A DNA stretch of 64,000 bases from Geminocystis herdmanii PCC 6308 (GTDB lineage: Bacteria; Cyanobacteriota; Cyanobacteriia; Cyanobacteriales; Cyanobacteriaceae): positions 2,917,770 to 2,981,769 of the forward strand of contig NZ_CM001775.1 of the NCBI RefSeq assembly GCF_000332235.1, given 5' to 3'. The position numbers and the translations under genes are program-made. The notes under the pieces are model-generated. The model ran no database searches and was not told the DNA's origin. It worked only from the letters and a program-made list of their open reading frames with translations. Shown one piece after another: positions 1 through 64,000 of the stretch (the stretch's first letter is position 1; every line of letters starts with the position of its first letter).

Positions 1-120
1 TGTGAGAAAATTAATCTAAAATTATCAGATTTTAAATGTTTAAATTTAGATAATCACTCATTCCCGACTCAGCTAATTCCCTATCTTTTTGACAATTTTA
101 CTATTCTAAGAAGCTGTTAA
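1..120 (+). CDS. C-terminal tail of an unidentified protein (partial)
   Basis: Frame 1 is open from the first base to a TAA at 118-120, giving 39 residues that end in FTILRSC. The start lies outside the window. The tail overlaps the end of the convergent HNH gene by 15 bases. I do not recognise it; it could equally be a chance open frame, because only 39 codons are visible. Confidence 0.35.
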   Translation, partial: CEKINLKLSDFKCLNLDNHSFPTQLIPYLFDNFTILRSC

Positions 121-1257
121 ATAAATCCAATTATCGTTAAAACCTTGTATTTTTGCTAAGGATATTAAAGGCTCAAACTGACGGTTATAAATATTAGTTA
201 ATAATTCTAAATTTAATAAATCTTCTATGTGACTTACCTTTAAATCTAGCAGATAATTTTCTGTATATTTTAACCATTCTTTTCGAGGTAAATATTGATG
301 AGAAATAGTTAAGCCTTGATGTTGTAATTGAATAAATTTGACTAAATATTGAGAAGATGGTATATTATTTGATTTAGAACTATTAACATTATTCATCGTT
401 GGGATTAAATTCCAAAGTCGATCGTGAGCTACAAATGACCAAGGTAAATAATGATCGATCGAAATGCTATTTTTATCTAAAGTTTGCTGAGAATAAATAC
501 ATTTAATCGGTTGTTTTTCTAGTATAAATTTCCAATAATTAGCTTGGTTAGTTAAAGAGTTTCTTTTCTCAGGGGCAAATAATTTATTAACCAAATTGGG
601 TACATTTTGATTATTTTTTTGCATATATTGTAACCATTCCCAAGCCACCCAACCTTTAATAATGATAAAATTTTGTTTAAAATATTCTACCCATTCTGGA
701 TGTAAAATAATGGCATCAGATTCTCTATAGGTATTAGCATTAAAACGATATAAAGGTTTAAGAATATAAAAATATAGATTAGCTATTTCTGGGGTTTTTT
801 TGACTACTTCATAATTAACATCAAAATCCCGTAATTTTTCTTGTAAAAAAGGGCGTAATAATCGAAAAGGTACATTCTTTTTAAAATCAGCAATAATAGC
901 AGTTAAATTATTTTGACTAATAATTTCTTTCAACGCTATTTTATCGCTACTATTAAATTTTAAAACGGTAGTGTTTACCGTCAAATCAAGGGAGTCTAAC
1001 TTATTAGCAATTCTATCTTGTTTCCCAAAGGATAGGCGAAAAAAGGTATGAGGATACCAAGCATTAGCTAACATTTCTATCATTAATTCTTGAAAACTAA
1101 TTGACTCTGAATTATCAAATAATCTCTGGGATAAAATATCTAAAATGGAGTAAAAAAAGAGATATTTATAAGAATTAGTGGTTGCTTGAAATAATCGAGA
1201 TAATGCCCATATATTTAGATGGTTAGATTCTGGTAAAATTTGAGAATTAATATTCAT
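106..1257 (-). CDS. HNH endonuclease domain protein
   Basis: A 383-residue protein with an HNH nuclease signature in the second half: CIYSQQTL, then SIDHYLPWSFVAHDRLWNLIP (D-H at the metal site), then the NNVNSSKSNNIPS stretch that supplies the later N residue. Related HNH proteins with the DHxLPWSF motif occur in defence islands and beside restriction systems. The N-terminal ~240 residues are not recognised and probably bind DNA or a partner. No signal peptide or membrane segment is seen. It sits at the edge of an accessory region with a toxin-antitoxin pair and a large ATPase, so an anti-phage role is plausible but inferred. The domain call is firm; the biological role is not. Confidence 0.75.
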   Translation of the reverse strand: MNINSQILPESNHLNIWALSRLFQATTNSYKYLFFYSILDILSQRLFDNSESISFQELMIEMLANAWYPHTFFRLSFGKQDRIANKLDSLDLTVNTTVLKFNSSDKIALKEIISQNNLTAIIADFKKNVPFRLLRPFLQEKLRDFDVNYEVVKKTPEIANLYFYILKPLYRFNANTYRESDAIILHPEWVEYFKQNFIIIKGWVAWEWLQYMQKNNQNVPNLVNKLFAPEKRNSLTNQANYWKFILEKQPIKCIYSQQTLDKNSISIDHYLPWSFVAHDRLWNLIPTMNNVNSSKSNNIPSSQYLVKFIQLQHQGLTISHQYLPRKEWLKYTENYLLDLKVSHIEDLLNLELLTNIYNRQFEPLISLAKIQGFNDNWIYLTAS

Positions 1258-1296
1258 ATTTGTTCAATTTATTAAGTTTATTGAACATTCTTTTGT

Positions 1297-1327
1297 CGAT
1301 TGGGTTAGCTTCAGCGTAACCCAACAA
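1297..1327. repeat. Dispersed hairpin with GGGTTA / TAACCC arms
   Basis: TTGGGTTA and TAACCCAA arms flank a short loop downstream of the HNH gene's start region. Similar hairpins with GTTGGGTT/AACCCAAC arms occur at about 23586-23620 and 34088-34117, and an incomplete one near 3376. This is a dispersed intergenic palindrome family. Confidence 0.55.
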
Positions 1328-1363
1328 TAATTATTGCAAAATACTTATTAATTAAATACTTTA

Positions 1364-2125
1364 TTAAGCCATCGCATCTTGTAATTTAGGATCACTATAC
1401 CAACTATAAGCACCAGTAGTAACAGGAATAATATTAACTTCTTTTCGTACTTCATCTAAAGGATGTTCAAAATATTCCTCCCATTTAATAGGAAATAAAG
1501 GTTTTGCAGACTCCCCCATTTCTAAACCTTGAGATATTAACTTAAATTTATAACCTAAAGTTTTAATTTGATCTTCTGGTAAAGATGTTTCAGATACTAA
1601 TTTATCAGAAGCAAAAAAGCTAATTAATAAAGATAATAAATCAATAAACAAAAAACCGGGAAAACGACTTTGAGCAACCGTTACTGAAATTACTCCTAAT
1701 TCCCCAAAATTATTAAGACTAAATCCTGTTAAAATATGATGAATATCGTGGGTTTTAAAGACTCGAAAATTTACATATTCTTCATCGTTCATTTCAGGTT
1801 TTGCTGGAGGATAAAATTGAGGATCATAACCCATTGTACTCATTACTTTACCATAAGTCCAACCAAGAGAATGTTTCGGCATCGCTAACATTGCATCTAA
1901 ATCGTATGCTAAACCAATATATTTCTCCTTAACTATTTCTGCTGAATTGGAATCACTCATTACCGCCCTAACACACAATTCCATCGGTTTTGTGCCTAAA
2001 AATCGATGACTTACTTTAAACGCACTACTTACATCTTGCACTGCACCTCCAGCAATTTTCACTAAATCAGCAAACTTCGCTAAATTTTCAGGGGATGTTA
2101 TCTCGTTGATATAGTTAAAAGACAT
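1364..2125 (-). CDS. Coq4-family protein
   Basis: A 253-residue protein with the Coq4 metal-binding signature HDxxH-x11-E, visible as HDIHHILTGF followed by SLNNFGE. In eukaryotes Coq4 takes part in ubiquinone biosynthesis. Cyanobacteria make plastoquinone, and the role of bacterial Coq4-like proteins is less clear, so a quinone or lipid-associated function is inference. A hydrophobic stretch (FPGFLFIDLLSLLISFF) follows the motif, consistent with membrane contact. It is transcribed alone, with no obvious operon partner. The family call rests on the complete motif and typical length. Confidence 0.75.
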   Translation of the reverse strand: MSFNYINEITSPENLAKFADLVKIAGGAVQDVSSAFKVSHRFLGTKPMELCVRAVMSDSNSAEIVKEKYIGLAYDLDAMLAMPKHSLGWTYGKVMSTMGYDPQFYPPAKPEMNDEEYVNFRVFKTHDIHHILTGFSLNNFGELGVISVTVAQSRFPGFLFIDLLSLLISFFASDKLVSETSLPEDQIKTLGYKFKLISQGLEMGESAKPLFPIKWEEYFEHPLDEVRKEVNIIPVTTGAYSWYSDPKLQDAMA

Positions 2126-2326
2126 AATTTCAACTTTGTAAATTATTAATAAAATTTTAGCAATTTATCTAGCTCAACAAATGTTAAGATTTGTATGATT
2201 ATCTCTCGCAAAGGCGCAAAGAAAACAGAGAACATAAAGCATTACAATTGGCTATAATTTATTCAATATAGTTCGATCAAGATATAATTAATCTAAAATT
2301 TAATTAATTAAAATTATTAAAAAAAT

Positions 2327-2665
2327 ATGACTATAATATCAATAAAAAATAAGCATTTAGAGCTTATTATAACAACCCTAAAAGATGAGTTTACTAACAT
2401 CTATAAACAAAGATTAGCACAGTTAATATTATTTGGTTCACAAGCGAGAGGAGATGCCAGAGAATATTCTGATATTGATATATTAGTGGTTTTAAAAGGA
2501 GATGTAAATTGTGTTGAAGAAATAAAAAATAATAGTGATTTTATCAGCAGTTTATGTCTTGAATATGATGCAGTAGTTAACTGCTTTTATGTTTCAGAAA
2601 ATAGGTTAAATAATGAGGATAATTTATTTATTAAAAATGTTAAACAAGATGGAATATTATTATGA
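2327..2665 (+). CDS. mntA: MNT-type nucleotidyltransferase antitoxin
   Basis: A 112-residue minimal nucleotidyltransferase. The active-site pattern is present: GSQARG, then SDIDILVV, giving the GS-x10-DxD motif of the polymerase beta superfamily. In MNT/HEPN modules this protein neutralises its HEPN partner, in studied cases by AMPylation. Its stop codon overlaps the start of the HEPN gene (ATGA at 2662-2665), so the two are translationally coupled. The gene is very AT-rich, like the rest of the accessory region. Confidence 0.88.
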   Translation: MTIISIKNKHLELIITTLKDEFTNIYKQRLAQLILFGSQARGDAREYSDIDILVVLKGDVNCVEEIKNNSDFISSLCLEYDAVVNCFYVSENRLNNEDNLFIKNVKQDGILL

Positions 2666-3051
2666 ATATAAAAATAAAAAAGTTACTTATAAAAGCTGAA
2701 CAAAGTCTCAATGCTTCTGAATATTTACTGAGAGGAGAATATATTGATTTTGCCGTAGCTAGGGCTTATTATGCTATGTTTTATCTAGCAGAGGCATTTT
2801 TAACAACTAAAAATATGGCTTTTTCTAAACATTCGGCGGTAATTTCTGCTTTTGGAAAAGAATTTGCAAAAACACAAATTATTCCTCCTAAATATCACAA
2901 ATATTTAAAAGAAGCACAAGATTTACGATTAGTAGGAGATTATGATGAGATAGATATGATTTCAAAAGAAGAAGCACAAATTCAAATTAATCGTGCAAGA
3001 GAATTTCTTGAGTTTTCTCAACAAGAATTAAATCATTTTTGTCAGGAATAA
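2662..3051 (+). CDS. hepT: HEPN-domain toxin (UPF0332-like)
   Basis: A 129-residue, mostly helical protein of the HEPN class that pairs with MNT nucleotidyltransferases. The family landmarks are a helix with ARAYYAMFYLAEAFL (about residues 28-42), followed by KHSAVISAFGKEF and a C-terminal helix containing EEAQIQINRAREFLE. I do not see the canonical Rx4-6H RNase motif, as is usual for this UPF0332 branch, so RNase activity cannot be asserted from sequence. The ATGA overlap with the upstream antitoxin gene shows a single toxin-antitoxin operon. Confidence 0.85.
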   Translation: MNIKIKKLLIKAEQSLNASEYLLRGEYIDFAVARAYYAMFYLAEAFLTTKNMAFSKHSAVISAFGKEFAKTQIIPPKYHKYLKEAQDLRLVGDYDEIDMISKEEAQIQINRAREFLEFSQQELNHFCQE

Positions 3052-3078
3052 ATCAATTTTATTAAAAAAATTTTCGGT

Positions 3079-3297
3079 TTATTCATCTTCTAATAGTTGT
3101 GCTAATATTTCGGGAGTTAAACCATTAGCTTTTGCTTCCTCTCTAATTTGAGTTACTATTTCTTCAAAGCTATCAGGTTTTAATAATTGTTTTAAAACTA
3201 AATTACAAATTTGGATTGCATTTTCTTGTTTAGTCGCATCTGCTTGTTGATAGGCTTTAGCTATTTCTGAGTCAACTTTAATTGTTATGGTTTCCAT
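3079..3297 (-). CDS. Small hypothetical protein, possibly antitoxin-like
   Basis: A 72-residue protein. An AAGGAG ribosome-binding site lies 6 bases from the second of two consecutive ATG codons, which favours the start at 3297. It begins METITIKVDSEIAKAYQQA and ends in an acidic ILAQLLEDE tail. The short beta strand followed by helices resembles small cyanobacterial antitoxins, but no toxin partner is adjacent; the neighbours are a convergent HEPN gene and the large ATPase. Function is unknown. Confidence 0.6.
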   Translation of the reverse strand: METITIKVDSEIAKAYQQADATKQENAIQICNLVLKQLLKPDSFEEIVTQIREEAKANGLTPEILAQLLEDE

Positions 3298-3410
3298 CAT
3301 TAACTCCTTGATATACTCATTTATTTTGATTATATCTTAAGAAAATTTCTTTCAATTTAGCAAAAAACGAGAATTAGTTGGATTACGAGTTACGCTAACC
3401 CAACCTAGGA

Positions 3411-6400
3411 TTAGTTTAGGATTCTTTCGGTGAGTTTCGCTAATACTGCTTCTCTGAGTTTTCGATCGAGCGGTAATCGTGCTAAGATTTCATCAACTAA
3501 TTTATCTGCCTCTTTTTCTTTCGTTTCATCTATCCATACCATCCTTAAAGTTTCCTCCCCGTCATCACGGGTGACACTAATTCTTCTCGCAGTTACCCCT
3601 TCTTGAATACCTTGAGTGTTAACTTCTGTTTGGATAGCCTCTAAATTCTCGAATTTGCGCACTATATCCGCTAATTTTACCTCAAATGCGATCGAATCCT
3701 CATCATTCCAAGACTCCGCAGGTTTATCCGCAATCACCATCACAACCGCCGATAACCATTGACTATCACTTTGAGAATCATCAATCACCGCTTGAGTAAA
3801 ACGTTTCAAACTGCGCTCAACACATTTATCCTTGAGATTATAACCCCGAATACGCAAATTTGCCCTTAACTTATCCCCTTGATTATCTACCCCAAAGGCA
3901 CTATTTAACAAGGATTGACAGCGAGTTAATAAATTATCGTAGGCTTGATTAATTTCCCGTAACCCCTTAATTAACTCCGTTTTAAAAATTTTTGTTACTT
4001 CCACACTGGGGGGAGAGTCGAGGGTAATGGCAGATAAACCACAGGCAAGGGGTAAAGCCTTGAAAAGTAACTCGTCTGGCTCAACAGTTTGCTGTAAAGA
4101 GTGTAAAATCTGAAGGGCAGTCTTACTTAAATTTTTCGTTTGTTGAGTATAACGAGGTAACTTCTTGACAAACTGATAGAGAGGAGTAACGACACTTAAA
4201 AGGGTTGCGTTTCTCACTTGCAAATTATCTTTACCCTTTGCTTTACTTAAAATCGCCTCTAATTCTTTGAAGATTTCTCCCCTTAAACCTTCGATAGCAA
4301 AATATTTTACTCCATATCGATCGGGATTTTTTACTAATAACTCAAAATGTTCTTCCCCTAAAACTGGTATAAAAGTACCATCTTGATAAACTCCTACTTC
4401 TTCTCGGTAATATAACAACACGGAGGCAAGAATAACGGGAATAATTCCCTCTTTCACTCCATAGGGAGGCATTGACAATAGTTGATATAACTTATTAATA
4501 CTTTGGGGTTTGTCGGTAGCTGATAAACAAAAATGTTCGATCGAACTCCAAACATCAGTTATATTAGGATTATCCCTACTAATAGGCGGATAAAAACCCC
4601 ATTCTTCCAGACTTTCTTCCTTAATTTTAGTAGTGTTTCTGTCGGGGGGGGTAATCAAGATACGTTCAAAAGTCTTATTTTCGGGATTAAGGGAAGATTC
4701 TCCGACTAAGGGAGAATTAAGAGAAGATACCTCTTGGCTATTGTCACCAGTATCTTTTATTCCCTGACTCAGAATATTAACCTGTTGCCTATTGCCTGTT
4801 GCCTGTTGCCTTTCATCACCATTATCTTTTATTCCTTCACTGAGTATATTAACCTGTTGCCTATTGCCTATTGCCTGTTGCCTCCCCTCACCAATATCTT
4901 TTATTCCCTCGCCAATAATACGATGAATCCCCGTTTCTTGCAAAAGGGAAAAATACATAGTAACTTCTGGTCCATAACCCGTTAAACCCAACTTAGGTAG
5001 GGTAGAATTATTTATCATGGCAGAGATTAACTGTCGTCTTGCCATCATCCCTTGGGCGGTTAAATTACGGCGATTTATTAACTCATTCCACAAAATCGGG
5101 CTTTTAGGATATACTTGCTCACAAATACTCGATAATTTAGAGTTTAACTGACTAATACTAGAGATACTAACTAACTCCCCTTGAATCCAACATTGATTAT
5201 TTTCTTCACTAACATCAAACACCGTAGCTAAAGTTTCATCTAAAAATCTTTCTGCTTCGGCGAGACGATAACGCACTTCTTTTCTAGCAACTCCATCAGC
5301 CTGTAATTCTTTTGCCGTTTTATCTAACCAATTCAAAGCCGAAAATTCTCTCCCTCGTAATCGTAAAATTTGTAAGTTATTAGCGGTGATGATAATAAGC
5401 GGTAATCCATCAACGGTAGATGAAGGAAAAGAGGAGGGGATTTCTTCTTCTAACCAATAACCTAAGTAACCATCGGCGGTATCACTATGGCATTTTAACT
5501 TGTCTAAATCTGATGAGGAGTCGAGATAATGTCTTTCAAAGTAACGTAAAGTACCTGTTTGATAACTATGTCTTTGAGCTATGATGGATTTTAATGGGCG
5601 TAGTGTTGACAGTTTTTTCACTAAAGTCTCTACATCCTGATAAGATTCTAACTCTCGATCGACATTAAAATCCGAACCTTGCCAAATTCTTAATTCATCT
5701 AATTGACGGCGATGGGTAATTATCCCCCCTTTCAATAAACCATCTATTTTTTTGTGCCAGTGGTTAACTTCTTCCTCTTGGGGTAAATCACATAAGCCAT
5801 AAGCCACCAGTTGACGAGTTGCTTTTGTTATCCCCGTAATCGTCACCAAGTTGAGGATACCAATTACTTTTAATACCCGTAAACTATCCTCATCCAAACT
5901 TTTACTATCAGTGATTAAGTCGTGAATTTCTATCCATCTTTGCAAATTCGGGCGCGAAGTTAACCCCATTCCCGCCGATTCAATAAAATAATCATAGACT
6001 CGATCGAGTTTTAATGTAGGTAAGTTATACTTAACAAAATCAGAATTTGATTGTTTCAAAAACTCCTGTTGCCTATTGCCTTTTGCTTGTTGCCTACCTT
6101 CACCAGTATCTTTTATTTCTTCACTGAGTATATTAACCTGTTGCCTATTGCCTATTGCCTGTTGCCTACCTTCATCAGTATCTTTTATTTCTTCACTGAA
6201 TATAACCGTTTCTGTGAGAAAATTTTTTAAGGAAAAAGGCTCGTCAGATGTGATAAAAGTAAATAAGGTTCGATCGTTTTGAGCATAACGCATACACAGA
6301 GTTGGTAAAACCAAAGCCGTCAGAGGATGCAGAGGGTAAATTTTTTCTAAGATTGACTCGTCAATTTTTTCTACCGATAAAGTCTGATGAAGACTATCAA

Positions 6401-7400
6401 ACCATTGTTGACTATAATCTACAATCCACTCATAATTAAAAAGGTTATAACTTGAGTCTTGAAAAAATCCCTCTTGCCTTTTGCCTTTTGCCTCTTGCCT
6501 ATCTCCCTCAGTATCTTTTATTTCCAGACTATGATGATTAATTGCTTCTCCCATTAACCGCATCATTTGCGATACCGATTCAGTAAAAGGAATATCCTCA
6601 AATCTACCTTGAATTTTTGCCCATTCGTTGCGTTGCACTTTTGCCAATCTTTGCCCATACTCAGTAAAGGCTTGATGCAGAATGCCTAAAATATAGACTC
6701 GATTGCCGTTAATTGACTCTAATTCTGCTAATTGTTGTAATAAGTATAAATCCTCCGCACCTTGATTATAAACAGCATATTCTAAATTTTTTCCCAACTC
6801 ATCAATAATAAAAATTAAGTCTGTTTTACCTTGAATAATTATCTCTTTTATTAAGGTAATAATGGCACTATTATTAACAGTTTTTCCTACTTTTATTAAT
6901 TCATTAAAACTCTCTAATTGTCCTTTAAATAGAGCTTTATTTTTTAGCTGAAAACTATCTAATCCTAGCAATAAAGCCCTTATAATCGTACTAATAATAG
7001 GCTCTCTTTGACTAACAGCGATCGACCTAAATAAACCTTGTTTTGGTAAATTATTTATTAATTTTTGATACTCTTTATTTAACTCATTTTCTTCTCTTAA
7101 AATAGGCTTAATAATCTCAAAAGCTGATGAATAAATTTTACTATTTTGAGGCGCTAATAAACAACTTAAATAATGACAAAAAGCAGATTTTCCAGTACCA
7201 TAAACCCCTGTTAAAGTCCAACAATTGCTATTATTTTCTCTCGTCAAACCTCGCAAAACCCTCCCTAAAACATCAATGGCTTTATCCGTTAAAATATAAC
7301 CATCTAAGGCGGTAATATCATCAAAATCTCTCTCTAAGTTGATCGATCGATTGTAACGTCTTTCTAGGGTAAAATAATTAGCTAATGTAGAATTAATCAT
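3411..7400 (-). CDS. Large P-loop ATPase (1329 aa) of a putative defence system
   Basis: Near the N terminus are a Walker A motif (GVYGTGKS, residues 65-72) and a Walker B motif followed by acid (LIFIIDE, about 195-201). The rest is a long multi-domain region that I cannot assign. Large ATPases of this general layout (like BREX BrxC/PglY or phosphorothioation-linked ATPases) occur in defence systems, and a DUF4007 gene lies 1.5 kb upstream on the same strand; no other subunits are seen, so a defence role is inference. Unusually, the reading frame is interrupted in three places (about residues 290-310, 400-445 and 830-890) by copies of an intergenic-type heptad repeat encoding units such as GRQQAIGNRQQ. 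All copies keep the frame. The gene appears intact. Confidence 0.65.
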   Translation of the reverse strand: MINSTLANYFTLERRYNRSINLERDFDDITALDGYILTDKAIDVLGRVLRGLTRENNSNCWTLTGVYGTGKSAFCHYLSCLLAPQNSKIYSSAFEIIKPILREENELNKEYQKLINNLPKQGLFRSIAVSQREPIISTIIRALLLGLDSFQLKNKALFKGQLESFNELIKVGKTVNNSAIITLIKEIIIQGKTDLIFIIDELGKNLEYAVYNQGAEDLYLLQQLAELESINGNRVYILGILHQAFTEYGQRLAKVQRNEWAKIQGRFEDIPFTESVSQMMRLMGEAINHHSLEIKDTEGDRQEAKGKRQEGFFQDSSYNLFNYEWIVDYSQQWFDSLHQTLSVEKIDESILEKIYPLHPLTALVLPTLCMRYAQNDRTLFTFITSDEPFSLKNFLTETVIFSEEIKDTDEGRQQAIGNRQQVNILSEEIKDTGEGRQQAKGNRQQEFLKQSNSDFVKYNLPTLKLDRVYDYFIESAGMGLTSRPNLQRWIEIHDLITDSKSLDEDSLRVLKVIGILNLVTITGITKATRQLVAYGLCDLPQEEEVNHWHKKIDGLLKGGIITHRRQLDELRIWQGSDFNVDRELESYQDVETLVKKLSTLRPLKSIIAQRHSYQTGTLRYFERHYLDSSSDLDKLKCHSDTADGYLGYWLEEEIPSSFPSSTVDGLPLIIITANNLQILRLRGREFSALNWLDKTAKELQADGVARKEVRYRLAEAERFLDETLATVFDVSEENNQCWIQGELVSISSISQLNSKLSSICEQVYPKSPILWNELINRRNLTAQGMMARRQLISAMINNSTLPKLGLTGYGPEVTMYFSLLQETGIHRIIGEGIKDIGEGRQQAIGNRQQVNILSEGIKDNGDERQQATGNRQQVNILSQGIKDTGDNSQEVSSLNSPLVGESSLNPENKTFERILITPPDRNTTKIKEESLEEWGFYPPISRDNPNITDVWSSIEHFCLSATDKPQSINKLYQLLSMPPYGVKEGIIPVILASVLLYYREEVGVYQDGTFIPVLGEEHFELLVKNPDRYGVKYFAIEGLRGEIFKELEAILSKAKGKDNLQVRNATLLSVVTPLYQFVKKLPRYTQQTKNLSKTALQILHSLQQTVEPDELLFKALPLACGLSAITLDSPPSVEVTKIFKTELIKGLREINQAYDNLLTRCQSLLNSAFGVDNQGDKLRANLRIRGYNLKDKCVERSLKRFTQAVIDDSQSDSQWLSAVVMVIADKPAESWNDEDSIAFEVKLADIVRKFENLEAIQTEVNTQGIQEGVTARRISVTRDDGEETLRMVWIDETKEKEADKLVDEILARLPLDRKLREAVLAKLTERILN
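4734..4915. repeat. 72-bp repeat units built on TTGCCTR heptads, in frame in the ATPase gene
   Basis: Consecutive units repeat with a 72-bp period (AACCTGTTGC at 4779 and again at 4851), i.e. 24 codons. Each unit is a run of TTGCCTR heptads plus a linker containing TATCTTTTATTCC. On the minus strand it encodes 24-residue units containing GRQQAIGNRQQVNILS. The same heptads occur outside genes at 9970, 22836 and 33105. Confidence 0.85.
6068..6200. repeat. Second cluster of heptad repeat units inside the ATPase gene
   Basis: Two units with TTGCCTR heptads and the CAGTATCTTTTATTTC linker, in frame within the ATPase gene. The sequence is nearly the same as the cluster at 4734-4915, which implies recent copying or gene conversion between them. 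Confidence 0.85.
6472..6530. repeat. Single heptad repeat unit inside the ATPase gene
   Basis: One unit of TTGCCTY heptads followed by the CAGTATCTTTTATTTC linker, in frame. It encodes GDRQEAKGKRQE. This is the third insertion point in the same gene. Confidence 0.8.
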
Positions 7401-7534
7401 AAAAATTGTGATTTTAACAAAAGTAGGTTAGGTTGAGGCACGAAACCTAACATCATAGACAAAAATAAACACCAGTAGGTGATGTTTTCAATTATAGTAA
7501 ATTTTAGGTTGCACTTCCGTTATGATTATTAATT

Positions 7535-7782
7535 AGGGTCTGCTGAAAAAATCAGAAGGCTATTAAAATCAAAGGTTTAGACAAACTACATTGAAAAAAA
7601 AGTGCGCAGTTTTAAGGATTTTTATTCAAAAATTCGACACTTTTGACCTTATTTTTAATAATATCTCTATATTTTTTTATATTATGCAAAGCCTCAAAAC
7701 CTTGATTTTTCATTCTTTAACCTAATACCTAACACCCTTTCCGATACCTATCCTCATCAAAAAACTTTTTCAGCAACCCCTA
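7535..7782. mobile_element. MITE-like element, ~248 bp, no coding capacity
   Basis: The left end reads AGGGTCTGCTGAAAAA and the right end is the imperfect inverse (TTTTTCAGCAACCCCT). These are terminal inverted repeats of about 16 bp around a non-coding interior. It lies in the 606-bp gap between the ATPase and RTX genes. No transposase is present, so it would be mobilised in trans, if at all. The rest of the gap (7401-7534 and 7783-8006) shows no gene. Confidence 0.65.
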
Positions 7783-8006
7783 TTTACATTAGCGTATTTC
7801 AATTTAGATGCTTCCTAGCTTACTCACATAAAAACTCCTCCTTTAATCATAATTTTTCCTAATAATTGATATTAATGAATATTAATTGACGTTTTATTTT
7901 GCTTAAGTGTATATTTAAATAAATAGATTTAAATCAATAGTTTATATATTATTTATTTACTTAAGTCTATCCTTATAACCTTTTACTAACTCAAAACATT
8001 AAGAAA

Positions 8007-8747
8007 ATGGCCAGCATTGTAGGTAATTCCAGAAACAACTTATTAGAAGGAACGTTAGGAAATGATACGATTTTGGGTTTAGGAGGCAATGATACCTTAG
8101 ATGGTGAAGGTGGCAATGATCTTTTGAACGGTGGTGATGGCAATGATCTCTTAGATGGTGGAAGTGGCAATGATACCCTTATTGGTGGTAATGGCAATGA
8201 TACCTTAGATGGTGAAGGTGGCAATGATCTCTTAAATGGTGGAAGTGGCAATGATCTCTTAGATGGTGGAAGTGGCAATGATACCCTTATTGGTGGCAAT
8301 GGCAACGATACCTTAGATGGTGAAAGTGGCAATGATCTTTTGAATGGCGGTAGTGGCAATGATCTCTTAGATGGTGAAGGTGGCAATGATACCCTCATTG
8401 GTGGTTTAGGGCGTGACAGGTTAGATGGTGGTGCAGGTGCAGACTTTTATCTATATAATTCTCCCAATGAAGGAAGAGATCTTATTGATGATTATTCCGT
8501 AACGAATGACACTTTTCTTTTTCGTCGTAATGGTTTCAATGGAGGCTTATCTTTAGGAACATTGAATGCCAATCAATTTACTTATGGTTCGTCTGCATCT
8601 GATGGGAACGATCGCTTTATTTATAATCGATCGACTGGTGAATTATTCTTTGATATAGATGGAACAGGATCTTCATCTCAGCAACTAATAGCTAAATTAA
8701 TTGACCCAATCGGAGTCTTAAATAGGAATGATATTGTTATCATTTAG
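8007..8747 (+). CDS. RTX-type calcium-binding repeat protein
   Basis: A 246-residue protein with about 13 consecutive nonapeptides of the GGxGNDxLx type from roughly residue 27 to 145, forming the calcium-binding parallel beta-roll of haemolysin-type proteins. The C-terminal ~100 residues (from the ADFYLYN region) resemble the non-repetitive cap seen after such repeats, which serves in type I secretion in known cases. There is no N-terminal signal peptide, in line with type I export. The nucleotide repeats are nearly identical, implying recent tandem expansion. No enzymatic domain is present, so a surface or extracellular structural role is inferred. Confidence 0.88.
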
Positions 8748-8942
8748 TTAGCACAAACATAGTCAATATTTTATTAGAAGTTATGTGAAACAACTATAAT
8801 TTAATATTTAGACATCTCCAAATAATTATTGAAATATGTTTAATAATTGATGATTAAATATAGCATTTTGATAATTTAAATACTTAAATTTATTTAATTT
8901 TTAATTTCTGGAGATGCCTTTTTATTCTACATCAAATTACCG

Positions 8943-9854
8943 TTATTGATAAAAACGATCGAGCATTTGATAGGCTAAATCAAGGGGATTTTTCTCAAAG
9001 GATAGTTGCACTAAACCTGCAGTATCCGCTAAAAATAAAGATGATTCTTGACGGCATACTGCTTCAATCGCCGAATAAATAGCTTCTTCTGATAGTTTGA
9101 ATACAGTGCCGGGGCTTCCCTTGTCATAAAGTAAACGGGAAATGGTAATAGTGGATTGATTTGTGCTTACCCAACTGGCGTATTCTAAACAAGTTGCCAC
9201 GATTATTTCAGGAGGTAAATTAGGTTTACTCCCGAAGCGAAAATGGTAATAATTGCTATTTTTGGGCTGATAAATTAATCCTAACTCAGTAAAAGGGCAG
9301 TCGATCGAATCCTCCACAAAATTGACATTATCGTTATCTGATTCGACATACATTCGCAAAATACAGTTAATATCTTTGATTAAGGAGGATTCCGCCACGG
9401 TTTTATTCAATTCTTGCAGATAATCCGTTAAACTCTTGAGTAAATCTTCCTTTTTAAACTCGTTTTGATTGAAAAGATTAAAGGTATAATACCAAGCACC
9501 AGCGTTACAAGTGGGTTTAAGTAAATGCCAATGTAACAACCACAAAGAAGCTGGATTTTCTAAATAGGTATCCCAACCATTCACCCCTAACAGATTATGC
9601 CCAAAGTCTGACGGAGTATCATCTTCATCGATAACTTTAAAAGTATAACACCAATAACGCATCGATCGAACCATATTTTTACCTACCCCCAACCTAACGG
9701 GTGCATCTTCAGCATTAAAAATCTTGTTGTCAGAAGAAGCCACATCAAAAGCCTTCTTTAACCAACCCCAACGGGGATGAAAAGTCTCATGACGGGCAAA
9801 AGTAGGAGTTACGGGATTCTCCAAAAGATTTAACTCCAGATTAGTTTGCATCAT
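8943..9854 (-). CDS. DUF4007 family protein
   Basis: A 303-residue protein beginning MMQTNLELN. The segment FARHETFHPRWGWLKKAFD, followed by APVRLGVGKNMVRSMRYWC, matches my recollection of DUF4007. The arrangement looks like a helix-turn-helix or winged-helix scaffold. DUF4007 genes are often reported near DNA phosphorothioation or related defence genes. No dnd or ssp genes are visible here, only the large ATPase downstream on the same strand, now separated by the RTX gene and a MITE. Either of the two initial ATG codons (9854 or 9851) could be used. The family call is moderate and the function unknown. Confidence 0.65.
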   Translation of the reverse strand: MMQTNLELNLLENPVTPTFARHETFHPRWGWLKKAFDVASSDNKIFNAEDAPVRLGVGKNMVRSMRYWCYTFKVIDEDDTPSDFGHNLLGVNGWDTYLENPASLWLLHWHLLKPTCNAGAWYYTFNLFNQNEFKKEDLLKSLTDYLQELNKTVAESSLIKDINCILRMYVESDNDNVNFVEDSIDCPFTELGLIYQPKNSNYYHFRFGSKPNLPPEIIVATCLEYASWVSTNQSTITISRLLYDKGSPGTVFKLSEEAIYSAIEAVCRQESSLFLADTAGLVQLSFEKNPLDLAYQMLDRFYQ

Positions 9855-10353
9855 TTGATCTTATTTTGATATATTTTGATAGTTTACTGACAATAATATT
9901 ATGCTTTTTCCTGTTAAGATTCAATGTATAGCAGTCAGTTATGAGTTGTGAAAATTATCTTATCATCAAAGGCAAGAGGCAAAAGGCAAAAGGCAAGATT
10001 AGTCGTATCTTCGATATTTTTTCTAATAATTTATTTCTCACAAATGATTCCTGATTGCTATATATCTTTCTAATTTTTTTTAAAACTTTTTTAATGCCCT
10101 TATCTAGGGTAAATTCAGTCCAAAATTTTTTAATAGCTATAGTTATTCAACTCATTAAAATCATCAATTTTAAAAGCACTAAAAATAAAAAACAGATAAT
10201 AAGAGATAGAGAATGAGGAGTAGAGAAGATAGAAAAGTTAAAAGACGAAATCATTACAATATGTTATTGTAAAATCGGAAAAACTATATTTTTTAGACAT
10301 AAATTAGAATACTTATTTATTTCGTTTCCCACAATGAATGTAAGATAAAAAAT
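9855..10353. other. Intergenic region with heptad repeats
   Basis: A 499-bp AT-rich stretch without a convincing gene between divergent DUF4007 and amidase genes. It holds a short run of the dispersed GGCAAAA/GGCAAGA heptads at about 9970-9996. Promoters for both flanking genes must lie here, but I cannot fix them. Confidence 0.6.
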
Positions 10354-12081
10354 ATGATACAATCACAACAATTTTGGCAAGGATTATTTTTAACGGCTTC
10401 TTTCAGTTTAGTCATGGATTATGCTTCGGCACAATCTTTGACGGTGGTTTATCCCCCTGCTAACCATGAAACTACGGCTAATTCTATTTTTATTATCGGC
10501 TCTGCGGGTACTAATAATCCAGTATATATTAATGATAAGCCCATCGATCGATCTTCTCAAGGACATTTTGCTCCCTCTATACCTTTACAAACGGGAGAAA
10601 ATAAATTAATTATTCGTTATGGCAATGAAGAAATTAAACGCATTGTTACAAAAAAAGAGCCTCCTCAACCCTCAAAATTTACCCCTATTTTTCCTTCTCA
10701 AAATATTAGCAAATTACCCGATGAATTAGTTTGTTTTCAATCGATCGCACCTTCTGAAAGTCAAGTATATGTGGACATAAATGGAGAAAAGATTAACTTA
10801 ACCCCTGACTTAACGATGGCGAATTTACCCCCTAATTCCGCTATTTTAACAGGAAATAATGAAGGAGAAAAAATAACCCCTCAATTATGGGTAAATAAAA
10901 AAGGATGTGCCAGTTTTACTAATATTAATACCACTGTTACCCCCACCTTCATTATGAATTATGGAGACACAACAATTAAAGAAATAAGTCAAGGAAATGT
11001 AACAATTCTTAACCCTCAAGAGTTGACGGTGATTGAAATTATCTCAGAACAAGGTGTAGCTCGATCGGGTTCAAGTACCAATCATTCGAGGTTAACTCCC
11101 CTTCCCAGAGGCACAAGGGCATTAGTGACGGGGAGAGATGGAGATTGGTTACGGTTAGACTATGGCGGATGGATAAAAGCGGAAGAAACGAAGGTTTTAC
11201 CCACCAATGCACCGCCTACCTCCATTATTCGCAGTGTGTCTTCTCGTCGCTTCGATAATCGGACAGAAGTTATTTTTCCCTTACAAAATCCTGTGCCTAT
11301 TTCTATTCGTCAGGGAGATGATACTTTCACCCTCACTTTACACAACACCACAGCCCAAACCGATACCATTCGTTTTGATGACGACTCTTTGATTAAGCGC
11401 CTAGACTGGTATCAAACTTCCCCTAGTCAAGTTGACTATATTTTCAACTTTAAATCTAGTCGTCAATGGGGTTATGATGTGCGTTATGAGGGTAGTAATT
11501 TAGTTCTCACTTTTAATCATGCCCCTGCAAATATTCAAGGTACAACTATTTTACTTGATCCGGGTCACGGAGGGGATGAGAAAGGGGCTTTAGGAGGCAC
11601 GGGTTATCCCGAAAAAGATGTTAACCTAGTGGTATCTCTCTTATTAGCTGAAGAATTGCGCAGTCGTGGCGCTACGGTTTATTTAACTAGAGAAACTGAT
11701 ACATTTGTATCTCTAGTCGATCGACAAAGGATGATAAATCAACTAAAGCCTCACCTTGCCTTTTCCATTCACTATAACGCCCTTCCCGATGGCGGTAATG
11801 CTGAAAAAACTCAGGGAATTAGTACTTTTTGGTATCATCCCCAAGCCCATGATATATCGGTATTTTTGCACAATTATTTGACAGAAAAGCTCGATCGACC
11901 TAGTTATGGGGTATATTGGAATAATCTAGCCCTCACTCGCCCTCATACTGCGCCTAGTGTTTTATTAGAGTTAGGTTTTATGATTAATCCAGAGGAATTT
12001 GAATGGATTACTAACCCTCAAGCTCAACAACAATTAGCACGTTCGATCGCCGATGGTATTATTGAATGGCTATCAGAATGA
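10354..12081 (+). CDS. amiC: N-acetylmuramoyl-L-alanine amidase (Amidase_3)
   Basis: A 575-residue secreted cell-wall hydrolase. It starts with a signal peptide ending at ASAQ (about residue 28). A long N-terminal region of beta domains follows, including an SH3-like stretch (about 230-280) and an AMIN-like segment (about 290-390). The C-terminal Amidase_3 domain (about 395-575) shows zinc-ligand motifs: LLDPGHGG (His), GYPEKDVNL (Glu), SIHYNA (His) and the catalytic Glu region LLELGFMIN. It cleaves the amide bond between MurNAc and the stem peptide in the periplasm and is typically needed for cell separation. The gene symbol is by family resemblance. Confidence 0.9.
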   Translation: MIQSQQFWQGLFLTASFSLVMDYASAQSLTVVYPPANHETTANSIFIIGSAGTNNPVYINDKPIDRSSQGHFAPSIPLQTGENKLIIRYGNEEIKRIVTKKEPPQPSKFTPIFPSQNISKLPDELVCFQSIAPSESQVYVDINGEKINLTPDLTMANLPPNSAILTGNNEGEKITPQLWVNKKGCASFTNINTTVTPTFIMNYGDTTIKEISQGNVTILNPQELTVIEIISEQGVARSGSSTNHSRLTPLPRGTRALVTGRDGDWLRLDYGGWIKAEETKVLPTNAPPTSIIRSVSSRRFDNRTEVIFPLQNPVPISIRQGDDTFTLTLHNTTAQTDTIRFDDDSLIKRLDWYQTSPSQVDYIFNFKSSRQWGYDVRYEGSNLVLTFNHAPANIQGTTILLDPGHGGDEKGALGGTGYPEKDVNLVVSLLLAEELRSRGATVYLTRETDTFVSLVDRQRMINQLKPHLAFSIHYNALPDGGNAEKTQGISTFWYHPQAHDISVFLHNYLTEKLDRPSYGVYWNNLALTRPHTAPSVLLELGFMINPEEFEWITNPQAQQQLARSIADGIIEWLSE

Positions 12082-12152
12082 ATGAAGAATGAAGAATGAA
12101 GAATGAAGAATGAAGAATGAAGAATGAAGAATGAAGAATGAAGAATGAAGAA
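12081..12152. repeat. Tandem heptad (AATGAAG)n
   Basis: About ten copies of the heptamer AATGAAG start in the amidase stop codon and run almost to the next start codon. This is one of several period-7 arrays in the window. Confidence 0.9.
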
Positions 12153-12158
12153 TAAATT

Positions 12159-12530
12159 ATGGAACATGATATATCAAAACGAACTTTGAGCTTTAGTATC
12201 AGGATAGTAAATTTATGTAAATTTCTTAGGGAAAATGGAGGAACAGGTTATGATTTAAGTAAACAGTTAATTCGATCAGGTACAAGTATTGGAGCAAATA
12301 TTGAAGAGGCACAAAATGCAGAAAGTACAGCCGATTTTATTCATAAAATGAGTATTTCTTTAAAGGAAGCAAGGGAAACAAATTATTGGTTAAAAATATT
12401 AATTGTCACAGAAAAAATATTAGAACCAAGATTACAACCGTTGCTCAATGAATCTAATGAATTAATTGCTATTATTTACAGTATTGTTAAAAACACAAAA
12501 GCTAATCAAAATACAAAATTAAGTAAATGA
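12159..12530 (+). CDS. Four-helix bundle protein (23S rRNA intervening-sequence type)
   Basis: A 123-residue helical protein matching the S23/IVS family. The landmarks are LIRSGTSIGANIEEAQNAES and the later LKEARETNYWLKIL. Members form small oligomeric helical bundles; first described in 23S rRNA intervening sequences, they are common as free-standing genes, often near repeats. The gene is bounded on both sides by period-7 tandem repeats of different sequence, which suggests recent movement. Molecular function is unknown for the family. Confidence 0.88.
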   Translation: MEHDISKRTLSFSIRIVNLCKFLRENGGTGYDLSKQLIRSGTSIGANIEEAQNAESTADFIHKMSISLKEARETNYWLKILIVTEKILEPRLQPLLNESNELIAIIYSIVKNTKANQNTKLSK

Positions 12531-12632
12531 TTCTTAATTCTTAATTTTCAATTCTTAATTCTTAATTCTTAATTCTTAATTCTTAATTCTTAATTTTCAA
12601 TTCTTAATTCTTAATTCTTAATTCTTAATTCT
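12531..12632. repeat. Tandem heptad (TTCTTAA)n
   Basis: About 100 bp of TTAATTC-phase heptads with occasional TTTTCAA variants fills the whole gap between the four-helix-bundle gene and the LapA-like gene. Confidence 0.9.
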
Positions 12633-12636
12633 TTTT

Positions 12637-13596
12637 ATGGGATTTAAAATTATACTATTAATCTCGATCGTACTAATAATCGCATTATTTACAGTACAAA
12701 ATGCACAAAATATCACCTTAGTTTTTTTAGGATTTAATTCTCTCAATTTACCCTTATCATTGTGGATGATTTTAGCTGTTTTAGCAGGAATTGTATCTAG
12801 TTTTATGATTCAACTTTTAAGCTCATCTTCATCTAATAAAAACTCTAATTATTCTAACTATTCTCCTTCAGAATCTGACAATAATCCTCCACCAAGAAAG
12901 CCTAAATCTAGTTTTAAACAACAACCTGATAATCAAGTTTATTCTCCACCCTTACCCGTAGAGAATAATCTTAAATATAATAATCCTAATGAAGAATTAG
13001 ATGCTGATTTTGACTTTGATTTTGAAGAAGATTTAACTCCCAAAAAACCCCTAACGGATAATCAAGAAAATAATAATAATTTTCAACAATCCCAAGATTC
13101 TTTTGATTCAGATTTTGATTTTGAAGAAGATTTTTCCTCAGAAAATCCACCTTTTGAAGAAAATTTACCTTTAGAAAATGTGCCTGAAGTTAAATCAATT
13201 ATTAACGAAATAAATCAGGAAGTAGCCCCAGAAATTAATCCGATTATTCCTGAAGAATCACCACAAATAGAGATAAAAAAAGTTATTAATCCTAACGATA
13301 ATATACCCTCAGAAACATTTTTAAAACCACGAGAAGCCTCCCTTTATTCCTATAAACCGGGTGAAAAAACAGAAATTAGCTCAAAACCGACTAATATTAA
13401 AACTTCTCAAAAAAATGATCCCAAAAGCTCGATCGCGCAGCGCCACTTTGTGATCGAACCGTCAAAACCATCGGAGAATAGATATAGTGGAGGAGTGTAT
13501 GATGCACCCTATCGAGTAATTTCACCCGGTTATGATGATACATCCCCTCTGGAAAATGATGAATTTTTTGAGGATGATGAAGATTGGGATTTTTAA
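12637..13596 (+). CDS. LapA-domain membrane protein with long acidic tail
   Basis: A 319-residue protein with two N-terminal membrane helices (about residues 3-22 and 40-62) separated by a short NITLVFLGF loop. This is the DUF1049/LapA arrangement linked to envelope assembly. The remaining ~250 residues are low-complexity, proline-rich and acidic, with two DFDFEED blocks, and are presumably cytoplasmic and disordered. Residues around 267-273 (IAQRHFV) are encoded by a 21-bp mobile repeat insertion that keeps the frame. Confidence 0.75.
   Translation: MGFKIILLISIVLIIALFTVQNAQNITLVFLGFNSLNLPLSLWMILAVLAGIVSSFMIQLLSSSSSNKNSNYSNYSPSESDNNPPPRKPKSSFKQQPDNQVYSPPLPVENNLKYNNPNEELDADFDFDFEEDLTPKKPLTDNQENNNNFQQSQDSFDSDFDFEEDFSSENPPFEENLPLENVPEVKSIINEINQEVAPEINPIIPEESPQIEIKKVINPNDNIPSETFLKPREASLYSYKPGEKTEISSKPTNIKTSQKNDPKSSIAQRHFVIEPSKPSENRYSGGVYDAPYRVISPGYDDTSPLENDEFFEDDEDWDF
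13436..13456. repeat. 21-bp small dispersed repeat inserted in the LapA-like gene
   Basis: The insertion begins CGCAGCGCCAC and ends GTGATCG, flanked by GATCG on both sides (13431-13435 and its own end). Its core matches the 23-bp insertion in cas12k at 61043-61065. Being 21 bp, it keeps the reading frame. Confidence 0.75.
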
Positions 13597-13704
13597 AATT
13601 ATTCACACTTGTAGTAATTTTTTTTTAGAGCAGTTTATTATGTATCTTATTCTCGTGCTGAGTATAAGTTATAATATTATGTTGCCCATTGTGAATTGAA
13701 TAAA

Positions 13705-14334
13705 ATGTCTATCCGTCAACAACCCCGAAGAACTGCCAGAATCTTAGCTTTACTTGGTTTAAGTCAAATTAAGTTAAAACCAGAGAATTTAGAAGACATC
13801 GAAATTAATGATCTAGTTTTAGGGGCAATTCGTACTCTTACCCTTGAAATTGAAAGTACGATCGAATCTGCTTCCGATGAATTAAATCGTAGTAATGATT
13901 TACTATTTAAAAGTGAAACAAGGGCGACAAATTTAGGTAGTGCTAGAATGATGTTGAAAGACTCCATCGCCCTAACTCAAAAAGCAATTAATCGGATTGG
14001 AAATATTATTGAAATCCCTGAGTTTGTACAGTTGTCTAAAACCCATGAAGTGAGAGAATATGCTTTAGAATTAATGGGTACAGTCGATCGACGTAAGGAA
14101 GAAATCGAAACGATGCTCAATGAAGTAATGGTAGATTGGACATTAAACCGCCTTACCCAAATCGATGCCAATATTCTACGATTGGCGGTGGCTGAAATGG
14201 TTTTTTTAAATATAGATCATAAAATTGCTATCAATGAATCGATCGAGATTGCCAAAACCTATTCCGATGATGATGGTTATAGATTTATTAACGGAGTCCT
14301 ACGGAAAATCAGCGATCGACTTAAACTAAGATAA
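13705..14334 (+). CDS. nusB: Transcription antitermination factor NusB
   Basis: The N terminus MSIRQQPRRTARILALLGLSQ and the C-terminal block LRLAVAEMVF...INESIEIAKTYSDDDGYRFINGVL are classic NusB. NusB binds boxA RNA with S10 in rRNA antitermination. At 209 residues it has the extra central segment usual for cyanobacterial NusB. An upstream in-frame TTG at 13696 is possible, but the ATG at 13705 gives the conserved N terminus. Confidence 0.93.
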   Translation: MSIRQQPRRTARILALLGLSQIKLKPENLEDIEINDLVLGAIRTLTLEIESTIESASDELNRSNDLLFKSETRATNLGSARMMLKDSIALTQKAINRIGNIIEIPEFVQLSKTHEVREYALELMGTVDRRKEEIETMLNEVMVDWTLNRLTQIDANILRLAVAEMVFLNIDHKIAINESIEIAKTYSDDDGYRFINGVLRKISDRLKLR

Positions 14335-14398
14335 TTAACAATGAGGAATTAGAAATGAGGAATTAATGGGATTTAGAAGTTAATCCATTCTTAATTTT

Positions 14399-14424
14399 TC
14401 ATTCTCCATTCTCCATTCTCCATT
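14399..14424. repeat. Tandem heptad (CCATTCT)n
   Basis: Short run of CCATTCT heptads in the gap between the convergent nusB and aroH genes, reaching the aroH stop. Confidence 0.8.
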
Positions 14425-14842
14425 AATTCTTTGATAGGTATAAATCAGGACGCAATTTTTCCGCTTGGCGCAGATAAGAATGATACATTTCTGTTTGTGG
14501 TTTAATTGTATTTATATAGATTAAGACTCGAATACATTTTTCTAAACTACCCTTTACTTGCATTTGTTGTAAATCTAATAAAGGTACGTTTGTCCATTGA
14601 GGATATTCACGGGCAATGGCGGCAGGAAAAACCGCATCTAAGTCAGGAGTCACGGTAAAAATGACGCTAATAACGTCATCGTGTTTTAGTTGGTTACGGG
14701 TTTCGATGTCTTTCAATAACTCTCTGACGGCATCTCTCATGGCTTCGATCGTATTTTCAGAAGCTGTAGTAGCTCCTCGAATTGCCCGTACATTCAACAT
14801 CAACTTTTTACTCCCTTCCCAAGTTAAGTGCATATTTTCCAT
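14423..14842 (-). CDS. aroH: Chorismate mutase, AroH class
   Basis: A monofunctional AroH-type chorismate mutase, which converts chorismate to prephenate for Phe/Tyr synthesis. Conserved segments are VRAIRGATT, the central VISVIFTVTPDLDAVFPA and VPLLDLQQM, followed by CIRVLI. It is 139 residues from the ATG three bases after the sppA stop. A start at an internal Met (MLNVRAIRG, 14800) would give the more usual N terminus, so the exact start is uncertain. It is arranged as a sppA-aroH operon. Confidence 0.93.
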   Translation of the reverse strand: MENMHLTWEGSKKLMLNVRAIRGATTASENTIEAMRDAVRELLKDIETRNQLKHDDVISVIFTVTPDLDAVFPAAIAREYPQWTNVPLLDLQQMQVKGSLEKCIRVLIYINTIKPQTEMYHSYLRQAEKLRPDLYLSKN

Positions 14843-14845
14843 AGA

Positions 14846-15667
14846 TTAAGGACGATATAGCCATAAAGGTTGACCACTGGTAGCCAATTCAAATTCTAAC
14901 CAATTAATGCTAGATCCCACTTTTGATTTTACCTGAGTTCGTCCATTAAGAACACGATCGACAAAAGATTTTGGTTGTTCTATTGTATGACATTCTGTCT
15001 TGTCAGGATCAAGTTTAACTAATTCACAAGCCCAGCGAAAAGCGTCTTTTTCACTACCTAATCGATCGACTAATCCTAATTTTAAAGCCTGTTCGCCACT
15101 AAAAATGCGCCCATCGGCAAAACTTTTCACGGTTTCTACACTTAATTTTCTTCCTTCCGCCACTGTTTGCACAAATTGCTCATAGGTACTATCAATCAAT
15201 TCTTGTAAAATCTTTTCTTCTTCTTCACTCAAATTTCGATCGAAAGATAGTATATCTTTATAAGGACCTGATTTGATCACCTGAAAAGAAACTCCCACTT
15301 TATCCAATAACTTCTCTAGGTTATTTCCCCTAATAATTACGCCGATACTTCCTGTAATTGTCCCCGCATTAGAAACAATATGATTTGCTCCCACCCCAAT
15401 ATAAATGCCACCAGAGGCAGAAATATTGCCGAAACTAGCTACGATTTTGATTTTTCCCCCTAATTTTGTCAAAGCCGAGTAAATCTCTTGAGAATCCGCT
15501 ACAGTGCCTCCGGGGGAGTCGATTCTGAGCAACAATGCAGGAAATTTCTTTTCTTCTACAATTTCTAAAGCCTCTAATACTCGTTCTCTGGTTTTAGGTG
15601 CGATCGCACCAGTAATTTCAATTCGAGCAATTTGTTTTTTCGATGATGGTTTAAAAGGCCAGATCAT
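14846..15667 (-). CDS. sppA: Signal peptide peptidase SppA, short form
   Basis: A 273-residue serine/lysine membrane-associated protease that degrades cleaved signal peptides. It shows the family pattern: LLLRIDSPGG (about residues 46-55), the Ser nucleophile region NISASGGIYIG, the GSIGVI strand, and the Lys general base in KSGPYKDIL. This is the short 36K class. No clear N-terminal membrane helix is present, so attachment is probably peripheral. It is the first gene of the pair with aroH, only 3 bp apart. Confidence 0.92.
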   Translation of the reverse strand: MIWPFKPSSKKQIARIEITGAIAPKTRERVLEALEIVEEKKFPALLLRIDSPGGTVADSQEIYSALTKLGGKIKIVASFGNISASGGIYIGVGANHIVSNAGTITGSIGVIIRGNNLEKLLDKVGVSFQVIKSGPYKDILSFDRNLSEEEEKILQELIDSTYEQFVQTVAEGRKLSVETVKSFADGRIFSGEQALKLGLVDRLGSEKDAFRWACELVKLDPDKTECHTIEQPKSFVDRVLNGRTQVKSKVGSSINWLEFELATSGQPLWLYRP

Positions 15668-15937
15668 TGTATATACTATGGATATTTTCTAAATGTAAGT
15701 TTTATCTTCAATTAGCATATCATTATAGTTAGACAATTTGACTTGAGGAAATCCGTAATTACTTATAATAGACATCTGAAACTCCAAATTGCTAAAAGAA
15801 GGGTTAAAACCTTCACTACAAACAAAGAAAAAATAGAAAAGATCATTAATCAATAGTTCATTTCTAATTCGATGGGTGTTGATAAATAAACCATAATCAG
15901 GAATTATAATTAATAAACATTATCTATATTAATCATT

Positions 15938-17044
15938 GTGACAGAATCATCAAATTCACTGCACCAGACTCCTCTTTATTCCTTATCCTGTAAAAGTAAC
16001 GCTAAATTTACCGACTTTGCAGGGTGGGAAATGGCTTTACAATATAGCGGTTTGAAAAAAGAACATCAAGCCGTGAGAGAATCTGTAGGGATGTTCGATA
16101 TTTCTCACATGGGCAAATTTAGCTTATCAGGTAAAAATGTTCGATCGAGCTTAAACTATCTTGTACCATCGGATTTAACCACTTTAGACAAAGGACAAGC
16201 CCAATATACAGTATTATTAAACCATAAAGGGGGTATTATTGACGATATTATTTTTTACTATCAAGGGAAAAACGAAGATAATATAGAGTCAGGAATTTTA
16301 ATCGTTAATGCCTCCACTACCGCCAAAGATTGGGCTTGGTTAACCGAAAATCTCAAAAATCAAGATATTGAATTAAAAAACAACTCTGAAGATTTAGCCT
16401 TAATTGCCCTACAAGGAAAACAAGCCCTTAAATATCTTAATCCCTTCGTCACCGAAGACTTAACTAACCTCCCTAGTTTTGGACATCTCACCACAAATAT
16501 AGACGGGGAAAAAGTTTTTATCGCGAGCACAGGTTATACTGGAGAGGATGGATTTGAAATCATGACAACTCCCTCCATGTCGCAAAAATTATGGAAGCAT
16601 TTTGTCAAAAATAACGTTACTCCTTGCGGTTTAGGATGTCGTGATACCCTGCGTTTAGAAGCCTGTATGGGTTTATATGGGCAAGACATGGATGAGGAAA
16701 CAACCCCCCTAGAAGCAGGGTTAGGATGGGTAGTGAATTTTAATCATGACTTCATCGGTAAGGAAGTTTTGGTGAAACAAAAACAAGAAAAGGTGAAAAA
16801 ACGTTTAGTGGCGATCGAAATGCAAGGAAAATATATCGCACGTCATGATTATCCTATTATTGTAGATAATCAAATGGTAGGGAAAATTACCAGTGGTACA
16901 TTATCCCCGACATTAAATAAGGCGATCGCTCTGGGTTATGTACCGTATAATTATAGTAAAATTGGGCAAAAATTAACGGTAGAAATTAGAGAAAAATTAT
17001 ATCCTGCGGTAGTGGTGAAAAAACCGTTTTATAAAAAGAGTTGA
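15938..17044 (+). CDS. gcvT: Aminomethyltransferase, glycine cleavage T protein
   Basis: A 368-residue folate-dependent T protein that transfers the methylene group from the H protein to tetrahydrofolate; in cyanobacteria it serves photorespiratory glycine breakdown. Landmarks are DFAGWEMALQY near the N terminus, VGMFDISHMGK, GYTGEDGFEI, LRLEACMGLYGQDMDE and the C-terminal GKITSGTLSPTLNKAIALGYV. The start is a GTG at 15938. The 270-bp upstream gap shows no recognisable glycine riboswitch. Confidence 0.95.
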   Translation: MTESSNSLHQTPLYSLSCKSNAKFTDFAGWEMALQYSGLKKEHQAVRESVGMFDISHMGKFSLSGKNVRSSLNYLVPSDLTTLDKGQAQYTVLLNHKGGIIDDIIFYYQGKNEDNIESGILIVNASTTAKDWAWLTENLKNQDIELKNNSEDLALIALQGKQALKYLNPFVTEDLTNLPSFGHLTTNIDGEKVFIASTGYTGEDGFEIMTTPSMSQKLWKHFVKNNVTPCGLGCRDTLRLEACMGLYGQDMDEETTPLEAGLGWVVNFNHDFIGKEVLVKQKQEKVKKRLVAIEMQGKYIARHDYPIIVDNQMVGKITSGTLSPTLNKAIALGYVPYNYSKIGQKLTVEIREKLYPAVVVKKPFYKKS

Positions 17045-17045
17045 T

Positions 17046-17080
17046 TCCCCCTAATCCCCCTTACTAAAGGGGGAAAAAGA
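17046..17080. repeat. CCCCCTAATCCCCC...GGGGG hairpin
   Basis: CCCCCTTACTAAAGGGGG forms a strong hairpin just after gcvT. A similar element occurs at 48022-48052, and a weak one after hsdS (about 18868-18900). It may act as a terminator for gcvT but lacks a good T tract. Confidence 0.55.
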
Positions 17081-17131
17081 TGAGGGTCTGGTATAATGAC
17101 AAAATTATCGTTATGGGGTACAAAAATTTTT

Positions 17132-18865
17132 ATGACCATTTCTAAAAGTAAAACCGCCACCATCGAACTTTTAGATCAATATTTTACTACTGCCTTTTCT
17201 GCACCCGAAGGAATACCGAAGTTACGAGAGTTGATTCTTTCTTTGGCAATGCAAGGGCAACTTGTACCCCAAAACCCTGACGATAAACCCGCACGGGAAT
17301 TATTAAAAGATATTCAAGCCGAAAAACAACGGTTAATCAAGGAAGGAAAGCTCAAAAAATCTGATCCTTTACCAGAAATTACCCCCGATGAAATTCCCTA
17401 TGATATTCCAGACACTTGGGAATGGGTGAGATTAGGTGATATGGGAAATATTTTTAACGGTAATAGTATTAACTCAAAAATTAAAGAAACGAAATATAGA
17501 GATATTATTGGATTGCCATATATTGCAACAAAAGATGTTGGTTATGGTTTTGAAAAAGTTGATTATGAAAACGGCATTTTTATTCCAAAAAATGAGGATA
17601 AATTCAAAATTGCTCATAATGGTTCAATTTTAATCTGTTCAGAAGGAGGAAGCGCAGGAAAAAAATGCGGTCTCATTGATAGAGATATTTGTTTTGGGAA
17701 TAAATTATTTGCTAATGAACCTTTTGCAAAGATTTCTTCAAAATTTATTCTTTGTATTTATTTAACTCCTTTTTTTAAAGTTTTATTTACAAATTCAATG
17801 ACTGGAATAATTGGCGGTATATCCATAAATAAGTTTATAAAACTTTTAATTCCTCTACCGCCCCTAGAAGAACAAAAGAGAATAGTAGAGAGAATCGAGT
17901 CATTAATGGACAAGTGCGATCGACTTCAAGACTTCCATCAGCAAAGGGAAGCAATAAGATTAAAAATGCAACTAGCCGTAGGGGATAAACTCTTAAATGC
18001 GCCCGATAAACAGACATTTAACGAGGCTTGGCAATTCATGGCGAACAACTTTGAGACTCTCTACAGCGTCAAGGAAAACGTTAAGGAATTAAGGAAAGTC
18101 ATCCTCCAATTAGCGGTAATGGGTAAATTAGTACCACAGGATACAAGAGATCGATCGGCGAGGGAGTTATTAAGGGATATTGAGGCAGAAAAGCAACGGT
18201 TAATCAAAGAAGGTAAAATTAAACCGCAAAAACCCTTACCTGCAATCACTCCTGATGAAATTCCCTATGATATTCCAGACACTTGGGAATGGGTTAGAGT
18301 AATTAATGTAGTTGATGTGGGAACTGGATCGACTCCAACTAAATCTAATTCAGAATACTATAACGGAACGATTCCTTGGTACACAAGTTCAGCAACAAAT
18401 AATTTATTTGCGGAGAAACCAAACATATTTATAACAGATAAAGCGATACAGGAAACTAATTGTAAAGTATTTCCAACGGGGAGTTTGATCGTAGCTTTAT
18501 ATGGACAAGGAAAAACAAGAGGACAAATTAGTGAAATAATCATATCCGGAGCAACTAATCAAGCTATTGCCGCAATGATATTTTTTGAATCATCAAAAGG
18601 GATAAAAAAATATCTTAAATATTATTTCTTAAAAATTTATGATGAAATTAGAAGTCTAGCAGAAGGTGGCGCTCAGCCTAATTTAAACATTGGCAAAATA
18701 AAAAATATACCGATTCCTTTACCACCACTTGAAGAACAAAAAAGAATAGTCGAGAAAGTAGATAAAATGATGAAATTATGTGACGAATTAGAGGAAAAAA
18801 TCACCGCTCAAACGGACACCCAAACAAGGCTTTTATATAGCACGATCGCGCAAATTTTACCCTAA
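17132..18865 (+). CDS. hsdS: Type I restriction specificity subunit HsdS (orphan)
   Basis: This has two target-recognition domains in tandem, each followed by a conserved helical spacer; both spacers begin LPPLEEQKRIVE. The pre-TRD segments also repeat (ITPDEIPYDIPDTWEWV in both halves), as expected for the pseudo-dimeric HsdS that chooses the bipartite target. The start at 17132 (MTISKSKTATIELLDQYF) fits family N termini; an upstream ATG at 17096 would add 12 unusual residues. No hsdM or hsdR is in the window, so the partners are elsewhere or lost. Confidence 0.9.
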   Translation: MTISKSKTATIELLDQYFTTAFSAPEGIPKLRELILSLAMQGQLVPQNPDDKPARELLKDIQAEKQRLIKEGKLKKSDPLPEITPDEIPYDIPDTWEWVRLGDMGNIFNGNSINSKIKETKYRDIIGLPYIATKDVGYGFEKVDYENGIFIPKNEDKFKIAHNGSILICSEGGSAGKKCGLIDRDICFGNKLFANEPFAKISSKFILCIYLTPFFKVLFTNSMTGIIGGISINKFIKLLIPLPPLEEQKRIVERIESLMDKCDRLQDFHQQREAIRLKMQLAVGDKLLNAPDKQTFNEAWQFMANNFETLYSVKENVKELRKVILQLAVMGKLVPQDTRDRSARELLRDIEAEKQRLIKEGKIKPQKPLPAITPDEIPYDIPDTWEWVRVINVVDVGTGSTPTKSNSEYYNGTIPWYTSSATNNLFAEKPNIFITDKAIQETNCKVFPTGSLIVALYGQGKTRGQISEIIISGATNQAIAAMIFFESSKGIKKYLKYYFLKIYDEIRSLAEGGAQPNLNIGKIKNIPIPLPPLEEQKRIVEKVDKMMKLCDELEEKITAQTDTQTRLLYSTIAQILP

Positions 18866-19040
18866 ATTTCTCTCTTATTAAGGGAGGTTAGGGGGGATCA
18901 TATTTTTTATAAAAAAGGTTAAGTTCGATCGAGTTTATGAGTTAAAATCAAATAACCCAACACCATAGACTTTTTTTAATGATTATTAGTAGAATAATTA
19001 AAAGTTAGATGATACCCATTATTAAATTAGGATAAAAAAG

Positions 19041-19508
19041 ATGATCGAAATTTGGCAAAAACCAGAAATTATTGCTTGGACACAAATTATTTTAAATAGT
19101 TATACTCAATTATTAGGAGAAGAATTAATTAATAGAGAGAGGGATGAGTTAACTCAATCTCAAAATTTATTTTATGCAGATAAAGTAGTTTATTCCCATG
19201 ATACCCAAAGTGATCCTATTTATAATTATAGTAATAAAAAAGGGTTAGAATTATGGGAAATGGATTGGGAAACCTTGACAAAAACGCCATCTCGCACTAC
19301 CACTCAACCCTTATTAAGAGAAGAAAGACAACAATTATTAAGGGAAACCATGACAAAAGGTTATATAAAAAATTATCAAGGAATTAGAGTATCTAGTAGT
19401 GGTAAAAAATATCTAATTAAAGATATAACTGTGTGGAATTTAACCGATAAAAATGGTAAATTTTGCGGACAAGCGGCGACTTTTTCACAGTGGGAAAAGC
19501 TATCTTAA
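19041..19508 (+). CDS. MEKHLA-domain protein
   Basis: A 155-residue single-domain protein. The segments LEDLNYA-like YNYSNKKGLELWEMDWETLTKTPSR, then EERQQLL and the final NGKFCGQAATFSQWEKL, match MEKHLA, a PAS-like domain also found at the end of plant HD-Zip III proteins and in cyanobacteria. Its role is probably ligand or protein sensing; nothing in the neighbourhood defines it. Confidence 0.8.
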   Translation: MIEIWQKPEIIAWTQIILNSYTQLLGEELINRERDELTQSQNLFYADKVVYSHDTQSDPIYNYSNKKGLELWEMDWETLTKTPSRTTTQPLLREERQQLLRETMTKGYIKNYQGIRVSSSGKKYLIKDITVWNLTDKNGKFCGQAATFSQWEKLS

Positions 19509-19677
19509 TTTATGAAATCTTAATGGAGATGCTAAAATTATTAACAACTTTTATCTAACCATTACTTATCAATAATTTCGTAATAATTCTACTTTGCGTC
19601 TTTGCGCCTTTGCGTGAAATTTTACTATAATTATTGAACCCAACCTAATTTAATTCGATCGAACTTACCATAATTTA

Positions 19678-20952
19678 ATGACAAATAATCAAAGAAAAAC
19701 AGAGCTAGATATATTATTAGAACCTTACCAAAAATTTGGTATTAGTTTAGGTTTAGAAAGAATCAAAAACCTATTAAATGTATTAGGAAATCCTCAAGAA
19801 AAAGTTTCTATAATTCATGTTGCAGGTACAAATGGTAAAGGTTCAGTTTGTGCTTATTTATCCTCAATTTTAACTCAAGCAGGTTATAACACAGGACGTT
19901 ATACTTCCCCTCATTTAGTACATTGGAATGAAAGAATTTGCCTAAATGAAAAACCAATTTCTACAGAAAAATTAATCGCTATTATTAAACATATTTCTAC
20001 CGTTATTGATTCACTGGAAGAATGTCCAACTTTATTTGAAGTCATAACGGCTTCGGCTTGGGTTTATTTTGCCGAGTGTCAAGTTGATGTGGCTGTGATG
20101 GAGGTTGGTTTAGGTGGAAGACTTGATGCGACTAACGTGTGCGATCGAAACCTTGTTAGTATTATTACCTCTATCAGTCGAGAACATTGGCAAAGATTAG
20201 GTAACACATTGACAGAAATTGCCACAGAAAAAGCAGGGGTTATCAAGGCTCAATGCCCTGTTATCGTGGGTAATTTACCAGAAGAAGCAAATATAGTAGT
20301 TAGAAATAGAGCAAAAATCTTAGATTGTCCAACTATATGGGCAGAATCTGCGGAAAAATTCTCGAAAAATGGCGAAAATTGGGCTAAATATCAAGATATA
20401 GAATATCCTCTCCCCCTTGCAGGAGATATACAATTACATAATTCTGCGATCTCGATCGAAACTATAAAAATATTACAAGCTCAAGGATGGCATATCAAAC
20501 TTGAGCATATACAAGAAGGCATGAGGAAGGCAAAATGGAGGGGGAGGATTGAATGGGTAACGTGGCAAGGGCAAAAAATGTTAATCGATGGGGCGCATAA
20601 TGTGGCTTCGGCACAAATTTTGAGACAATATGTCGATACTTTGAATAAACCTATTATCTGGGTAATGGGGATGTTAAGCACAAAAGATCATCAAGGCATT
20701 TTTGAGGCTTTACTGCGTCCTCAAGATCAATTACACTTAGTACCAGTTCCTGATCATAGCAGTACCGATACAGAGTTTCTCTCACAACTTGCGCAAAATG
20801 TCAATCCTCTGTTAACAAAAGTTAACACTTATGAGGATTTATTCATCGCCCTCGAAAAAGTTAGCTCGATCGTGGATAATGAAAAGGAAATTATAGTACT
20901 ATGCGGTTCGTTATATTTACTAGGCTATTTTTTACAACATTTTTCGCAATAA
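19678..20952 (+). CDS. folC: Folylpolyglutamate synthase / dihydrofolate synthase
   Basis: A 424-residue ATP-dependent ligase of the Mur family. The P-loop reads HVAGTNGKGSVCAYL, followed by GRYTSPHLVHWNERI, EVGLGGRLDATNV and the C-terminal DGAHN motif (LIDGAHNVASA). It adds glutamate to dihydropteroate and folates. The gene begins with ATG directly after an AT-rich leader containing CGATCG. Bifunctionality is assumed from the single-copy bacterial pattern. Confidence 0.95.
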   Translation: MTNNQRKTELDILLEPYQKFGISLGLERIKNLLNVLGNPQEKVSIIHVAGTNGKGSVCAYLSSILTQAGYNTGRYTSPHLVHWNERICLNEKPISTEKLIAIIKHISTVIDSLEECPTLFEVITASAWVYFAECQVDVAVMEVGLGGRLDATNVCDRNLVSIITSISREHWQRLGNTLTEIATEKAGVIKAQCPVIVGNLPEEANIVVRNRAKILDCPTIWAESAEKFSKNGENWAKYQDIEYPLPLAGDIQLHNSAISIETIKILQAQGWHIKLEHIQEGMRKAKWRGRIEWVTWQGQKMLIDGAHNVASAQILRQYVDTLNKPIIWVMGMLSTKDHQGIFEALLRPQDQLHLVPVPDHSSTDTEFLSQLAQNVNPLLTKVNTYEDLFIALEKVSSIVDNEKEIIVLCGSLYLLGYFLQHFSQ

Positions 20953-20987
20953 CTGATGAATCGATCGATAACCGATAAAATGAAAGT

Positions 20988-21056
20988 TCGTAGTGATAGC
21001 TTTAGCTATTTCGTCTTATCATTTTAAGGTGAATGTGGGCAATGCCCACCCTACAT
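20988..21056. repeat. Dispersed repeats: GTTCGTAGTGAT...and GTGGGCAATGCCCAC palindrome
   Basis: Part of the GTTCGTAGTGATGGCTTTAGC family (compare 35577 and 38426), then the perfect palindrome GTGGGCAATGCCCAC. Palindrome copies recur near 35662, 40444, 43203 and 46927. Confidence 0.75.
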
Positions 21057-21086
21057 TTTACCTTCCTAATGTCATTGACTATTATT

Positions 21087-22727
21087 ATGAACTCTCCTTT
21101 ATTAGAAATTAAAAATCTGAAAGTTGCCTATCCTGTCACTAACTACGGTGAGAATCAACTAACTTGGGCAGTAAATGATGTATCTTTTGATTTGGATAAA
21201 GGGGAAATCATGGCTTTAGTGGGGGAGTCGGGTTGCGGTAAATCCACTTTGGGAAGGGCTGTAATGCGATTATTACCAGATAAAAGCTCGATCGAGGGTT
21301 CAGCAAATTTTCAGGGAGAGGATATATTTAGTTTTGATAGCCAAGCTATGCGCAGATTTCGAGGAGAAGCTATAGCTTTAGTATTTCAAGACCCTATGAC
21401 CAGATTAGACCCTTTAATGACTATTGGGGATCATTGTATCGAAACATTGAAAGCTCATCAACCCCAATTATCCACAAAAGAGGCAAAAGAAAAAGCCTTA
21501 TCCACTCTGGAAACAGTGAAAATATCTCCTGAAAGGTTTAATCAGTATCCCCATGAGTTTAGTGGGGGAATGCGTCAACGTGTGGCGATCGCACTTGCAT
21601 TATTATTAGAACCTAAGTTGATAGTTGCAGACGAACCCACTACTTCCCTTGATGTGACTATCGCTTCCGAAATTTTGGCAGAGTTAACTTCTTTATGTCG
21701 AGATAGGGATATGGCATTATTGTTGATTTCCCATGATTTGGCGATGGTAGGTAAATATTGCGATCGAATTGGGGTAATGTATCAAGGGGAGATGGTAGAA
21801 ACGGGAAAAGTAGAAGATGTCATGTATTCACCCCACCATGAATATTCTAAATCTTTATTGGAGGCGGCTTTCCATTTGCATCACACCACCGCTTCTCAAC
21901 CTCCAGAAGAAAAAACAACGCCACTATTACAGTTAAAAAATTTAAAACAATACTATACCCTCGAAGCTAATTTTATTGAGCAAATTTTAGGCAAAAAATC
22001 CCAAACTATCAAAGCGGTAGATAATCTTAACCTAGATATTAAACAAGGGGAAATCTTAGGTTTAGTAGGGGAGTCTGGCTGTGGAAAAAGTACCCTGTCT
22101 CGCACTATTTTACAATTAATTAGGGCAACTTCGGGACAAGTTCAATTTCTTGATCAAGATTTAACTACCCTTCCAGAGACTGAAATTCGAGGCTTAAGAA
22201 AAGAAATACAGATGATTTTTCAAGACCCTCACGCTTGTTTAAATCCGATGATGACTATAGGAGAGTCTATCACCGAACCGCTCTTAATTCATCAACTGGG
22301 TAACAAACAAGAAAATCAAGAAAGGGTAGAAAAGATGTTAAATCGAGTCGGATTAAACCCCCAAGAATACTATAACCGTTATCCGAAGGAACTTTCAGGA
22401 GGACAACAACAAAGAGTTGCGATCGCACGGGCATTAATTACTAATCCGAAATTGGTTATATGTGATGAACCTGTAAGTATGTTAGATGCCACAGTACAAG
22501 CCCAAGTATTAGACTTAATTTTAGAATTGAAAGCGGAGTTTAATTTAACCTATCTTTTTATTACCCATGATTTATCTGTAGCCAAGTTTTTGTGCGATCG
22601 AATTGCCGTCATGAATGGCGGTAAAATAGTAGAATTGGGAGACACTGCAAGTATTTTTAAAAATCCCCAACATCCTTACACAAAAACCCTTCTAGCTTCC
22701 GCCTTCACCTTTTCTGATGGTAAATAG
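21087..22727 (+). CDS. Peptide/nickel-type ABC transporter, fused double ATPase
   Basis: Two complete ABC ATPase domains in one chain of 547 residues. The first has Walker A GESGCGKSTLG, signature FSGGMRQRVA and Walker B LIVADEPTT. The second has Walker A GESGCGKSTLS, signature LSGGQQQRVA and Walker B LVICDEPVS. This is the DppD-DppF / GsiA-like fusion that drives oligopeptide or related import. The ATG at 21087 is chosen because the longer frame from 21033 is made of an intergenic repeat. Permease genes are not adjacent. Confidence 0.93.
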   Translation: MNSPLLEIKNLKVAYPVTNYGENQLTWAVNDVSFDLDKGEIMALVGESGCGKSTLGRAVMRLLPDKSSIEGSANFQGEDIFSFDSQAMRRFRGEAIALVFQDPMTRLDPLMTIGDHCIETLKAHQPQLSTKEAKEKALSTLETVKISPERFNQYPHEFSGGMRQRVAIALALLLEPKLIVADEPTTSLDVTIASEILAELTSLCRDRDMALLLISHDLAMVGKYCDRIGVMYQGEMVETGKVEDVMYSPHHEYSKSLLEAAFHLHHTTASQPPEEKTTPLLQLKNLKQYYTLEANFIEQILGKKSQTIKAVDNLNLDIKQGEILGLVGESGCGKSTLSRTILQLIRATSGQVQFLDQDLTTLPETEIRGLRKEIQMIFQDPHACLNPMMTIGESITEPLLIHQLGNKQENQERVEKMLNRVGLNPQEYYNRYPKELSGGQQQRVAIARALITNPKLVICDEPVSMLDATVQAQVLDLILELKAEFNLTYLFITHDLSVAKFLCDRIAVMNGGKIVELGDTASIFKNPQHPYTKTLLASAFTFSDGK

Positions 22728-22895
22728 GATATAGGAGTTAGAAGACAGGAGAAATACTGAAAATAAAGGTTTTTAGGCTATAAACAATTTTGGTTCTTTG
22801 ACTTTGAATATGATAAATTATTGATGAAGGTAGGCAAAAGGCAACAAAGAATAATAAAAATAATTATTTGAGTTTTTTCCTCTATAATTTCAAAT

Positions 22896-23525
22896 TTAAC
22901 TTAAACGACTTATCATGTCATTTTGAATGGCTTGTTCATCATAAATAGTAATGATTCTATTCGGTCTTAAACTACTATAATAAAGTCTTCCCGTTAAAAG
23001 TGTAATTTTTTTTATTTTAGTATCATCAGGTTTATTTTCTAATAAATCTAAGCATGAAAAATATAAAAACTCACTATAATTTTCAGGAATTTTATTAATC
23101 AAAGTGATAATATATAAGATTTTTTCTCTTACTGCCTCATTATCAATTTCTTTTAAAAAACAATTAACTAATGTTTGATAAGTCAAATTATTAAAAAATC
23201 CATTTTTACCTTTTAACTGTAAATTAATTTTGACTTTTTGTACAATTATTTCTAATGTTTCCCATACAATTAAAAATTGTGAATATTGTTCACATAAAGT
23301 TAGTACTCTTTCATAATATCCATCCAATAAAAAATTAAAAGTACTTAAAGATTTAGAATTTTTCCATACTCTTATAAAATCCCTAAATAATTTTTCTGAA
23401 AAACTATTTATTTCTATCTCTTTTAGTGAATTATCTATCTCTTTTATTTGTTTTATACTCAGGTTATGATAAATAATTAATAAGATAAATCCTATGAATA
23501 TTAATAAAACAATAACAATCTCCAT
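22896..23525 (-). CDS. Hypothetical protein with N-terminal membrane anchor
   Basis: A 209-residue protein from an internal ATG: MEIVIVLLIFIGFILLIIYH is a single membrane helix followed by a charged, AT-rich soluble region of helices. A longer start at 23564 would only add 13 residues before the helix. No family is recognised. It lies alone, convergent with the ABC transporter gene. Confidence 0.55.
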   Translation of the reverse strand: MEIVIVLLIFIGFILLIIYHNLSIKQIKEIDNSLKEIEINSFSEKLFRDFIRVWKNSKSLSTFNFLLDGYYERVLTLCEQYSQFLIVWETLEIIVQKVKINLQLKGKNGFFNNLTYQTLVNCFLKEIDNEAVREKILYIITLINKIPENYSEFLYFSCLDLLENKPDDTKIKKITLLTGRLYYSSLRPNRIITIYDEQAIQNDMISRLS

Positions 23526-23564
23526 ATTATTAAGATTAAAAATTATGTATATGAAACTCAACAA

Positions 23565-23972
23565 TGTGTATTATGTTGTAAAATGTAAGTTGGGTTAAAC
23601 GAAGTGCAACCCAACAATAGCCAATGATAAAAATTATTACTTTTGTGAAATGTTAGGTTTTGTTACCTCAACCTAACCTAGAATTTTATCAGAAAATAAA
23701 GGTTCGATGATTTCCCAATCAAGATGGGTGAGACTACTAGAATATGTTATTTTGGAGATTATAATTATTTTACATAATATTATAACCTACATTCTTGAGA
23801 TACCAAATGGGTTCTATAGGGTGCTTGGTAGAGTGCGTAAAATTTTGACTTATCTGTAATAGTTTTCTCAAAAATTTAATTCTTCAACAATTTTACCTGT
23901 AAATTTACTGATATATGATCTATAATGACTATGAGACAATTTAGTCTCCTACACTAATATAAGATTAACATC
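23565..23972. other. Intergenic region with dispersed hairpin
   Basis: 408 bp with no convincing gene. It contains a GTTGGGTT...AACCCAAC hairpin (about 23590-23617), then AT-rich sequence carrying the presumed promoter of the gene at 23973. Confidence 0.55.
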
Positions 23973-24551
23973 ATGACTAATAATCGTTTTCAAGATTGGT
24001 CAAAGCGTACTGAAAGAATACAAAAACAAGCCTTAAATGCTCCTTCAGTATGGGATAATTCCGTAGAAGAAGAACAAAAAACCATTGAAGAAGTTAAACA
24101 ACAATGGCAAAATAAACAGCATCAACAATTTAAACGTATTCAAAAACAGGAAAATGAGCATCAGAATATCAAAATTATTGTCTCTAGTTTAGTTTCTTTT
24201 ACCTTAATTGCGATCGCAGTACCGAATATTCCAGCTTGGTGGCAAATGGGAAAAAATAGTTTTGCAGAATTATTCCCTGAAGACACAGAAGCAAATAGTG
24301 GTAATCAACCGATAAAGGGCGGTTTTTTAGACAAAATAAAAAAATTACAGCAAAAACAAGCTAATAAAGAGAATAATCAGGAAAATAGCCTAAAGGAAGA
24401 TGGTACTGTTAAAAAAGAAGGTGGTAAAGCAACAATAGCTGATCAATTAGAAGAAAGTGTGGATAATATAGATAACTATAATCAAAATTTACAAAAAGCG
24501 ATCGATATTTCCGACGGGAAAGAAGCTAGTTTAGAAAAAGAAAAAAAATAA
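23973..24551 (+). CDS. Hypothetical cyanobacterial membrane protein
   Basis: A 192-residue protein with a charged, Gln-rich N-terminal helix (about 1-67), one membrane segment (IKIIVSSLVSFTLIAIAVP, about 68-88) and a highly charged, repetitive C-terminal tail rich in K, E, N and Q. It is 21 bp from the CRR7-like gene, so the two may be co-transcribed. I do not recognise the family. Confidence 0.6.
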   Translation: MTNNRFQDWSKRTERIQKQALNAPSVWDNSVEEEQKTIEEVKQQWQNKQHQQFKRIQKQENEHQNIKIIVSSLVSFTLIAIAVPNIPAWWQMGKNSFAELFPEDTEANSGNQPIKGGFLDKIKKLQQKQANKENNQENSLKEDGTVKKEGGKATIADQLEESVDNIDNYNQNLQKAIDISDGKEASLEKEKK

Positions 24552-24572
24552 CAATCAAAAAGCGCTAAATTT

Positions 24573-24827
24573 ATGGCTGACTCCATCATGTATCAACAAG
24601 ACGGTTATGTGGTTTTAGAAACCAACAAAGAAGAAGAATTAATGACAGAATCAGAGTTATTAAGCAAATTAGAGACATTGTTGGCTAGTCAGTCAGATTT
24701 ACCCCCCGATATAGCTAAAATTACTAACCCCTCTCAACAAGCCGAATATTTACTCAATAATTACTGTGAATTTAACCTTGACGATGATCATTATTTACAA
24801 TGGTATGTGGTGCGTTGGGAAAAATGA
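24573..24827 (+). CDS. crr7: Chlororespiratory reduction 7 (CRR7)-like protein
   Basis: An 84-residue protein matching the cyanobacterial/plastid CRR7 pattern: MYQQDGYVVLE near the N terminus, then LLSKLETLL, AEYLLNNYCEF and the final LQWYVVRWEK. In plants CRR7 is needed for assembly of the NDH complex; cyanobacterial homologues are of similar size, their role less studied. The recognition is from memory of the family, so moderately strong. Confidence 0.75.
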   Translation: MADSIMYQQDGYVVLETNKEEELMTESELLSKLETLLASQSDLPPDIAKITNPSQQAEYLLNNYCEFNLDDDHYLQWYVVRWEK

Positions 24828-25140
24828 TCAATAAATCGGAGTAAAAAAATTCGATTTTCCTTGACTTTTTCTCTCTTTTGCGTAATAATAGAAAAATAAA
24901 GATCATAATGGAAATCTAACTGTCAAATTCCAAAATTGTCAATATTCCCATTATCTAAATTTTAACAAAAATGTCAAGGTTTGTCAAGGGAAAAGTAAAA
25001 AAAAGGCGATTTTTTTCTCTGTTATTATTGTCACAGGCAAGATGTCTGTTTTACCCGGGATGGATTTAAAGTTTTTATATTAATCAGAAAAATTTGTCTC
25101 TGATTAAATTTACCAATAAACTTATATAAATTATTGCTCT
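24828..25140. other. Intergenic region upstream of cutA
   Basis: 313 bp without a gene. It contains several TTGTCAA/TGTCAAG repeats and a short palindrome (ACAGGCAAGATGTCTGT, about 25034-25050), which may be a terminator or dispersed repeat. The cutA promoter is presumably just upstream of 25141. Confidence 0.5.
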
Positions 25141-28100
25141 ATGGAAAAGAATAATTATGGTATAGTTTTAGTTACAGCTAGTAGTGAAACTGAAGCAAGT
25201 TCGATCGCCCATACCTTGATAGAAGAATCCTTGGCGGTGTGTGTCAATTTTATGCCCATTACTTCCGTTTATCATTGGCAAGGAAAAGTTTGTCAAGATT
25301 CGGAATGGCAATTAATTATTAAGACAGATTTGATACTTTTTGAGCGCCTCGAAAGTAAAATTAGAGAATTACATTCTTACGATGTACCAGAAATTGTGCG
25401 ATTCGTTTAGGTCAAAGTTGAGTCTCATAGAGACACCTAGAAGCCAATTCTAGCCCAACGTAAACCTAGCAAGGTAATCAAAAAACCTCAAGAGAAATTA
25501 AGACCCATCACAGGGCATCCTCGAAGGGCAAACTCAGAACCTAGATAACTTAATAACTGTTAAAAACAAAAGAATGGTAACATTCAGGCAACACTATAAA
25601 TAAGACGGAAATCAAGAGAAATGTAACAAAACTTTACAAAACTCAGTGCGGATTACCGAACCTGCGAAGTAGTGATAACCGAACAAGTATTTAAGTACTG
25701 ATGTACCTTGACAACTTGTACTTCCGTGATGGTGCAAAACCATCCGCCCAGATGTTGGGTTGACAGCATATCCCTCAGTCACTTGAAATTGGTAATCTCA
25801 TAGGCTGAAGCAGGGAAAGTAAGGTGTTCATACTACTAGCCTACCAAGTGGTACACATCACGCATTGTTGACTAAGATTACGCAAGGAACTCTCGTTTGA
25901 ACCATCGATAGGACAAACTAGCTAAAAAGGCTGACAAGCTAGACCAAAAAGGTAACTCCTAACATACCAGTAGTCTGATTTTACTAATCTGGAAACATCT
26001 ATACAGGACGGTGGATAGAGAGAATCTAAGGTCAACGAATACGGAAGACAGGAACGAAGTAACCTCCGAACGGCTCTCAGAGAGGTCGAAACTCTGAGTA
26101 GTAACCAGCGTAAGCCCCAAAGAGGAGAGATTGTGTAAGAAGCCAATGCCTTTATGTAATGTAAAAGATATGCTGACGTACACACTGAGAAATGTAATGT
26201 ATAGTTTTTAGTAGTAATTAAGAAGTTATGAACGTAAAGTATAAATGGAACGCTTGGAATCAAATCGATTGGAAAATCGTAGAGGTTGCAGTGTTTAAGT
26301 TACAAAAGAGAATATACAAAGCAAGTCAACGTGGCGATGTCAAATTGGTACACAAATTACAGAGACTACTAACCAAATCCTACTATGGGAAACTCTGGGC
26401 AACCAGAATGGTAACACAAGACAATCAAGGCAAGGTGACGGCAGGAGTTGACGGTAAAAAATCACTCAGACCCAACCAAAGACTTGAGTTAGCAAGTAGC
26501 CTAAGAATCGGTAGAAAAACAAAACCTTTAAGGAGAGTTTGGATACCAAAAACAAACGGTGAAAAAAGAGGACTTGGAATACCAACCATAGAAGACAGGG
26601 CTTTACAGGCTTTAGTCAAACTAGGATTAGAACCACAATGGGAATCAAACTTTGAGGGTAATTCATACGGATTCAGACCAGCAAGAAGCTGTCACGATGC
26701 TATAGAAGCAATATTCAATTCAATCAGATATGTACCAAAATATGTACTGGACGCTGATATAACTGGATGCTTTGACAACATCGACCACAATAAATTACTA
26801 AACAAACTAAACTCTTATCCTCAACTAAATAGACAAGTCAAGGCTTGGCTAAAAAGTGGAGTAATGGAAAATAAAGACCTAATACCTACTGACAAAGGCA
26901 CACCGCAAGGAGGAGTCATCTCACCCTTATTGGCTAACATTGCCTTACACGGTATGGAACTAGAAGTCAAGAAATACGCCAGAACTCTCAAAGGAAACAG
27001 TTATAGAAATGAAAAAAGTATAAGTCTAATAAGATACGCAGACGATTTTGTAATCCTGCACAAAGACTTAAACATAATCATTAAATGTAAAGAAATTATT
27101 GAAAAATGGCTTAAGGAAGTAGGACTAGAACTTAAACCAGAAAAGACCCACATATCCCACACTTTAAATGAGCATGAAGGAAATGTAGGTTTTGACTTTC
27201 TCGGATTTAACATTAGACAATATTCAATAGGAAAATGTCATAGTGGAAAATCCACGAATGGAAAGTTACTCGGATTCAAGACTATCATAAAACCCTCAAA
27301 GAAAAAAGTGAAAACCCACATCAAAAAAATTGGAGATGTAATAAGAAGGCACAAATCATCACCTCAAATAGCATTAATCAACGAATTAAATCCTATAATC
27401 AGAGGATGGAGTAATTATTACAGCACAGTTTGCAGTAAAGAAACCTACTCAGAATGTGACCATATTATATATCGACAATTAAAAAGATGGGGAGAAAGAA
27501 GACATTCAAAAAAATCCAAATCATGGGTTACAAGAAAATACTGGCATGAAGATTACTCAGACGAAAGAACGAGAAATTGGGTCTTCAAAACTAAGGACGG
27601 AATGATACTTTTAAATCACTCAGATACACCCATTGTGCGACACGTCAAAGTCAAAGGAGATAAAAGCCTTTTTGATGGAGATTGGATTTATTGGGCAACT
27701 CGTAAAGGTTCTCACCCTGAAGTATCAACAAAAATGGCAACATTATTGAAGAGACAAAAGGGTAAATGTAATCACTGTGGACTATATTTCAAAGATGGTG
27801 ACTTAGTAGAAATCGACCATGTTATCCCCAGTTCGTCAGGGGGCAAAAATGAGTATAATAATCTACAAGCATTACATCGACATTGCCATGACACCAAAAC
27901 TAATAACGACTACAAAGAAATTCCCAACTTTGGGAATAAGAAAAATACCAAAAGTATTCAAAGTTCCAAAGGGCATAGCCAAACAGGCAGAAGCCAATAG
28001 AAATTATCAAGCAACTTTGAAGAATATGGGTTATTAGGACTTGTACCTATGACAAAGGGCATTTTTGAGAGGAGCTGTGTGAGGTGAAAGTCTCATGCAC

Positions 28101-28227
28101 AGTTCTGAAGAGAGGTTTAGGCAGTGATGCCTACTCCTACTTTAATATCGCTTTACCAATTATAAAAGGTTCTCAACCCTATTTACATTGGATAAAAGAA
28201 AATCTGATCACCTCTAAAAATATTTAA
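25141..28227 (+). CDS. cutA: CutA1 divalent-cation tolerance protein, gene split by a group II intron
   Basis: Exon 1 (25141-25395) encodes 85 residues ending SYDVPEI, the conserved CutA1 block. The frame then runs into the intron and stops. Exon 2 after the intron restores IALPIIKGSQPYLHWI and ends with TAA at 28227, so spliced CutA1 has 111 or 113 residues, the normal length. CutA1 forms trimers linked to metal tolerance. Joining at 28147 gives the exact family sequence PEI-IALPI; joining at 28141 (see intron entry) gives two extra residues (FN), still in frame. Splicing is therefore needed for a full protein. Confidence 0.88.
26228..28000 (+). CDS. ltrA: Group II intron reverse transcriptase/maturase/HNH endonuclease
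   Basis: A 590-residue intron-encoded protein. The reverse transcriptase domain carries YADDFV (about 270-275), with GTPQGGVISPLLANI upstream. The maturase/X domain includes GWSNYYS. The C-terminal HNH domain (about 511-556) has CNHCG, VEIDHVIPSSSGGKNEYNNLQ and HRHCH, the residues for target-site cleavage. It helps the intron splice and copies it into DNA (retrohoming). It lies in domain IV, starting with ATG at 26228. All catalytic motifs are present, so it is probably active. Confidence 0.96.
   Translation: MNVKYKWNAWNQIDWKIVEVAVFKLQKRIYKASQRGDVKLVHKLQRLLTKSYYGKLWATRMVTQDNQGKVTAGVDGKKSLRPNQRLELASSLRIGRKTKPLRRVWIPKTNGEKRGLGIPTIEDRALQALVKLGLEPQWESNFEGNSYGFRPARSCHDAIEAIFNSIRYVPKYVLDADITGCFDNIDHNKLLNKLNSYPQLNRQVKAWLKSGVMENKDLIPTDKGTPQGGVISPLLANIALHGMELEVKKYARTLKGNSYRNEKSISLIRYADDFVILHKDLNIIIKCKEIIEKWLKEVGLELKPEKTHISHTLNEHEGNVGFDFLGFNIRQYSIGKCHSGKSTNGKLLGFKTIIKPSKKKVKTHIKKIGDVIRRHKSSPQIALINELNPIIRGWSNYYSTVCSKETYSECDHIIYRQLKRWGERRHSKKSKSWVTRKYWHEDYSDERTRNWVFKTKDGMILLNHSDTPIVRHVKVKGDKSLFDGDWIYWATRKGSHPEVSTKMATLLKRQKGKCNHCGLYFKDGDLVEIDHVIPSSSGGKNEYNNLQALHRHCHDTKTNNDYKEIPNFGNKKNTKSIQSSKGHSQTGRSQ
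28072..28105 (+). ncRNA. Group II intron domain V
   Basis: A 34-nt hairpin beginning GAGCTGTGTGAGG with a GAAA tetraloop and closing with CACAGTTC. The AGC triad near the 5' side and the two-base bulge are typical of the catalytic domain V. Confidence 0.88.
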
Positions 28228-28234
28228 AATTATT

Positions 28235-29140
28235 ATGGGATATGTTATTAGTACCGTCAACATGAAAGGTGGCGTAGGCAAAACAACGTTAACGGTGAAT
28301 TTAGCCACATCTTTAGCCAAAAATTTTAAAAAGAGAGTTTTAGTTTTAGATTTAGATGCTCAAATTAGTGCCACTTTAAGTCTATTACCGCCCCATGAGT
28401 TTGGTAAATTGAGAAAAAAACGCAAAACCCTTAGTTATTTAATTGATGGAGTAATTCAACCAAATCCTTACGCCAAGTTAACTATTCACGATATTATCAC
28501 CCCTTTTGTTTGTGGTTTACCTCTGTTGGAGTTGTTACCCGGAGATATTGAATTGTATGATGAATATTTGGTGTCGGAAATGTTGCATCAAAAAGCGGTT
28601 AATGACAATAAAATTGAAAATTTTGAATCGGTATGGAATAGCTTTGAAAGAATGTTAATTCATGATATTTTACAACCGATCATCAATGATTATGACTTTA
28701 TTATTATGGATTGCGCCCCGGGTTATAATCTTTTAACTAGAAGTGCGATCGCCGCTAGTGATTTTTATTTGTTACCTGCGCGCCCTGAACCTTTATCATT
28801 GGTAGGGATACAATTGTTAGAAAGAAGGATCAAAAAATTAAAGGACAGTCATCAAAATACTGATCCTCTGAAATTGCAATTATTAGGTATTGTGTTTATT
28901 CTCTCTGAAGGAGGGTTGTTTGGACGTTATGATAAATATTATGATCAGGTAAAAAGACGAGTTCAACAGGATTTTTCGATCGATCAAATATTTGCTAATG
29001 ATATTCCCATGGATGTTAATGTAGCCAAAGCTGTGGATTTATTTATGCCGGCGGTGTTAACTTCCCCTAATTCCAGTGGCGGAAAGGCTTTTTTGAAACT
29101 CACAGAGGAATTTTTAGAGAAAATAAACACGAAGAATTGA
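28235..29140 (+). CDS. ParA/MinD-type ATPase
   Basis: A 301-residue partition-type ATPase with the deviant Walker A KGGVGKTT near the N terminus (about residues 11-18), followed by VLVLDLDAQISAT and Walker B-like FIIMDCAPG. Such proteins position DNA or other cargo (including carboxysomes in cyanobacteria) by forming dynamic gradients. No parB or mcdB is visible next to it. It starts 7 bp after cutA exon 2, so it may depend on transcription through the intron. Confidence 0.9.
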   Translation: MGYVISTVNMKGGVGKTTLTVNLATSLAKNFKKRVLVLDLDAQISATLSLLPPHEFGKLRKKRKTLSYLIDGVIQPNPYAKLTIHDIITPFVCGLPLLELLPGDIELYDEYLVSEMLHQKAVNDNKIENFESVWNSFERMLIHDILQPIINDYDFIIMDCAPGYNLLTRSAIAASDFYLLPARPEPLSLVGIQLLERRIKKLKDSHQNTDPLKLQLLGIVFILSEGGLFGRYDKYYDQVKRRVQQDFSIDQIFANDIPMDVNVAKAVDLFMPAVLTSPNSSGGKAFLKLTEEFLEKINTKN

Positions 29141-29464
29141 AAATTAGACATCTGGGAAAAATTGGTAAAAGAAGAGTTTAAACTCAGAATGGGTTGAATA
29201 TTATTCAACCCCTAGGAATAAATAAAAATCTTTTCGGGAGAAGTCAATCTAAACTGAGAAAATAAAGATATAATTTGTAACAAAAGCATTAAGAAATATT
29301 GAGAAAAAAAATTAAAGATGTGGGGCATCATCATTGCTCATAAATTTAATTTTGATTTTACATTTTCTATTAATTCTGTCATCATAAAACCTTATTATAT
29401 ATATATATCAGTGTCATCAGCATATTCTAATCCTCAAAAATATTTATCACCGAATCCAGACTTT

Positions 29465-31171
29465 ATGCCCACGCCCTTGAATAATAAACCAGAAGCGGGA
29501 AAAAAAGTATATCGTTGGAATCGTGACAATTACTCTAGTCTGCGCAGACGGATTGATATTTGGACTTTTGTTCTTATTCTCCTATTCAAACTTTGGCGCA
29601 ATAGCAAAAAATGGACTTATGCTAATGGTTACACCGAAGAAAAACGATCGAACCGTCGTCGTATTCAAGCAGGATGGATTCGGGAAAATTTACTAGAATT
29701 AGGACCTACTTTTATTAAAGTAGGACAACTTTTTTCCACCCGTGCTGATATTTTTCCTGCGGAATATGTCGAAGAATTGTCAAAGTTACAAGATAGAGTC
29801 CCTGCTTTTAGTTTTGAGCAAGTTACCGCCATTATTGAGAAGGATTTAAGTAAACCGCTCAATAAATTATTTCGTAGTTTTGATCCCACTCCCCTCGCTG
29901 CGGCTAGTTTAGGGCAAGTTCACAAAGCGCAATTATACTCAGGGGAAGAAGTTGTTGTCAAAATTCAACGTCCGGGGTTGCCTCAATTATTTACTATTGA
30001 TTTGGGTATTCTCAAACAAATTACCCGTTATTTTCAAAATCATCCTCGTTGGGGTAAGGGTAGAGACTGGTTAGGGATTTATGAAGAATGTTGTCGTATT
30101 CTCTGGGAAGAAACGGATTATTTGAGGGAAGGACGCAACGCTGATACTTTTCGCCGTAATTTTCGATCGGCGGATTGGGTGAAAGTACCGAAGGTTTTTT
30201 GGCGTTATACTTCTCCCCGTGTCCTCACTTTAGAATATATGCCGGGTATCAAAATCAGTCACTATGAGGCTTTAGAAGCGGCAGGGCTCGATCGAAAGGT
30301 GTTAGCGAAATTGGGGGCTAGAGCTTATTTACAACAGTTGCTCAATGATGGTTTTTTCCATGCTGATCCTCATCCGGGTAACTTAGCTGTAGCAGGAGAT
30401 GGTGCTTTAATCTTCTATGATTTTGGTATGATGGGACAATTAAAGAGTAATGTTAAAGAAAAATTGATCGAGATGCTATTCGGTGTCACCGAAAAAAACG
30501 CCGATCGAGTAGTTTCTGCTTTAATAGACTTAGAAGCCTTAGCGGTAATGGATGATCCCGGACCAGTACGTCGATCGGTACAATTTATGTTAGATAACTT
30601 TATGGATAAGCCTTTCGAGGAACAATCCATCGGTAAAATTAGCGAAGATTTGTACGAAATCGCCTATGATCAACCTTTCCGTTTTCCTGCCACATTTACT
30701 TTTGTGATGCGCGCTTTTTCTACTTTAGAAGGGGTAGGAAAGGGATTAGACCCTGATTTTAACTTTATGGAGGTGGCACAACCTTTTGCCTTACAAGTAA
30801 TGAATGATTTTAATAACAACGGTGTCGGCAAGTCAATTTTTGATGAAATTAGCCGTCAAGCATTCCAAGTTAGTAACTCGGCGTTGAGTCTGCCGAGACG
30901 ATTAGAGGATACAATAGAGAAATTAGAGCGAGGTGATCTCCGTTTACGGGTTCGATCATTAGAGTCAGAACGCTTATTACGTCGTGTAGCAAGTATGCAA
31001 ATGACAACGAATTATAGTTTATTTATGAGTGCTTTAATTCTATCTAGTACTATACTGGTTGTTAACGGACTTTGGCAATTAGCGATCGCTGTAGCTATTA
31101 TCAGTATTTTCCCGGGTTTTTCTTTATTCCGTTTACTGAAACAATTAGATAAAGTCGATCGCAAACTATAA
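29465..31171 (+). CDS. UbiB/ABC1 (AarF) family atypical kinase
   Basis: Landmarks of the family: FIKVGQLFSTR (KxGQ motif, extended into the ATP site), PLAAASLGQVH (Ala-rich loop in place of a Gly-rich loop), the catalytic HADPHPGNL and the metal-binding YDFGMMG. Two hydrophobic segments at the C terminus anchor it in the membrane. It probably takes part in quinone/lipid metabolism, as for other ABC1 kinases. The start at 29465 (MPTPLNNKPEAGKK) is preferred; a start at 29318 adds an unlikely hydrophobic 49-residue leader. Confidence 0.92.
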   Translation: MPTPLNNKPEAGKKVYRWNRDNYSSLRRRIDIWTFVLILLFKLWRNSKKWTYANGYTEEKRSNRRRIQAGWIRENLLELGPTFIKVGQLFSTRADIFPAEYVEELSKLQDRVPAFSFEQVTAIIEKDLSKPLNKLFRSFDPTPLAAASLGQVHKAQLYSGEEVVVKIQRPGLPQLFTIDLGILKQITRYFQNHPRWGKGRDWLGIYEECCRILWEETDYLREGRNADTFRRNFRSADWVKVPKVFWRYTSPRVLTLEYMPGIKISHYEALEAAGLDRKVLAKLGARAYLQQLLNDGFFHADPHPGNLAVAGDGALIFYDFGMMGQLKSNVKEKLIEMLFGVTEKNADRVVSALIDLEALAVMDDPGPVRRSVQFMLDNFMDKPFEEQSIGKISEDLYEIAYDQPFRFPATFTFVMRAFSTLEGVGKGLDPDFNFMEVAQPFALQVMNDFNNNGVGKSIFDEISRQAFQVSNSALSLPRRLEDTIEKLERGDLRLRVRSLESERLLRRVASMQMTTNYSLFMSALILSSTILVVNGLWQLAIAVAIISIFPGFSLFRLLKQLDKVDRKL

Positions 31172-31203
31172 TAAAATATTGCAATAAAAAATTAGATTAA
31201 CCT

Positions 31204-31935
31204 ATGAAATTTGCATCTACTGGTTTAACAGACCCCGGATTAGTTAGACCTTATAATCAAGATAGTCATTATATCGACCCAGAGGGAAGATTTTTTATTT
31301 TAGCTGATGGTATGGGAGGACACGCTGGAGGAGAAGAAGCCAGTCGCATCGCCACTCAAGTAGTTAAAGACTATTTAGAAGCTAATTGGGACGCTCCCAT
31401 CGAATCCTACGATCTCATCGAAAAAGCTGTTTATCAGGCTAATGAAGGTATTTTAGAAGATCAAAGTACCAACCCTGCTAGGGCGGATATGGGTACTACT
31501 CTTGTGATGATCCTTTTTAGAAATGAAGAAACTTGGCGTGCCCATGTGGGAGATTCTCGCCTTTATCGTCTAAGGGAGGGAAATTTAGAACAAATCACCC
31601 TCGATCACACATGGATTTCTCAGGCAATTCGAGCTGGAGAAATCACCCTCGAAGATGCTAAACATCACCCTTGGCGTCACGTTTTATCTCAGTGTTTAGG
31701 CAGACGAGATTTATACGAAGGTATTGACATTCAACAAATAGAAGACACTCTGCCGGGCGATCGATTTTTACTCTGTAGCGATGGTTTAACGGAAGAAGTT
31801 GCACCAGAATTAATTGGTAAATCTTTGGGGGAAACGGAAAACCTAGAAGAAGCCGCCAGTTTATTAGTGCAAAATGCTAAAGATGGCGGTGGTTCGGATA
31901 ATATTACCGTTGTGTTAGTTGCTGTGAAAGAATGA
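31204..31935 (+). CDS. PP2C-type Ser/Thr protein phosphatase
   Basis: A 243-residue single-domain phosphatase. Metal-binding and catalytic motifs are in order: GLVRPYNQDSH (first Asp), LADGMGGHAGGE, MGTTLVM, VGDSRLYR, LCSDGLTE and SDNITVVLV. It removes phosphate from Ser/Thr in the cytoplasm; cyanobacterial members include PphA, which acts on PII, but a substrate cannot be read from sequence. It follows the UbiB gene by 32 bp on the same strand. Confidence 0.94.
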   Translation: MKFASTGLTDPGLVRPYNQDSHYIDPEGRFFILADGMGGHAGGEEASRIATQVVKDYLEANWDAPIESYDLIEKAVYQANEGILEDQSTNPARADMGTTLVMILFRNEETWRAHVGDSRLYRLREGNLEQITLDHTWISQAIRAGEITLEDAKHHPWRHVLSQCLGRRDLYEGIDIQQIEDTLPGDRFLLCSDGLTEEVAPELIGKSLGETENLEEAASLLVQNAKDGGGSDNITVVLVAVKE

Positions 31936-32095
31936 ATAAAAAGTAATGAGTAATGTAGGGGCTTAATATATTAAGCCCGAAATGAGGGTGTTAATCCATA
32001 ATCCGCCGTGTAATGAATTACACGGAACCAATGAGATCACGTTCAATAAATTGAACTTAGAAATTTTTGATTAAAATTATCTACTATTGACTATT

Positions 32096-32127
32096 CATTC
32101 TCAATTCTCAATTCTCAATTCTCAATT
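32096..32127. repeat. Tandem heptad (TTCTCAA)n
   Basis: Run of TTCTCAA heptads immediately upstream of pyrR, between it and the PP2C gene. Confidence 0.8.
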
Positions 32128-32133
32128 AATCCT

Positions 32134-32667
32134 ATGTCTAGCCAAATCATCGAAATATTATCGGCGGACGAAATGCGCCGTACTTTAACCCGTTTAGCGT
32201 CTCAAATTGTCGAGGAAGCCTCGGATTTATCTCAAGTTGTGCTATTAGGGATTTATACAAGGGGTGTACCTCTGGCTAATTTGTTAGCCAATCAAATTGA
32301 GGTGATCGAACAGGTTAAAGTACCCGTTGGTGCGATCGATATTACCTTTTATCGAGACGACTTAGATCAAATTAAGACTCGTACCCCTGAAAGAACTCAA
32401 ATTCCCTTCGATTTGACGGGTAAAATTGTGGTGTTAGTGGATGATGTGATTTATAAAGGTAGGACTATTCGAGCGGCTTTAAATGCTGTTAGTGAGTATG
32501 GGCGCCCCGAAATTATTAAGTTAGTAGTATTGGTCGATCGAGGTCATCGACAATTACCGATACATCCCGATTTTACGGGGAAATCTTTACCGACTGCCAA
32601 GGAAGAACAAGTTAAGGTATATTTGGATTCGATCGACGGTAGGGATGCCGTAGAATTGATTAAATAA
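32134..32667 (+). CDS. pyrR: PyrR bifunctional regulator / uracil phosphoribosyltransferase
   Basis: A 177-residue type I phosphoribosyltransferase. The PRPP loop is [18 protein letters not shown], preceded by [13 protein letters not shown] and followed by [11 protein letters not shown], the PyrR signature. It binds pyr mRNA in some bacteria and converts uracil plus PRPP to UMP; which role dominates in cyanobacteria is unclear. The last ~24 bp of the gene are repeated 1.77 kb downstream (34415-34438), so the segment in between may be inserted. Confidence 0.92.
32640..32663. repeat. 24-bp direct repeat, left copy (end of pyrR)
   Basis: Identical over 24 bases to 34415-34438, starting TAGGGATGCCGTAG. 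The match extends upstream with a few mismatches (TTCGATCGA). It marks the left limit of the toxin-antitoxin cluster. Confidence 0.85.
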
Positions 32668-32670
32668 TAG

Positions 32671-32714
32671 TTCGATCGTCTTTGATTCGTAGGGGTTGAA
32701 TAGTATTCAACTCC
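32671..32714. repeat. Palindromic repeat with GTTGAATA...TATTCAAC
   Basis: About 44 bp, imperfectly repeated at 33394-33437 (both start TTCGATCGT and contain TTTGATTCGTA). The core palindrome GGGTTGAATATTATTCAACC also occurs near 29190. Confidence 0.7.
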
Positions 32715-32789
32715 ATCACCTGAGTTCGATATAACAGCTGAAAATCTCGACAATTTTACATCGAACTGAGGTTTATTTCCGTTATAAGT

Positions 32790-33038
32790 TTATGCAGTAA
32801 CAGGGATGTTAAAGTATTGACAAGCCGTTAACCTTTCATTCTCAGGAAAAGGTAAATCAGCAACATTTAAACCTTTTCTGACAAGGTAATAAAAATCTAA
32901 TACCTCAATACCAACGATATTATTATTGTTATCGTAGTCAATAATAATTCTGTCAGTTTCGGGTTCGGTACTATGAATTTTATTTTCAGTTAATTTAAAG
33001 TAGATTGCGTCAACTTCTTGGTCATAGGTGACAATCAT
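32790..33038 (-). CDS. DUF2283 small protein (possible antitoxin)
   Basis: An 82-residue protein starting MIVTYDQEVDAIYFKLTE and containing IIIDYDNNNNIVGIEVLDF, the DUF2283 pattern. Members are commonly paired with DUF4258 proteins, as here: the DUF4258 gene lies 149 bp upstream on the same strand. An antitoxin role is therefore inferred from family context. The gap between the two has been invaded by heptad repeats (33105-33140). Confidence 0.88.
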   Translation of the reverse strand: MIVTYDQEVDAIYFKLTENKIHSTEPETDRIIIDYDNNNNIVGIEVLDFYYLVRKGLNVADLPFPENERLTACQYFNIPVTA

Positions 33039-33104
33039 ATTTTATTCCTCATGTTGCGGTTAAAGTAAAGAGTTATACTTGGCGAGGGTATAACTTGAGT
33101 TTGG

Positions 33105-33140
33105 TGAAGGTAGGCAAAAGGCAAGTAGGCAAAAGGCAAC
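33105..33140. repeat. Heptad repeat (GGCAAAA type) between the DUF4258 and DUF2283 genes
   Basis: GGTAGGCAAAAGGCAA units, the same family as inside the large ATPase gene and at 9970 and 22836. Confidence 0.8.
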
Positions 33141-33187
33141 TGTACATTTTGCAACATCAGATTATAACCTTGATGAGTATATTATTC

Positions 33188-33388
33188 TTATGGGTGTCGA
33201 ATTAGCAGAACTCGGTTATCAAATTCAGCTATTCTCTTATAGTAATGATATTTCTCTCCACTATCATCAATAATAAACTCTGAACGTTCAAAGTTTTCGA
33301 TCGTATCAACAACCCATGACTCTTTAATGTCTCCTCTTTCAGTCAATCTCTTTCGAGCGTGGTTTGTCCATAAATATTTATCATTCAT
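33188..33388 (-). CDS. DUF4258 small protein (possible toxin)
   Basis: About 66 residues from the ATG at 33388: MNDKYLWTNHARKRLTERG, then WVVDTIENFE and a final NRVLLIRHP. The HARxRxxERG opening is the DUF4258 signature, a compact BECR/RelE-like fold often paired with DUF2283. A longer frame to 33433 reads through a palindromic repeat and is not preferred. Confidence 0.82.
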   Translation of the reverse strand: MNDKYLWTNHARKRLTERGDIKESWVVDTIENFERSEFIIDDSGEKYHYYKRIAEFDNRVLLIRHP

Positions 33389-33393
33389 AATGG

Positions 33394-33437
33394 TTCGATC
33401 GTTTTTGATTCGTAAGGCTTGAATACTATTCAACCCG
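33394..33437. repeat. Second copy of the GTTGAATA palindromic repeat
   Basis: Imperfect copy of 32671-32714 directly upstream of the DUF4258 start. Confidence 0.7.
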
Positions 33438-33501
33438 ATAAGGTTTGAAGGCTTAATTTTACCTATTTTTGAAAATGTCTCATATTGAGTAAATAATTTA
33501 T

Positions 33502-33771
33502 TTAAGGAAAAAAACGATATATTTCTTTACGATGTAAAACCCTAGAAAATATAATTTTATCTTCTTCTAAAAAAAATCCTATTCTATAATCTCCGACTCT
33601 GATACGATAAGCATTATCATCACCTTTAATTTTTTTAACATTATCAATAGTTGTCAAATTTTCAGAATTAGGTATTTCTATCATCGCTAAAGTTTTAATT
33701 TTGTTGTAAATAGGATTACTTTTTAGCTTTTTTAAGTCTTTAATAAAACTAGGTAAATATTCTGTTTTCAT
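33502..33771 (-). CDS. RelE/ParE-family toxin
   Basis: An 89-residue protein: [17 protein letters not shown] at the N terminus, [29 protein letters not shown] in the middle and [12 protein letters not shown] at the end. This is the RelE/ParE toxin layout with the basic C-terminal strand. It overlaps the upstream antitoxin gene by 4 bp. RelE members cleave ribosome-bound mRNA; ParE members inhibit gyrase; which applies here is not decided by sequence. Confidence 0.9.
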
Positions 33772-33971
33772 TCTTTTTCTAATTCTTCTAAAGCTGACTC
33801 TAAACTTAATGGTTTTTCATTTTTTGTTGCTAACATAGCTTGATATAAACTTTCATCTTCTAGCATTTCCAATAAATATTGATAGTCGTTAAAATCTAAA
33901 ATTACTTTACGAATATTACCATCTATATCAGTAATTAATTCTTGAGCAAATGGATAGCTTTTTGTATTCAT
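33768..33971 (-). CDS. Antitoxin of the RelE/ParE module
   Basis: A 67-residue protein, with a short beta-strand/helix start ([26 protein letters not shown]) and an acidic tail ([12 protein letters not shown]). Its stop overlaps the toxin start by 4 bp, the normal order antitoxin-toxin. The Phd/RelB-like assignment follows from position and size. Confidence 0.85.
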
Positions 33972-34539
33972 ATTTTTAAAATTTTATTCCTAAACTTATT
34001 ATTTAATCTTAGTCTAATTTTTTCCCTACTCCCAAAGAAGAATAAATTATATCAAGTTCAGATAATTACCTACAATATATCTAATTGTAGGTTGGGTTGA
34101 GGATACCAAACCCAACAAAACCGATGATTTTTTATTAGACTTCTCCAGAAATGATGATTTTACAACGCTAGAACAAGTATCCTAATTGAAACTAAGATCA
34201 TGAAAAGATTAATGTTGGCGTTAAAAGTGATTAGACAAAAACAGAGAGGCTTTTTGGAATTTATGCAAAATTAATGGAAAAATTAAGATTTTTTAATATT
34301 TTATATTGTATTTAATCTCAAACACTTATTAATCATCAAAATACAGTTAAGAGTTAGAACAAAAGTATTCCTTTCCTCGATCGTCAAACAAGTTATTTAG
34401 ATTTCGATCGATCATAGGGATGCCGTAGAATTGATTAAGTCGTTTATGTGATAATCAAAAAAAAAGAAACTTTATGATTAAATTATCAGTCTAAAATAAT
34501 ATCAGAGTCGATCGTGAAAAACTTTTAGTTTTTAAAGTT
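33972..34539. other. Gene-poor region with hairpin and pyrR-end remnant
   Basis: 568 bp. It holds a GTTGGGTT...AACCCAAC hairpin (about 34089-34117) and the right copy of the pyrR 3' end (34415-34438). I see no gene. Confidence 0.6.
34415..34438. repeat. 24-bp direct repeat, right copy (orphan pyrR end)
   Basis: Exact copy of 32640-32663, not attached to a pyrR gene. Only the CGATCG-rich bases just upstream also resemble the gene. Confidence 0.85.
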
Positions 34540-34740
34540 ATGTTAAAACAAGTAAATGGAAGATTTATTTTTATTCGTAATTGCCTAGTTATTTATGTGC
34601 TGGTGGGTTTTTTTGCTTCTGTAATAGCTGACTCCCATAAAAATTTTCAGTTAAGCTCTCAATCTGTGAATGCAGGTCAATTTTCTCGACTTATTTCTCT
34701 TACCGTTGCTCATCAGGCTAATGAAAATTTATATAAATAA
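34540..34740 (+). CDS. Small hypothetical protein with one hydrophobic segment
   Basis: A 66-residue open frame with a hydrophobic stretch (CLVIYVLVGFFASVIA, about 15-30) and a polar tail. It is 27 bp upstream of an aminotransferase gene on the same strand. No recognisable family; it may be a short exported peptide or a chance frame. Confidence 0.35.
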   Translation: MLKQVNGRFIFIRNCLVIYVLVGFFASVIADSHKNFQLSSQSVNAGQFSRLISLTVAHQANENLYK

Positions 34741-34767
34741 GTATTCAATTTAACAGAGATAATTGTC

Positions 34768-35559
34768 ATGTTTTATTATGACGGAAATTTGGAAAAAGGG
34801 AATCATATTCAGTTAGATATTAATGATTCAGCTTGGTTATATGGTGCAACGGTTTTTACAACTTTAAGGGTTTATAATCAGTCTCTTTTTCATCCTTTAA
34901 CTAATTGGCTGAATCACTGTGTGCGACTGAAATTGAGTATCAAAGAATTTGCTTGGGTAATGCCTAATTGGGAGAGAATAGAAACAGAAGCTACGGTTTT
35001 ATTAGAGCATTTTCCTGTGTTAAGAATTACTGTTTTTCCTGACGGTAAAGAATTAATTATGGGGCGACAATTACCTTTAAATTTAGCCGAAAAACAAGCA
35101 AAAGGTATTAAGGGTTTAGTTTCGATCGATCCTCAAATAAAACGCTCTTTACCTCTACATAAAACAGGTAATTATTTAACTTCTTGGTTAGCTTTACAAC
35201 AAGCTAAAACACAAGGTTATGACGAAGCAATTTTAACGGATTCCGATCATAATTGGTTAGAAACCAGTACAGGAAATTTATGGGGATATAAGGATGGTAT
35301 TTGGTTTACTCCTTCTTTAGATGCAGGAATTTTACCCGGTATTGCCCGAAAAACTATTATCGAAAATGCTGATTTTCCCATAGAAATTAATACTTGGTCA
35401 TGGGAATTTGTGCAACAATTAGACTCGATCGTTTATAGTAATAGTGTAGTAGAAATAATCCCTTTTCATACCATAAAAATAGGGGAAATAATCCTCAATT
35501 ATAATGTCAATCATCACTGTTTAGAAGTGCTTAAAAATATCTTTTCTATGGTGATTTAA
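34768..35559 (+). CDS. pabC: Class IV aminotransferase / aminodeoxychorismate lyase-like
   Basis: A 263-residue PLP enzyme of the branched-chain aminotransferase/ADC lyase fold. The N terminus WLYGATVFTTLRVYN corresponds to the family's GDGVFETIR motif. SLPLHKTGNYL contains the PLP-binding Lys, and WLETSTGNLWGY (E-x-S-T-G-N) binds the cofactor, with LPGIARKTII after it. Most likely it forms p-aminobenzoate from aminodeoxychorismate for folate synthesis, but D-amino-acid or branched-chain transaminase activity cannot be excluded. Confidence 0.82.
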   Translation: MFYYDGNLEKGNHIQLDINDSAWLYGATVFTTLRVYNQSLFHPLTNWLNHCVRLKLSIKEFAWVMPNWERIETEATVLLEHFPVLRITVFPDGKELIMGRQLPLNLAEKQAKGIKGLVSIDPQIKRSLPLHKTGNYLTSWLALQQAKTQGYDEAILTDSDHNWLETSTGNLWGYKDGIWFTPSLDAGILPGIARKTIIENADFPIEINTWSWEFVQQLDSIVYSNSVVEIIPFHTIKIGEIILNYNVNHHCLEVLKNIFSMVI

Positions 35560-35576
35560 TCAAGGTTTATCTCAAA

Positions 35577-35651
35577 GTTCGTAGTGATGGCTTTAGCCAT
35601 TAGACATCTCCAAGAATTAATAAAATAAGGGTTAAAACCCTTACTACGAAC
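35577..35651. repeat. MITE-like hairpin repeat with GTTCGTAGT...ACTACGAAC ends
   Basis: 75 bp with inverted terminal repeats. Inside are two nested palindromes (GGCTTTAGCC and AAGGGTTAAAACCCTT). It is followed at once by the GTGGGCAATGCCCAC palindrome (35661-35676). Another copy lies at 38426-38482, and partial ones near 15770 and 20988. Confidence 0.75.
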
Positions 35652-35692
35652 TAATAAAGGTGGGCAATGCCCACCCTACAAAAATTTAAGAG

Positions 35693-36949
35693 TTAGGCGA
35701 TCGCCAATGTTTGACTAATAGCGTCTCTTAGTAATGGCGCTTTATCAGTTTTTTCCCAAGGCAAATCTAAATCTGTCCGTCCAAAATGTCCGTAGGCGGC
35801 TACGTCTTGATAAAAACGTCCGTTTCTTTGGGCAGGTAAAGAACGCAAATTGAACATTTGAATAATACCAGCAGGACGTAAATCAAAATTAGCCTTGACT
35901 AAGGGTAATAATTTTTCTTCGGGGACGGTAGCAGTGCCAAAAGTTTCGATAAAAATACTTACAGGTTGAGCAACACCGATGGCGTAACTAACTTGTACTT
36001 CGCATTTAGTGGCTAAACCAGCCGCTACAATATTTTTTGCCACATAGCGACAAGCATAGGAGGCACTTCGATCGACCTTAGTGGGGTCTTTACCAGAGAA
36101 AGCACCGCCACCATGACGGGAATAACCGCCATAGGTATCGATAATAATTTTACGCCCTGTTAAACCTGAATCTCCTTGAGGACCGCCAATGACAAATTTA
36201 CCAGTAGGATTGAGTAAGAAACGAGTTTTATCCGTTGGTTTTAGTTGTAAATCGTGGAAAACAGGGTTAACTACTACCTCTTGAATTGCTTCCCGTAAGG
36301 TGGCTTGAATGGCGTTATTATCGGTAATATTGCCAATGGTTGCGCTGTGTTGAGTGGAAATTAGAATAGTATCAATACCTACAGGAATACCATCTTCATA
36401 GGCGATCGTAACTTGAGTTTTGCCATCGGGTCCTAAATAGGGTAATTCCCCAGATTTGCGCACTACCGCCAAACGTCTTGCCATGCGGTGAGCCAAACTA
36501 ATGGGTAAAGGCATTAATTCAGGAGTTTCATTACAAGCATATCCAAACATGATACCTTGATCTCCTGCACCAATTCGATCGAGTTCATCATCACTAAGAT
36601 TTTCGCGCTGTTCTTGAGCTTTGTCAACCCCTTGGGCAATATCCGCAGATTGCTCATCTAAAGCGATTAAAACCGAGCAACTATCGGCAGAAAAACCATT
36701 ACCAGCGTCAGTATAGCCAATATCGGCGATTTTTTTCCGAGCTAAATCAATATAATTGACATGAGCCTTCGATGAAATTTCTCCAGTAATCAAAACTAAA
36801 CCTGTGTTAACAACCACTTCCGCCGCCACACGACTAGAAGAATCTTCCGTTAACAAAGCATCTAAAATTGTATCGGAGATTTGGTCACAAATTTTGTCCG
36901 GATGCCCCTCTGTAACGGACTCGGACGTAAATAGATAGTTACGACTCAA
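35693..36949 (-). CDS. metK: S-adenosylmethionine synthetase
   Basis: A 418-residue enzyme that makes AdoMet from ATP and methionine. Landmarks are [20 protein letters not shown] at the N terminus, [12 protein letters not shown] in the middle, and the P-loop-like [16 protein letters not shown]. Slightly longer than the E. coli enzyme, as in other cyanobacteria. No SAM riboswitch is seen in the short divergent region upstream (shared with the methyltransferase at 37032). Confidence 0.97.
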
Positions 36950-37031
36950 TTCTTTTATCCTCGATAATTTTTTATATCATCTTATACCATATAAGTTAAT
37001 ATTGCTATCAAACTATTAAAATAATCTCTAT

Positions 37032-37673
37032 ATGAATCAAGAATTTGATTATGGTTGGAAAAGTGAAAAACCCAATCATTCCCATAACTATTATTTACCC
37101 GCAATTTTGTCAATGTTACCTCCTCCCGTATCACCCACTGGCGAAAAAATCAAAATACTCGATTTAGGGTGTGGTAATGGCTCTCTTACTTCAAAGATTG
37201 CTGAAAAAGGCTTTAGTATTACAGGGATTGAAGAATCTGAGTCGGGAGTAAAAATAGCCTCCGAAAATTACACTAATTGTAGTTTTTTTGTAGGTAGTAT
37301 TTATGATTTAAAATATCAAGAACAAGGATTAGAAAATGCTTTTGATATTGTAATTTCATCAGATGTGATTGAGCATTTATTTTTTCCCAGAAAATTAATT
37401 GAAACAGCAAGACATTGTTTAAAACCTAACGGAAAACTTTTAATTACCACCCCTTATCACGGATATTGGAAAAATCTAGCTTTAGCTATTTCAGGAAAAT
37501 TTGATCAGCATTTTACAGTTTTATGGGATGGAGGGCATATAAAATTTTTCTCAGTTAAAACATTGACAGAATTATTAAAAGAAGGTGGGTTTACTGATAT
37601 TAAATTTAATTTTGTGGGAAGATTACCTTATTTGTGGAAAGGAATGTTAAGTCTTGCTACTATTAAAAAATAA
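37032..37673 (+). CDS. Class I SAM-dependent methyltransferase (UbiG-like)
   Basis: A 213-residue methyltransferase with SAM-binding motif I ILDLGCGNGSLT, acidic strand 2 ITGIEES and motif IV DIVISSDVIEHL. The GKLLITTPYHGYWKN segment is characteristic of UbiG-like/glycan-associated methyltransferases. The substrate is unknown. It is transcribed away from metK, from a shared promoter region. Confidence 0.88.
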   Translation: MNQEFDYGWKSEKPNHSHNYYLPAILSMLPPPVSPTGEKIKILDLGCGNGSLTSKIAEKGFSITGIEESESGVKIASENYTNCSFFVGSIYDLKYQEQGLENAFDIVISSDVIEHLFFPRKLIETARHCLKPNGKLLITTPYHGYWKNLALAISGKFDQHFTVLWDGGHIKFFSVKTLTELLKEGGFTDIKFNFVGRLPYLWKGMLSLATIKK

Positions 37674-37714
37674 GAAGCATTCATTATTAAACTATTTTAT
37701 TCGGAAATAATTTG

Positions 37715-38302
37715 TTGAAATTCTCTTTTAAAAATCTCAATATTTTAGTTAGTGGATTAATATTATTCTTTATTACTGCTTGTCAAAAAGAAATCAAAGA
37801 ATCTGACAATTTATCCACTATTTCCTCAGAAGAAAAACAAGCAATTATTAAACAAGTTTACAGTCAAGAAAAAGAAATAAATCTTTGCAATCAGCAAAGG
37901 GATAAAGAATTATCTCAAGATTCAGCTAATATATTTATTCTCAACGATCGAACCTATTTAATTGAAATAATTTGTTTTTTAGGGGCTTATCAAAGTAATT
38001 ATCAATACCTTTTGTTCGATCGAACTTCCGAAGAAATAACAGTAATTAATTTTGATACTTTTGATAATAGTACCGATAATTTAAAGTTAACAAATACTAA
38101 CACCATAAACGGCATGACAGATTTTGATGTGACAGAGCAAAGTTTAATGGTTATCAGCAAATCAAGGGGCATGGGAGATTGTGGCAGTTATGCTCAATAC
38201 GAATGGAATCTCGATCGATTTAAATTGATCGAATATCGATATAAAAAAGACTGTGATGAGGTATATTTACCCCCTGAAAATTATCCCCTTATTTATCCAT
38301 AA
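37715..38302 (+). CDS. Hypothetical lipoprotein
   Basis: A 195-residue protein with a signal peptide ending in the lipobox ITAC (Cys about residue 22), so it should be lipid-anchored on the outside of a membrane. Two consecutive TTG codons (37712 and 37715) are the only plausible starts. The mature part is acidic, with several Cys residues (CNQQRD, CFLGAY, DCGSYAQYEW, KKDCDE). It is not recognised beyond this. Confidence 0.65.
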   Translation: MKFSFKNLNILVSGLILFFITACQKEIKESDNLSTISSEEKQAIIKQVYSQEKEINLCNQQRDKELSQDSANIFILNDRTYLIEIICFLGAYQSNYQYLLFDRTSEEITVINFDTFDNSTDNLKLTNTNTINGMTDFDVTEQSLMVISKSRGMGDCGSYAQYEWNLDRFKLIEYRYKKDCDEVYLPPENYPLIYP

Positions 38303-38425
38303 AATTAGCTTTAAATTGTGCTTTTGTAATCTGCATTTTAATTTACTTTTATTTATTACCATTTCAATTAAATACTTAAAACTTATTACCTACCTCAGTT
38401 CGATATAATAAACCTTAAAAAATAA

Positions 38426-38482
38426 GTTTGTAGTGATGGCTTTAGCCATTTATTAATAAGCCTTTTAAGGCTTACTACGAAC
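38426..38482. repeat. Second MITE-like hairpin repeat (GTTTGTAGT...ACTACGAAC)
   Basis: 57 bp; same ends and the GGCTTTAGCC palindrome as 35577-35651, but with a different central palindrome (AAGCCTTTTAAGGCTT). The centre seems to evolve while keeping its own pairing. Confidence 0.7.
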
Positions 38483-38491
38483 TATAAATAT

Positions 38492-39847
38492 TTAATTATC
38501 ATGACTCAATTTTACCCCCCTAATAGCATAATCTAAAAGTTCGATCGGATGAATAACTTGAATTTCCTTCCCTTGTAATTGTAAATGTTTAGCAATTTGC
38601 AACGAGCATCCGGGGTTAGGAGAAGCAATAATTTCCGCCCCCGTATTTAATAAATTACGCACTTTTTGCTCCCCTAATTCATTAGCAACATCAGGCTGTA
38701 ACAAATTATAAACTCCTGCACTGCCACAACATAAAGCATTATCTAAAGGCTCTTTTAACTCTAAATTAGGTATCTTTTGTAATAGTTGGCGAGGTTGTAA
38801 ACTAATTTTTTGCCCATGTAAAAGGTGACAAGCATCCTGATAAACTACCTTAATTTTATCGTCAGAAATGGGGGATAAATCTGTGTTTAAGCCTATTTCT
38901 GCTAAAAATTCTTGAATATCCCTGACTTTACTCACAAAATCTTCCGCTTTACTTAAATATTGTGGATCATCCGCTAAAATATGATGATATTCTTTAAGGG
39001 TATGTCCACAACCTGCTGCATTGATGATAATATAGTCCACATCGGTATCAGCAAAACTGTCAATCATTTGACGTACAATACTTTGAGCCTGATTTTCTTG
39101 CCCTTGATGCGCAGGTAACGCCCCACAACATCCCTGAGTTTTCGGAATCACCACTTCACAACCATTGGCAGTTAAAACCCTTACTGTAGCTTCATTTACT
39201 GAATCGAAAAATAATCTTTGCACACATCCCAACACCACCCCAACTCGATACCTTTTTTCTCCCTTCGCCGAAATAGTATAAGGATATTTTTTGTTAAGGG
39301 ATTTAAGATTAATACGAGGCAAAATTGACTCCATGGAGGCAATGCGGGGGAAATATTTAAGGATTCCCGTTTTTTTCACGAGGGTTTGTAATCCAGACAC
39401 TTGATAAAACCACAGCAAAGGCAAAAATATAGTTAATCTTTCTGGATAGGGAAAGATGTTAAAAATAATAGTGCGGAGGAATTTTTCCCAAAGGTTGCGA
39501 GGCTGATTTCTTTCGACTTGAGGGCGCACGGCGGAGATTAATTGATCATATTGTACACCCGAAGGGCAAGTACTGACACAGGCTAAACAACCCAAACAAC
39601 TGTCAAAATGTTGAGCGGTGGTATCATCTAAACTGGCTTCTCCTTTGTTAATGGCATCCATCAAATAAATTCTCCCCCTAGGAGAGTCCATTTCTTTGCC
39701 GATGACTCGATAACTTGGGCAAGTGGATAAACAGAAGCCACAATGTACACATTGATCAACTAAAGATTGGGCAGGGGGATTTTTGAAATCAAAGCCTTTA
39801 ATATTTTCTTCGGGTAAGTTTAATTCTGATGTTGTCGGGCTATTCAT
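38492..39847 (-). CDS. glcF: Glycolate oxidase iron-sulfur subunit GlcF
   Basis: A 451-residue protein with two 4Fe-4S motifs near the N terminus (CVHCGFCLSTCPSY and CLGCLACVSTCPSG), then two CCG-type cysteine-rich domains (CCGALPAHQG... and CCGSAGVYN...). It passes electrons from glycolate oxidation to the quinone pool, in photorespiration with the flavin subunit GlcD, which is not in the window. Related Fe-S oxidoreductases (lactate, G3P) share the layout, but GlcF fits best in length and order. Confidence 0.88.
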   Translation of the reverse strand: MNSPTTSELNLPEENIKGFDFKNPPAQSLVDQCVHCGFCLSTCPSYRVIGKEMDSPRGRIYLMDAINKGEASLDDTTAQHFDSCLGCLACVSTCPSGVQYDQLISAVRPQVERNQPRNLWEKFLRTIIFNIFPYPERLTIFLPLLWFYQVSGLQTLVKKTGILKYFPRIASMESILPRINLKSLNKKYPYTISAKGEKRYRVGVVLGCVQRLFFDSVNEATVRVLTANGCEVVIPKTQGCCGALPAHQGQENQAQSIVRQMIDSFADTDVDYIIINAAGCGHTLKEYHHILADDPQYLSKAEDFVSKVRDIQEFLAEIGLNTDLSPISDDKIKVVYQDACHLLHGQKISLQPRQLLQKIPNLELKEPLDNALCCGSAGVYNLLQPDVANELGEQKVRNLLNTGAEIIASPNPGCSLQIAKHLQLQGKEIQVIHPIELLDYAIRGVKLSHDN

Positions 39848-39992
39848 TAATTTATTTATGTCTATAGAAACGATAGATTTTACTGTAGTTTAGTAAAATA
39901 GGATTATTTACTAACTTATCCTATAACGATTAGGAATGGAAAATAAGACAAAACAAATCAAAAATATAAACTAATTTTAAACTTAAATTTAT

Positions 39993-40418
39993 ATGAAAAA
40001 AATAGGAGATTTAGGAGAAGATATTATTGCTCAATATTTAGTTAATAATGATTATGAAATACTCGATCGAGCTTGGCATTCTCTTTGGGGAGAAATTGAT
40101 ATAATAGCTCAAAAACTATCAGAAAAAAACCTAATTTTTGTAGAGGTAAAAACGAGAAATATGAGAAATTGGGATAATGATGGTATGTACGCAGTCAGTA
40201 AAACTAAACAAAAAAAACTAAGGTTAACTGCGGAAAGTTTTTTGAGTAAAAATCCTGCTTTTGCCCTATTTAATTGCCGTTTTGATGTGGCTTTATTAAC
40301 TTATCAAAAAGATATTAAAAATAATAATCTATCTTCAGATAATATCTTATTTAATCAAAATATTTACTATAAAAATTATCAATTTAATTTAGTGGACTAT
40401 ATAGAAAATGCTTTTTAA
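39993..40418 (+). CDS. yraN: YraN family protein (UPF0102)
   Basis: A 141-residue member of the restriction-endonuclease-like UPF0102 family: GEDIIAQYLVNNDYEILDRAW, then WGEIDIIAQ (E-x-D) and FVEVKTR (E-x-K). These are the PD-(D/E)XK-type residues. It may be a DNA/RNA structure nuclease, but the biological role is unsettled. The C-terminal region is slightly longer than in E. coli. Confidence 0.9.
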   Translation: MKKIGDLGEDIIAQYLVNNDYEILDRAWHSLWGEIDIIAQKLSEKNLIFVEVKTRNMRNWDNDGMYAVSKTKQKKLRLTAESFLSKNPAFALFNCRFDVALLTYQKDIKNNNLSSDNILFNQNIYYKNYQFNLVDYIENAF

Positions 40419-40488
40419 TAACTAGCATTTCATAAAAAAATAAGGTGGACAATGCCCACCCTACCAACGACTATTTTATTACAATTTA

Positions 40489-40689
40489 TTAACTTAAAGA
40501 AGCATGACTACGATCGTAACTTACACGAAAACTAGCGTTAGGTTTGCCTTGGGTGGGATTCCAATATTCTGAAGGGTTAATATCCATACCGATTTCTACA
40601 GCAGTTCGTCCTAACATTGATTGTTGACGATTTTTAATCATTTTATGATGACGCATCATTAAGGCACGGGCTTGATTTTGAGTATCCAT
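40489..40689 (-). CDS. Small conserved cyanobacterial-type hypothetical protein
   Basis: About 66 residues from the ATG at 40689 (MDTQNQARALMMRHHKMI...). An upstream start at 40737 would add 16 basic residues. It contains SMLGRTAVEIGMDINPSEYWN. The N-terminal helix is rich in His/Arg/Met. I do not recognise a named family. Confidence 0.6.
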   Translation of the reverse strand: MDTQNQARALMMRHHKMIKNRQQSMLGRTAVEIGMDINPSEYWNPTQGKPNASFRVSYDRSHASLS

Positions 40690-40737
40690 ATATCTTTGTC
40701 TCCTAAATTTTTTTTCATATATCCATATTTTAAACAA

Positions 40738-41053
40738 AATTCTGTATAATTAGCTACTAAAATCAGGAATTTTAATAAAACTTAATAAAATAATGGATAA
40801 TTAAAAATTGAAAATTGAGAATGAAGAATATTAGAGATAACCAAAAATTTGAGAATGAAACAGCCCTGCATTCCTAAGAGTTATGGATTAACTCCTAAAA
40901 CTTTCCATTAATCATTACTTTTTATGATGGATAATTACAAAATATTAAAATAAAAAGTAATTTTGATCTAATAATTTTGTTTTGCGTTACACTCTTAAAA
41001 ACTCTAAAATGAAAAAGTGTTTACAAATCTTAATATTTTTCTAAGTTTTTACT
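40738..41053. other. Intergenic AT-rich region
   Basis: 316 bp of AT-rich sequence between divergent small genes. Isolated GAATGAAG/AATTGAAAATTGAG pieces resemble the heptad repeats seen elsewhere. No gene seen. Confidence 0.5.
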
Positions 41054-41308
41054 ATGATGATTCCCTGTTTTGATGTTGATATTGATTCTTCTTCTATGAC
41101 AACGAATAATTCTATTTCCGAAGAAATGGTAGCCCAAGCCATCGCTAATGTGGTGAAATCAGCTCGTTATCAAGGAAAATCTTTAGAGGATTTAATCGCA
41201 GAAGTTTTACAAGATGATCCTATATTAGACTCAGTACAAAGACAATGGTTGAGTAAAATTGTGACTCAGGCATGGAATATGAGTTCTCAGTTTTCCATGC
41301 ACAGTTGA
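41054..41308 (+). CDS. Small hypothetical protein
   Basis: An 84-residue protein, with helical segments ISEEMVAQAIANVVKSARYQG and LEDLIAEVLQDD. It may start at 41054 or at the in-frame ATG at 41096. It stands upstream of the dihydroorotase-like gene on the same strand (57 bp apart). No family recognised. Confidence 0.6.
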   Translation: MMIPCFDVDIDSSSMTTNNSISEEMVAQAIANVVKSARYQGKSLEDLIAEVLQDDPILDSVQRQWLSKIVTQAWNMSSQFSMHS

Positions 41309-41364
41309 TTCTTTAAGGTATAATTACTCAGGTGAGATAGGTTTCATCAGGAAATCTAGTTTTA

Positions 41365-42624
41365 ATGGGAATCATGGTGAATAATAGACAACTTTTTCAA
41401 CAAATAAGAATTTTAGACCCCATATCACAAATCGATCGAGTTAGTGATATATTATTGAATCAAGGTATCATCACAGAAATTAGTGATCAGATTATCTCCC
41501 ATGATGAAAAAACAGAAATTATTGACGGTAAGGGGTTAATTATAGCACCTGCATTGGTTGATTTGTATAGTCAAAGTGGTGAGCCGGGCGACGAAGAAAG
41601 AGAAACCTTAAAAAGTTTAACGGAAGCCTCCCAAGCTGGAGGTTTTTCGAGGGTAGGGATTTTACCAAATACTAATCCCGTCATCGACAATCCTAGTGTG
41701 GTGTCATGGATAAAACAAAAAACCGCCCATAATCCAACTCAATTCTACATCTGGGGGGCATTAACTCAAAATTTGGCAGGTGCAATCATTGCGCCGTTAG
41801 CAGAATTAGCCGAAGCGGGAGTGATTGGTTTTACTGACAATCGCCCCCATAGTAATTTACAGTTAGTGAGGAAGTTGTTAGAATATGCACAACCTTTTAA
41901 TTTACCGGTGGCTTTAGTGCCAACAAATATAGAGTTAAGAGGTAATGGAGTAATCAGAGAAAGTCGTACTTCCATTCGTTTGGGTTTAGTGGGAAATCCA
42001 GACATTGCGGAAACCATTGCTATTGCTTCTCTTTTAGAATTGGTATCCCTCACAAAAACTCCTATTCATTTAATGCGTATCTCTACAGCGCGAGGAGTAC
42101 AATTAATTAAACAAGCCAAAGAAAATAATTTACCTGTTACTGCCAGTGTGAATTGGCATCATTTAATTTTAAATACGGAAATTATTGCTAGTTATAACCC
42201 TAATTTAAAATTTGAACCTCCTTTAGGTACTGAAATCGATCGAATTGCTTTAGTACAGGGTATTAAAAATAATATCATAGACTCGATCGCTGTGGATCAT
42301 ACTCCTTATACTTATGAGGAAAAAACCGTTGCTTTTGCCCAAGCACCCCAAGGCTCGATCGGGCTAGAATTAATATTACCGTTATTGTGGGAAAATCTGG
42401 TTATCACGGGGGAATTGTCGGCTTTGGAATTATGGCGCAGTTTGAGTATTAATCCCTTAAAATGTTTAAAACAAGAACCTATGGGGATACAAGTAGGAAA
42501 ACCTGCGGAATTAGTCTTATTTTCACCACAACAATCATGGATGGTAACTCCTTCCCAACTCAAATCTTTATCTTTTAATACCTATTGGTTAGATCAACAA
42601 ATTAATGGAAAATTGATATTATAG
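41365..42624 (+). CDS. Dihydroorotase-like protein, probably non-catalytic
   Basis: A 419-residue amidohydrolase of the PyrC/dihydroorotase subgroup: GILPNTNPVIDN, AVDHTPYTYEEK and GSIGLELILPLL are family hallmarks. But the metal-binding HxH at the end of strand 1 is replaced by LVDLYSQSGEPG, so the first two His ligands are missing. In other bacteria such pseudo-dihydroorotases support aspartate transcarbamoylase structurally; that role here is inference. A true pyrC should be elsewhere. The first Met could also be at 41374. Confidence 0.85.
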   Translation: MGIMVNNRQLFQQIRILDPISQIDRVSDILLNQGIITEISDQIISHDEKTEIIDGKGLIIAPALVDLYSQSGEPGDEERETLKSLTEASQAGGFSRVGILPNTNPVIDNPSVVSWIKQKTAHNPTQFYIWGALTQNLAGAIIAPLAELAEAGVIGFTDNRPHSNLQLVRKLLEYAQPFNLPVALVPTNIELRGNGVIRESRTSIRLGLVGNPDIAETIAIASLLELVSLTKTPIHLMRISTARGVQLIKQAKENNLPVTASVNWHHLILNTEIIASYNPNLKFEPPLGTEIDRIALVQGIKNNIIDSIAVDHTPYTYEEKTVAFAQAPQGSIGLELILPLLWENLVITGELSALELWRSLSINPLKCLKQEPMGIQVGKPAELVLFSPQQSWMVTPSQLKSLSFNTYWLDQQINGKLIL

Positions 42625-42699
42625 TAATTTCTACCCTCATGAGGTGCGCTATCTTTAGATTTTCATTGAAACTAATGTAAATCAAGATGAAATCATACT

Positions 42700-43158
42700 C
42701 TATATTTCTTCTTTTTGCATTTGTTGAAGAATGCTCACAAAATCCTCAATACTGGTAAACTTGCCATACACAGAAGCAAATCGAACATAAGCGACTTCTG
42801 ACAAACTACTCAAATGACTTAATACCAATTCACCGATGGATTGAGTTGTGATTTCTCTCATAAAATTTTCTTCTATTTCTAACTCAATATTTTCTACCAA
42901 CGACTCTAAAAACTCTGCCTCAATACCTGTTTTTTCACACGCCCTGACTATACCTCTTAATATCTTAGATCGATCGAAAGATTCCTTACTACCATCTTTC
43001 TTAATTACCGTAATCGGTACAAATTCAATTCTTTCATAGGTAGTAAAACGATGTCCACAATCTAAACACTCCCTTCTACGCCTGATACTCTGTCCTTTTT
43101 CCGTCGTGCGAGATTCCAACACCTTACTATTATCAGAGCTACAAGAAGGGCATAACAT
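42700..43158 (-). CDS. nrdR: Transcriptional repressor NrdR
   Basis: A 152-residue regulator of ribonucleotide reductase genes. The N-terminal zinc ribbon has MLCPSC and CLDCGHRF, followed by the ATP-cone domain [20 protein letters not shown]. It senses ATP/dATP and binds NrdR boxes. It is one of the best conserved small regulators, and the length is normal. Confidence 0.96.
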
Positions 43159-43361
43159 ATTTTTTTAAATTTATTTAATCACTAAACAATAAGTATCTCT
43201 AGGGTAGGCATTGCCCACAAAACCCTAGTATGAAAAAAAGCCTCTTTCCCATATATCTTAGCTAAATCAGAGACTTAATGAAGATATAACGATGAAAAAG
43301 ACTTTTTAATTACATTAAAACTAAGGAAAAAACTATCAATTATTCCTTAGTAACTTGAAAA

Positions 43362-43457
43362 TTACTTGTTAATTTTAGGAGGCTCACGAAATGCTACAGC
43401 GAAAAATAATACTGAGATCATCATAGCCAACACGAGAATATAAGCAACACTTTCCAT
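43362..43457 (-). CDS. psbT: Photosystem II protein T (PsbT)
   Basis: A 31-residue single-helix protein: MESVAYILVLAMMISVLFFA, then FREPPKINK. It matches PsbT, a small subunit at the PSII dimer interface that stabilises the acceptor side. It lies 80 bp downstream of psbB on the same strand, the usual psbB-psbT pair. Confidence 0.95.
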   Translation of the reverse strand: MESVAYILVLAMMISVLFFAVAFREPPKINK

Positions 43458-43537
43458 TTTATTTTCTCTATATGGTAATTTTTATTTGATAAAAGAGGGG
43501 AATAGAAAGAAAAATCTCCCTATTCCTCATTCATAAA

Positions 43538-45070
43538 TTATGCAGATTCTGGACGACGACTAGATTTATCCCCAACTTTTTGGAATAAACCCCATTCTAC
43601 TTGTTCTGGGTCTAAGTCTGGATCGATACCGGCAAATACATCACGGAATAATGTACGCGCACCGTGCCAAATATGACCAAAGAAGAATAGTAATGCAAAA
43701 CAAGCATGACCAAAAGTAAACCAACCACGAGTGCTGGTACGGAATACACCGTCAGAATTTAAGGTTTCAGTATCAAAGGCAAAAGGTTCACCTAATTGTG
43801 CTTTACGCGCATAGCGTTTAACATCAAGAGGATCACTAAAGGTTTTACCATCTAACTCACCACCTAAGAAACTAACAGTAACGCCAGTTTGCTCAATACT
43901 TAAAGCGGATTCAGCACGACGGAAAGGAATATCCGCACGAACTACACCATCGGCATCGGTTAAAACTACGGGGAAGGTTTCAAAGAAGTTAGGAAGACGG
44001 CGTAAGAATAATTCGTTACCATCTTTATCCTTAAATACGGGATGTCCTAACCAACCTTGAGCAATACCGTCTCCTTTATCCATTGCACCAGTACGGAATA
44101 AACCACCTTTAGCGGGGCTATTTCCTACATAGTCATAGAATGCTAGTTTTTCAGGAATTGCTTCCCATGCTTCCTCAGCAGTTGCACCATCAGCGATACT
44201 GGTTTCTACTCGACGTTGAATTTCTTGTTGATAGTACCCTTGATCCCATTGATAACGGGTAGGTCCAAATAATTCTACGGGGGTAGTGGCGTTACCATAC
44301 CACATTGTTCCAGCTACTACGAAAGCGGCAAAGAATACTGCTGCGATACTGCTAGAAAGTACGGTTTCAATGTTCCCCATACGAAGGGCTTTATAAAGTC
44401 TTTCGGGAGGACGAACGCTGAGGTGGAATAAACCTGCAATAATACCAACGATACCTGCTGCAATGTGGTGAGCTACGACACCACCTGGGTTAAAGGGGTT
44501 AAAACCAGCAGGTCCCCATTCTGGTGCTACGGGTTGAACGTGACCAGTTAAAGCATAAGGATCAGATATCCACATACCCGGTCCCCATAATCCTGTTAGG
44601 TGGAATGCACCAAAACCGAAACAGAGTAATCCAGATAAGAATAAGTGAATCCCGAACATTTTAGGTAAATCGAGAGCCGGTTCACCTGTACGGGAGTCGG
44701 TGAATAATTCTAAGTCCCAGAATACCCAGTGCCATACGGCGGCTAAGAATAAGAGTCCAGAGAGGACGATATGCGCGATCGCAACACCTTCAAAAGACCA
44801 GAAGCCCGGATCAATACCTGTTTCTCCGGTGATACTCCAACCACCCCAAGAACCTGTTACCCCTAGACGTGCCATAAAGGGTAAAACGAACATTCCTTGT
44901 CTCCACATGGGATTCAACACGGCATCGCTAGGATCAAATACAGCTAGTTCATATAAAGCCATAGATCCCGCCCAACCTGCTACTAATGCGGTGTGCATTA
45001 AATGCACTGCAATTAAACGACCGGGATCGTTAATTACAACTGTATGTACTCTGTACCAAGGTAGTCCCAT
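43538..45070 (-). CDS. psbB: Photosystem II CP47 chlorophyll protein
   Basis: A 510-residue inner antenna of photosystem II, with six membrane helices and a large lumenal loop between helices 5 and 6. It begins [19 protein letters not shown], the typical N terminus; conserved His residues for chlorophyll are visible in [33 protein letters not shown] and [20 protein letters not shown]. It is probably co-transcribed with psbT. Codon use is richer in C/G than in the accessory genes, as expected for a highly expressed gene. Confidence 0.98.
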
Positions 45071-45253
45071 CGACTACGCTCCTCCTATTATTGTGATTTT
45101 TACTAAATTCGGGATAGATCCAGTTTACTATAACCGTTGAGGGTTTTGTCTTTCAAAACGAATTTTGAATAGATTTACCCTATGATCTTAATTTTATGTT
45201 AAAAATTCTATCTTTTATTAGAACTTATGGCAAGATATTTTTTCTGTGAATGA

Positions 45254-45295
45254 GGAATTAAGAATTAAGAATTAAGAATTAAGAATTAAGAATTA
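45254..45295. repeat. Tandem heptad (GAATTAA)n
   Basis: About six copies of AGAATTA/GAATTAA in the leader of the DUF4332 gene. Confidence 0.85.
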
Positions 45296-45324
45296 AAAAC
45301 TCCTCACTATTAACTATTCATTCT

Positions 45325-45732
45325 ATGAACTGTATTGATATAGCATTATTACCCGGTATAAGCCCGATCGATCTCAAAAACCTTAAATCTCTAGGTATAA
45401 ATACTAATTTAGCTTTGCTTCAATGGTCGATCGATCGGCAAAAACAAGAAGAATTAGCTCAAAAAATGGGAGTTAATCTTAAAAATATTTTGAAATGGAT
45501 TGCTCTAGCTGATTTATCCCGTTTGGAAAGTGTGGGAAATCAATATTGTGGTTTAATCTTACACTCAGGAATCTTATCCTGTCGTCAATTAAGCCAAGTA
45601 TCCGTACCTAAGTTACACCAACAAATTCTGCGTTTACAAGTAGCGACTTTAGGCAGAAAAGATTTATGTCCGCCCCTTCCCCTCGTAAAAACGTGGGTAA
45701 AAGAGGCAGGACAATTAGGAATTAGGAATTAG
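45325..45732 (+). CDS. DUF4332-like protein
   Basis: A 135-residue protein with two helix-hairpin-helix-like repeats: IALLPGISPIDLKNLKSLGI, then WIALADLSRLESVGNQYCGLI. These fit DUF4332, a domain akin to the DNA-binding HhH folds. It runs opposite to psbB and may bind DNA or act in a complex, but no function is known. The stop codon lies in an imperfect GGAATTA heptad run (45717-45735). Confidence 0.75.
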   Translation: MNCIDIALLPGISPIDLKNLKSLGINTNLALLQWSIDRQKQEELAQKMGVNLKNILKWIALADLSRLESVGNQYCGLILHSGILSCRQLSQVSVPKLHQQILRLQVATLGRKDLCPPLPLVKTWVKEAGQLGIRN

Positions 45733-45790
45733 GAATTCTTGTACCTATTATAAAGGGTATTTTTTGATTTGTCAACTTAAATCTAATTTT

Positions 45791-46849
45791 TTAAGCTAAA
45801 ACAGGAACAGGGGTTTCCCAACGATCGACTGCTTTACCGATGACAGATAACTCTTGAACCAATCGATCGAAAGCATCAGGAGTCAAGGATTGAGGTCCAT
45901 CAGAGAGGGCTTTAGCCGGGTTAGGGTGTACTTCGATCATCAAAGAATCTGTACCCCCTGCGATGGCAGCCATTGCCATACTAGGCACATATTCCGCTTT
46001 ACCTGTACCATGACTAGGATCAATCATAATCGGTAAATGAGTTAAAGAACGCAATACAGGAATTACAGATAAATCTAATACATTACGAGCAAACTCTCGA
46101 TCGAAAGTACGAATACCTCTTTCACATAAGATGACGTTGGAATTTCCAGCGGCGAGGATATATTCAGCCGCCATTAACCATTCGGAAATAGTAGCAGACA
46201 TACCTCTTTTTAAGAGAACTGGTTTAGGTTGAGCACCCACTTTTTTCAAAAGAGAGAAATTTTGCATATTTCGTGCTCCTACTTGGATAACGTCCGCAAA
46301 TTCCACAATTACATCTAAATCTGCTGTATCCATAACTTCAGTGATAATTCCTAATCCTGAAGCATCTCTAGCGGCGGCTAATAATTCTAAAGCACTTTCA
46401 CCATGCCCTTGGAAAGCATAGGGAGAAGTACGAGGTTTATAAGCCCCACCTCTTAAAAATTTTGCCCCTGCGGTTTTAACTCTTTTGGCGGTTTCCACGA
46501 TCATTTCTTCGTTTTCCACCGAACAAGGACCTGCTACAATGACGATCGGATGATTTAAACCAAAAGTAACCGCACCATTAGGAGTCGGTACAACTACTTC
46601 GCTAGGTTGCCCATGACGATAATCTAAACTAGCACGTTTAAAAGGTTGTTCCACTCGTAAAACCGTTTCAATCCAAGGGCTAACCTCTTGAATTTGCTCA
46701 GGATTAAGGGAAGCTGTTTCTCCCACTAAACCGATAACGACTTTATGTTGTCCGACAATTTTTTCAGGACTTAATCCCCAAGTGGTTAACTCATCACCGA
46801 CACGATTAACTTCGGCTTCGGGAGTACCCACTTTCATTACAACGATCAT
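45791..46849 (-). CDS. aroF: DAHP synthase (3-deoxy-7-phosphoheptulonate synthase)
   Basis: A 352-residue type I-beta DAHP synthase, the first enzyme of the shikimate pathway (PEP plus erythrose-4-phosphate). It has an N-terminal ferredoxin-like domain (MIVVMKVGTPEAEVNRV...) and the TIM barrel with VAGPCSVENEEM, GGAYKPRTSPYAFQG, LLKRGMSATISEWL and PIMIDPSHGTGK. The gene symbol among aroF/aroG is arbitrary; aroF is the usual choice for this subclass. Confidence 0.95.
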   Translation of the reverse strand: MIVVMKVGTPEAEVNRVGDELTTWGLSPEKIVGQHKVVIGLVGETASLNPEQIQEVSPWIETVLRVEQPFKRASLDYRHGQPSEVVVPTPNGAVTFGLNHPIVIVAGPCSVENEEMIVETAKRVKTAGAKFLRGGAYKPRTSPYAFQGHGESALELLAAARDASGLGIITEVMDTADLDVIVEFADVIQVGARNMQNFSLLKKVGAQPKPVLLKRGMSATISEWLMAAEYILAAGNSNVILCERGIRTFDREFARNVLDLSVIPVLRSLTHLPIMIDPSHGTGKAEYVPSMAMAAIAGGTDSLMIEVHPNPAKALSDGPQSLTPDAFDRLVQELSVIGKAVDRWETPVPVLA

Positions 46850-47168
46850 AATTAATTTACCTTGACTAATATTATGTGCTAAGGATCGGTATTTGGTTTA
46901 TGACTGACGCACTGACTTTAAATGTAGGGTAGGCAATGCCCACCAACTACCACCTATAGTGTTAAAATTGCATAAAAATAATTATTCTGAGTAACTTCTA
47001 TGGTTGTGATCAAATTTTTACTAACTCAGAACTTACATAACCAAAAATTTAGGATTTGAGATTCTTTCCCAATAACTAGGAATGACTTTTTTGCTTTGTG
47101 TTTTGGTATATAAGTTTTGTAATAAATTTCTAATTTCTTAGAGATAAATCACACAAAATAACTAATTA
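46850..47168. other. Intergenic region with GCAATGCCCACC repeat
   Basis: 319 bp. It contains TAGGGTAGGCAATGCCCACC (about 46923-46942), an imperfect copy of the dispersed palindrome also at 21033 and 35661. The aroF promoter is probably near 46860-46900. No gene seen. Confidence 0.5.
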
Positions 47169-47645
47169 TTATTTATTAATAGATTCTTGTCGTGCGTTTT
47201 TCCATGCGGAAGTCATTCTACCAAAATTGAGAGTAAAATCTGACCAACCCCACCTAGTACCAACTCTTTCTTCATCCCATGATGTCGAAAGAATGCCATA
47301 ACTTAAACCTAACACACCTAACCCAAATAAACCCATAGTGACCAATAATACGGCGGTATTAGGAATTTTAAACCATTCTTGTTTTACCAAGAAATAAAAG
47401 GCAAAAAAGGAAAAAATACCTAAACCTGTAGGAAGTCCGCTAAAAATAGCCATTCTCCGAATCATTCTTTGACTAATAACTTCAGGTATTTCTTTGAAAG
47501 AAGTATTGTTTTTGTTTCTCTGATAGTTTTTAGTTGATTTTGTTTCAGATTTATTTGCGGGAGTATTAGTAGTTTTTTTTACTACTTTTTTATTCTTTTT
47601 GGGTTCAAAAGGTAAAGAGTTACGATTAGATGAAGAAGATGGCAT
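47169..47645 (-). CDS. PAM68-like photosystem assembly protein
   Basis: A 158-residue protein: a Lys/Ser/Thr-rich disordered N terminus (about 1-55), then PEVISQRMIRRMAIFSGLP, two membrane helices and the conserved segment GWSDFTLNFGRMTSAW. This is the PAM68 (DUF3464) pattern. In plants PAM68 helps insert CP47 and early PSII intermediates. psbB is only 2 kb away, but the two are not in one operon. Confidence 0.85.
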   Translation of the reverse strand: MPSSSSNRNSLPFEPKKNKKVVKKTTNTPANKSETKSTKNYQRNKNNTSFKEIPEVISQRMIRRMAIFSGLPTGLGIFSFFAFYFLVKQEWFKIPNTAVLLVTMGLFGLGVLGLSYGILSTSWDEERVGTRWGWSDFTLNFGRMTSAWKNARQESINK

Positions 47646-47665
47646 GATAATTTTTCTGACAGTGT

Positions 47666-47935
47666 TTAACCACGAATACCTAATTGTTTAATTAAGTCCT
47701 GATAGGCTTGAGGACTTCCTTTTTTAATATAGCCTAATAAACTTTTGCGTTGTCCAATTAATTTTAACAAACCACGACGAGAAGAATGATCTTTTTTGTT
47801 AACTTTTAGGTGTTCGGTAAGTTGACTAATTCTTTCTGTTAATAGGGCTACTTGTAAATTAGATGATCCTGTATCAGTTTCGTGAACTTGATATTTACTG
47901 ATAATTTCTTGTTTTTTTTCTTGCGTTAAGCTCAT
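47666..47935 (-). CDS. rpsO: 30S ribosomal protein S15
   Basis: An 89-residue S15, with [22 protein letters not shown] and [20 protein letters not shown]. It binds the central domain of 16S rRNA at an early assembly step. PAM68 follows 20 bp downstream on the same strand. Confidence 0.97.
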
Positions 47936-48021
47936 TTTTCTTTAAAAGTTTAAATACTGCAATCTTTGATTATACCATATTCAGAAATAATTAGGAATGA
48001 GGAGTTAGAAATTAGGAAATA

Positions 48022-48052
48022 TGATCCCCCCTAACCCCCCTTAAATAAAGGG
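48022..48052. repeat. CCCCCTAACCCCCCTT...AAGGGGG hairpin
   Basis: Strong hairpin (CCCCCTT/AAAGGGGG around AAAT) in the divergent gap between rpsO and tatC; related to 17046-17080. A dispersed palindrome, possibly terminator-like. Confidence 0.55.
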
Positions 48053-48163
48053 GGAACTTCGTTTAGGACTGCTATAGTAAAAGTTTTAGTTTTATGGAGG
48101 AAAATCTCAAGACGAACTTTGATACTATAAAATGATGATGTGTTAATTATCAGTGGGTAAAAA

Positions 48164-48934
48164 ATGGCAACTCAGGAATTAAAAACGAAATCTCAAGAAA
48201 CAGAAAATAAGCAAAATTATTGGGATGAGATACCCAATGAGTCAGAAATGCCTTTTTTTGATCATCTGGAAGAATTGCGCCGAAGGATTTTCGTTAGTCT
48301 TATTGCCATGGGTGTAGGTGCTATTTCCTGTTTCTTTTTTGTGAGGCAAATTGTGGCATGGTTACAAATTCCTGCAGGAGATGTCAAGTTTCTACAGTTA
48401 GCACCGGGTGAGTTTTTCTTTGTCTCTATTCAAGTGGCAGGTTACACGGGAATTTTGCTTTCTGCTCCTGTGATTTTATACCAAATTGTCCAGTTTGTGA
48501 CTCCCGGCTTGACTCGTAAGGAAAGGAAAACGATCGCACCTGTAGTATTTGGCTCAAGTATTCTTTTTTTTGCAGGTTTAGCTTTTTCCTATTATCTACT
48601 TATTCCTGCTGCCCTCAATTTTTTTATTAATTATGGTGGTGATGTGGTAGAACAATTATGGTCGATCGACAAGTATTTTAAGTTTGTGTTATTATTAATG
48701 TTCTCTACGGGTTTAGCTTTTCAAATTCCTGTTATTCAATTACTCTTAGGTACTTTAAATCTTGTTTCTTCTCAACAAATGCTCTCTACTTGGCGTATAG
48801 TGGTTTTGGGTGCGATGATTTTAGGTGCAGTACTCACGCCTTCAACTGACCCACTTACTCAATCTCTCCTCGGTGGTGCGGTTTTAGTTTTATATTTTGG
48901 TGGTATTGGTATGGTTAAATTAATAGGAAAATAA
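48164..48934 (+). CDS. tatC: Twin-arginine translocase subunit TatC
   Basis: A 256-residue protein with six membrane helices. The N terminus has the conserved [15 protein letters not shown] before helix 1, and the first periplasmic loop has [18 protein letters not shown]. It is the signal-peptide receptor of the Tat system that exports folded proteins in thylakoid and plasma membranes. Confidence 0.96.
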
Positions 48935-48935
48935 G

Positions 48936-48973
48936 TAAGGAGTAAGGAGTAAGGAGTAAGGAGTAAGGAGTAA
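48936..48973. repeat. Tandem heptad (TAAGGAG)n
   Basis: Five copies of TAAGGAG/AGTAAGG directly after the tatC stop codon. Confidence 0.85.
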
Positions 48974-49027
48974 AAATAATAATCTATTTATAATAAAGCT
49001 AATAAATTTTGAATACTAGATAAAATT

Positions 49028-49504
49028 ATGATAGTATCAACTCCCATTAATCTTAAAGAATTATATGAAATTGATGATTATTTATGGATACAAGAAACGG
49101 TAAAATTATTGAAAGAAAAAAAATTTAATGAATTAGATTTAGATAATTTAATTGAGGAGTTAGATGATGTGGGAAAAGAAAGAAGAAAAAAAGTCGAAAG
49201 TTTATTAGAACAAATTATCAGGCACTTATTATTGTTTCAATATTGGCACGAAGAAAGAGATAGATGTTATCGTCACTGGCAGGGGGAAATATTCTCTTTT
49301 CGCCGACAACTAAAAAAAGATTTAACCACTAATTTCTATAATTATCTCAGTCAAGAATTAGCTAATATTTATGATGATGCTTGGGGATATGTTACCAGAA
49401 AATCTGGTCTTAAAAATTTACCTGAAAAATGTCCTTATACTTTAGAAGAATTATTAGATGAAAATTGGTTGCCAGACATCAACGAGAGTGGAAGTATTGA
49501 ATAA
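49028..49504 (+). CDS. DUF29 family protein
   Basis: A 158-residue DUF29 protein: LYEIDDYLWIQETVKLLKEKKFNELDLDNLIEELDDVGK-type N terminus, then LEQIIRHLLLFQYW and FRRQLKKDLTT. DUF29 proteins are small helical proteins abundant in cyanobacteria, often many per genome, with no established function. Confidence 0.88.
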   Translation: MIVSTPINLKELYEIDDYLWIQETVKLLKEKKFNELDLDNLIEELDDVGKERRKKVESLLEQIIRHLLLFQYWHEERDRCYRHWQGEIFSFRRQLKKDLTTNFYNYLSQELANIYDDAWGYVTRKSGLKNLPEKCPYTLEELLDENWLPDINESGSIE

Positions 49505-49553
49505 ATTGAACTTTTTTGATTCATTATTAATTGTTAATTATTAATTGGTAGAT

Positions 49554-50321
49554 ATGTTAGCTAAAAGAATTTTACCCTGTTTAGATGTTAATGCCGGTAG
49601 AGTTGTCAAAGGTGTTAATTTTGTGGATTTAAAAGACGCTGGTGATCCTGTGGAACTAGCGAAGGTTTATAATGATGCTGGGGCTGATGAGTTGGTTTTT
49701 TTGGATATTACCGCTACCCATGAAGCTAGAGATACAATTATCGATGTGGTTTATCGTACTGCTGAACAAGTTTTTATTCCTTTGACAGTGGGAGGGGGTA
49801 TTCAAACTTTGGATCATGTGAAAAATTTATTGAGAGCAGGTGCTGATAAAATTAGTATTAATTCTACGGCGGTGAGAAATCCAGATTTTATTAATCAATC
49901 GAGCGATCGATTTGGTTCTCAGTGTATAGTGGTAGCTATTGATGCTAGAAGAAGAAATGATCCAAATAATCAAGGTTGGGATGTATATGTCAGAGGTGGG
50001 CGAGAAAATACGGGGTTAGATGCCCTTACATGGGCGCAGGAGGTGGCGAAAAGAGGCGCTGGGGAATTGTTAGTTACCAGTATGGATGCTGATGGTACTC
50101 AGGCAGGGTATGATTTGGAGTTAACTCGTGCCATCGCCCAAAAAGTGGAAATTCCAGTGATTGCTTCGGGTGGTGCAGGAAATACTCATCATATTTACGA
50201 AGCCTTAACCGAAGGTAAAGCCGAGGCAGCGTTATTAGCTTCCCTTTTACATTATGGACAATTAACGGTAAGTGAAATTAAGGATTATTTGCTCGATCGA
50301 AATATTCCCGTAAGACACTAA
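49554..50321 (+). CDS. hisF: Imidazole glycerol phosphate synthase subunit HisF
   Basis: A 255-residue TIM-barrel cyclase of histidine synthesis, working with glutaminase His[21 protein letters not shown] carries the catalytic Asp, and [17 protein letters not shown] the second one. The ATG at 49554 is preferred over an in-frame TTG at 49545 because it matches the usual start. The flanks carry different heptad repeats. Confidence 0.97.
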
Positions 50322-50323
50322 AT

Positions 50324-50357
50324 AATGGAGAATGGAGAATGGAGAATGGAGAATGGA
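50324..50357. repeat. Tandem heptad (GAATGGA)n
   Basis: Four to five copies of GAATGGA directly after the hisF stop. Confidence 0.85.
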
Positions 50358-50498
50358 AAATTTTAACACCCCATTACTTATTACTCCTCATATTAGGTTC
50401 TTTAAATCAGTTATAAATAAATTGTGTGGAAATTTTGTGTTAGGTTACGATGAGAGCTAACCGAACCTACAAATATTACTTTCTTCTTACTTCTTAAA

Positions 50499-52202
50499 AT
50501 GCAACCAGTCGATTATACAACCCTCGTTGCCATTTGTCACTCGTTACAAAATGGCTATATTCCCTCACGACTAGAACAAGTATATCAGCTCGATCGATAT
50601 ACCATCAGTCTTTGTTTACGCAGTCTTAATCACAAGGCATGGTTAACGGTGTCATGGCATCCCCAAGCAGCTAGAATTTGTATTGGCAATCCTCCTCCTC
50701 GTGGTAAGGATACTTTTACTTTTAGTGAACAATTACGCCATCTGATTAATGGTTATGCTTTAATTGGGGTAAATATTGTTTCGGATTGGGAAAGGGTGAT
50801 AGATTTTCAATTTGCCCAGCGCCCCAATGAAAAACCCATATATCATTTATTTGTAGAAATAATGGGTAAATATAGCAATGTTATTTTAACTTCTGCTGAC
50901 AAGCAAATTATTACTGTTGCTAAACAAGTTACTGCGGATAAATCTAGTTTGCGCACGGTAGAAACTAGCCAATATTATCAACTCCCTCCCCCCCTGTTAG
51001 GTGAAACACCAAAGTTAACCGAATCTTTGGAAAAATGGCAAGAAAAAATAAGTTTAATTCCCGATCGAATTGATAAACAATTAATTAAAATATATAGAGG
51101 TGTTAGCCCTATTATTGCTCAGAGTTTATTGCAAAAATCTAATATTTTACCTACCAAAAATAATCAAGAATTAACTCAAGAAGAATGGATAAATTTATAT
51201 CATAATTGGCAAAATTGGTTAATCACTCTTGATAAAAAAGACTTTAATTGTAGGGAATTAGACAAAGGCTATACAGTTTTAGAGAAAAAAGCAACTAATC
51301 AAGACTTACATAAAGTTTTAAATTATTATTATAATAAACAAATTTATCAAGAAAATTTTAATCAATTAAAACAGCAAATATTTCAGAAAGTTAAAAATAT
51401 TTTAAACAAATTAATAGTAAAAAGAGACAGATATAAAGATAAATTAAATGATTCTGATAACTGCGAAATTTATAGTAATAAAGCAGATTTATTAATGGCT
51501 CATTTACATCAATGGAAAGCAGGAATGAAAGAGATAATTTTAAAAGATTTTACCACTAACGAACCCATAAAAATTGCTCTTGCTCCTGATAAAAATATGA
51601 TTCAAAATGCCCAAAGTTTATATAAACAAAATCAGAAATTAAAACGGGCAAAATTAGCGGTACAACCTTTATTAGAAGAAGTGAAAAAGGAGGTTAATTA
51701 TTTACAACAAATAACCACTATTTTAAGTCAATTAGACTATCAAGAAAGCGAAGATTTAACGACTTTACAGGAAATTAAAGCTGAATTAATTAGTCAAAAA
51801 TATATCGAAGATAGTCAATATCGGGGGAATAATATTGTAGAAGAATCTTTCCCCCGCAAGTATCAAACTCCTTCCGGTTATGAGATTTTAATTGGGCGCA
51901 ATAATCGTCAAAATGATATATTAACTTTTCGCACGGCAACGGATTATGATTTGTGGTTTCATGCACAGGAAATTTCAGGCTCTCATGTTCTATTACGTTT
52001 GAGTGCAGGAGACATACCAGACGATCGAGATTTACAATATACTGCTAACTTAACAGCTTATTATAGTCAAGGACGAGGAAGCGATCGAGTGCCAGTAATT
52101 TACACTAAACCTAGTTATGTTTATAAACCCAAAGGGGCGAAACCGGGTATGGTAATTTATACTAAAGAAACTGTAATTTGGGGGCAACCCTCTAGGGAAT
52201 GA
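50499..52202 (+). CDS. rqcH: NFACT-family protein (RqcH/Rqc2-like)
   Basis: A 567-residue protein with the NFACT-N start (MQPVDYTTLVAICHSLQ...), helix-hairpin-helix and coiled-coil middle (about 290-430), and the NFACT-R domain at the C terminus (YEILIGRNNRQNDILTFR, then LWFHAQEISGSHVLLRL). In Bacillus the homologue RqcH adds alanine tails to stalled nascent chains on the 50S subunit. Annotated in older databases as fibronectin-binding. No partner gene nearby. Confidence 0.9.
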   Translation: MQPVDYTTLVAICHSLQNGYIPSRLEQVYQLDRYTISLCLRSLNHKAWLTVSWHPQAARICIGNPPPRGKDTFTFSEQLRHLINGYALIGVNIVSDWERVIDFQFAQRPNEKPIYHLFVEIMGKYSNVILTSADKQIITVAKQVTADKSSLRTVETSQYYQLPPPLLGETPKLTESLEKWQEKISLIPDRIDKQLIKIYRGVSPIIAQSLLQKSNILPTKNNQELTQEEWINLYHNWQNWLITLDKKDFNCRELDKGYTVLEKKATNQDLHKVLNYYYNKQIYQENFNQLKQQIFQKVKNILNKLIVKRDRYKDKLNDSDNCEIYSNKADLLMAHLHQWKAGMKEIILKDFTTNEPIKIALAPDKNMIQNAQSLYKQNQKLKRAKLAVQPLLEEVKKEVNYLQQITTILSQLDYQESEDLTTLQEIKAELISQKYIEDSQYRGNNIVEESFPRKYQTPSGYEILIGRNNRQNDILTFRTATDYDLWFHAQEISGSHVLLRLSAGDIPDDRDLQYTANLTAYYSQGRGSDRVPVIYTKPSYVYKPKGAKPGMVIYTKETVIWGQPSRE

Positions 52203-52247
52203 GTAATGAGTAATAAGTAATGAATAAAATTAAGTCAATCTAACTAA

Positions 52248-52877
52248 GTGAAAAATAAACTAATTATCTTAACTTTAATTTGTATAATTATTTCGGGAAT
52301 TGCGATGTTTTTTATGGGGGGTATTAATCCTCAAATATTAGAAAATTTATTGATACAATTAGGCATTTTTGCACCAATTATTTATATTTTTCTCTATATT
52401 TTAGCTACTATTTTACTGCTTCCTTCTACTCCTTTAAATCTTAGCGGTGGTTTAATCTTTGGCTTTTGGGGAGGCTTGATTTGGACTTCGATCGCAGCTA
52501 TAATGGCGGCAGTGGTAAGTTTTGCCTATGCAAGATATTTAGGTAGAAATTGGGTAAAAAAAAGATTTGGGATTCACCTGCAAAAATTAGACAAAGAAAT
52601 CAAAAACGGTGGCATGGGATATATATTTGCAATTCGTTTATTACCTCTTATTCCCTATGGAATTGTTAACTTTGGTGCAGGTTTAACTTCTATTAAAGAA
52701 AGAGACTATTTTTTCGGCACAATATTCGGTACAATTCCGGGTATTTTACCTTTTGTAATGATGGGTGCTGGTTTTTCTTCCCTAGGTAAAGGAGATATGT
52801 TAACGATTACTTTGTCTTTTGGATTAATTGGCTTGTTGATTGGAGGTGCAACATGGTATAAAAAAAGGATCGTGTAA
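52248..52877 (+). CDS. TVP38/TMEM64 (DedA-like) membrane protein
   Basis: A 209-residue multi-pass membrane protein starting at GTG. It shows the VTT/SNARE-associated domain: LLPSTPLNLSGGLIFGFWGG, then YARYLGRNWVKKR and IRLLPLIPYGIVNFGAG. The domain is thought to move lipids between leaflets (scramblase-like) in related proteins. The CAST element begins only 11 bp after the stop codon. Confidence 0.88.
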   Translation: MKNKLIILTLICIIISGIAMFFMGGINPQILENLLIQLGIFAPIIYIFLYILATILLLPSTPLNLSGGLIFGFWGGLIWTSIAAIMAAVVSFAYARYLGRNWVKKRFGIHLQKLDKEIKNGGMGYIFAIRLLPLIPYGIVNFGAGLTSIKERDYFFGTIFGTIPGILPFVMMGAGFSSLGKGDMLTITLSFGLIGLLIGGATWYKKRIV

Positions 52878-52888
52878 TGGAGATAATG

Positions 52889-53130
52889 TGTACAGTAACA
52901 AATTAAATGACGTGATAACAAATTAGTGTCATCCAAAATTAAGGCTATTCAAATCTTTATATAGCAATAATTATACCCCAGAAATCCACCAAAAATGATC
53001 TCGATCGTGCCTTAAACTAGATTAACAAATTAAGTGTCATTTTCCCTAAGAATAACAAATTAAATGTCGTCTTCCCGAAAGGCGATTTTTTTTGCTTTAG
53101 GGGTTGTCATTAACAAATTAAATGTCATAA
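52889..53130. repeat. CAST end on the tnsB side, with transposase-site repeats
   Basis: TGTACAGTAACAAATTAAATGACG, read in two parts, opens the end. Related motifs AACAAATTARTGTCRTC occur at about 52916, 53033, 53053 and 53111, making about five probable TnsB sites within 240 bp. Confidence 0.85.
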
Positions 53131-53148
53131 GATTAGTATAGAACTATT

Positions 53149-54846
53149 ATGATTTTATTGAACACTAATGAAAACGCTATGACCATCGATGATCAATTTT
53201 CTGATTCTCCAGAGTTGATCTCCCAACTTTCTCCCGAAGAACAAAAAATCGCCGATGTCATTGAAGATTTACTTCAACCCTGCGATCGAAAAAGCTACGG
53301 AGAAAAGTTGAAACAAGCATCAACTCAACTGAATAAGTCAGTTAGAACTATCCAAAGATACGTTAAGCAATGGGAAGAAAATGGTTTAGTCGGTATTGCT
53401 CAAAATAATCGAGCCGATAAAGGCTTTTATCGTATCGATCGACGTTTACAAGATTTCATTCTTAAAACCTATCGTGAAGGAAACCAAGGCAGTAAAAGAA
53501 TGACTCCTAAACAGGTTTATTTACGAGCAGTTGCCCAAGCCAATAATTGGGGTATCAAACCTCCTTCTCACATGACTATTTATCGAATTTTGAATCCTAT
53601 TATTGAGGAGAAAGAAAATAAAAAACGAATTAGAAGTTCTGGTTGGAGAGGTACAAAATTAGCTGTATCCACTAGATCAGGAAATGAAATTAATGTGGAA
53701 TATAGTAATCATGTCTGGCAATGTGACCATACTCTTGCTGATATTCTTTTGGTAGATCAGTTTGGTAAATTATTAGGCAGACCTTGGCTAACTACAGTTG
53801 TAGATACTTATTCTCGCTGTATCATGGGTATCAATCTTGGTTTTGATGCTCCCAGTTCCCAAGTGGTTGCTCTTGCTTTACGTCATGCCATATTGCCGAA
53901 GAGTTATAGTTCTGATTATGGACTACATGAGGAATGGGGAACGTATGGTAAACCAGAGTATTTTTACACTGACGGCGGTAAGGATTTTCGTTCTAATCAT
54001 CTTCAACAAATTAGTTTACAGCTAGGCTTTACTTGTCATTTACGGAGTCGTCCTAGGGGCGGTGGTGTAGTAGAGCGTGTTTTTAAAACTTTCAATACGG
54101 AGGTTTTTTCTACCTTACCTGGATATACAGGTGCAAATGTGCAAGAACGTCCAGAGGATGCAGAAAAAGAAGCCTGTATAACTCTCAAGGAACTAGAGAA
54201 ATTGATTGTCTGCTATATCGTGGACAACTATAATCAACGTCTTGATGCCCGTATGGGTGAGCAAACTCGCTTTCAACGTTGGGAATCTGGATTACTTTCT
54301 GTCCCAGATGCTATCTCGGAACGAGAATTAGATATTTGTCTAATGAAGCAATCACGCAGAAGGGTTCAAAAGGGGGGTCATCTTCAATTTGAAAATCTGA
54401 TTTACAAGGGGGAATATTTAGGGGGTTATGAGGGAGAAACTGTCATTATTCGTTATGATCCTAGAGATATTACAGGTATTTTAGTTTATCGCTTGGAAAA
54501 TAATAAAGAAGTCTTTCTGACTCGTGCCTATGCTGTGGACTTAGAAAGTGAATCTTTATCTTTGACAGATGCGAAAGCTAGTGCCAAAAGAGTGAGAGAT
54601 GCAGGAAAAAATTTGAGTAATCGTTCGGTCTTAATGGAAGTGGAAGAACGTTCTAATTTTACTCAGAAAAAAACCAAAAAACAAAGGCAAAAACAAGAAC
54701 AAGAAATGGTTAGAACATTTACTCCTTCAACCATTTTAAAGGAGGAAAAGGAAATAGAAGAGCAATCTACTTTATCTTCCTCTACTAAGAAGAATAAGGT
54801 AAAAGTTATTGACTATGAACAGTTACAAAACGATTTTGATTTTTAG
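53149..54846 (+). CDS. tnsB: Transposase TnsB (CAST V-K)
   Basis: A 565-residue DDE transposase that cuts and joins the transposon ends. The catalytic triad is visible: D193 in WQCDHTLAD, D275 in YTDGGKDF and E309 in GVVERVF (34 residues apart). N-terminal helix-turn-helix domains (about 30-160) bind the end repeats. The C-terminal tail is charged and would contact TnsC. Start at 53149 or at the internal ATG at 53179. It is the only core transposition protein here with an intact frame. tnsC follows 9 bp later. Confidence 0.95.
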   Translation: MILLNTNENAMTIDDQFSDSPELISQLSPEEQKIADVIEDLLQPCDRKSYGEKLKQASTQLNKSVRTIQRYVKQWEENGLVGIAQNNRADKGFYRIDRRLQDFILKTYREGNQGSKRMTPKQVYLRAVAQANNWGIKPPSHMTIYRILNPIIEEKENKKRIRSSGWRGTKLAVSTRSGNEINVEYSNHVWQCDHTLADILLVDQFGKLLGRPWLTTVVDTYSRCIMGINLGFDAPSSQVVALALRHAILPKSYSSDYGLHEEWGTYGKPEYFYTDGGKDFRSNHLQQISLQLGFTCHLRSRPRGGGVVERVFKTFNTEVFSTLPGYTGANVQERPEDAEKEACITLKELEKLIVCYIVDNYNQRLDARMGEQTRFQRWESGLLSVPDAISERELDICLMKQSRRRVQKGGHLQFENLIYKGEYLGGYEGETVIIRYDPRDITGILVYRLENNKEVFLTRAYAVDLESESLSLTDAKASAKRVRDAGKNLSNRSVLMEVEERSNFTQKKTKKQRQKQEQEMVRTFTPSTILKEEKEIEEQSTLSSSTKKNKVKVIDYEQLQNDFDF

Positions 54847-54855
54847 GAGTTAGTA

Positions 54856-55683
54856 ATGGAAGCGAAAAATGTAGCAGAACAATTAGGTGAACTTAATATT
54901 CCTAATCAAGAATTGCAAAAAGAAATTAATGGATTACAACGCAAACCATTTGCGGATTTAAAACAGGTTGCGATTCTTCACTAATGGCTTGAAAGTAAGC
55001 GTCAATCGAAGCAGTCTTGTCGAGTGGTGGGGGAATCTCGGACAGGTAAAACTGTGGCTTGTAACTCTTATCATTTAAGACATAAGCTAAAGCAAGAAGT
55101 GGGAAAACCTCCTCAAGTACCTGTCGTTTACTTACAAGTACCCCAAGAATGTGGAGCAAAGGATTTGTTTCAGGGAATTATTGAGTATTTGAAGTATCAA
55201 ATGACGAATGGTACGGTGTCAGAAATCAGAAAAAGAACCATGACAGTATTGCAAAGATGCGGTGTCGAGATGATTATTCTGGATGAAGCAGATCGCTGTA
55301 AACCAAAGACTTTTGCTGAAATTCGGGATATTTTTGATCATCTCAATATTGCCATCGTGCTGGTGGGAACCGATCGTTTGGATGCGGTAATCAAGAAGGA
55401 TGAACAGGTTTATAATCGTTTTCGTCCTTGTTATCGTTTTGGTAAATTGGTTGGAGAAGACTTTATTGATACGATCGAAACTTGGGAAGAGGAGGTATTA
55501 AAACTACCTCAACCTTCTAATTTAACTGGCAAAAAAATGTTGAAGTTGATCGCAGAAGCTACCCAAGGTTATATCGGTATCATGGACGTGGTTTTGCGTG
55601 AGTCAGCAATTAGAGCCTTAAAAAAAGGATTAAAAAAGATTGATTATGACACTTTAAAAGAAGTTGTACAGGAGTATAAATAA
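54856..55683 (+). pseudogene. tnsC: tnsC (CAST AAA+ ATPase) with in-frame stop
   Basis: The frame starts MEAKNVAEQLGELNIP, like TnsC of V-K CAST, but a TAA at 54982-54984 interrupts QVAILH-stop-WLESKRQSKQ. The rest is intact: Walker A VGESRTGKT, Walker B MIILDEAD, then VGTDRLDAVIKKDEQVYNRF and a C-terminal VVQEYK. TnsC polymerises on DNA and links Cas12k/TniQ to TnsB. A GAA-to-TAA change would explain the stop. Re-initiation at GTG 55024 would give 219 residues lacking the N-terminal 56. Probably non-functional unless the stop is read through. Confidence 0.9.
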
Positions 55684-56177
55684 TGGAAATTCAGCCTTGG
55701 TGGTTTACGCTCATGCTCCGCATGACGCTGCGCGTACGAACCTTATGAGGGTGAAAGTATTAGTCATTTTTTGGGGAGGTTTAGACGGGAAAATGAGCTT
55801 ACTCTTTCTGGTTTAGGCAAAATAGCAGAACTATATGGAGCAATCGCCCGTTGGGAAAAGTTCCGTTTTAATCCTCCTCCCTCCTCTGAACAGTTAGAAA
55901 AATTAAGTGCGATCGTACAAGTAGAAGTAGCAACCTTACAAACAATGTTTCCTTCTGCCCCTATGAAAATGACTCCTATTCGTCTTTGTTCGGCTTGTTA
56001 TGGGGAAAAACCTTATCATAAGATGGAATGGCAGTATAAGGAGATTTATCGGTGCGATCGTCATAATCTTAAACTTTTATCGGAATGCCATAATTGTGGG
56101 GCAAGATTCAAGTTTCCCAGTCTATGGGTTGTGGTTGGTGTCATAGGTGTGTTACCCGTTTTACTAAAATGAGATAA
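55683..56177 (+). pseudogene. tniQ: tniQ (CAST) with repeat insertion and frameshift
   Basis: ATG overlaps the tnsC stop (TAATG). The start MEIQPWWFTL fits TniQ. Then a ~25-bp repeat (about 55713-55737) is inserted and the frame is lost; removing it restores FTLEPYEGES-ISHFLGRF. The middle is normal (LARWEKFRFNPPPSSEQL-like, then CSACYGEKPYHKMEWQYKEIYRCDRH). Near 56127 a 1-base loss makes the last part run VVVGVIGVLP instead of CGWCHRCVTRF, which would end at TAA 56177. TniQ bridges Cas12k and TnsC; this copy should be inactive. Confidence 0.88.
55713..55737. repeat. ~25-bp small palindromic repeat inserted in tniQ
   Basis: ATGCTCCGCATGACGCTGCG, then CGTAC. It contains the palindrome ATGCTCCGCAT, and its reverse complement starts with GCGCAGCG like the repeats at 13436 and 61043. 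Removing 25 bp restores the tniQ frame. Confidence 0.7.
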
Positions 56178-56231
56178 CTTTTCACACTATAGTATGTAGA
56201 TTGATTAGTTTTTTTATCCTATTGTCATAGT

Positions 56232-56498
56232 ATGGGAGAAAAAAATCAAATCATTGATAGCATACAAAAACAGTTTGGAGAAGTTATCAGGAAAAAAAGA
56301 AATAAAGTAGGTATTTCTCAAGAAAAACTAGCTGAATTTTGCGATCTTCATCGTAATTTTATCAGTGAAATAGAACGAGGTGTTAAATCTCCTTCTCTGA
56401 AAACGATCATTTTGCTAGCTATTGCTTTAGATTGTTCCCCCTCTGTTTTGCTTAAAGAAGCCGAAGATTTGTCACACGATGATATTTATCCTTCTTAA
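56232..56498 (+). CDS. XRE-family regulator (probable R-M controller)
   Basis: An 88-residue helix-turn-helix protein: FGEVIRKKRNKVGISQEKLAEF, then HRNFISEIERG and SLKTIILLAIALDCSPSVLL. The size and position, directly before the endonuclease gene, fit the C (controller) proteins that time restriction after methylation. It is cargo of the CAST. A role in controlling CAST genes is less likely because CvkR is present. Confidence 0.85.
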   Translation: MGEKNQIIDSIQKQFGEVIRKKRNKVGISQEKLAEFCDLHRNFISEIERGVKSPSLKTIILLAIALDCSPSVLLKEAEDLSHDDIYPS

Positions 56499-56528
56499 GC
56501 ATAGTTTATTATTTGGTAATTTGAAGCA

Positions 56529-57536
56529 ATGGTGAGAAGGAAACCTTATACAAAAGTCAAAAAAAGCAATCAAATTAGAGAAGATCATGTTAAAGGCATG
56601 GGAGATGTTCTTTTCAAAGGATTTCAATGCCTTAATAGCAAATGTAGGGAGTTTATTTTTGTCAAAAAAACTGAGATCGGAATTGATTTTGAAATACAAT
56701 GTCCAAAATGTGGATATGATCATCTTTCTGGAAAAGAATCGAAATTTTATGATTATGAACTTCTACTATTAGATCAAAATAAAAAACCTATTAAAACTAT
56801 AGAAACTGGGGAATTTACAATTCTTCATGATGATTATATTAATGAGTCTCAAGACTATAAATATTGTATAGTTTGTAATACAATTAAGCCAGTTGATTTA
56901 TTTGGTGGACACGCTCCTCGCAATTCTGGCAGATAAGGTGAATGTAGATTATGTAAACAAGTTTATAATAACCGTATTAAAAATTCAACAAGAACAAGTG
57001 ATCAGCATCGAGAAGCATCTCAAAATCGTAGATTGTACTCAATAATTTCTGGTAGTCAAAAACTTAATAGTGAAGAAGTTTTAAAAAAATACCATTATAA
57101 ATGTTTCAAATGTGGAAAAGATTTACATAATGTAAACTCTGAACAAGAAAGACCTCTTGATCATCCTTTACCTATATATTATTTGTATCCTTTAACGACA
57201 GAAACAGCAACGTTATTATGTAGAAATTGTAATGGGAAAAAAAGAGCTAAATGGCCATCCGCTTTTTATTCGGAAGATAAAGTTAGAGAGTTGTCCATTC
57301 GTACTGGTATTAGCTATGAACTTTTATCAGGAGAACCACTATATAATTCTGACGCATTGGAGTACTTAAAAAAATCTGAAAATGTAGATCAACTATTAAA
57401 ACAATATGCTAAATATATGAATGTCATCATAAAATTAAGAAATAGAATTTTGAAGGATTGTGGATTTGATTTTTTTAAATATTCTCAAACTATTTCTCAA
57501 GATTGGATTGAAAAAGCAGATAAAGAATATGAATAA
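56529..57536 (+). pseudogene. HNH-type type II restriction endonuclease with in-frame stop
   Basis: One frame of about 335 codons split by TAA at 56934-56936. The first 135 residues contain a CxxxC/CPKCGYDH zinc-ribbon part and CIVCNTIKP; the second part continues as GECRLCKQVYNN and contains CFKCGKDLH, PLDHPLPIYYLYPLT and LLCRNCNGKKRAKWP, an HNH nuclease with its zinc Cys pairs. It is followed by a convergent double methyltransferase, so it reads as the restriction enzyme of a type II system. The stop would separate the metal-binding domain from the N terminus. Either it is dead or the 167-residue downstream part is made separately from TTG 57033. Confidence 0.75.
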
Positions 57537-57554
57537 AAATATTGTGAAAATTAA

Positions 57555-59999
57555 TTAAATTTTCTGCAAAAATAAATATTGGTGTGATTTAGTTGCGCCT
57601 TGATCTTTTATTCCAAATTTTTCTCTGCCTACAACATCTTCATCAAAATAATAGATTAATTTAAAGTTTTGTTCAGATCGTTTAATTAATTCTTCAGCCA
57701 TATTACAAGACTTAGTTTTACCAACGTGCATAATTAATTTTCCTTGAGGTTTTAACCATTTAGCACAATCTTCAAAGAATTTAAAATAAATATCCAATGA
57801 TTTTTTTTGTTGATATTCTAAGAATTGTTCTTGACGAGAGGTAAAATCATCTTTTTCCCAACCTGCTAACCATAATCTCATCCAATTAGTAACAAAAAAT
57901 CTTGTAGAAGCTACAAAAGGAGGGGAAGTAATCACTACATCTACTTGATTTTTATATAAACTATTTAACCTAGAAAATGGAAGTTGTGTTGTCATTCCAG
58001 ACAGTAAATTATGATCATATTCTGTTTGCAACATTCTATTTATCTTGTCTGTAAGGCGAGGTGCTAAAGGACGATATTCATTGTCTCCAATCGGTTTAAA
58101 AGGTGTTACGGGGTGAGATCTCCGAGAAAGAGCATAAGGACGATTTCCATGTAAAATATGTAATAAACAAGAATAAACTAGGGCTTGTCCCCAAGAAGTA
58201 CAAGGATTTTGTTTTAGATAATCACGAGCAGCTAATATTTCCTTAAATGTTTCTTGATTAAAATATTCAGGAAGTTTGCCGTTAAACCCAAAATCCTGAT
58301 AAAGCGATAAATCTTGATTATTTTTATTCGTTTCAACATATTGTAATAAATCATTAAGAATGAAATATACTTCTTCATTTTCTCCTCTATCTATCTTAGC
58401 TTTAGTTAATATATAACCAAGTTCTTGTAAATCATTTCCTAAAGGATAACGACCTTGTAAAAAGGCTTCTAGGGGAATAGTTCCACAACCTGACATAGGG
58501 TCTAATACATAGTCTTGAGGATAGGTAAATTCACTAATTAAAAAGTGAGCGATCGCAGGTTTTAGTTTTCCTTGATATGAACATAAAGAGTGAAATTTAT
58601 GCCCCCAATTTCGACTATTATAAGGTGACTCTAAATGAGGCAAAGTTCTCGCAAAATTTTCAGCTTTTTGTTTATATTCATCATCAGATTGATTATTGTT
58701 AAAATTAGTGATCAACTTTTTTTGACTAGCTTTCTCAAAAATCAGTAATAATTGTTTTAATTTTGTTCCATCTTTTGATTTTCTTTCTCTTACTAATCTT
58801 TCTTCGATACAATTTAATCCTATATCTGAAGCGATGATTTTTAATATTTCATTTGTAGGAACATTAACACCAGCAAAACGGGAATCTCCAATATCAATAA
58901 CTAACTTTCCTTTCTCTCTTAAAAGATTGTGAGATTTTCTTAACCATAAATATGAATCAGAAAAATAATATTGAACTAATTTTGGTATTCTCGGATCGTA
59001 ACTTACTTCTTCTAAATTAGAAACAATTTTTTCAACTTCTGTAAATGTATTAGGTTGACGACATTTTTGTGAAATATTATTAATTCCTGCTGACATGGCT
59101 TGAGAACGATAAAAAGACAAATATTTTTCATTATCTAAAAATCCTGTCAACCATAATTCTAATTTAGTATTTCTAAAATAATTAGTTCCGTTAAGATAAG
59201 GAGGAGATGTCAAAATAAAATCTATGTGTTTATCTGTAGGAAACTCTATTAAAGCTGATTCTCCTAAACAAAAAACTTCAGGAAAATTAAATTGATTATT
59301 TAATATATCTTGATATACCTGTTCAGCTTTTTCTGAGAATTTTTGAATAACTGATAAATTATCAGGCAGTTTTTCATTTGGCTTTCTTTGACGCAAATCA
59401 GAAGCACGTTTCATTTCACTACAAGAAACGGCAATTGAACCTAAAATTAATTTAGCAAAATCTTCAAATACTGATAATTTTGCCTCTACTTTTTTAATAG
59501 CTTCTTTAATAGCAATAACCTCAATTAATCTAGTACCAGTAAAATAATTACGGTGGGGAAAACATTTATTAATTTCTATTTCTGCTTCTATTAATGATTT
59601 GAGATTGTTTTCTGAGTAATTTACTAGATTTTCCAGATATTGTTTAAATTTTTCATGTTCATGACAAACATATAAAAAGTTATTTGTTTTACATCTAATA
59701 ACTAACCTCATAAATGGGTTTATCTCTGAATAATAACCATACATATTCCTTCTTGTTGCAACAGTTATAGTAGTTCCTGTTCCGGCAAAAGGATCATAAA
59801 TATGTTGTCCATCACAAAATTCTTCAATAATTGTTTTGGCAAATTCAGAAGAAAATCCCTCTACATAAGGATACCATCTGTGTATTTCTGTTTTTATATT
59901 AGGAGAAAAAGTCCCATGTTTTCCTAAACTTAAATTAGGAGATTGATCGACAAAGTTATTAGGGTTAAATAAAAGTAATTGATTGTTATGATCTATCAT
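57555..59999 (-). CDS. Fused double DNA methyltransferase (type II cargo)
   Basis: An 814-residue protein with two complete methyltransferase domains. Domain 1: SAM motif DPFAGTGTT (69-77) and catalytic TSPPY (264-268). Domain 2: DPMSGCGTIPLEA (about 499-511) and TSPPF (about 693-697). TSPPY/F motifs point to N4-cytosine (possibly N6-adenine) modification, so two strands or two sites may be methylated, as in systems with an asymmetric target. It would protect the chromosome against the neighbouring endonuclease. With the endonuclease broken it may now be an orphan. It is convergent with the endonuclease gene. Confidence 0.88.
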   Translation of the reverse strand: MIDHNNQLLLFNPNNFVDQSPNLSLGKHGTFSPNIKTEIHRWYPYVEGFSSEFAKTIIEEFCDGQHIYDPFAGTGTTITVATRRNMYGYYSEINPFMRLVIRCKTNNFLYVCHEHEKFKQYLENLVNYSENNLKSLIEAEIEINKCFPHRNYFTGTRLIEVIAIKEAIKKVEAKLSVFEDFAKLILGSIAVSCSEMKRASDLRQRKPNEKLPDNLSVIQKFSEKAEQVYQDILNNQFNFPEVFCLGESALIEFPTDKHIDFILTSPPYLNGTNYFRNTKLELWLTGFLDNEKYLSFYRSQAMSAGINNISQKCRQPNTFTEVEKIVSNLEEVSYDPRIPKLVQYYFSDSYLWLRKSHNLLREKGKLVIDIGDSRFAGVNVPTNEILKIIASDIGLNCIEERLVRERKSKDGTKLKQLLLIFEKASQKKLITNFNNNQSDDEYKQKAENFARTLPHLESPYNSRNWGHKFHSLCSYQGKLKPAIAHFLISEFTYPQDYVLDPMSGCGTIPLEAFLQGRYPLGNDLQELGYILTKAKIDRGENEEVYFILNDLLQYVETNKNNQDLSLYQDFGFNGKLPEYFNQETFKEILAARDYLKQNPCTSWGQALVYSCLLHILHGNRPYALSRRSHPVTPFKPIGDNEYRPLAPRLTDKINRMLQTEYDHNLLSGMTTQLPFSRLNSLYKNQVDVVITSPPFVASTRFFVTNWMRLWLAGWEKDDFTSRQEQFLEYQQKKSLDIYFKFFEDCAKWLKPQGKLIMHVGKTKSCNMAEELIKRSEQNFKLIYYFDEDVVGREKFGIKDQGATKSHQYLFLQKI

Positions 60000-60023
60000 T
60001 ATTTTTCTATAATAAAAATCTTT

Positions 60024-60461
60024 TTAGTAAGTATTGATTGATGTTATTATACTGCTTAGATTGTGATGAATCTGATCAATCCACAGAGGCACGATCGTCT
60101 TCTCCTCTTCCAGAAGTTCGATCGCTTTCTCCCGTTGATAAGGCAATAACTCAACAGTACCATCATTAGCAATCACCATAAAACGCTTCTTAAAGTCCGC
60201 ATCGGTAAATGATGGCTCTTTTTCCCTCAAATCATTGAGGATTTTTTGTACCATCTCTAAATTCAAACCAACAGACAGCATATATACCATTACCGACACC
60301 TCTACCAACTCCACAAAAGAATAGTAGATTGTCTTTCCCGTACCTGTCCCCATAATCAAAGGCACAATAATCTCCTTATCCCTCCAATACTGCAATTGTC
60401 GGAGAGAACAACCCGTAATCTTTGATATATCTTTGCTACTAAAAAATAGTTCCTGTTTCAT
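60024..60461 (-). CDS. cvkR: CvkR-like MerR repressor of the CAST
   Basis: About 145 residues: MKQELFFSSKDISKITGCSLRQLQYWRDK is a MerR helix-turn-helix, followed by a dimerisation helix (VYMLSVGLNLEMVQKIL) and a C-terminal helical part. It is divergent from cas12k, exactly the position of CvkR, a MerR-type regulator shown in Anabaena to repress cas12k and tracrRNA expression. No effector-binding domain is visible. Start at 60461 (or 60467). The frame is intact, unlike most CAST genes. Confidence 0.88.
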   Translation of the reverse strand: MKQELFFSSKDISKITGCSLRQLQYWRDKEIIVPLIMGTGTGKTIYYSFVELVEVSVMVYMLSVGLNLEMVQKILNDLREKEPSFTDADFKKRFMVIANDGTVELLPYQREKAIELLEEEKTIVPLWIDQIHHNLSSIITSINTY

Positions 60462-60525
60462 ACCCACAATTATAAAATAATTTGCTATTATACAAATATG
60501 TCCAATTAAACAATTATGTAAAGTG
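60462..60525. promoter_or_regulatory. Shared cvkR-cas12k promoter/operator region
   Basis: About 64 bp between divergent genes. It contains TGCTATTATAC (a -10-like TATTAT or TATAC) and the repeated ACAATTA element on both sides (ACAATTATAAAA, CCAATTAAACAATTA). By analogy this is where CvkR would bind. Exact start sites are not determinable from sequence. Confidence 0.5.
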
Positions 60526-62420
60526 ATGGTTCAGGTAACTATTCAATCTCGTTTAATCGCTTCTGCTGATACTCGTCAATTTCTCTGGTTGTTGATGAGC
60601 AAGAAAAATACTCCTTTGATCAATGAAATCCTTACCCGAATTAAACATCATCCCGATTTTCCCCAATGGCGAGAGAAAGGAAGACTGCCGAAAAACTTTA
60701 TTGCTCAACAAATTCAAGAGCTAAAAAATGATTCTCGTTTTCAAGGACAACCATCTCGGTTTTATGCTTCTGTCGGTAAAATCATCGACTACATATACAA
60801 ATCTTGGTTCAAAGTGCAAAAGAGTTACAAAATCCAATTAGAAGGTAATAGCCGTTGGTTAGAAATGTTGAAACCCGATAGTTTATTAATAGAATCCTTT
60901 GATGGTTCAATGGAAGCACTGCAAAATCAGGCTCAACAGATTCTCGATAATATTGAAACGACTTCTACTCAAGAAGGTATTGTTGATTATTTATTTCAAA
61001 AATATGAGAAAACAGAAGATTGTCGAATGAGGGATGCGATCGCGCAGCGCCACCGTAGGTGATCGTTTATCTGATCAAAAATGGTAGTCGCATTCCTAAG
61101 AACAATATTGAAACAACCAAGAAATATAAAAGAATCAAAAGAAAATTAGAAATCAAAATTCGTAAATTGAAAAGACAAGTGGAAATGTCTATTCCTTCTG
61201 GGAGAGATTTAGAGGGAGAAAAATGGTTACAAACTCTCATCCTTGCTTCTAACACGATGCCTGTAGATCAAAATGAGAGTGATAGTTGGTTTTCGGCATT
61301 GAAACGAAATTCTCCATCAATTCCCTATCCTATCGTTTATGAAACCAATGAAGATTTAAAATGGTGTTTGAATGACCAAAACCGTATTTGTATTAAATTT
61401 AGTGGTTTGAGTGACCATCTTTTTCTAATCTATTGTGATTCTCGTCAACTGCCTTATTTTCGCCGTTTTTATGAGGATCAGGAATTGAAAAAAGCCAGTA
61501 AAGATCAGTTTTCGAGTGCTTTATTTACCTTGCGTTCGGCTATGATCATCTGGAAAGAAGATGATGGAAAAGGAGAGTCGTGGGATAAGCATAAACTCTA
61601 TTTACATTGTACTTTTGATACAGATTATTGGACTTTGGAAGGTACACAAGTCATTGCTCAAAAAAAGCAGGAGGAAGTGCTAAATCTCATTGATAGGATG
61701 AAGGAAAAGACGGATTTAACAGATACTCAAAAGGCGTTTATTCAACGGAAACAGACGACTCTTGCCCGACTTAATAATATTTTCCCTCGCCCTAGTAAGC
61801 CTATTTATCAAGGTAATCCGAATCTTTTTCTCGGTGTGGCAATGGGTTTACAAGAACCAGTTACGATCGCACTTGTGGATGTCAGCACCAATAAAGTGAT
61901 TCTCTATCGTAATATCAAACAATTATTGGGGGATGACTACCATCTAATCAGGAGAAGACGAAATGAGAAACAGAAATTGAATCACCAAAACCATAAAGCA
62001 AGGAAAAGAGCTAATTTTCAACAAAAGGGGGAATCTAATCTGGGTGAATACCTCGATCGACTAATTGCTAAATCCATTCTTCAAATCGCTGAAGAGTACC
62101 AAGTATCAACTATTATCGTTCCTCGATTGAATCAGATACGATCGATTACTGAGGCTGAAATACAAGCAAGGGCAGAGGAGAGAATACCAGAATATAAGGA
62201 GGGGCAACGAAAATATGCACAGGATTATTGTGTACAAGTGCATCAATGGAGTTATGGTAGATTGATTGATAATATCAAAGCAATTTCTTCTAAATTGGGT
62301 ATTGTCGTAGAGGAAGGCAAACAACCCAAACAGGGAAAGTTTACCGATAAGGCATTACAGTTAGCATTGAGTACCCAGAAAAATAATCGCCAAAATAATC
62401 CCACAAAGACAAATTCTTAA
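60526..62420 (+). pseudogene. cas12k: cas12k with 23-bp insertion (frameshift)
   Basis: N-terminal part (MVQVTIQSRLIASADTRQFL..., then NTPLINEIL and GQPSRFYASVGKIIDYIYKSW) and C-terminal part (KWLQTLI, YPIVYETNEDLKWCLND, TQKAFIQRKQTTLARLNN, VHQWSYGRLIDNIKAI) both match Cas12k, the nuclease-dead effector that finds the target for V-K CAST. A 23-bp repeat at 61043-61065 shifts the frame after RMRDAI; removing it restores RMRDAI-VYLIKNG and a ~624-residue protein of normal size. As is, only 179 residues can be made from the start. Confidence 0.93.
61043..61065. repeat. 23-bp small dispersed repeat inserted in cas12k
   Basis: CGCAGCGCCACCGTAGGTGATCG is 23 bases (given in two parts: CGCAGCGCCAC and CGTAGGTGATCG). 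It is flanked by GATCG at 61038-61042 and at its own end. It shares both ends with the 21-bp copy at 13436-13456, and only the centre differs. Confidence 0.85.
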
Positions 62421-62435
62421 GTTACAATGAGGGAA
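62421..62435 (+). promoter_or_regulatory. Probable tracrRNA promoter
   Basis: TACAAT at 62423-62428, two bases after the cas12k stop, about 8 bases before the tracrRNA start. A clear -35 box is not obvious. Confidence 0.45.
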
Positions 62436-62650
62436 ATCGTGCCGCCGATCAAGTTGTTGTCAACCTCTGTTCTGCGAAAAATGAGGGGTAGTTTACCTAG
62501 TAATAGGTTTGCTTTCTGTCCCTGATAACTGCTCACTCTGATGCTGCGCACTGAATAAAGTGCGGAAACAAGGGGCACTCCCAGCAACAGGAGTTTGGGT
62601 GTACCAATGTAGTGGTTATCCAATCACCTCCGATCAAGGAGGAATCCCAG
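62436..62650 (+). ncRNA. CAST tracrRNA
   Basis: Immediately downstream of cas12k, with the known V-K tracrRNA landmarks: GTGCCGCC near the 5' end, TTTGCTTTCTGTCCCTG, CTCACTCTGATGCTGC, GGCACTCCCAGCAA, and the 3' hairpin CCTCCGATCAAGGAGG followed by AATCCC. AATCCC pairs with the GGGATT of the CRISPR repeats. It is needed with crRNA to load Cas12k. Length about 215 nt. It runs 202 bp ahead of the CRISPR array. Confidence 0.9.
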
Positions 62651-62852
62651 TTTAAGCGTTAGTTAAAATGTACGAGTTACACAAACTCAAGTTTTAGCCT
62701 TACGCAATCGCTGAAACTCTTATAAATTAAGGGATATAGCGTTTTAAGAAAATGCAAAATTCTCGTCAAAATCGGAATTTTTGTATTTTTAAGGGGGGCT
62801 TACGCAAACTGCTTCTACAAGCCTTATTTGATAAGGGGTCTGACTAGGGGCA
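62651..62852. other. CRISPR leader region
   Basis: About 200 bp between tracrRNA and the first repeat, with no gene. A TATAAATTAAGG box lies at about 62720-62731, and direct repeats of the type CTTACGCAA (62700 and 62810) occur. Probably holds the array promoter. Confidence 0.5.
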
Positions 62853-63035
62853 GTTGAAATAAGACAATACCTTCTATAGGGATTGAAAGCTCCTCTTTAT
62901 AGCCTAGGATTGCGAGATAAGTATGTTGAAATAAGACAATACCTTCTATAGGGATTGAAAGTCCTTGTCGTACCATCTTTGATTCGAGTGAGTCGGGGGT
63001 TGAAATAAGACAATACCTTCTTTAGGGTTTATAAT
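62853..63035 (+). CRISPR. Type V-K CRISPR array, 3 repeats and 2 spacers
   Basis: The 37-nt repeats start GTTGAAATAAGACAATACC and end GGGATTGAAAG, at 62853-62889 and 62925-62961. The third, at 62999-63035, matches for the first ~29 bases and then degenerates (GTTTATAAT instead of GATTGAAAG). Spacers are 35 nt (62890-62924) and 37 nt (62962-62998). I see no match to the spacers within this window. The ATTGAAAG end is as in other V-K arrays. The array is short, typical of CAST. Confidence 0.93.
63007..63035 (+). promoter_or_regulatory. Probable promoter of the fused guide RNA inside the degenerate repeat
   Basis: AAGACA at 63007-63012 (4 of 6 matches to TTGACA), then 17 bases, then a perfect TATAAT at 63030-63035. 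The TATAAT comes from the degenerate end of repeat 3. Transcription would start about 63042, right at the beginning of the second tracrRNA copy. Confidence 0.5.
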
Positions 63036-63037
63036 AT

Positions 63038-63284
63038 TAACAGTGCCGTAGATCAAGTTTTCATAACCTCTGTTCTATGAAAAATAAGGAGTAGTTTACT
63101 TCTTCTAAGAAGTTTGCTTTCTGCTCCTGCTAACTACTTGCCCTGATGCTGTCTATCTAAAGATAGAGAAACTAGGCGCACTCCCAGCAATAAGGGTGCA
63201 GGTGTACTGCTATAGCGGTTAGCAAATCACTTTCGATCGAGGAAGAATTCTCTTTGAGAATTGAAAGCGAGTCTCGCCATCTGC
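63038..63284 (+). ncRNA. Second tracrRNA fused to a truncated repeat and tRNA-targeting guide (natural single guide RNA)
   Basis: A diverged copy of the tracrRNA: AGTGCCGTAGATCAAGTT, TTTGCTTTCTGCTCCTG, GATGCTG, GCACTCCCAGCAA and a 3' stem CTTTCGATCGAGGAAG. Instead of ending there, it goes on as AATTCTC-TTT-GAGAATT-GAAAG (63248-63267): a 7-bp stem and 3-base loop that joins the anti-repeat to the repeat end. The guide follows at 63268-63284 (CGAGTCTCGCCATCTGC), matching the last 17 nt of tRNA-Leu(GAG) at 16 of 17 positions. The AATTCTC/GAGAATT pairing differs from the main AATCCC/GGGATT pairing on both strands, so the fold has been kept. Confidence 0.85.
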
Positions 63285-63287
63285 TTT

Positions 63288-63372
63288 GACGACACTAATT
63301 TGTGATCACGTCATTTGATTTGTTAAGACGACACTAATCTGTTACCGATGACAAATAATTTGTTACTGTACA
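63288..63372. repeat. CAST end on the CRISPR/tRNA side
   Basis: Inverted transposase-site repeats: GACGACACTAATTTGT (63288), ACGTCATTTGATTTGTTA (63308), GACGACACTAATCTGTTAC (63328) and finally AAATAATTTGTTACTGTACA ending at 63372. About four sites, against about five in the other end. They begin directly after the guide sequence. Confidence 0.85.
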
Positions 63373-63412
63373 TCGGGGAAAGAAAATTTGTGACAACACA
63401 TCTATCTAAAAT

Positions 63413-63432
63413 GCGGATGGCGAGACTCGAAC
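63413..63432 (-). other. Predicted homing target (protospacer plus GTT PAM) in tRNA-Leu
   Basis: On the minus strand, GTT (63430-63432, T-loop) is followed by CGAGTCTCGCCATCCGC, the end of the tRNA. The guide differs only by T for C at position 15, which as RNA:DNA is a U-G wobble. V-K CAST uses GTN PAMs; the transposon end is 57 bp further on. Confidence 0.8.
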
Positions 63433-63493
63433 TCGCAAGGTCAAGACCACACGCCCCTCAAGCGTGCGCGTATACCAATTCCGCCACATCCGC
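63413..63493 (-). tRNA. trnL-GAG: tRNA-Leu (GAG)
   Basis: An 81-nt gene on the minus strand: acceptor GCGGATG pairs with CATCCGC, with D-loop GGAATTGGTATACGC, anticodon stem CACGC/GCGTG with loop TTGAGGG (anticodon GAG), a long variable arm and T-loop GTTCGAGTC. CCA is not encoded. It is the target site of the adjacent CAST and remains intact. Confidence 0.96.
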
Positions 63494-63664
63494 AGAAACT
63501 CAACGAATAATTATTATAACTGATTTTGCGTTATATAGCAAGAAGATGGTGAGAAAAAATGTCTTATCCTGAAACAAAAGTCCGCAAATCTTAACTTATC
63601 ATTGGTTTTATAATACTCTTATTGATACAATAACTCTTTAGTCCAATATCGGAAAAAAAAATTT

Positions 63665-64000
63665 ATGAGTCGTGCCAATAAAGTAGTTTTAGCTTATTCT
63701 GGGGGAGTAGATACCTCCGTTTGTATTCCTTACTTACAAAATGAATGGGGAGTTAAAGAAATTATCACCCTAGCGGCAGATTTAGGGCAGGGTGAAGAAT
63801 TAGCGCCTATTCAAGCAAAAGCCCTTAAATGTGGTGCTGTGGAGTCTTTGGTAGAAAATGCCATTGAGGAGTTTGTAGTTGATTATGCTTTTCCTGCCAT
63901 CAAAGCCAATGCGTTGTACGAAAATCGTTATCCCTTATCCACTGCCTTAGCTCGTCCTTTAATTGCTAAACTGTTAGTACGCGCAGCAGAAAAATATGGT
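63665..64000 (+). CDS. argG: Argininosuccinate synthase (N-terminal part, runs off the window)
   Basis: 112 codons from ATG at 63665 to the last base. [24 protein letters not shown] holds the PP-loop SGGVDTS that binds [13 protein letters not shown] and [18 protein letters not shown] also match ArgG. It joins citrulline and aspartate in arginine synthesis. The C-terminal ~290 residues are outside the window. Confidence 0.95.

Follow-up and report, generated by a model that had tools for sequence, protein, structure and literature searches.

The locus described here raises the question of whether a type V-K CAST can carry a homing guide that is, in nature, already a single-guide RNA. In the 64,000-nucleotide stretch of the Geminocystis herdmanii PCC 6308 genome that was analysed (the window; coordinates refer to it, and features lie on the forward strand unless stated otherwise), tracrRNAs were located by an iterated profile, which matched at 62435–62645 (E 1.3e-49) and again at 63039–63248 (E 4.6e-46). 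The first match is the main tracrRNA (tracr1; 62435–62650), with the antirepeat AATCCC. The second copy runs without a break into a 7-bp hairpin (63246–63262) formed by the antirepeat AATTCTC (63246–63252), a TTT loop and the truncated repeat GAGAATT (63256–63262), then into GAAAG (63263–63267) and the 17-nt homing guide CGAGTCTCGCCATCTGC (63268–63284). The putative natural single-guide RNA scaffold, that is, the second tracrRNA copy together with the truncated repeat, extends over 63039–63267 according to the tracrRNA profile, comparison with relatives and covariation, and includes a CTTTC complementary to GAAAG (63117–63121). A complete tracrRNA body is continuous here with repeat and guide, a trait expected of a natural single-guide RNA. 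The letters quoted in the initial annotation were all in place in the window, and its claim that the guide is aimed at the adjacent tRNA-Leu was supported by the sequence: the guide matches 16 of 17 positions of the protospacer CGAGTCTCGCCATCCGC (63413–63429, reverse strand) inside a tRNA-Leu(GAG) gene (63411–63494, reverse strand). A GTT PAM (63430–63432) lies on the correct side, 57 bp from the transposon end at 63372. Rfam yielded no match to the tracrRNA or the fused RNA. From comparative sequence evidence, we consider it very probable that this feature is a natural single-guide RNA for Cas12k, derived from a tracrRNA that was duplicated and joined to a truncated repeat and a 17-nt guide in several V-K lineages.

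The surrounding element has the composition of a V-K CAST. Its tRNA-distal end (52889–53140; TGTACAGTAACAAATTA...) has an end motif and internal repeats and is kept in relatives, its tRNA-proximal end (63285–63372) closes with TGTTACTGTACA, and tnsB, tnsC and tniQ lie in order between 52889 and 63372. The transposase gene tnsB (53149–54846; Pfam rve and Mu-transpos_C) is an open frame. The tnsC gene (TniB/AAA; 54856–55683, assigned by Pfam and comparison), an open frame of 278 codons in relatives, is broken by an in-frame TAA at 54982–54984, and the frame of tniQ (55684–56172) is broken by a small insertion near 55705–55750. The cargo includes a methylase. A MerR-type regulator (Pfam MerR_1; 60024–60467, reverse strand) adjoins cas12k, the CvkR position described previously (PMC9938897). 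The Cas12k effector (60523–62420; NCBIfam V_Cas12k, 633.7 bits against a cut-off of 150) is present, although its frame is broken by a small insertion near 61034–61075. Part of this insertion region has an 83% match at one other place in the same genome. The best PADLOC model for this Cas12k (61059–62420) was named Cas12j, whereas NCBIfam gave Cas12k, a discrepancy that probably concerns naming only. Downstream of cas12k, tracr1 is followed by a CRISPR array (62853–63035) in which two 37-nt repeats are intact and the last one (62999–63035) is degenerate. Since tnsC, tniQ and cas12k are all broken, the window element is probably no longer mobile. No target-site duplication was found at its ends (flanks TAATG versus TCGGG) or in the other four elements checked, perhaps owing to replicative transposition or later rearrangement. 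A near-homologue search of plasmids returned a sole match, to 46 nt of the transposon end. Elsewhere in the window, a group II intron domain V was detected at 28069–28146 (Rfam RF00029, 62.3 bits).

The guide shares several traits with the delocalised homing crRNA of V-K CASTs (PMC9938897; PMC11406308): a truncated repeat apart from the array, a 17-nt guide after GAAAG and a tRNA target with a GTN PAM just outside the element. In contrast to that crRNA, the window guide is joined covalently to a complete tracrRNA copy of its own. The fused truncated repeat has diverged so as to pair with this copy and does not resemble the array repeat (TGAGAATT vs. TAGGGATT). The tracr1 antirepeat AATCCC matches GGGATT of the array repeat, not GAGAATT of the truncated repeat.

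To place the locus among its relatives, V-K loci were gathered by Cas12k search, homing guides were identified by their match to a GTN-flanked downstream target, and the family, order and phylum were scanned further. The initial annotation had allowed that the hairpin junction might occur in no relative; the fused architecture was found in 20 further loci in 16 related cyanobacterial genomes, giving 21 loci in 17 genomes with the window. All seven matches of the phylum pattern scan were true fused copies, and the reversed controls of the order and phylum scans gave no match to the fused-copy pattern. Four other pattern matches (G507, G484, G123 and G654) were rejected as tracr1 followed by a chance TGAAAG. 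The scaffold is shared between species whose tRNA-matching guides differ; in G145, for example, the scaffold is almost identical to that of the window, and a different guide matches its own tRNA-Arg at 17/17. The tnsB, tnsC, tniQ and cas12k frames of G145 are all open. In 17 of the 21 fused loci (window included), the guide matched a neighbouring GTN-flanked target at no fewer than 15 of 17 positions, and 16 of the 17 targets fall within called tRNA genes for eight amino acids (Leu, Arg, Asp, Ser, Tyr, Val, Phe and Thr); the G393 guide has a 17/17 target at which no tRNA was called. Matches were poorer in G109 (13/17) and G577 (12/17), and no nearby target was found for the G056b or G492 guide.

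Two reduced derivatives were also observed. In the genome of the window, a 750-bp mini-element (L037 1042–1791; G000:C1:687541-688290) retains both transposon ends but no more of the fused RNA than a 3' stub, whose guide matches an adjacent tRNA-Arg(ACG) fragment at 16/17. In G391, a derivative of ca. 5.7 kb (L182 12604–18275) lacks cas12k and retains tnsB and tniQ fragments and a full fused RNA, whose guide matches tRNA-Asp at 16/17. The idea that loci without cas12k might be satellites that depend on mobilisation in trans was dropped: the L182 tns fragments are decayed, and L184 has no far end in the stretch examined.

These targets bear on whether the RNA might be regulatory and take the effector to a promoter instead of a site of transposition. 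For Cas9, a natural single guide is known to control cas genes (PMC11417352): tracr-L of type II-A (Workman 2021, cited there), a longer RNA transcribed from the tracrRNA gene itself, with a role in autoregulation. Tracr-L resembles the fused RNA in being a natural one-piece guide, whereas the fused RNA is a duplicated tracrRNA with a tRNA-matching guide, presumably for transposition, and with Cas12k as its effector. The guides correspond to neighbouring tRNA genes, the matched sites have a GTN PAM and the usual spacing from the transposon end, and the guides vary with the tRNA next to the element, all of which makes a regulatory role exceedingly improbable. The single-guide RNA is better read as a homing guide.

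The initial annotation took the perfect pairing of antirepeat and truncated repeat as a sign of selection. This claim did not stand for the window hairpin alone, which is not beyond chance: 122 of 5000 shuffles folded at least as well, and 22 of 78 unfused loci had a helix of at least seven pairs flush with GAAAG in the 60 nt upstream of it. It gained support from covariation across the 18 distinct hairpins of the fused copies. With a script anchored on GAAAG, 115 of 124 cells at the seven pair positions were counted as paired, compared with a mean of 92.9 and a maximum of 105 when the truncated repeats were dealt among the hairpins in 2000 shuffles, a comparison that yields no probability because the hairpin sequences are related. 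The variants include AATTCTC/GAGAATT, AATCCATC/GATGGATT, AGTTTT/AAAACT and AATTTT/AAAATT. RNAalifold did not predict the hairpin on a MAFFT alignment of the fused 3' halves, since the alignment had misplaced it. Several hairpins depart from the pattern: that of G571 is weak (−0.7 kcal/mol), and those of G405, G577 and G495 contain mismatches. Longer loops are present in G366 and G054. Of the 21 fused copies, 18 keep the CTTTC that can pair with GAAAG; it lies at about −151 to −157 in most of them and at −209 to −297 in three. What takes the finding beyond chance is a complete tracrRNA copy whose antirepeat sits in the correct register, together with conservation and covariation in relatives, and the same features support the proposal of a duplicated tracrRNA fused to a homing crRNA.

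An alternative is that an ordinary delocalised crRNA works in trans with tracr1 and that the fused copy is a decaying duplicate. Trans use of a shared tracrRNA is how most V-K elements are described (PMC9938897). The window tracr1 antirepeat still forms a duplex with the truncated repeat, albeit weaker than that of the cis antirepeat (−4.2 vs. −6.4 kcal/mol), and in L066 tracr1 pairs with the truncated repeat better than the cis antirepeat does. In the window, G145, G056b, G054 and L058, the partner of tracr1 is the array repeat and that of the second antirepeat is the truncated repeat; the cross-pairings are weaker or similar. A mere bystander, however, would account poorly for the covariation of the hairpins, the retention of the full scaffold with its CTTTC, a truncated repeat that has diverged from the array repeat, and the elements G056a, G109 and G366, where the fused tracrRNA stands alone. 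We therefore regard this alternative as very unlikely and favour pairing in cis within a single-guide RNA.

Fused and unfused loci were compared across the V-K loci gathered. A homing guide with at most two mismatches was present in 86 of 116 non-duplicate loci. The distance from the tracrRNA end to GAAAG was 14–37 nt in the seven fused loci among these 86, compared with 77–1628 nt (median 603) in the other 72 homing-guide loci with a measurable gap. The 5 nt of the truncated repeat immediately ahead of GAAAG were identical to the array repeat in 53 of 69 unfused loci, and in none of the six fused loci with a detectable array. L077 (Crocosphaera MO_202.B2) has its truncated repeat 77 nt past a single tracrRNA, ahead of the array; this locus may be an intermediate on the way to fusion. 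Mismatches between the homing guide and the tRNA cluster at guide position 15 in fused as well as unfused elements, the commonest being a guide T that faces a protospacer C. One CAST, L040 (G056), has its first array repeat split by an insertion sequence.

These results suggest a scheme in which the tracrRNA gene underwent duplication and its second copy fused with a truncated repeat and a 17-nt homing guide, with the antirepeat of this copy pairing in cis with the truncated repeat. One transcript would then hold everything that Cas12k needs to find the tRNA attachment site; the fused RNA would load Cas12k and direct insertion beside the tRNA gene, and tracr1 would serve the array crRNAs. Transcription as one RNA, Cas12k loading and homing by the fused RNA are predictions of this scheme from the DNA sequence. 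A promoter-like AAGACA-17-TATAAT (63007–63035) lies inside the degenerate last array repeat, and the separate sgRNA copies in the family of the window have TATAAT (TATAGT in one case) at the corresponding position, shortly before the scaffold. In a promoter scan, sites in the window stretch were no commoner than in shuffles. The conserved TATAAT box is therefore no more than suggestive of a promoter of the fused RNA.

Such a transcript could also be a precursor that is cut in the hairpin, yielding an ordinary tracrRNA:crRNA pair from one gene. RNase III processes tracrRNA–crRNA duplexes in other class 2 systems, and the longer loops in G366 and G054 would suit such processing. The 3-nt loop and 7-bp stem in the family of the window, however, look too short for RNase III, and the one-piece form works for ShCAST, whose in vitro transposition runs on an engineered sgRNA (PMC9876797); a one-piece guide is therefore acceptable to this effector family. 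Cleavage thus appears a shade less probable even than a bystander role, and an RNA used in one piece is preferred. The engineered ShCAST sgRNA and the fused RNA have in common a short loop that joins the tracrRNA to repeat and guide in one RNA, whereas the fused RNA is natural and has a 17-nt guide, a native loop and, in most elements, a separate tracrRNA and array alongside.

The history of the fusion was traced with two trees. In the Cas12k tree, all included fused loci fell into one clade of 17 rows (SH-aLRT 94) with three subgroups. In the tracrRNA tree, the fused copies formed three groups, and a single-clade constraint was rejected (p-AU 0.0045). The fusion probably arose repeatedly; several independent fusions are the simplest reading of the trees, although gene conversion between tracrRNA copies could mimic this pattern. 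Recombination between copies is apparent in G056, which contains two elements with identical Cas12k: one has tracr1, the array and the fused copy, and the other has only a recombinant with the 5' end of tracr1 followed by the fused copy. A tracr1/fused recombinant of this kind is present in G109. In G056a, G109 and G366, the fused tracrRNA is the only tracrRNA, and no array is present. The sequences of G056a and G109 indicate that these elements lost tracr1 and the array by recombination, keeping the single guide alone. Array-less CASTs with only a delocalised crRNA have been mentioned previously (PMC11656645); the three elements resemble them in lacking an array and differ in that their only guide is a fused single-guide RNA, with the recombination route visible in G056a and G109.

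A survey of 118 CASTs (PMC9938897), a 2024 review (PMC11406308) and further CAST reviews describe the truncated repeat as lying apart from the array. A fused tracrRNA is not mentioned in these sources, and an earlier description may exist. On balance, we lean towards the view that V-K CASTs have repeatedly and independently made the homing guide a self-contained single-guide RNA with a private antirepeat–repeat pair, separating homing from array-guided spread, and that recombination between tracrRNA copies then gave rise to array-less transposons running on one natural single guide. Evolution would thereby have reached the engineered single-guide design, for an effector used in programmable DNA insertion. 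The 18 natural hairpins, their loop lengths and the 17-nt guides could inform V-K guide design. For the family itself, tracrRNA-copy recombination would provide a concrete route to array-less CASTs, and the joint drift of the homing repeat and its antirepeat away from those of the array suggests how one transposon may keep two guide pathways apart.
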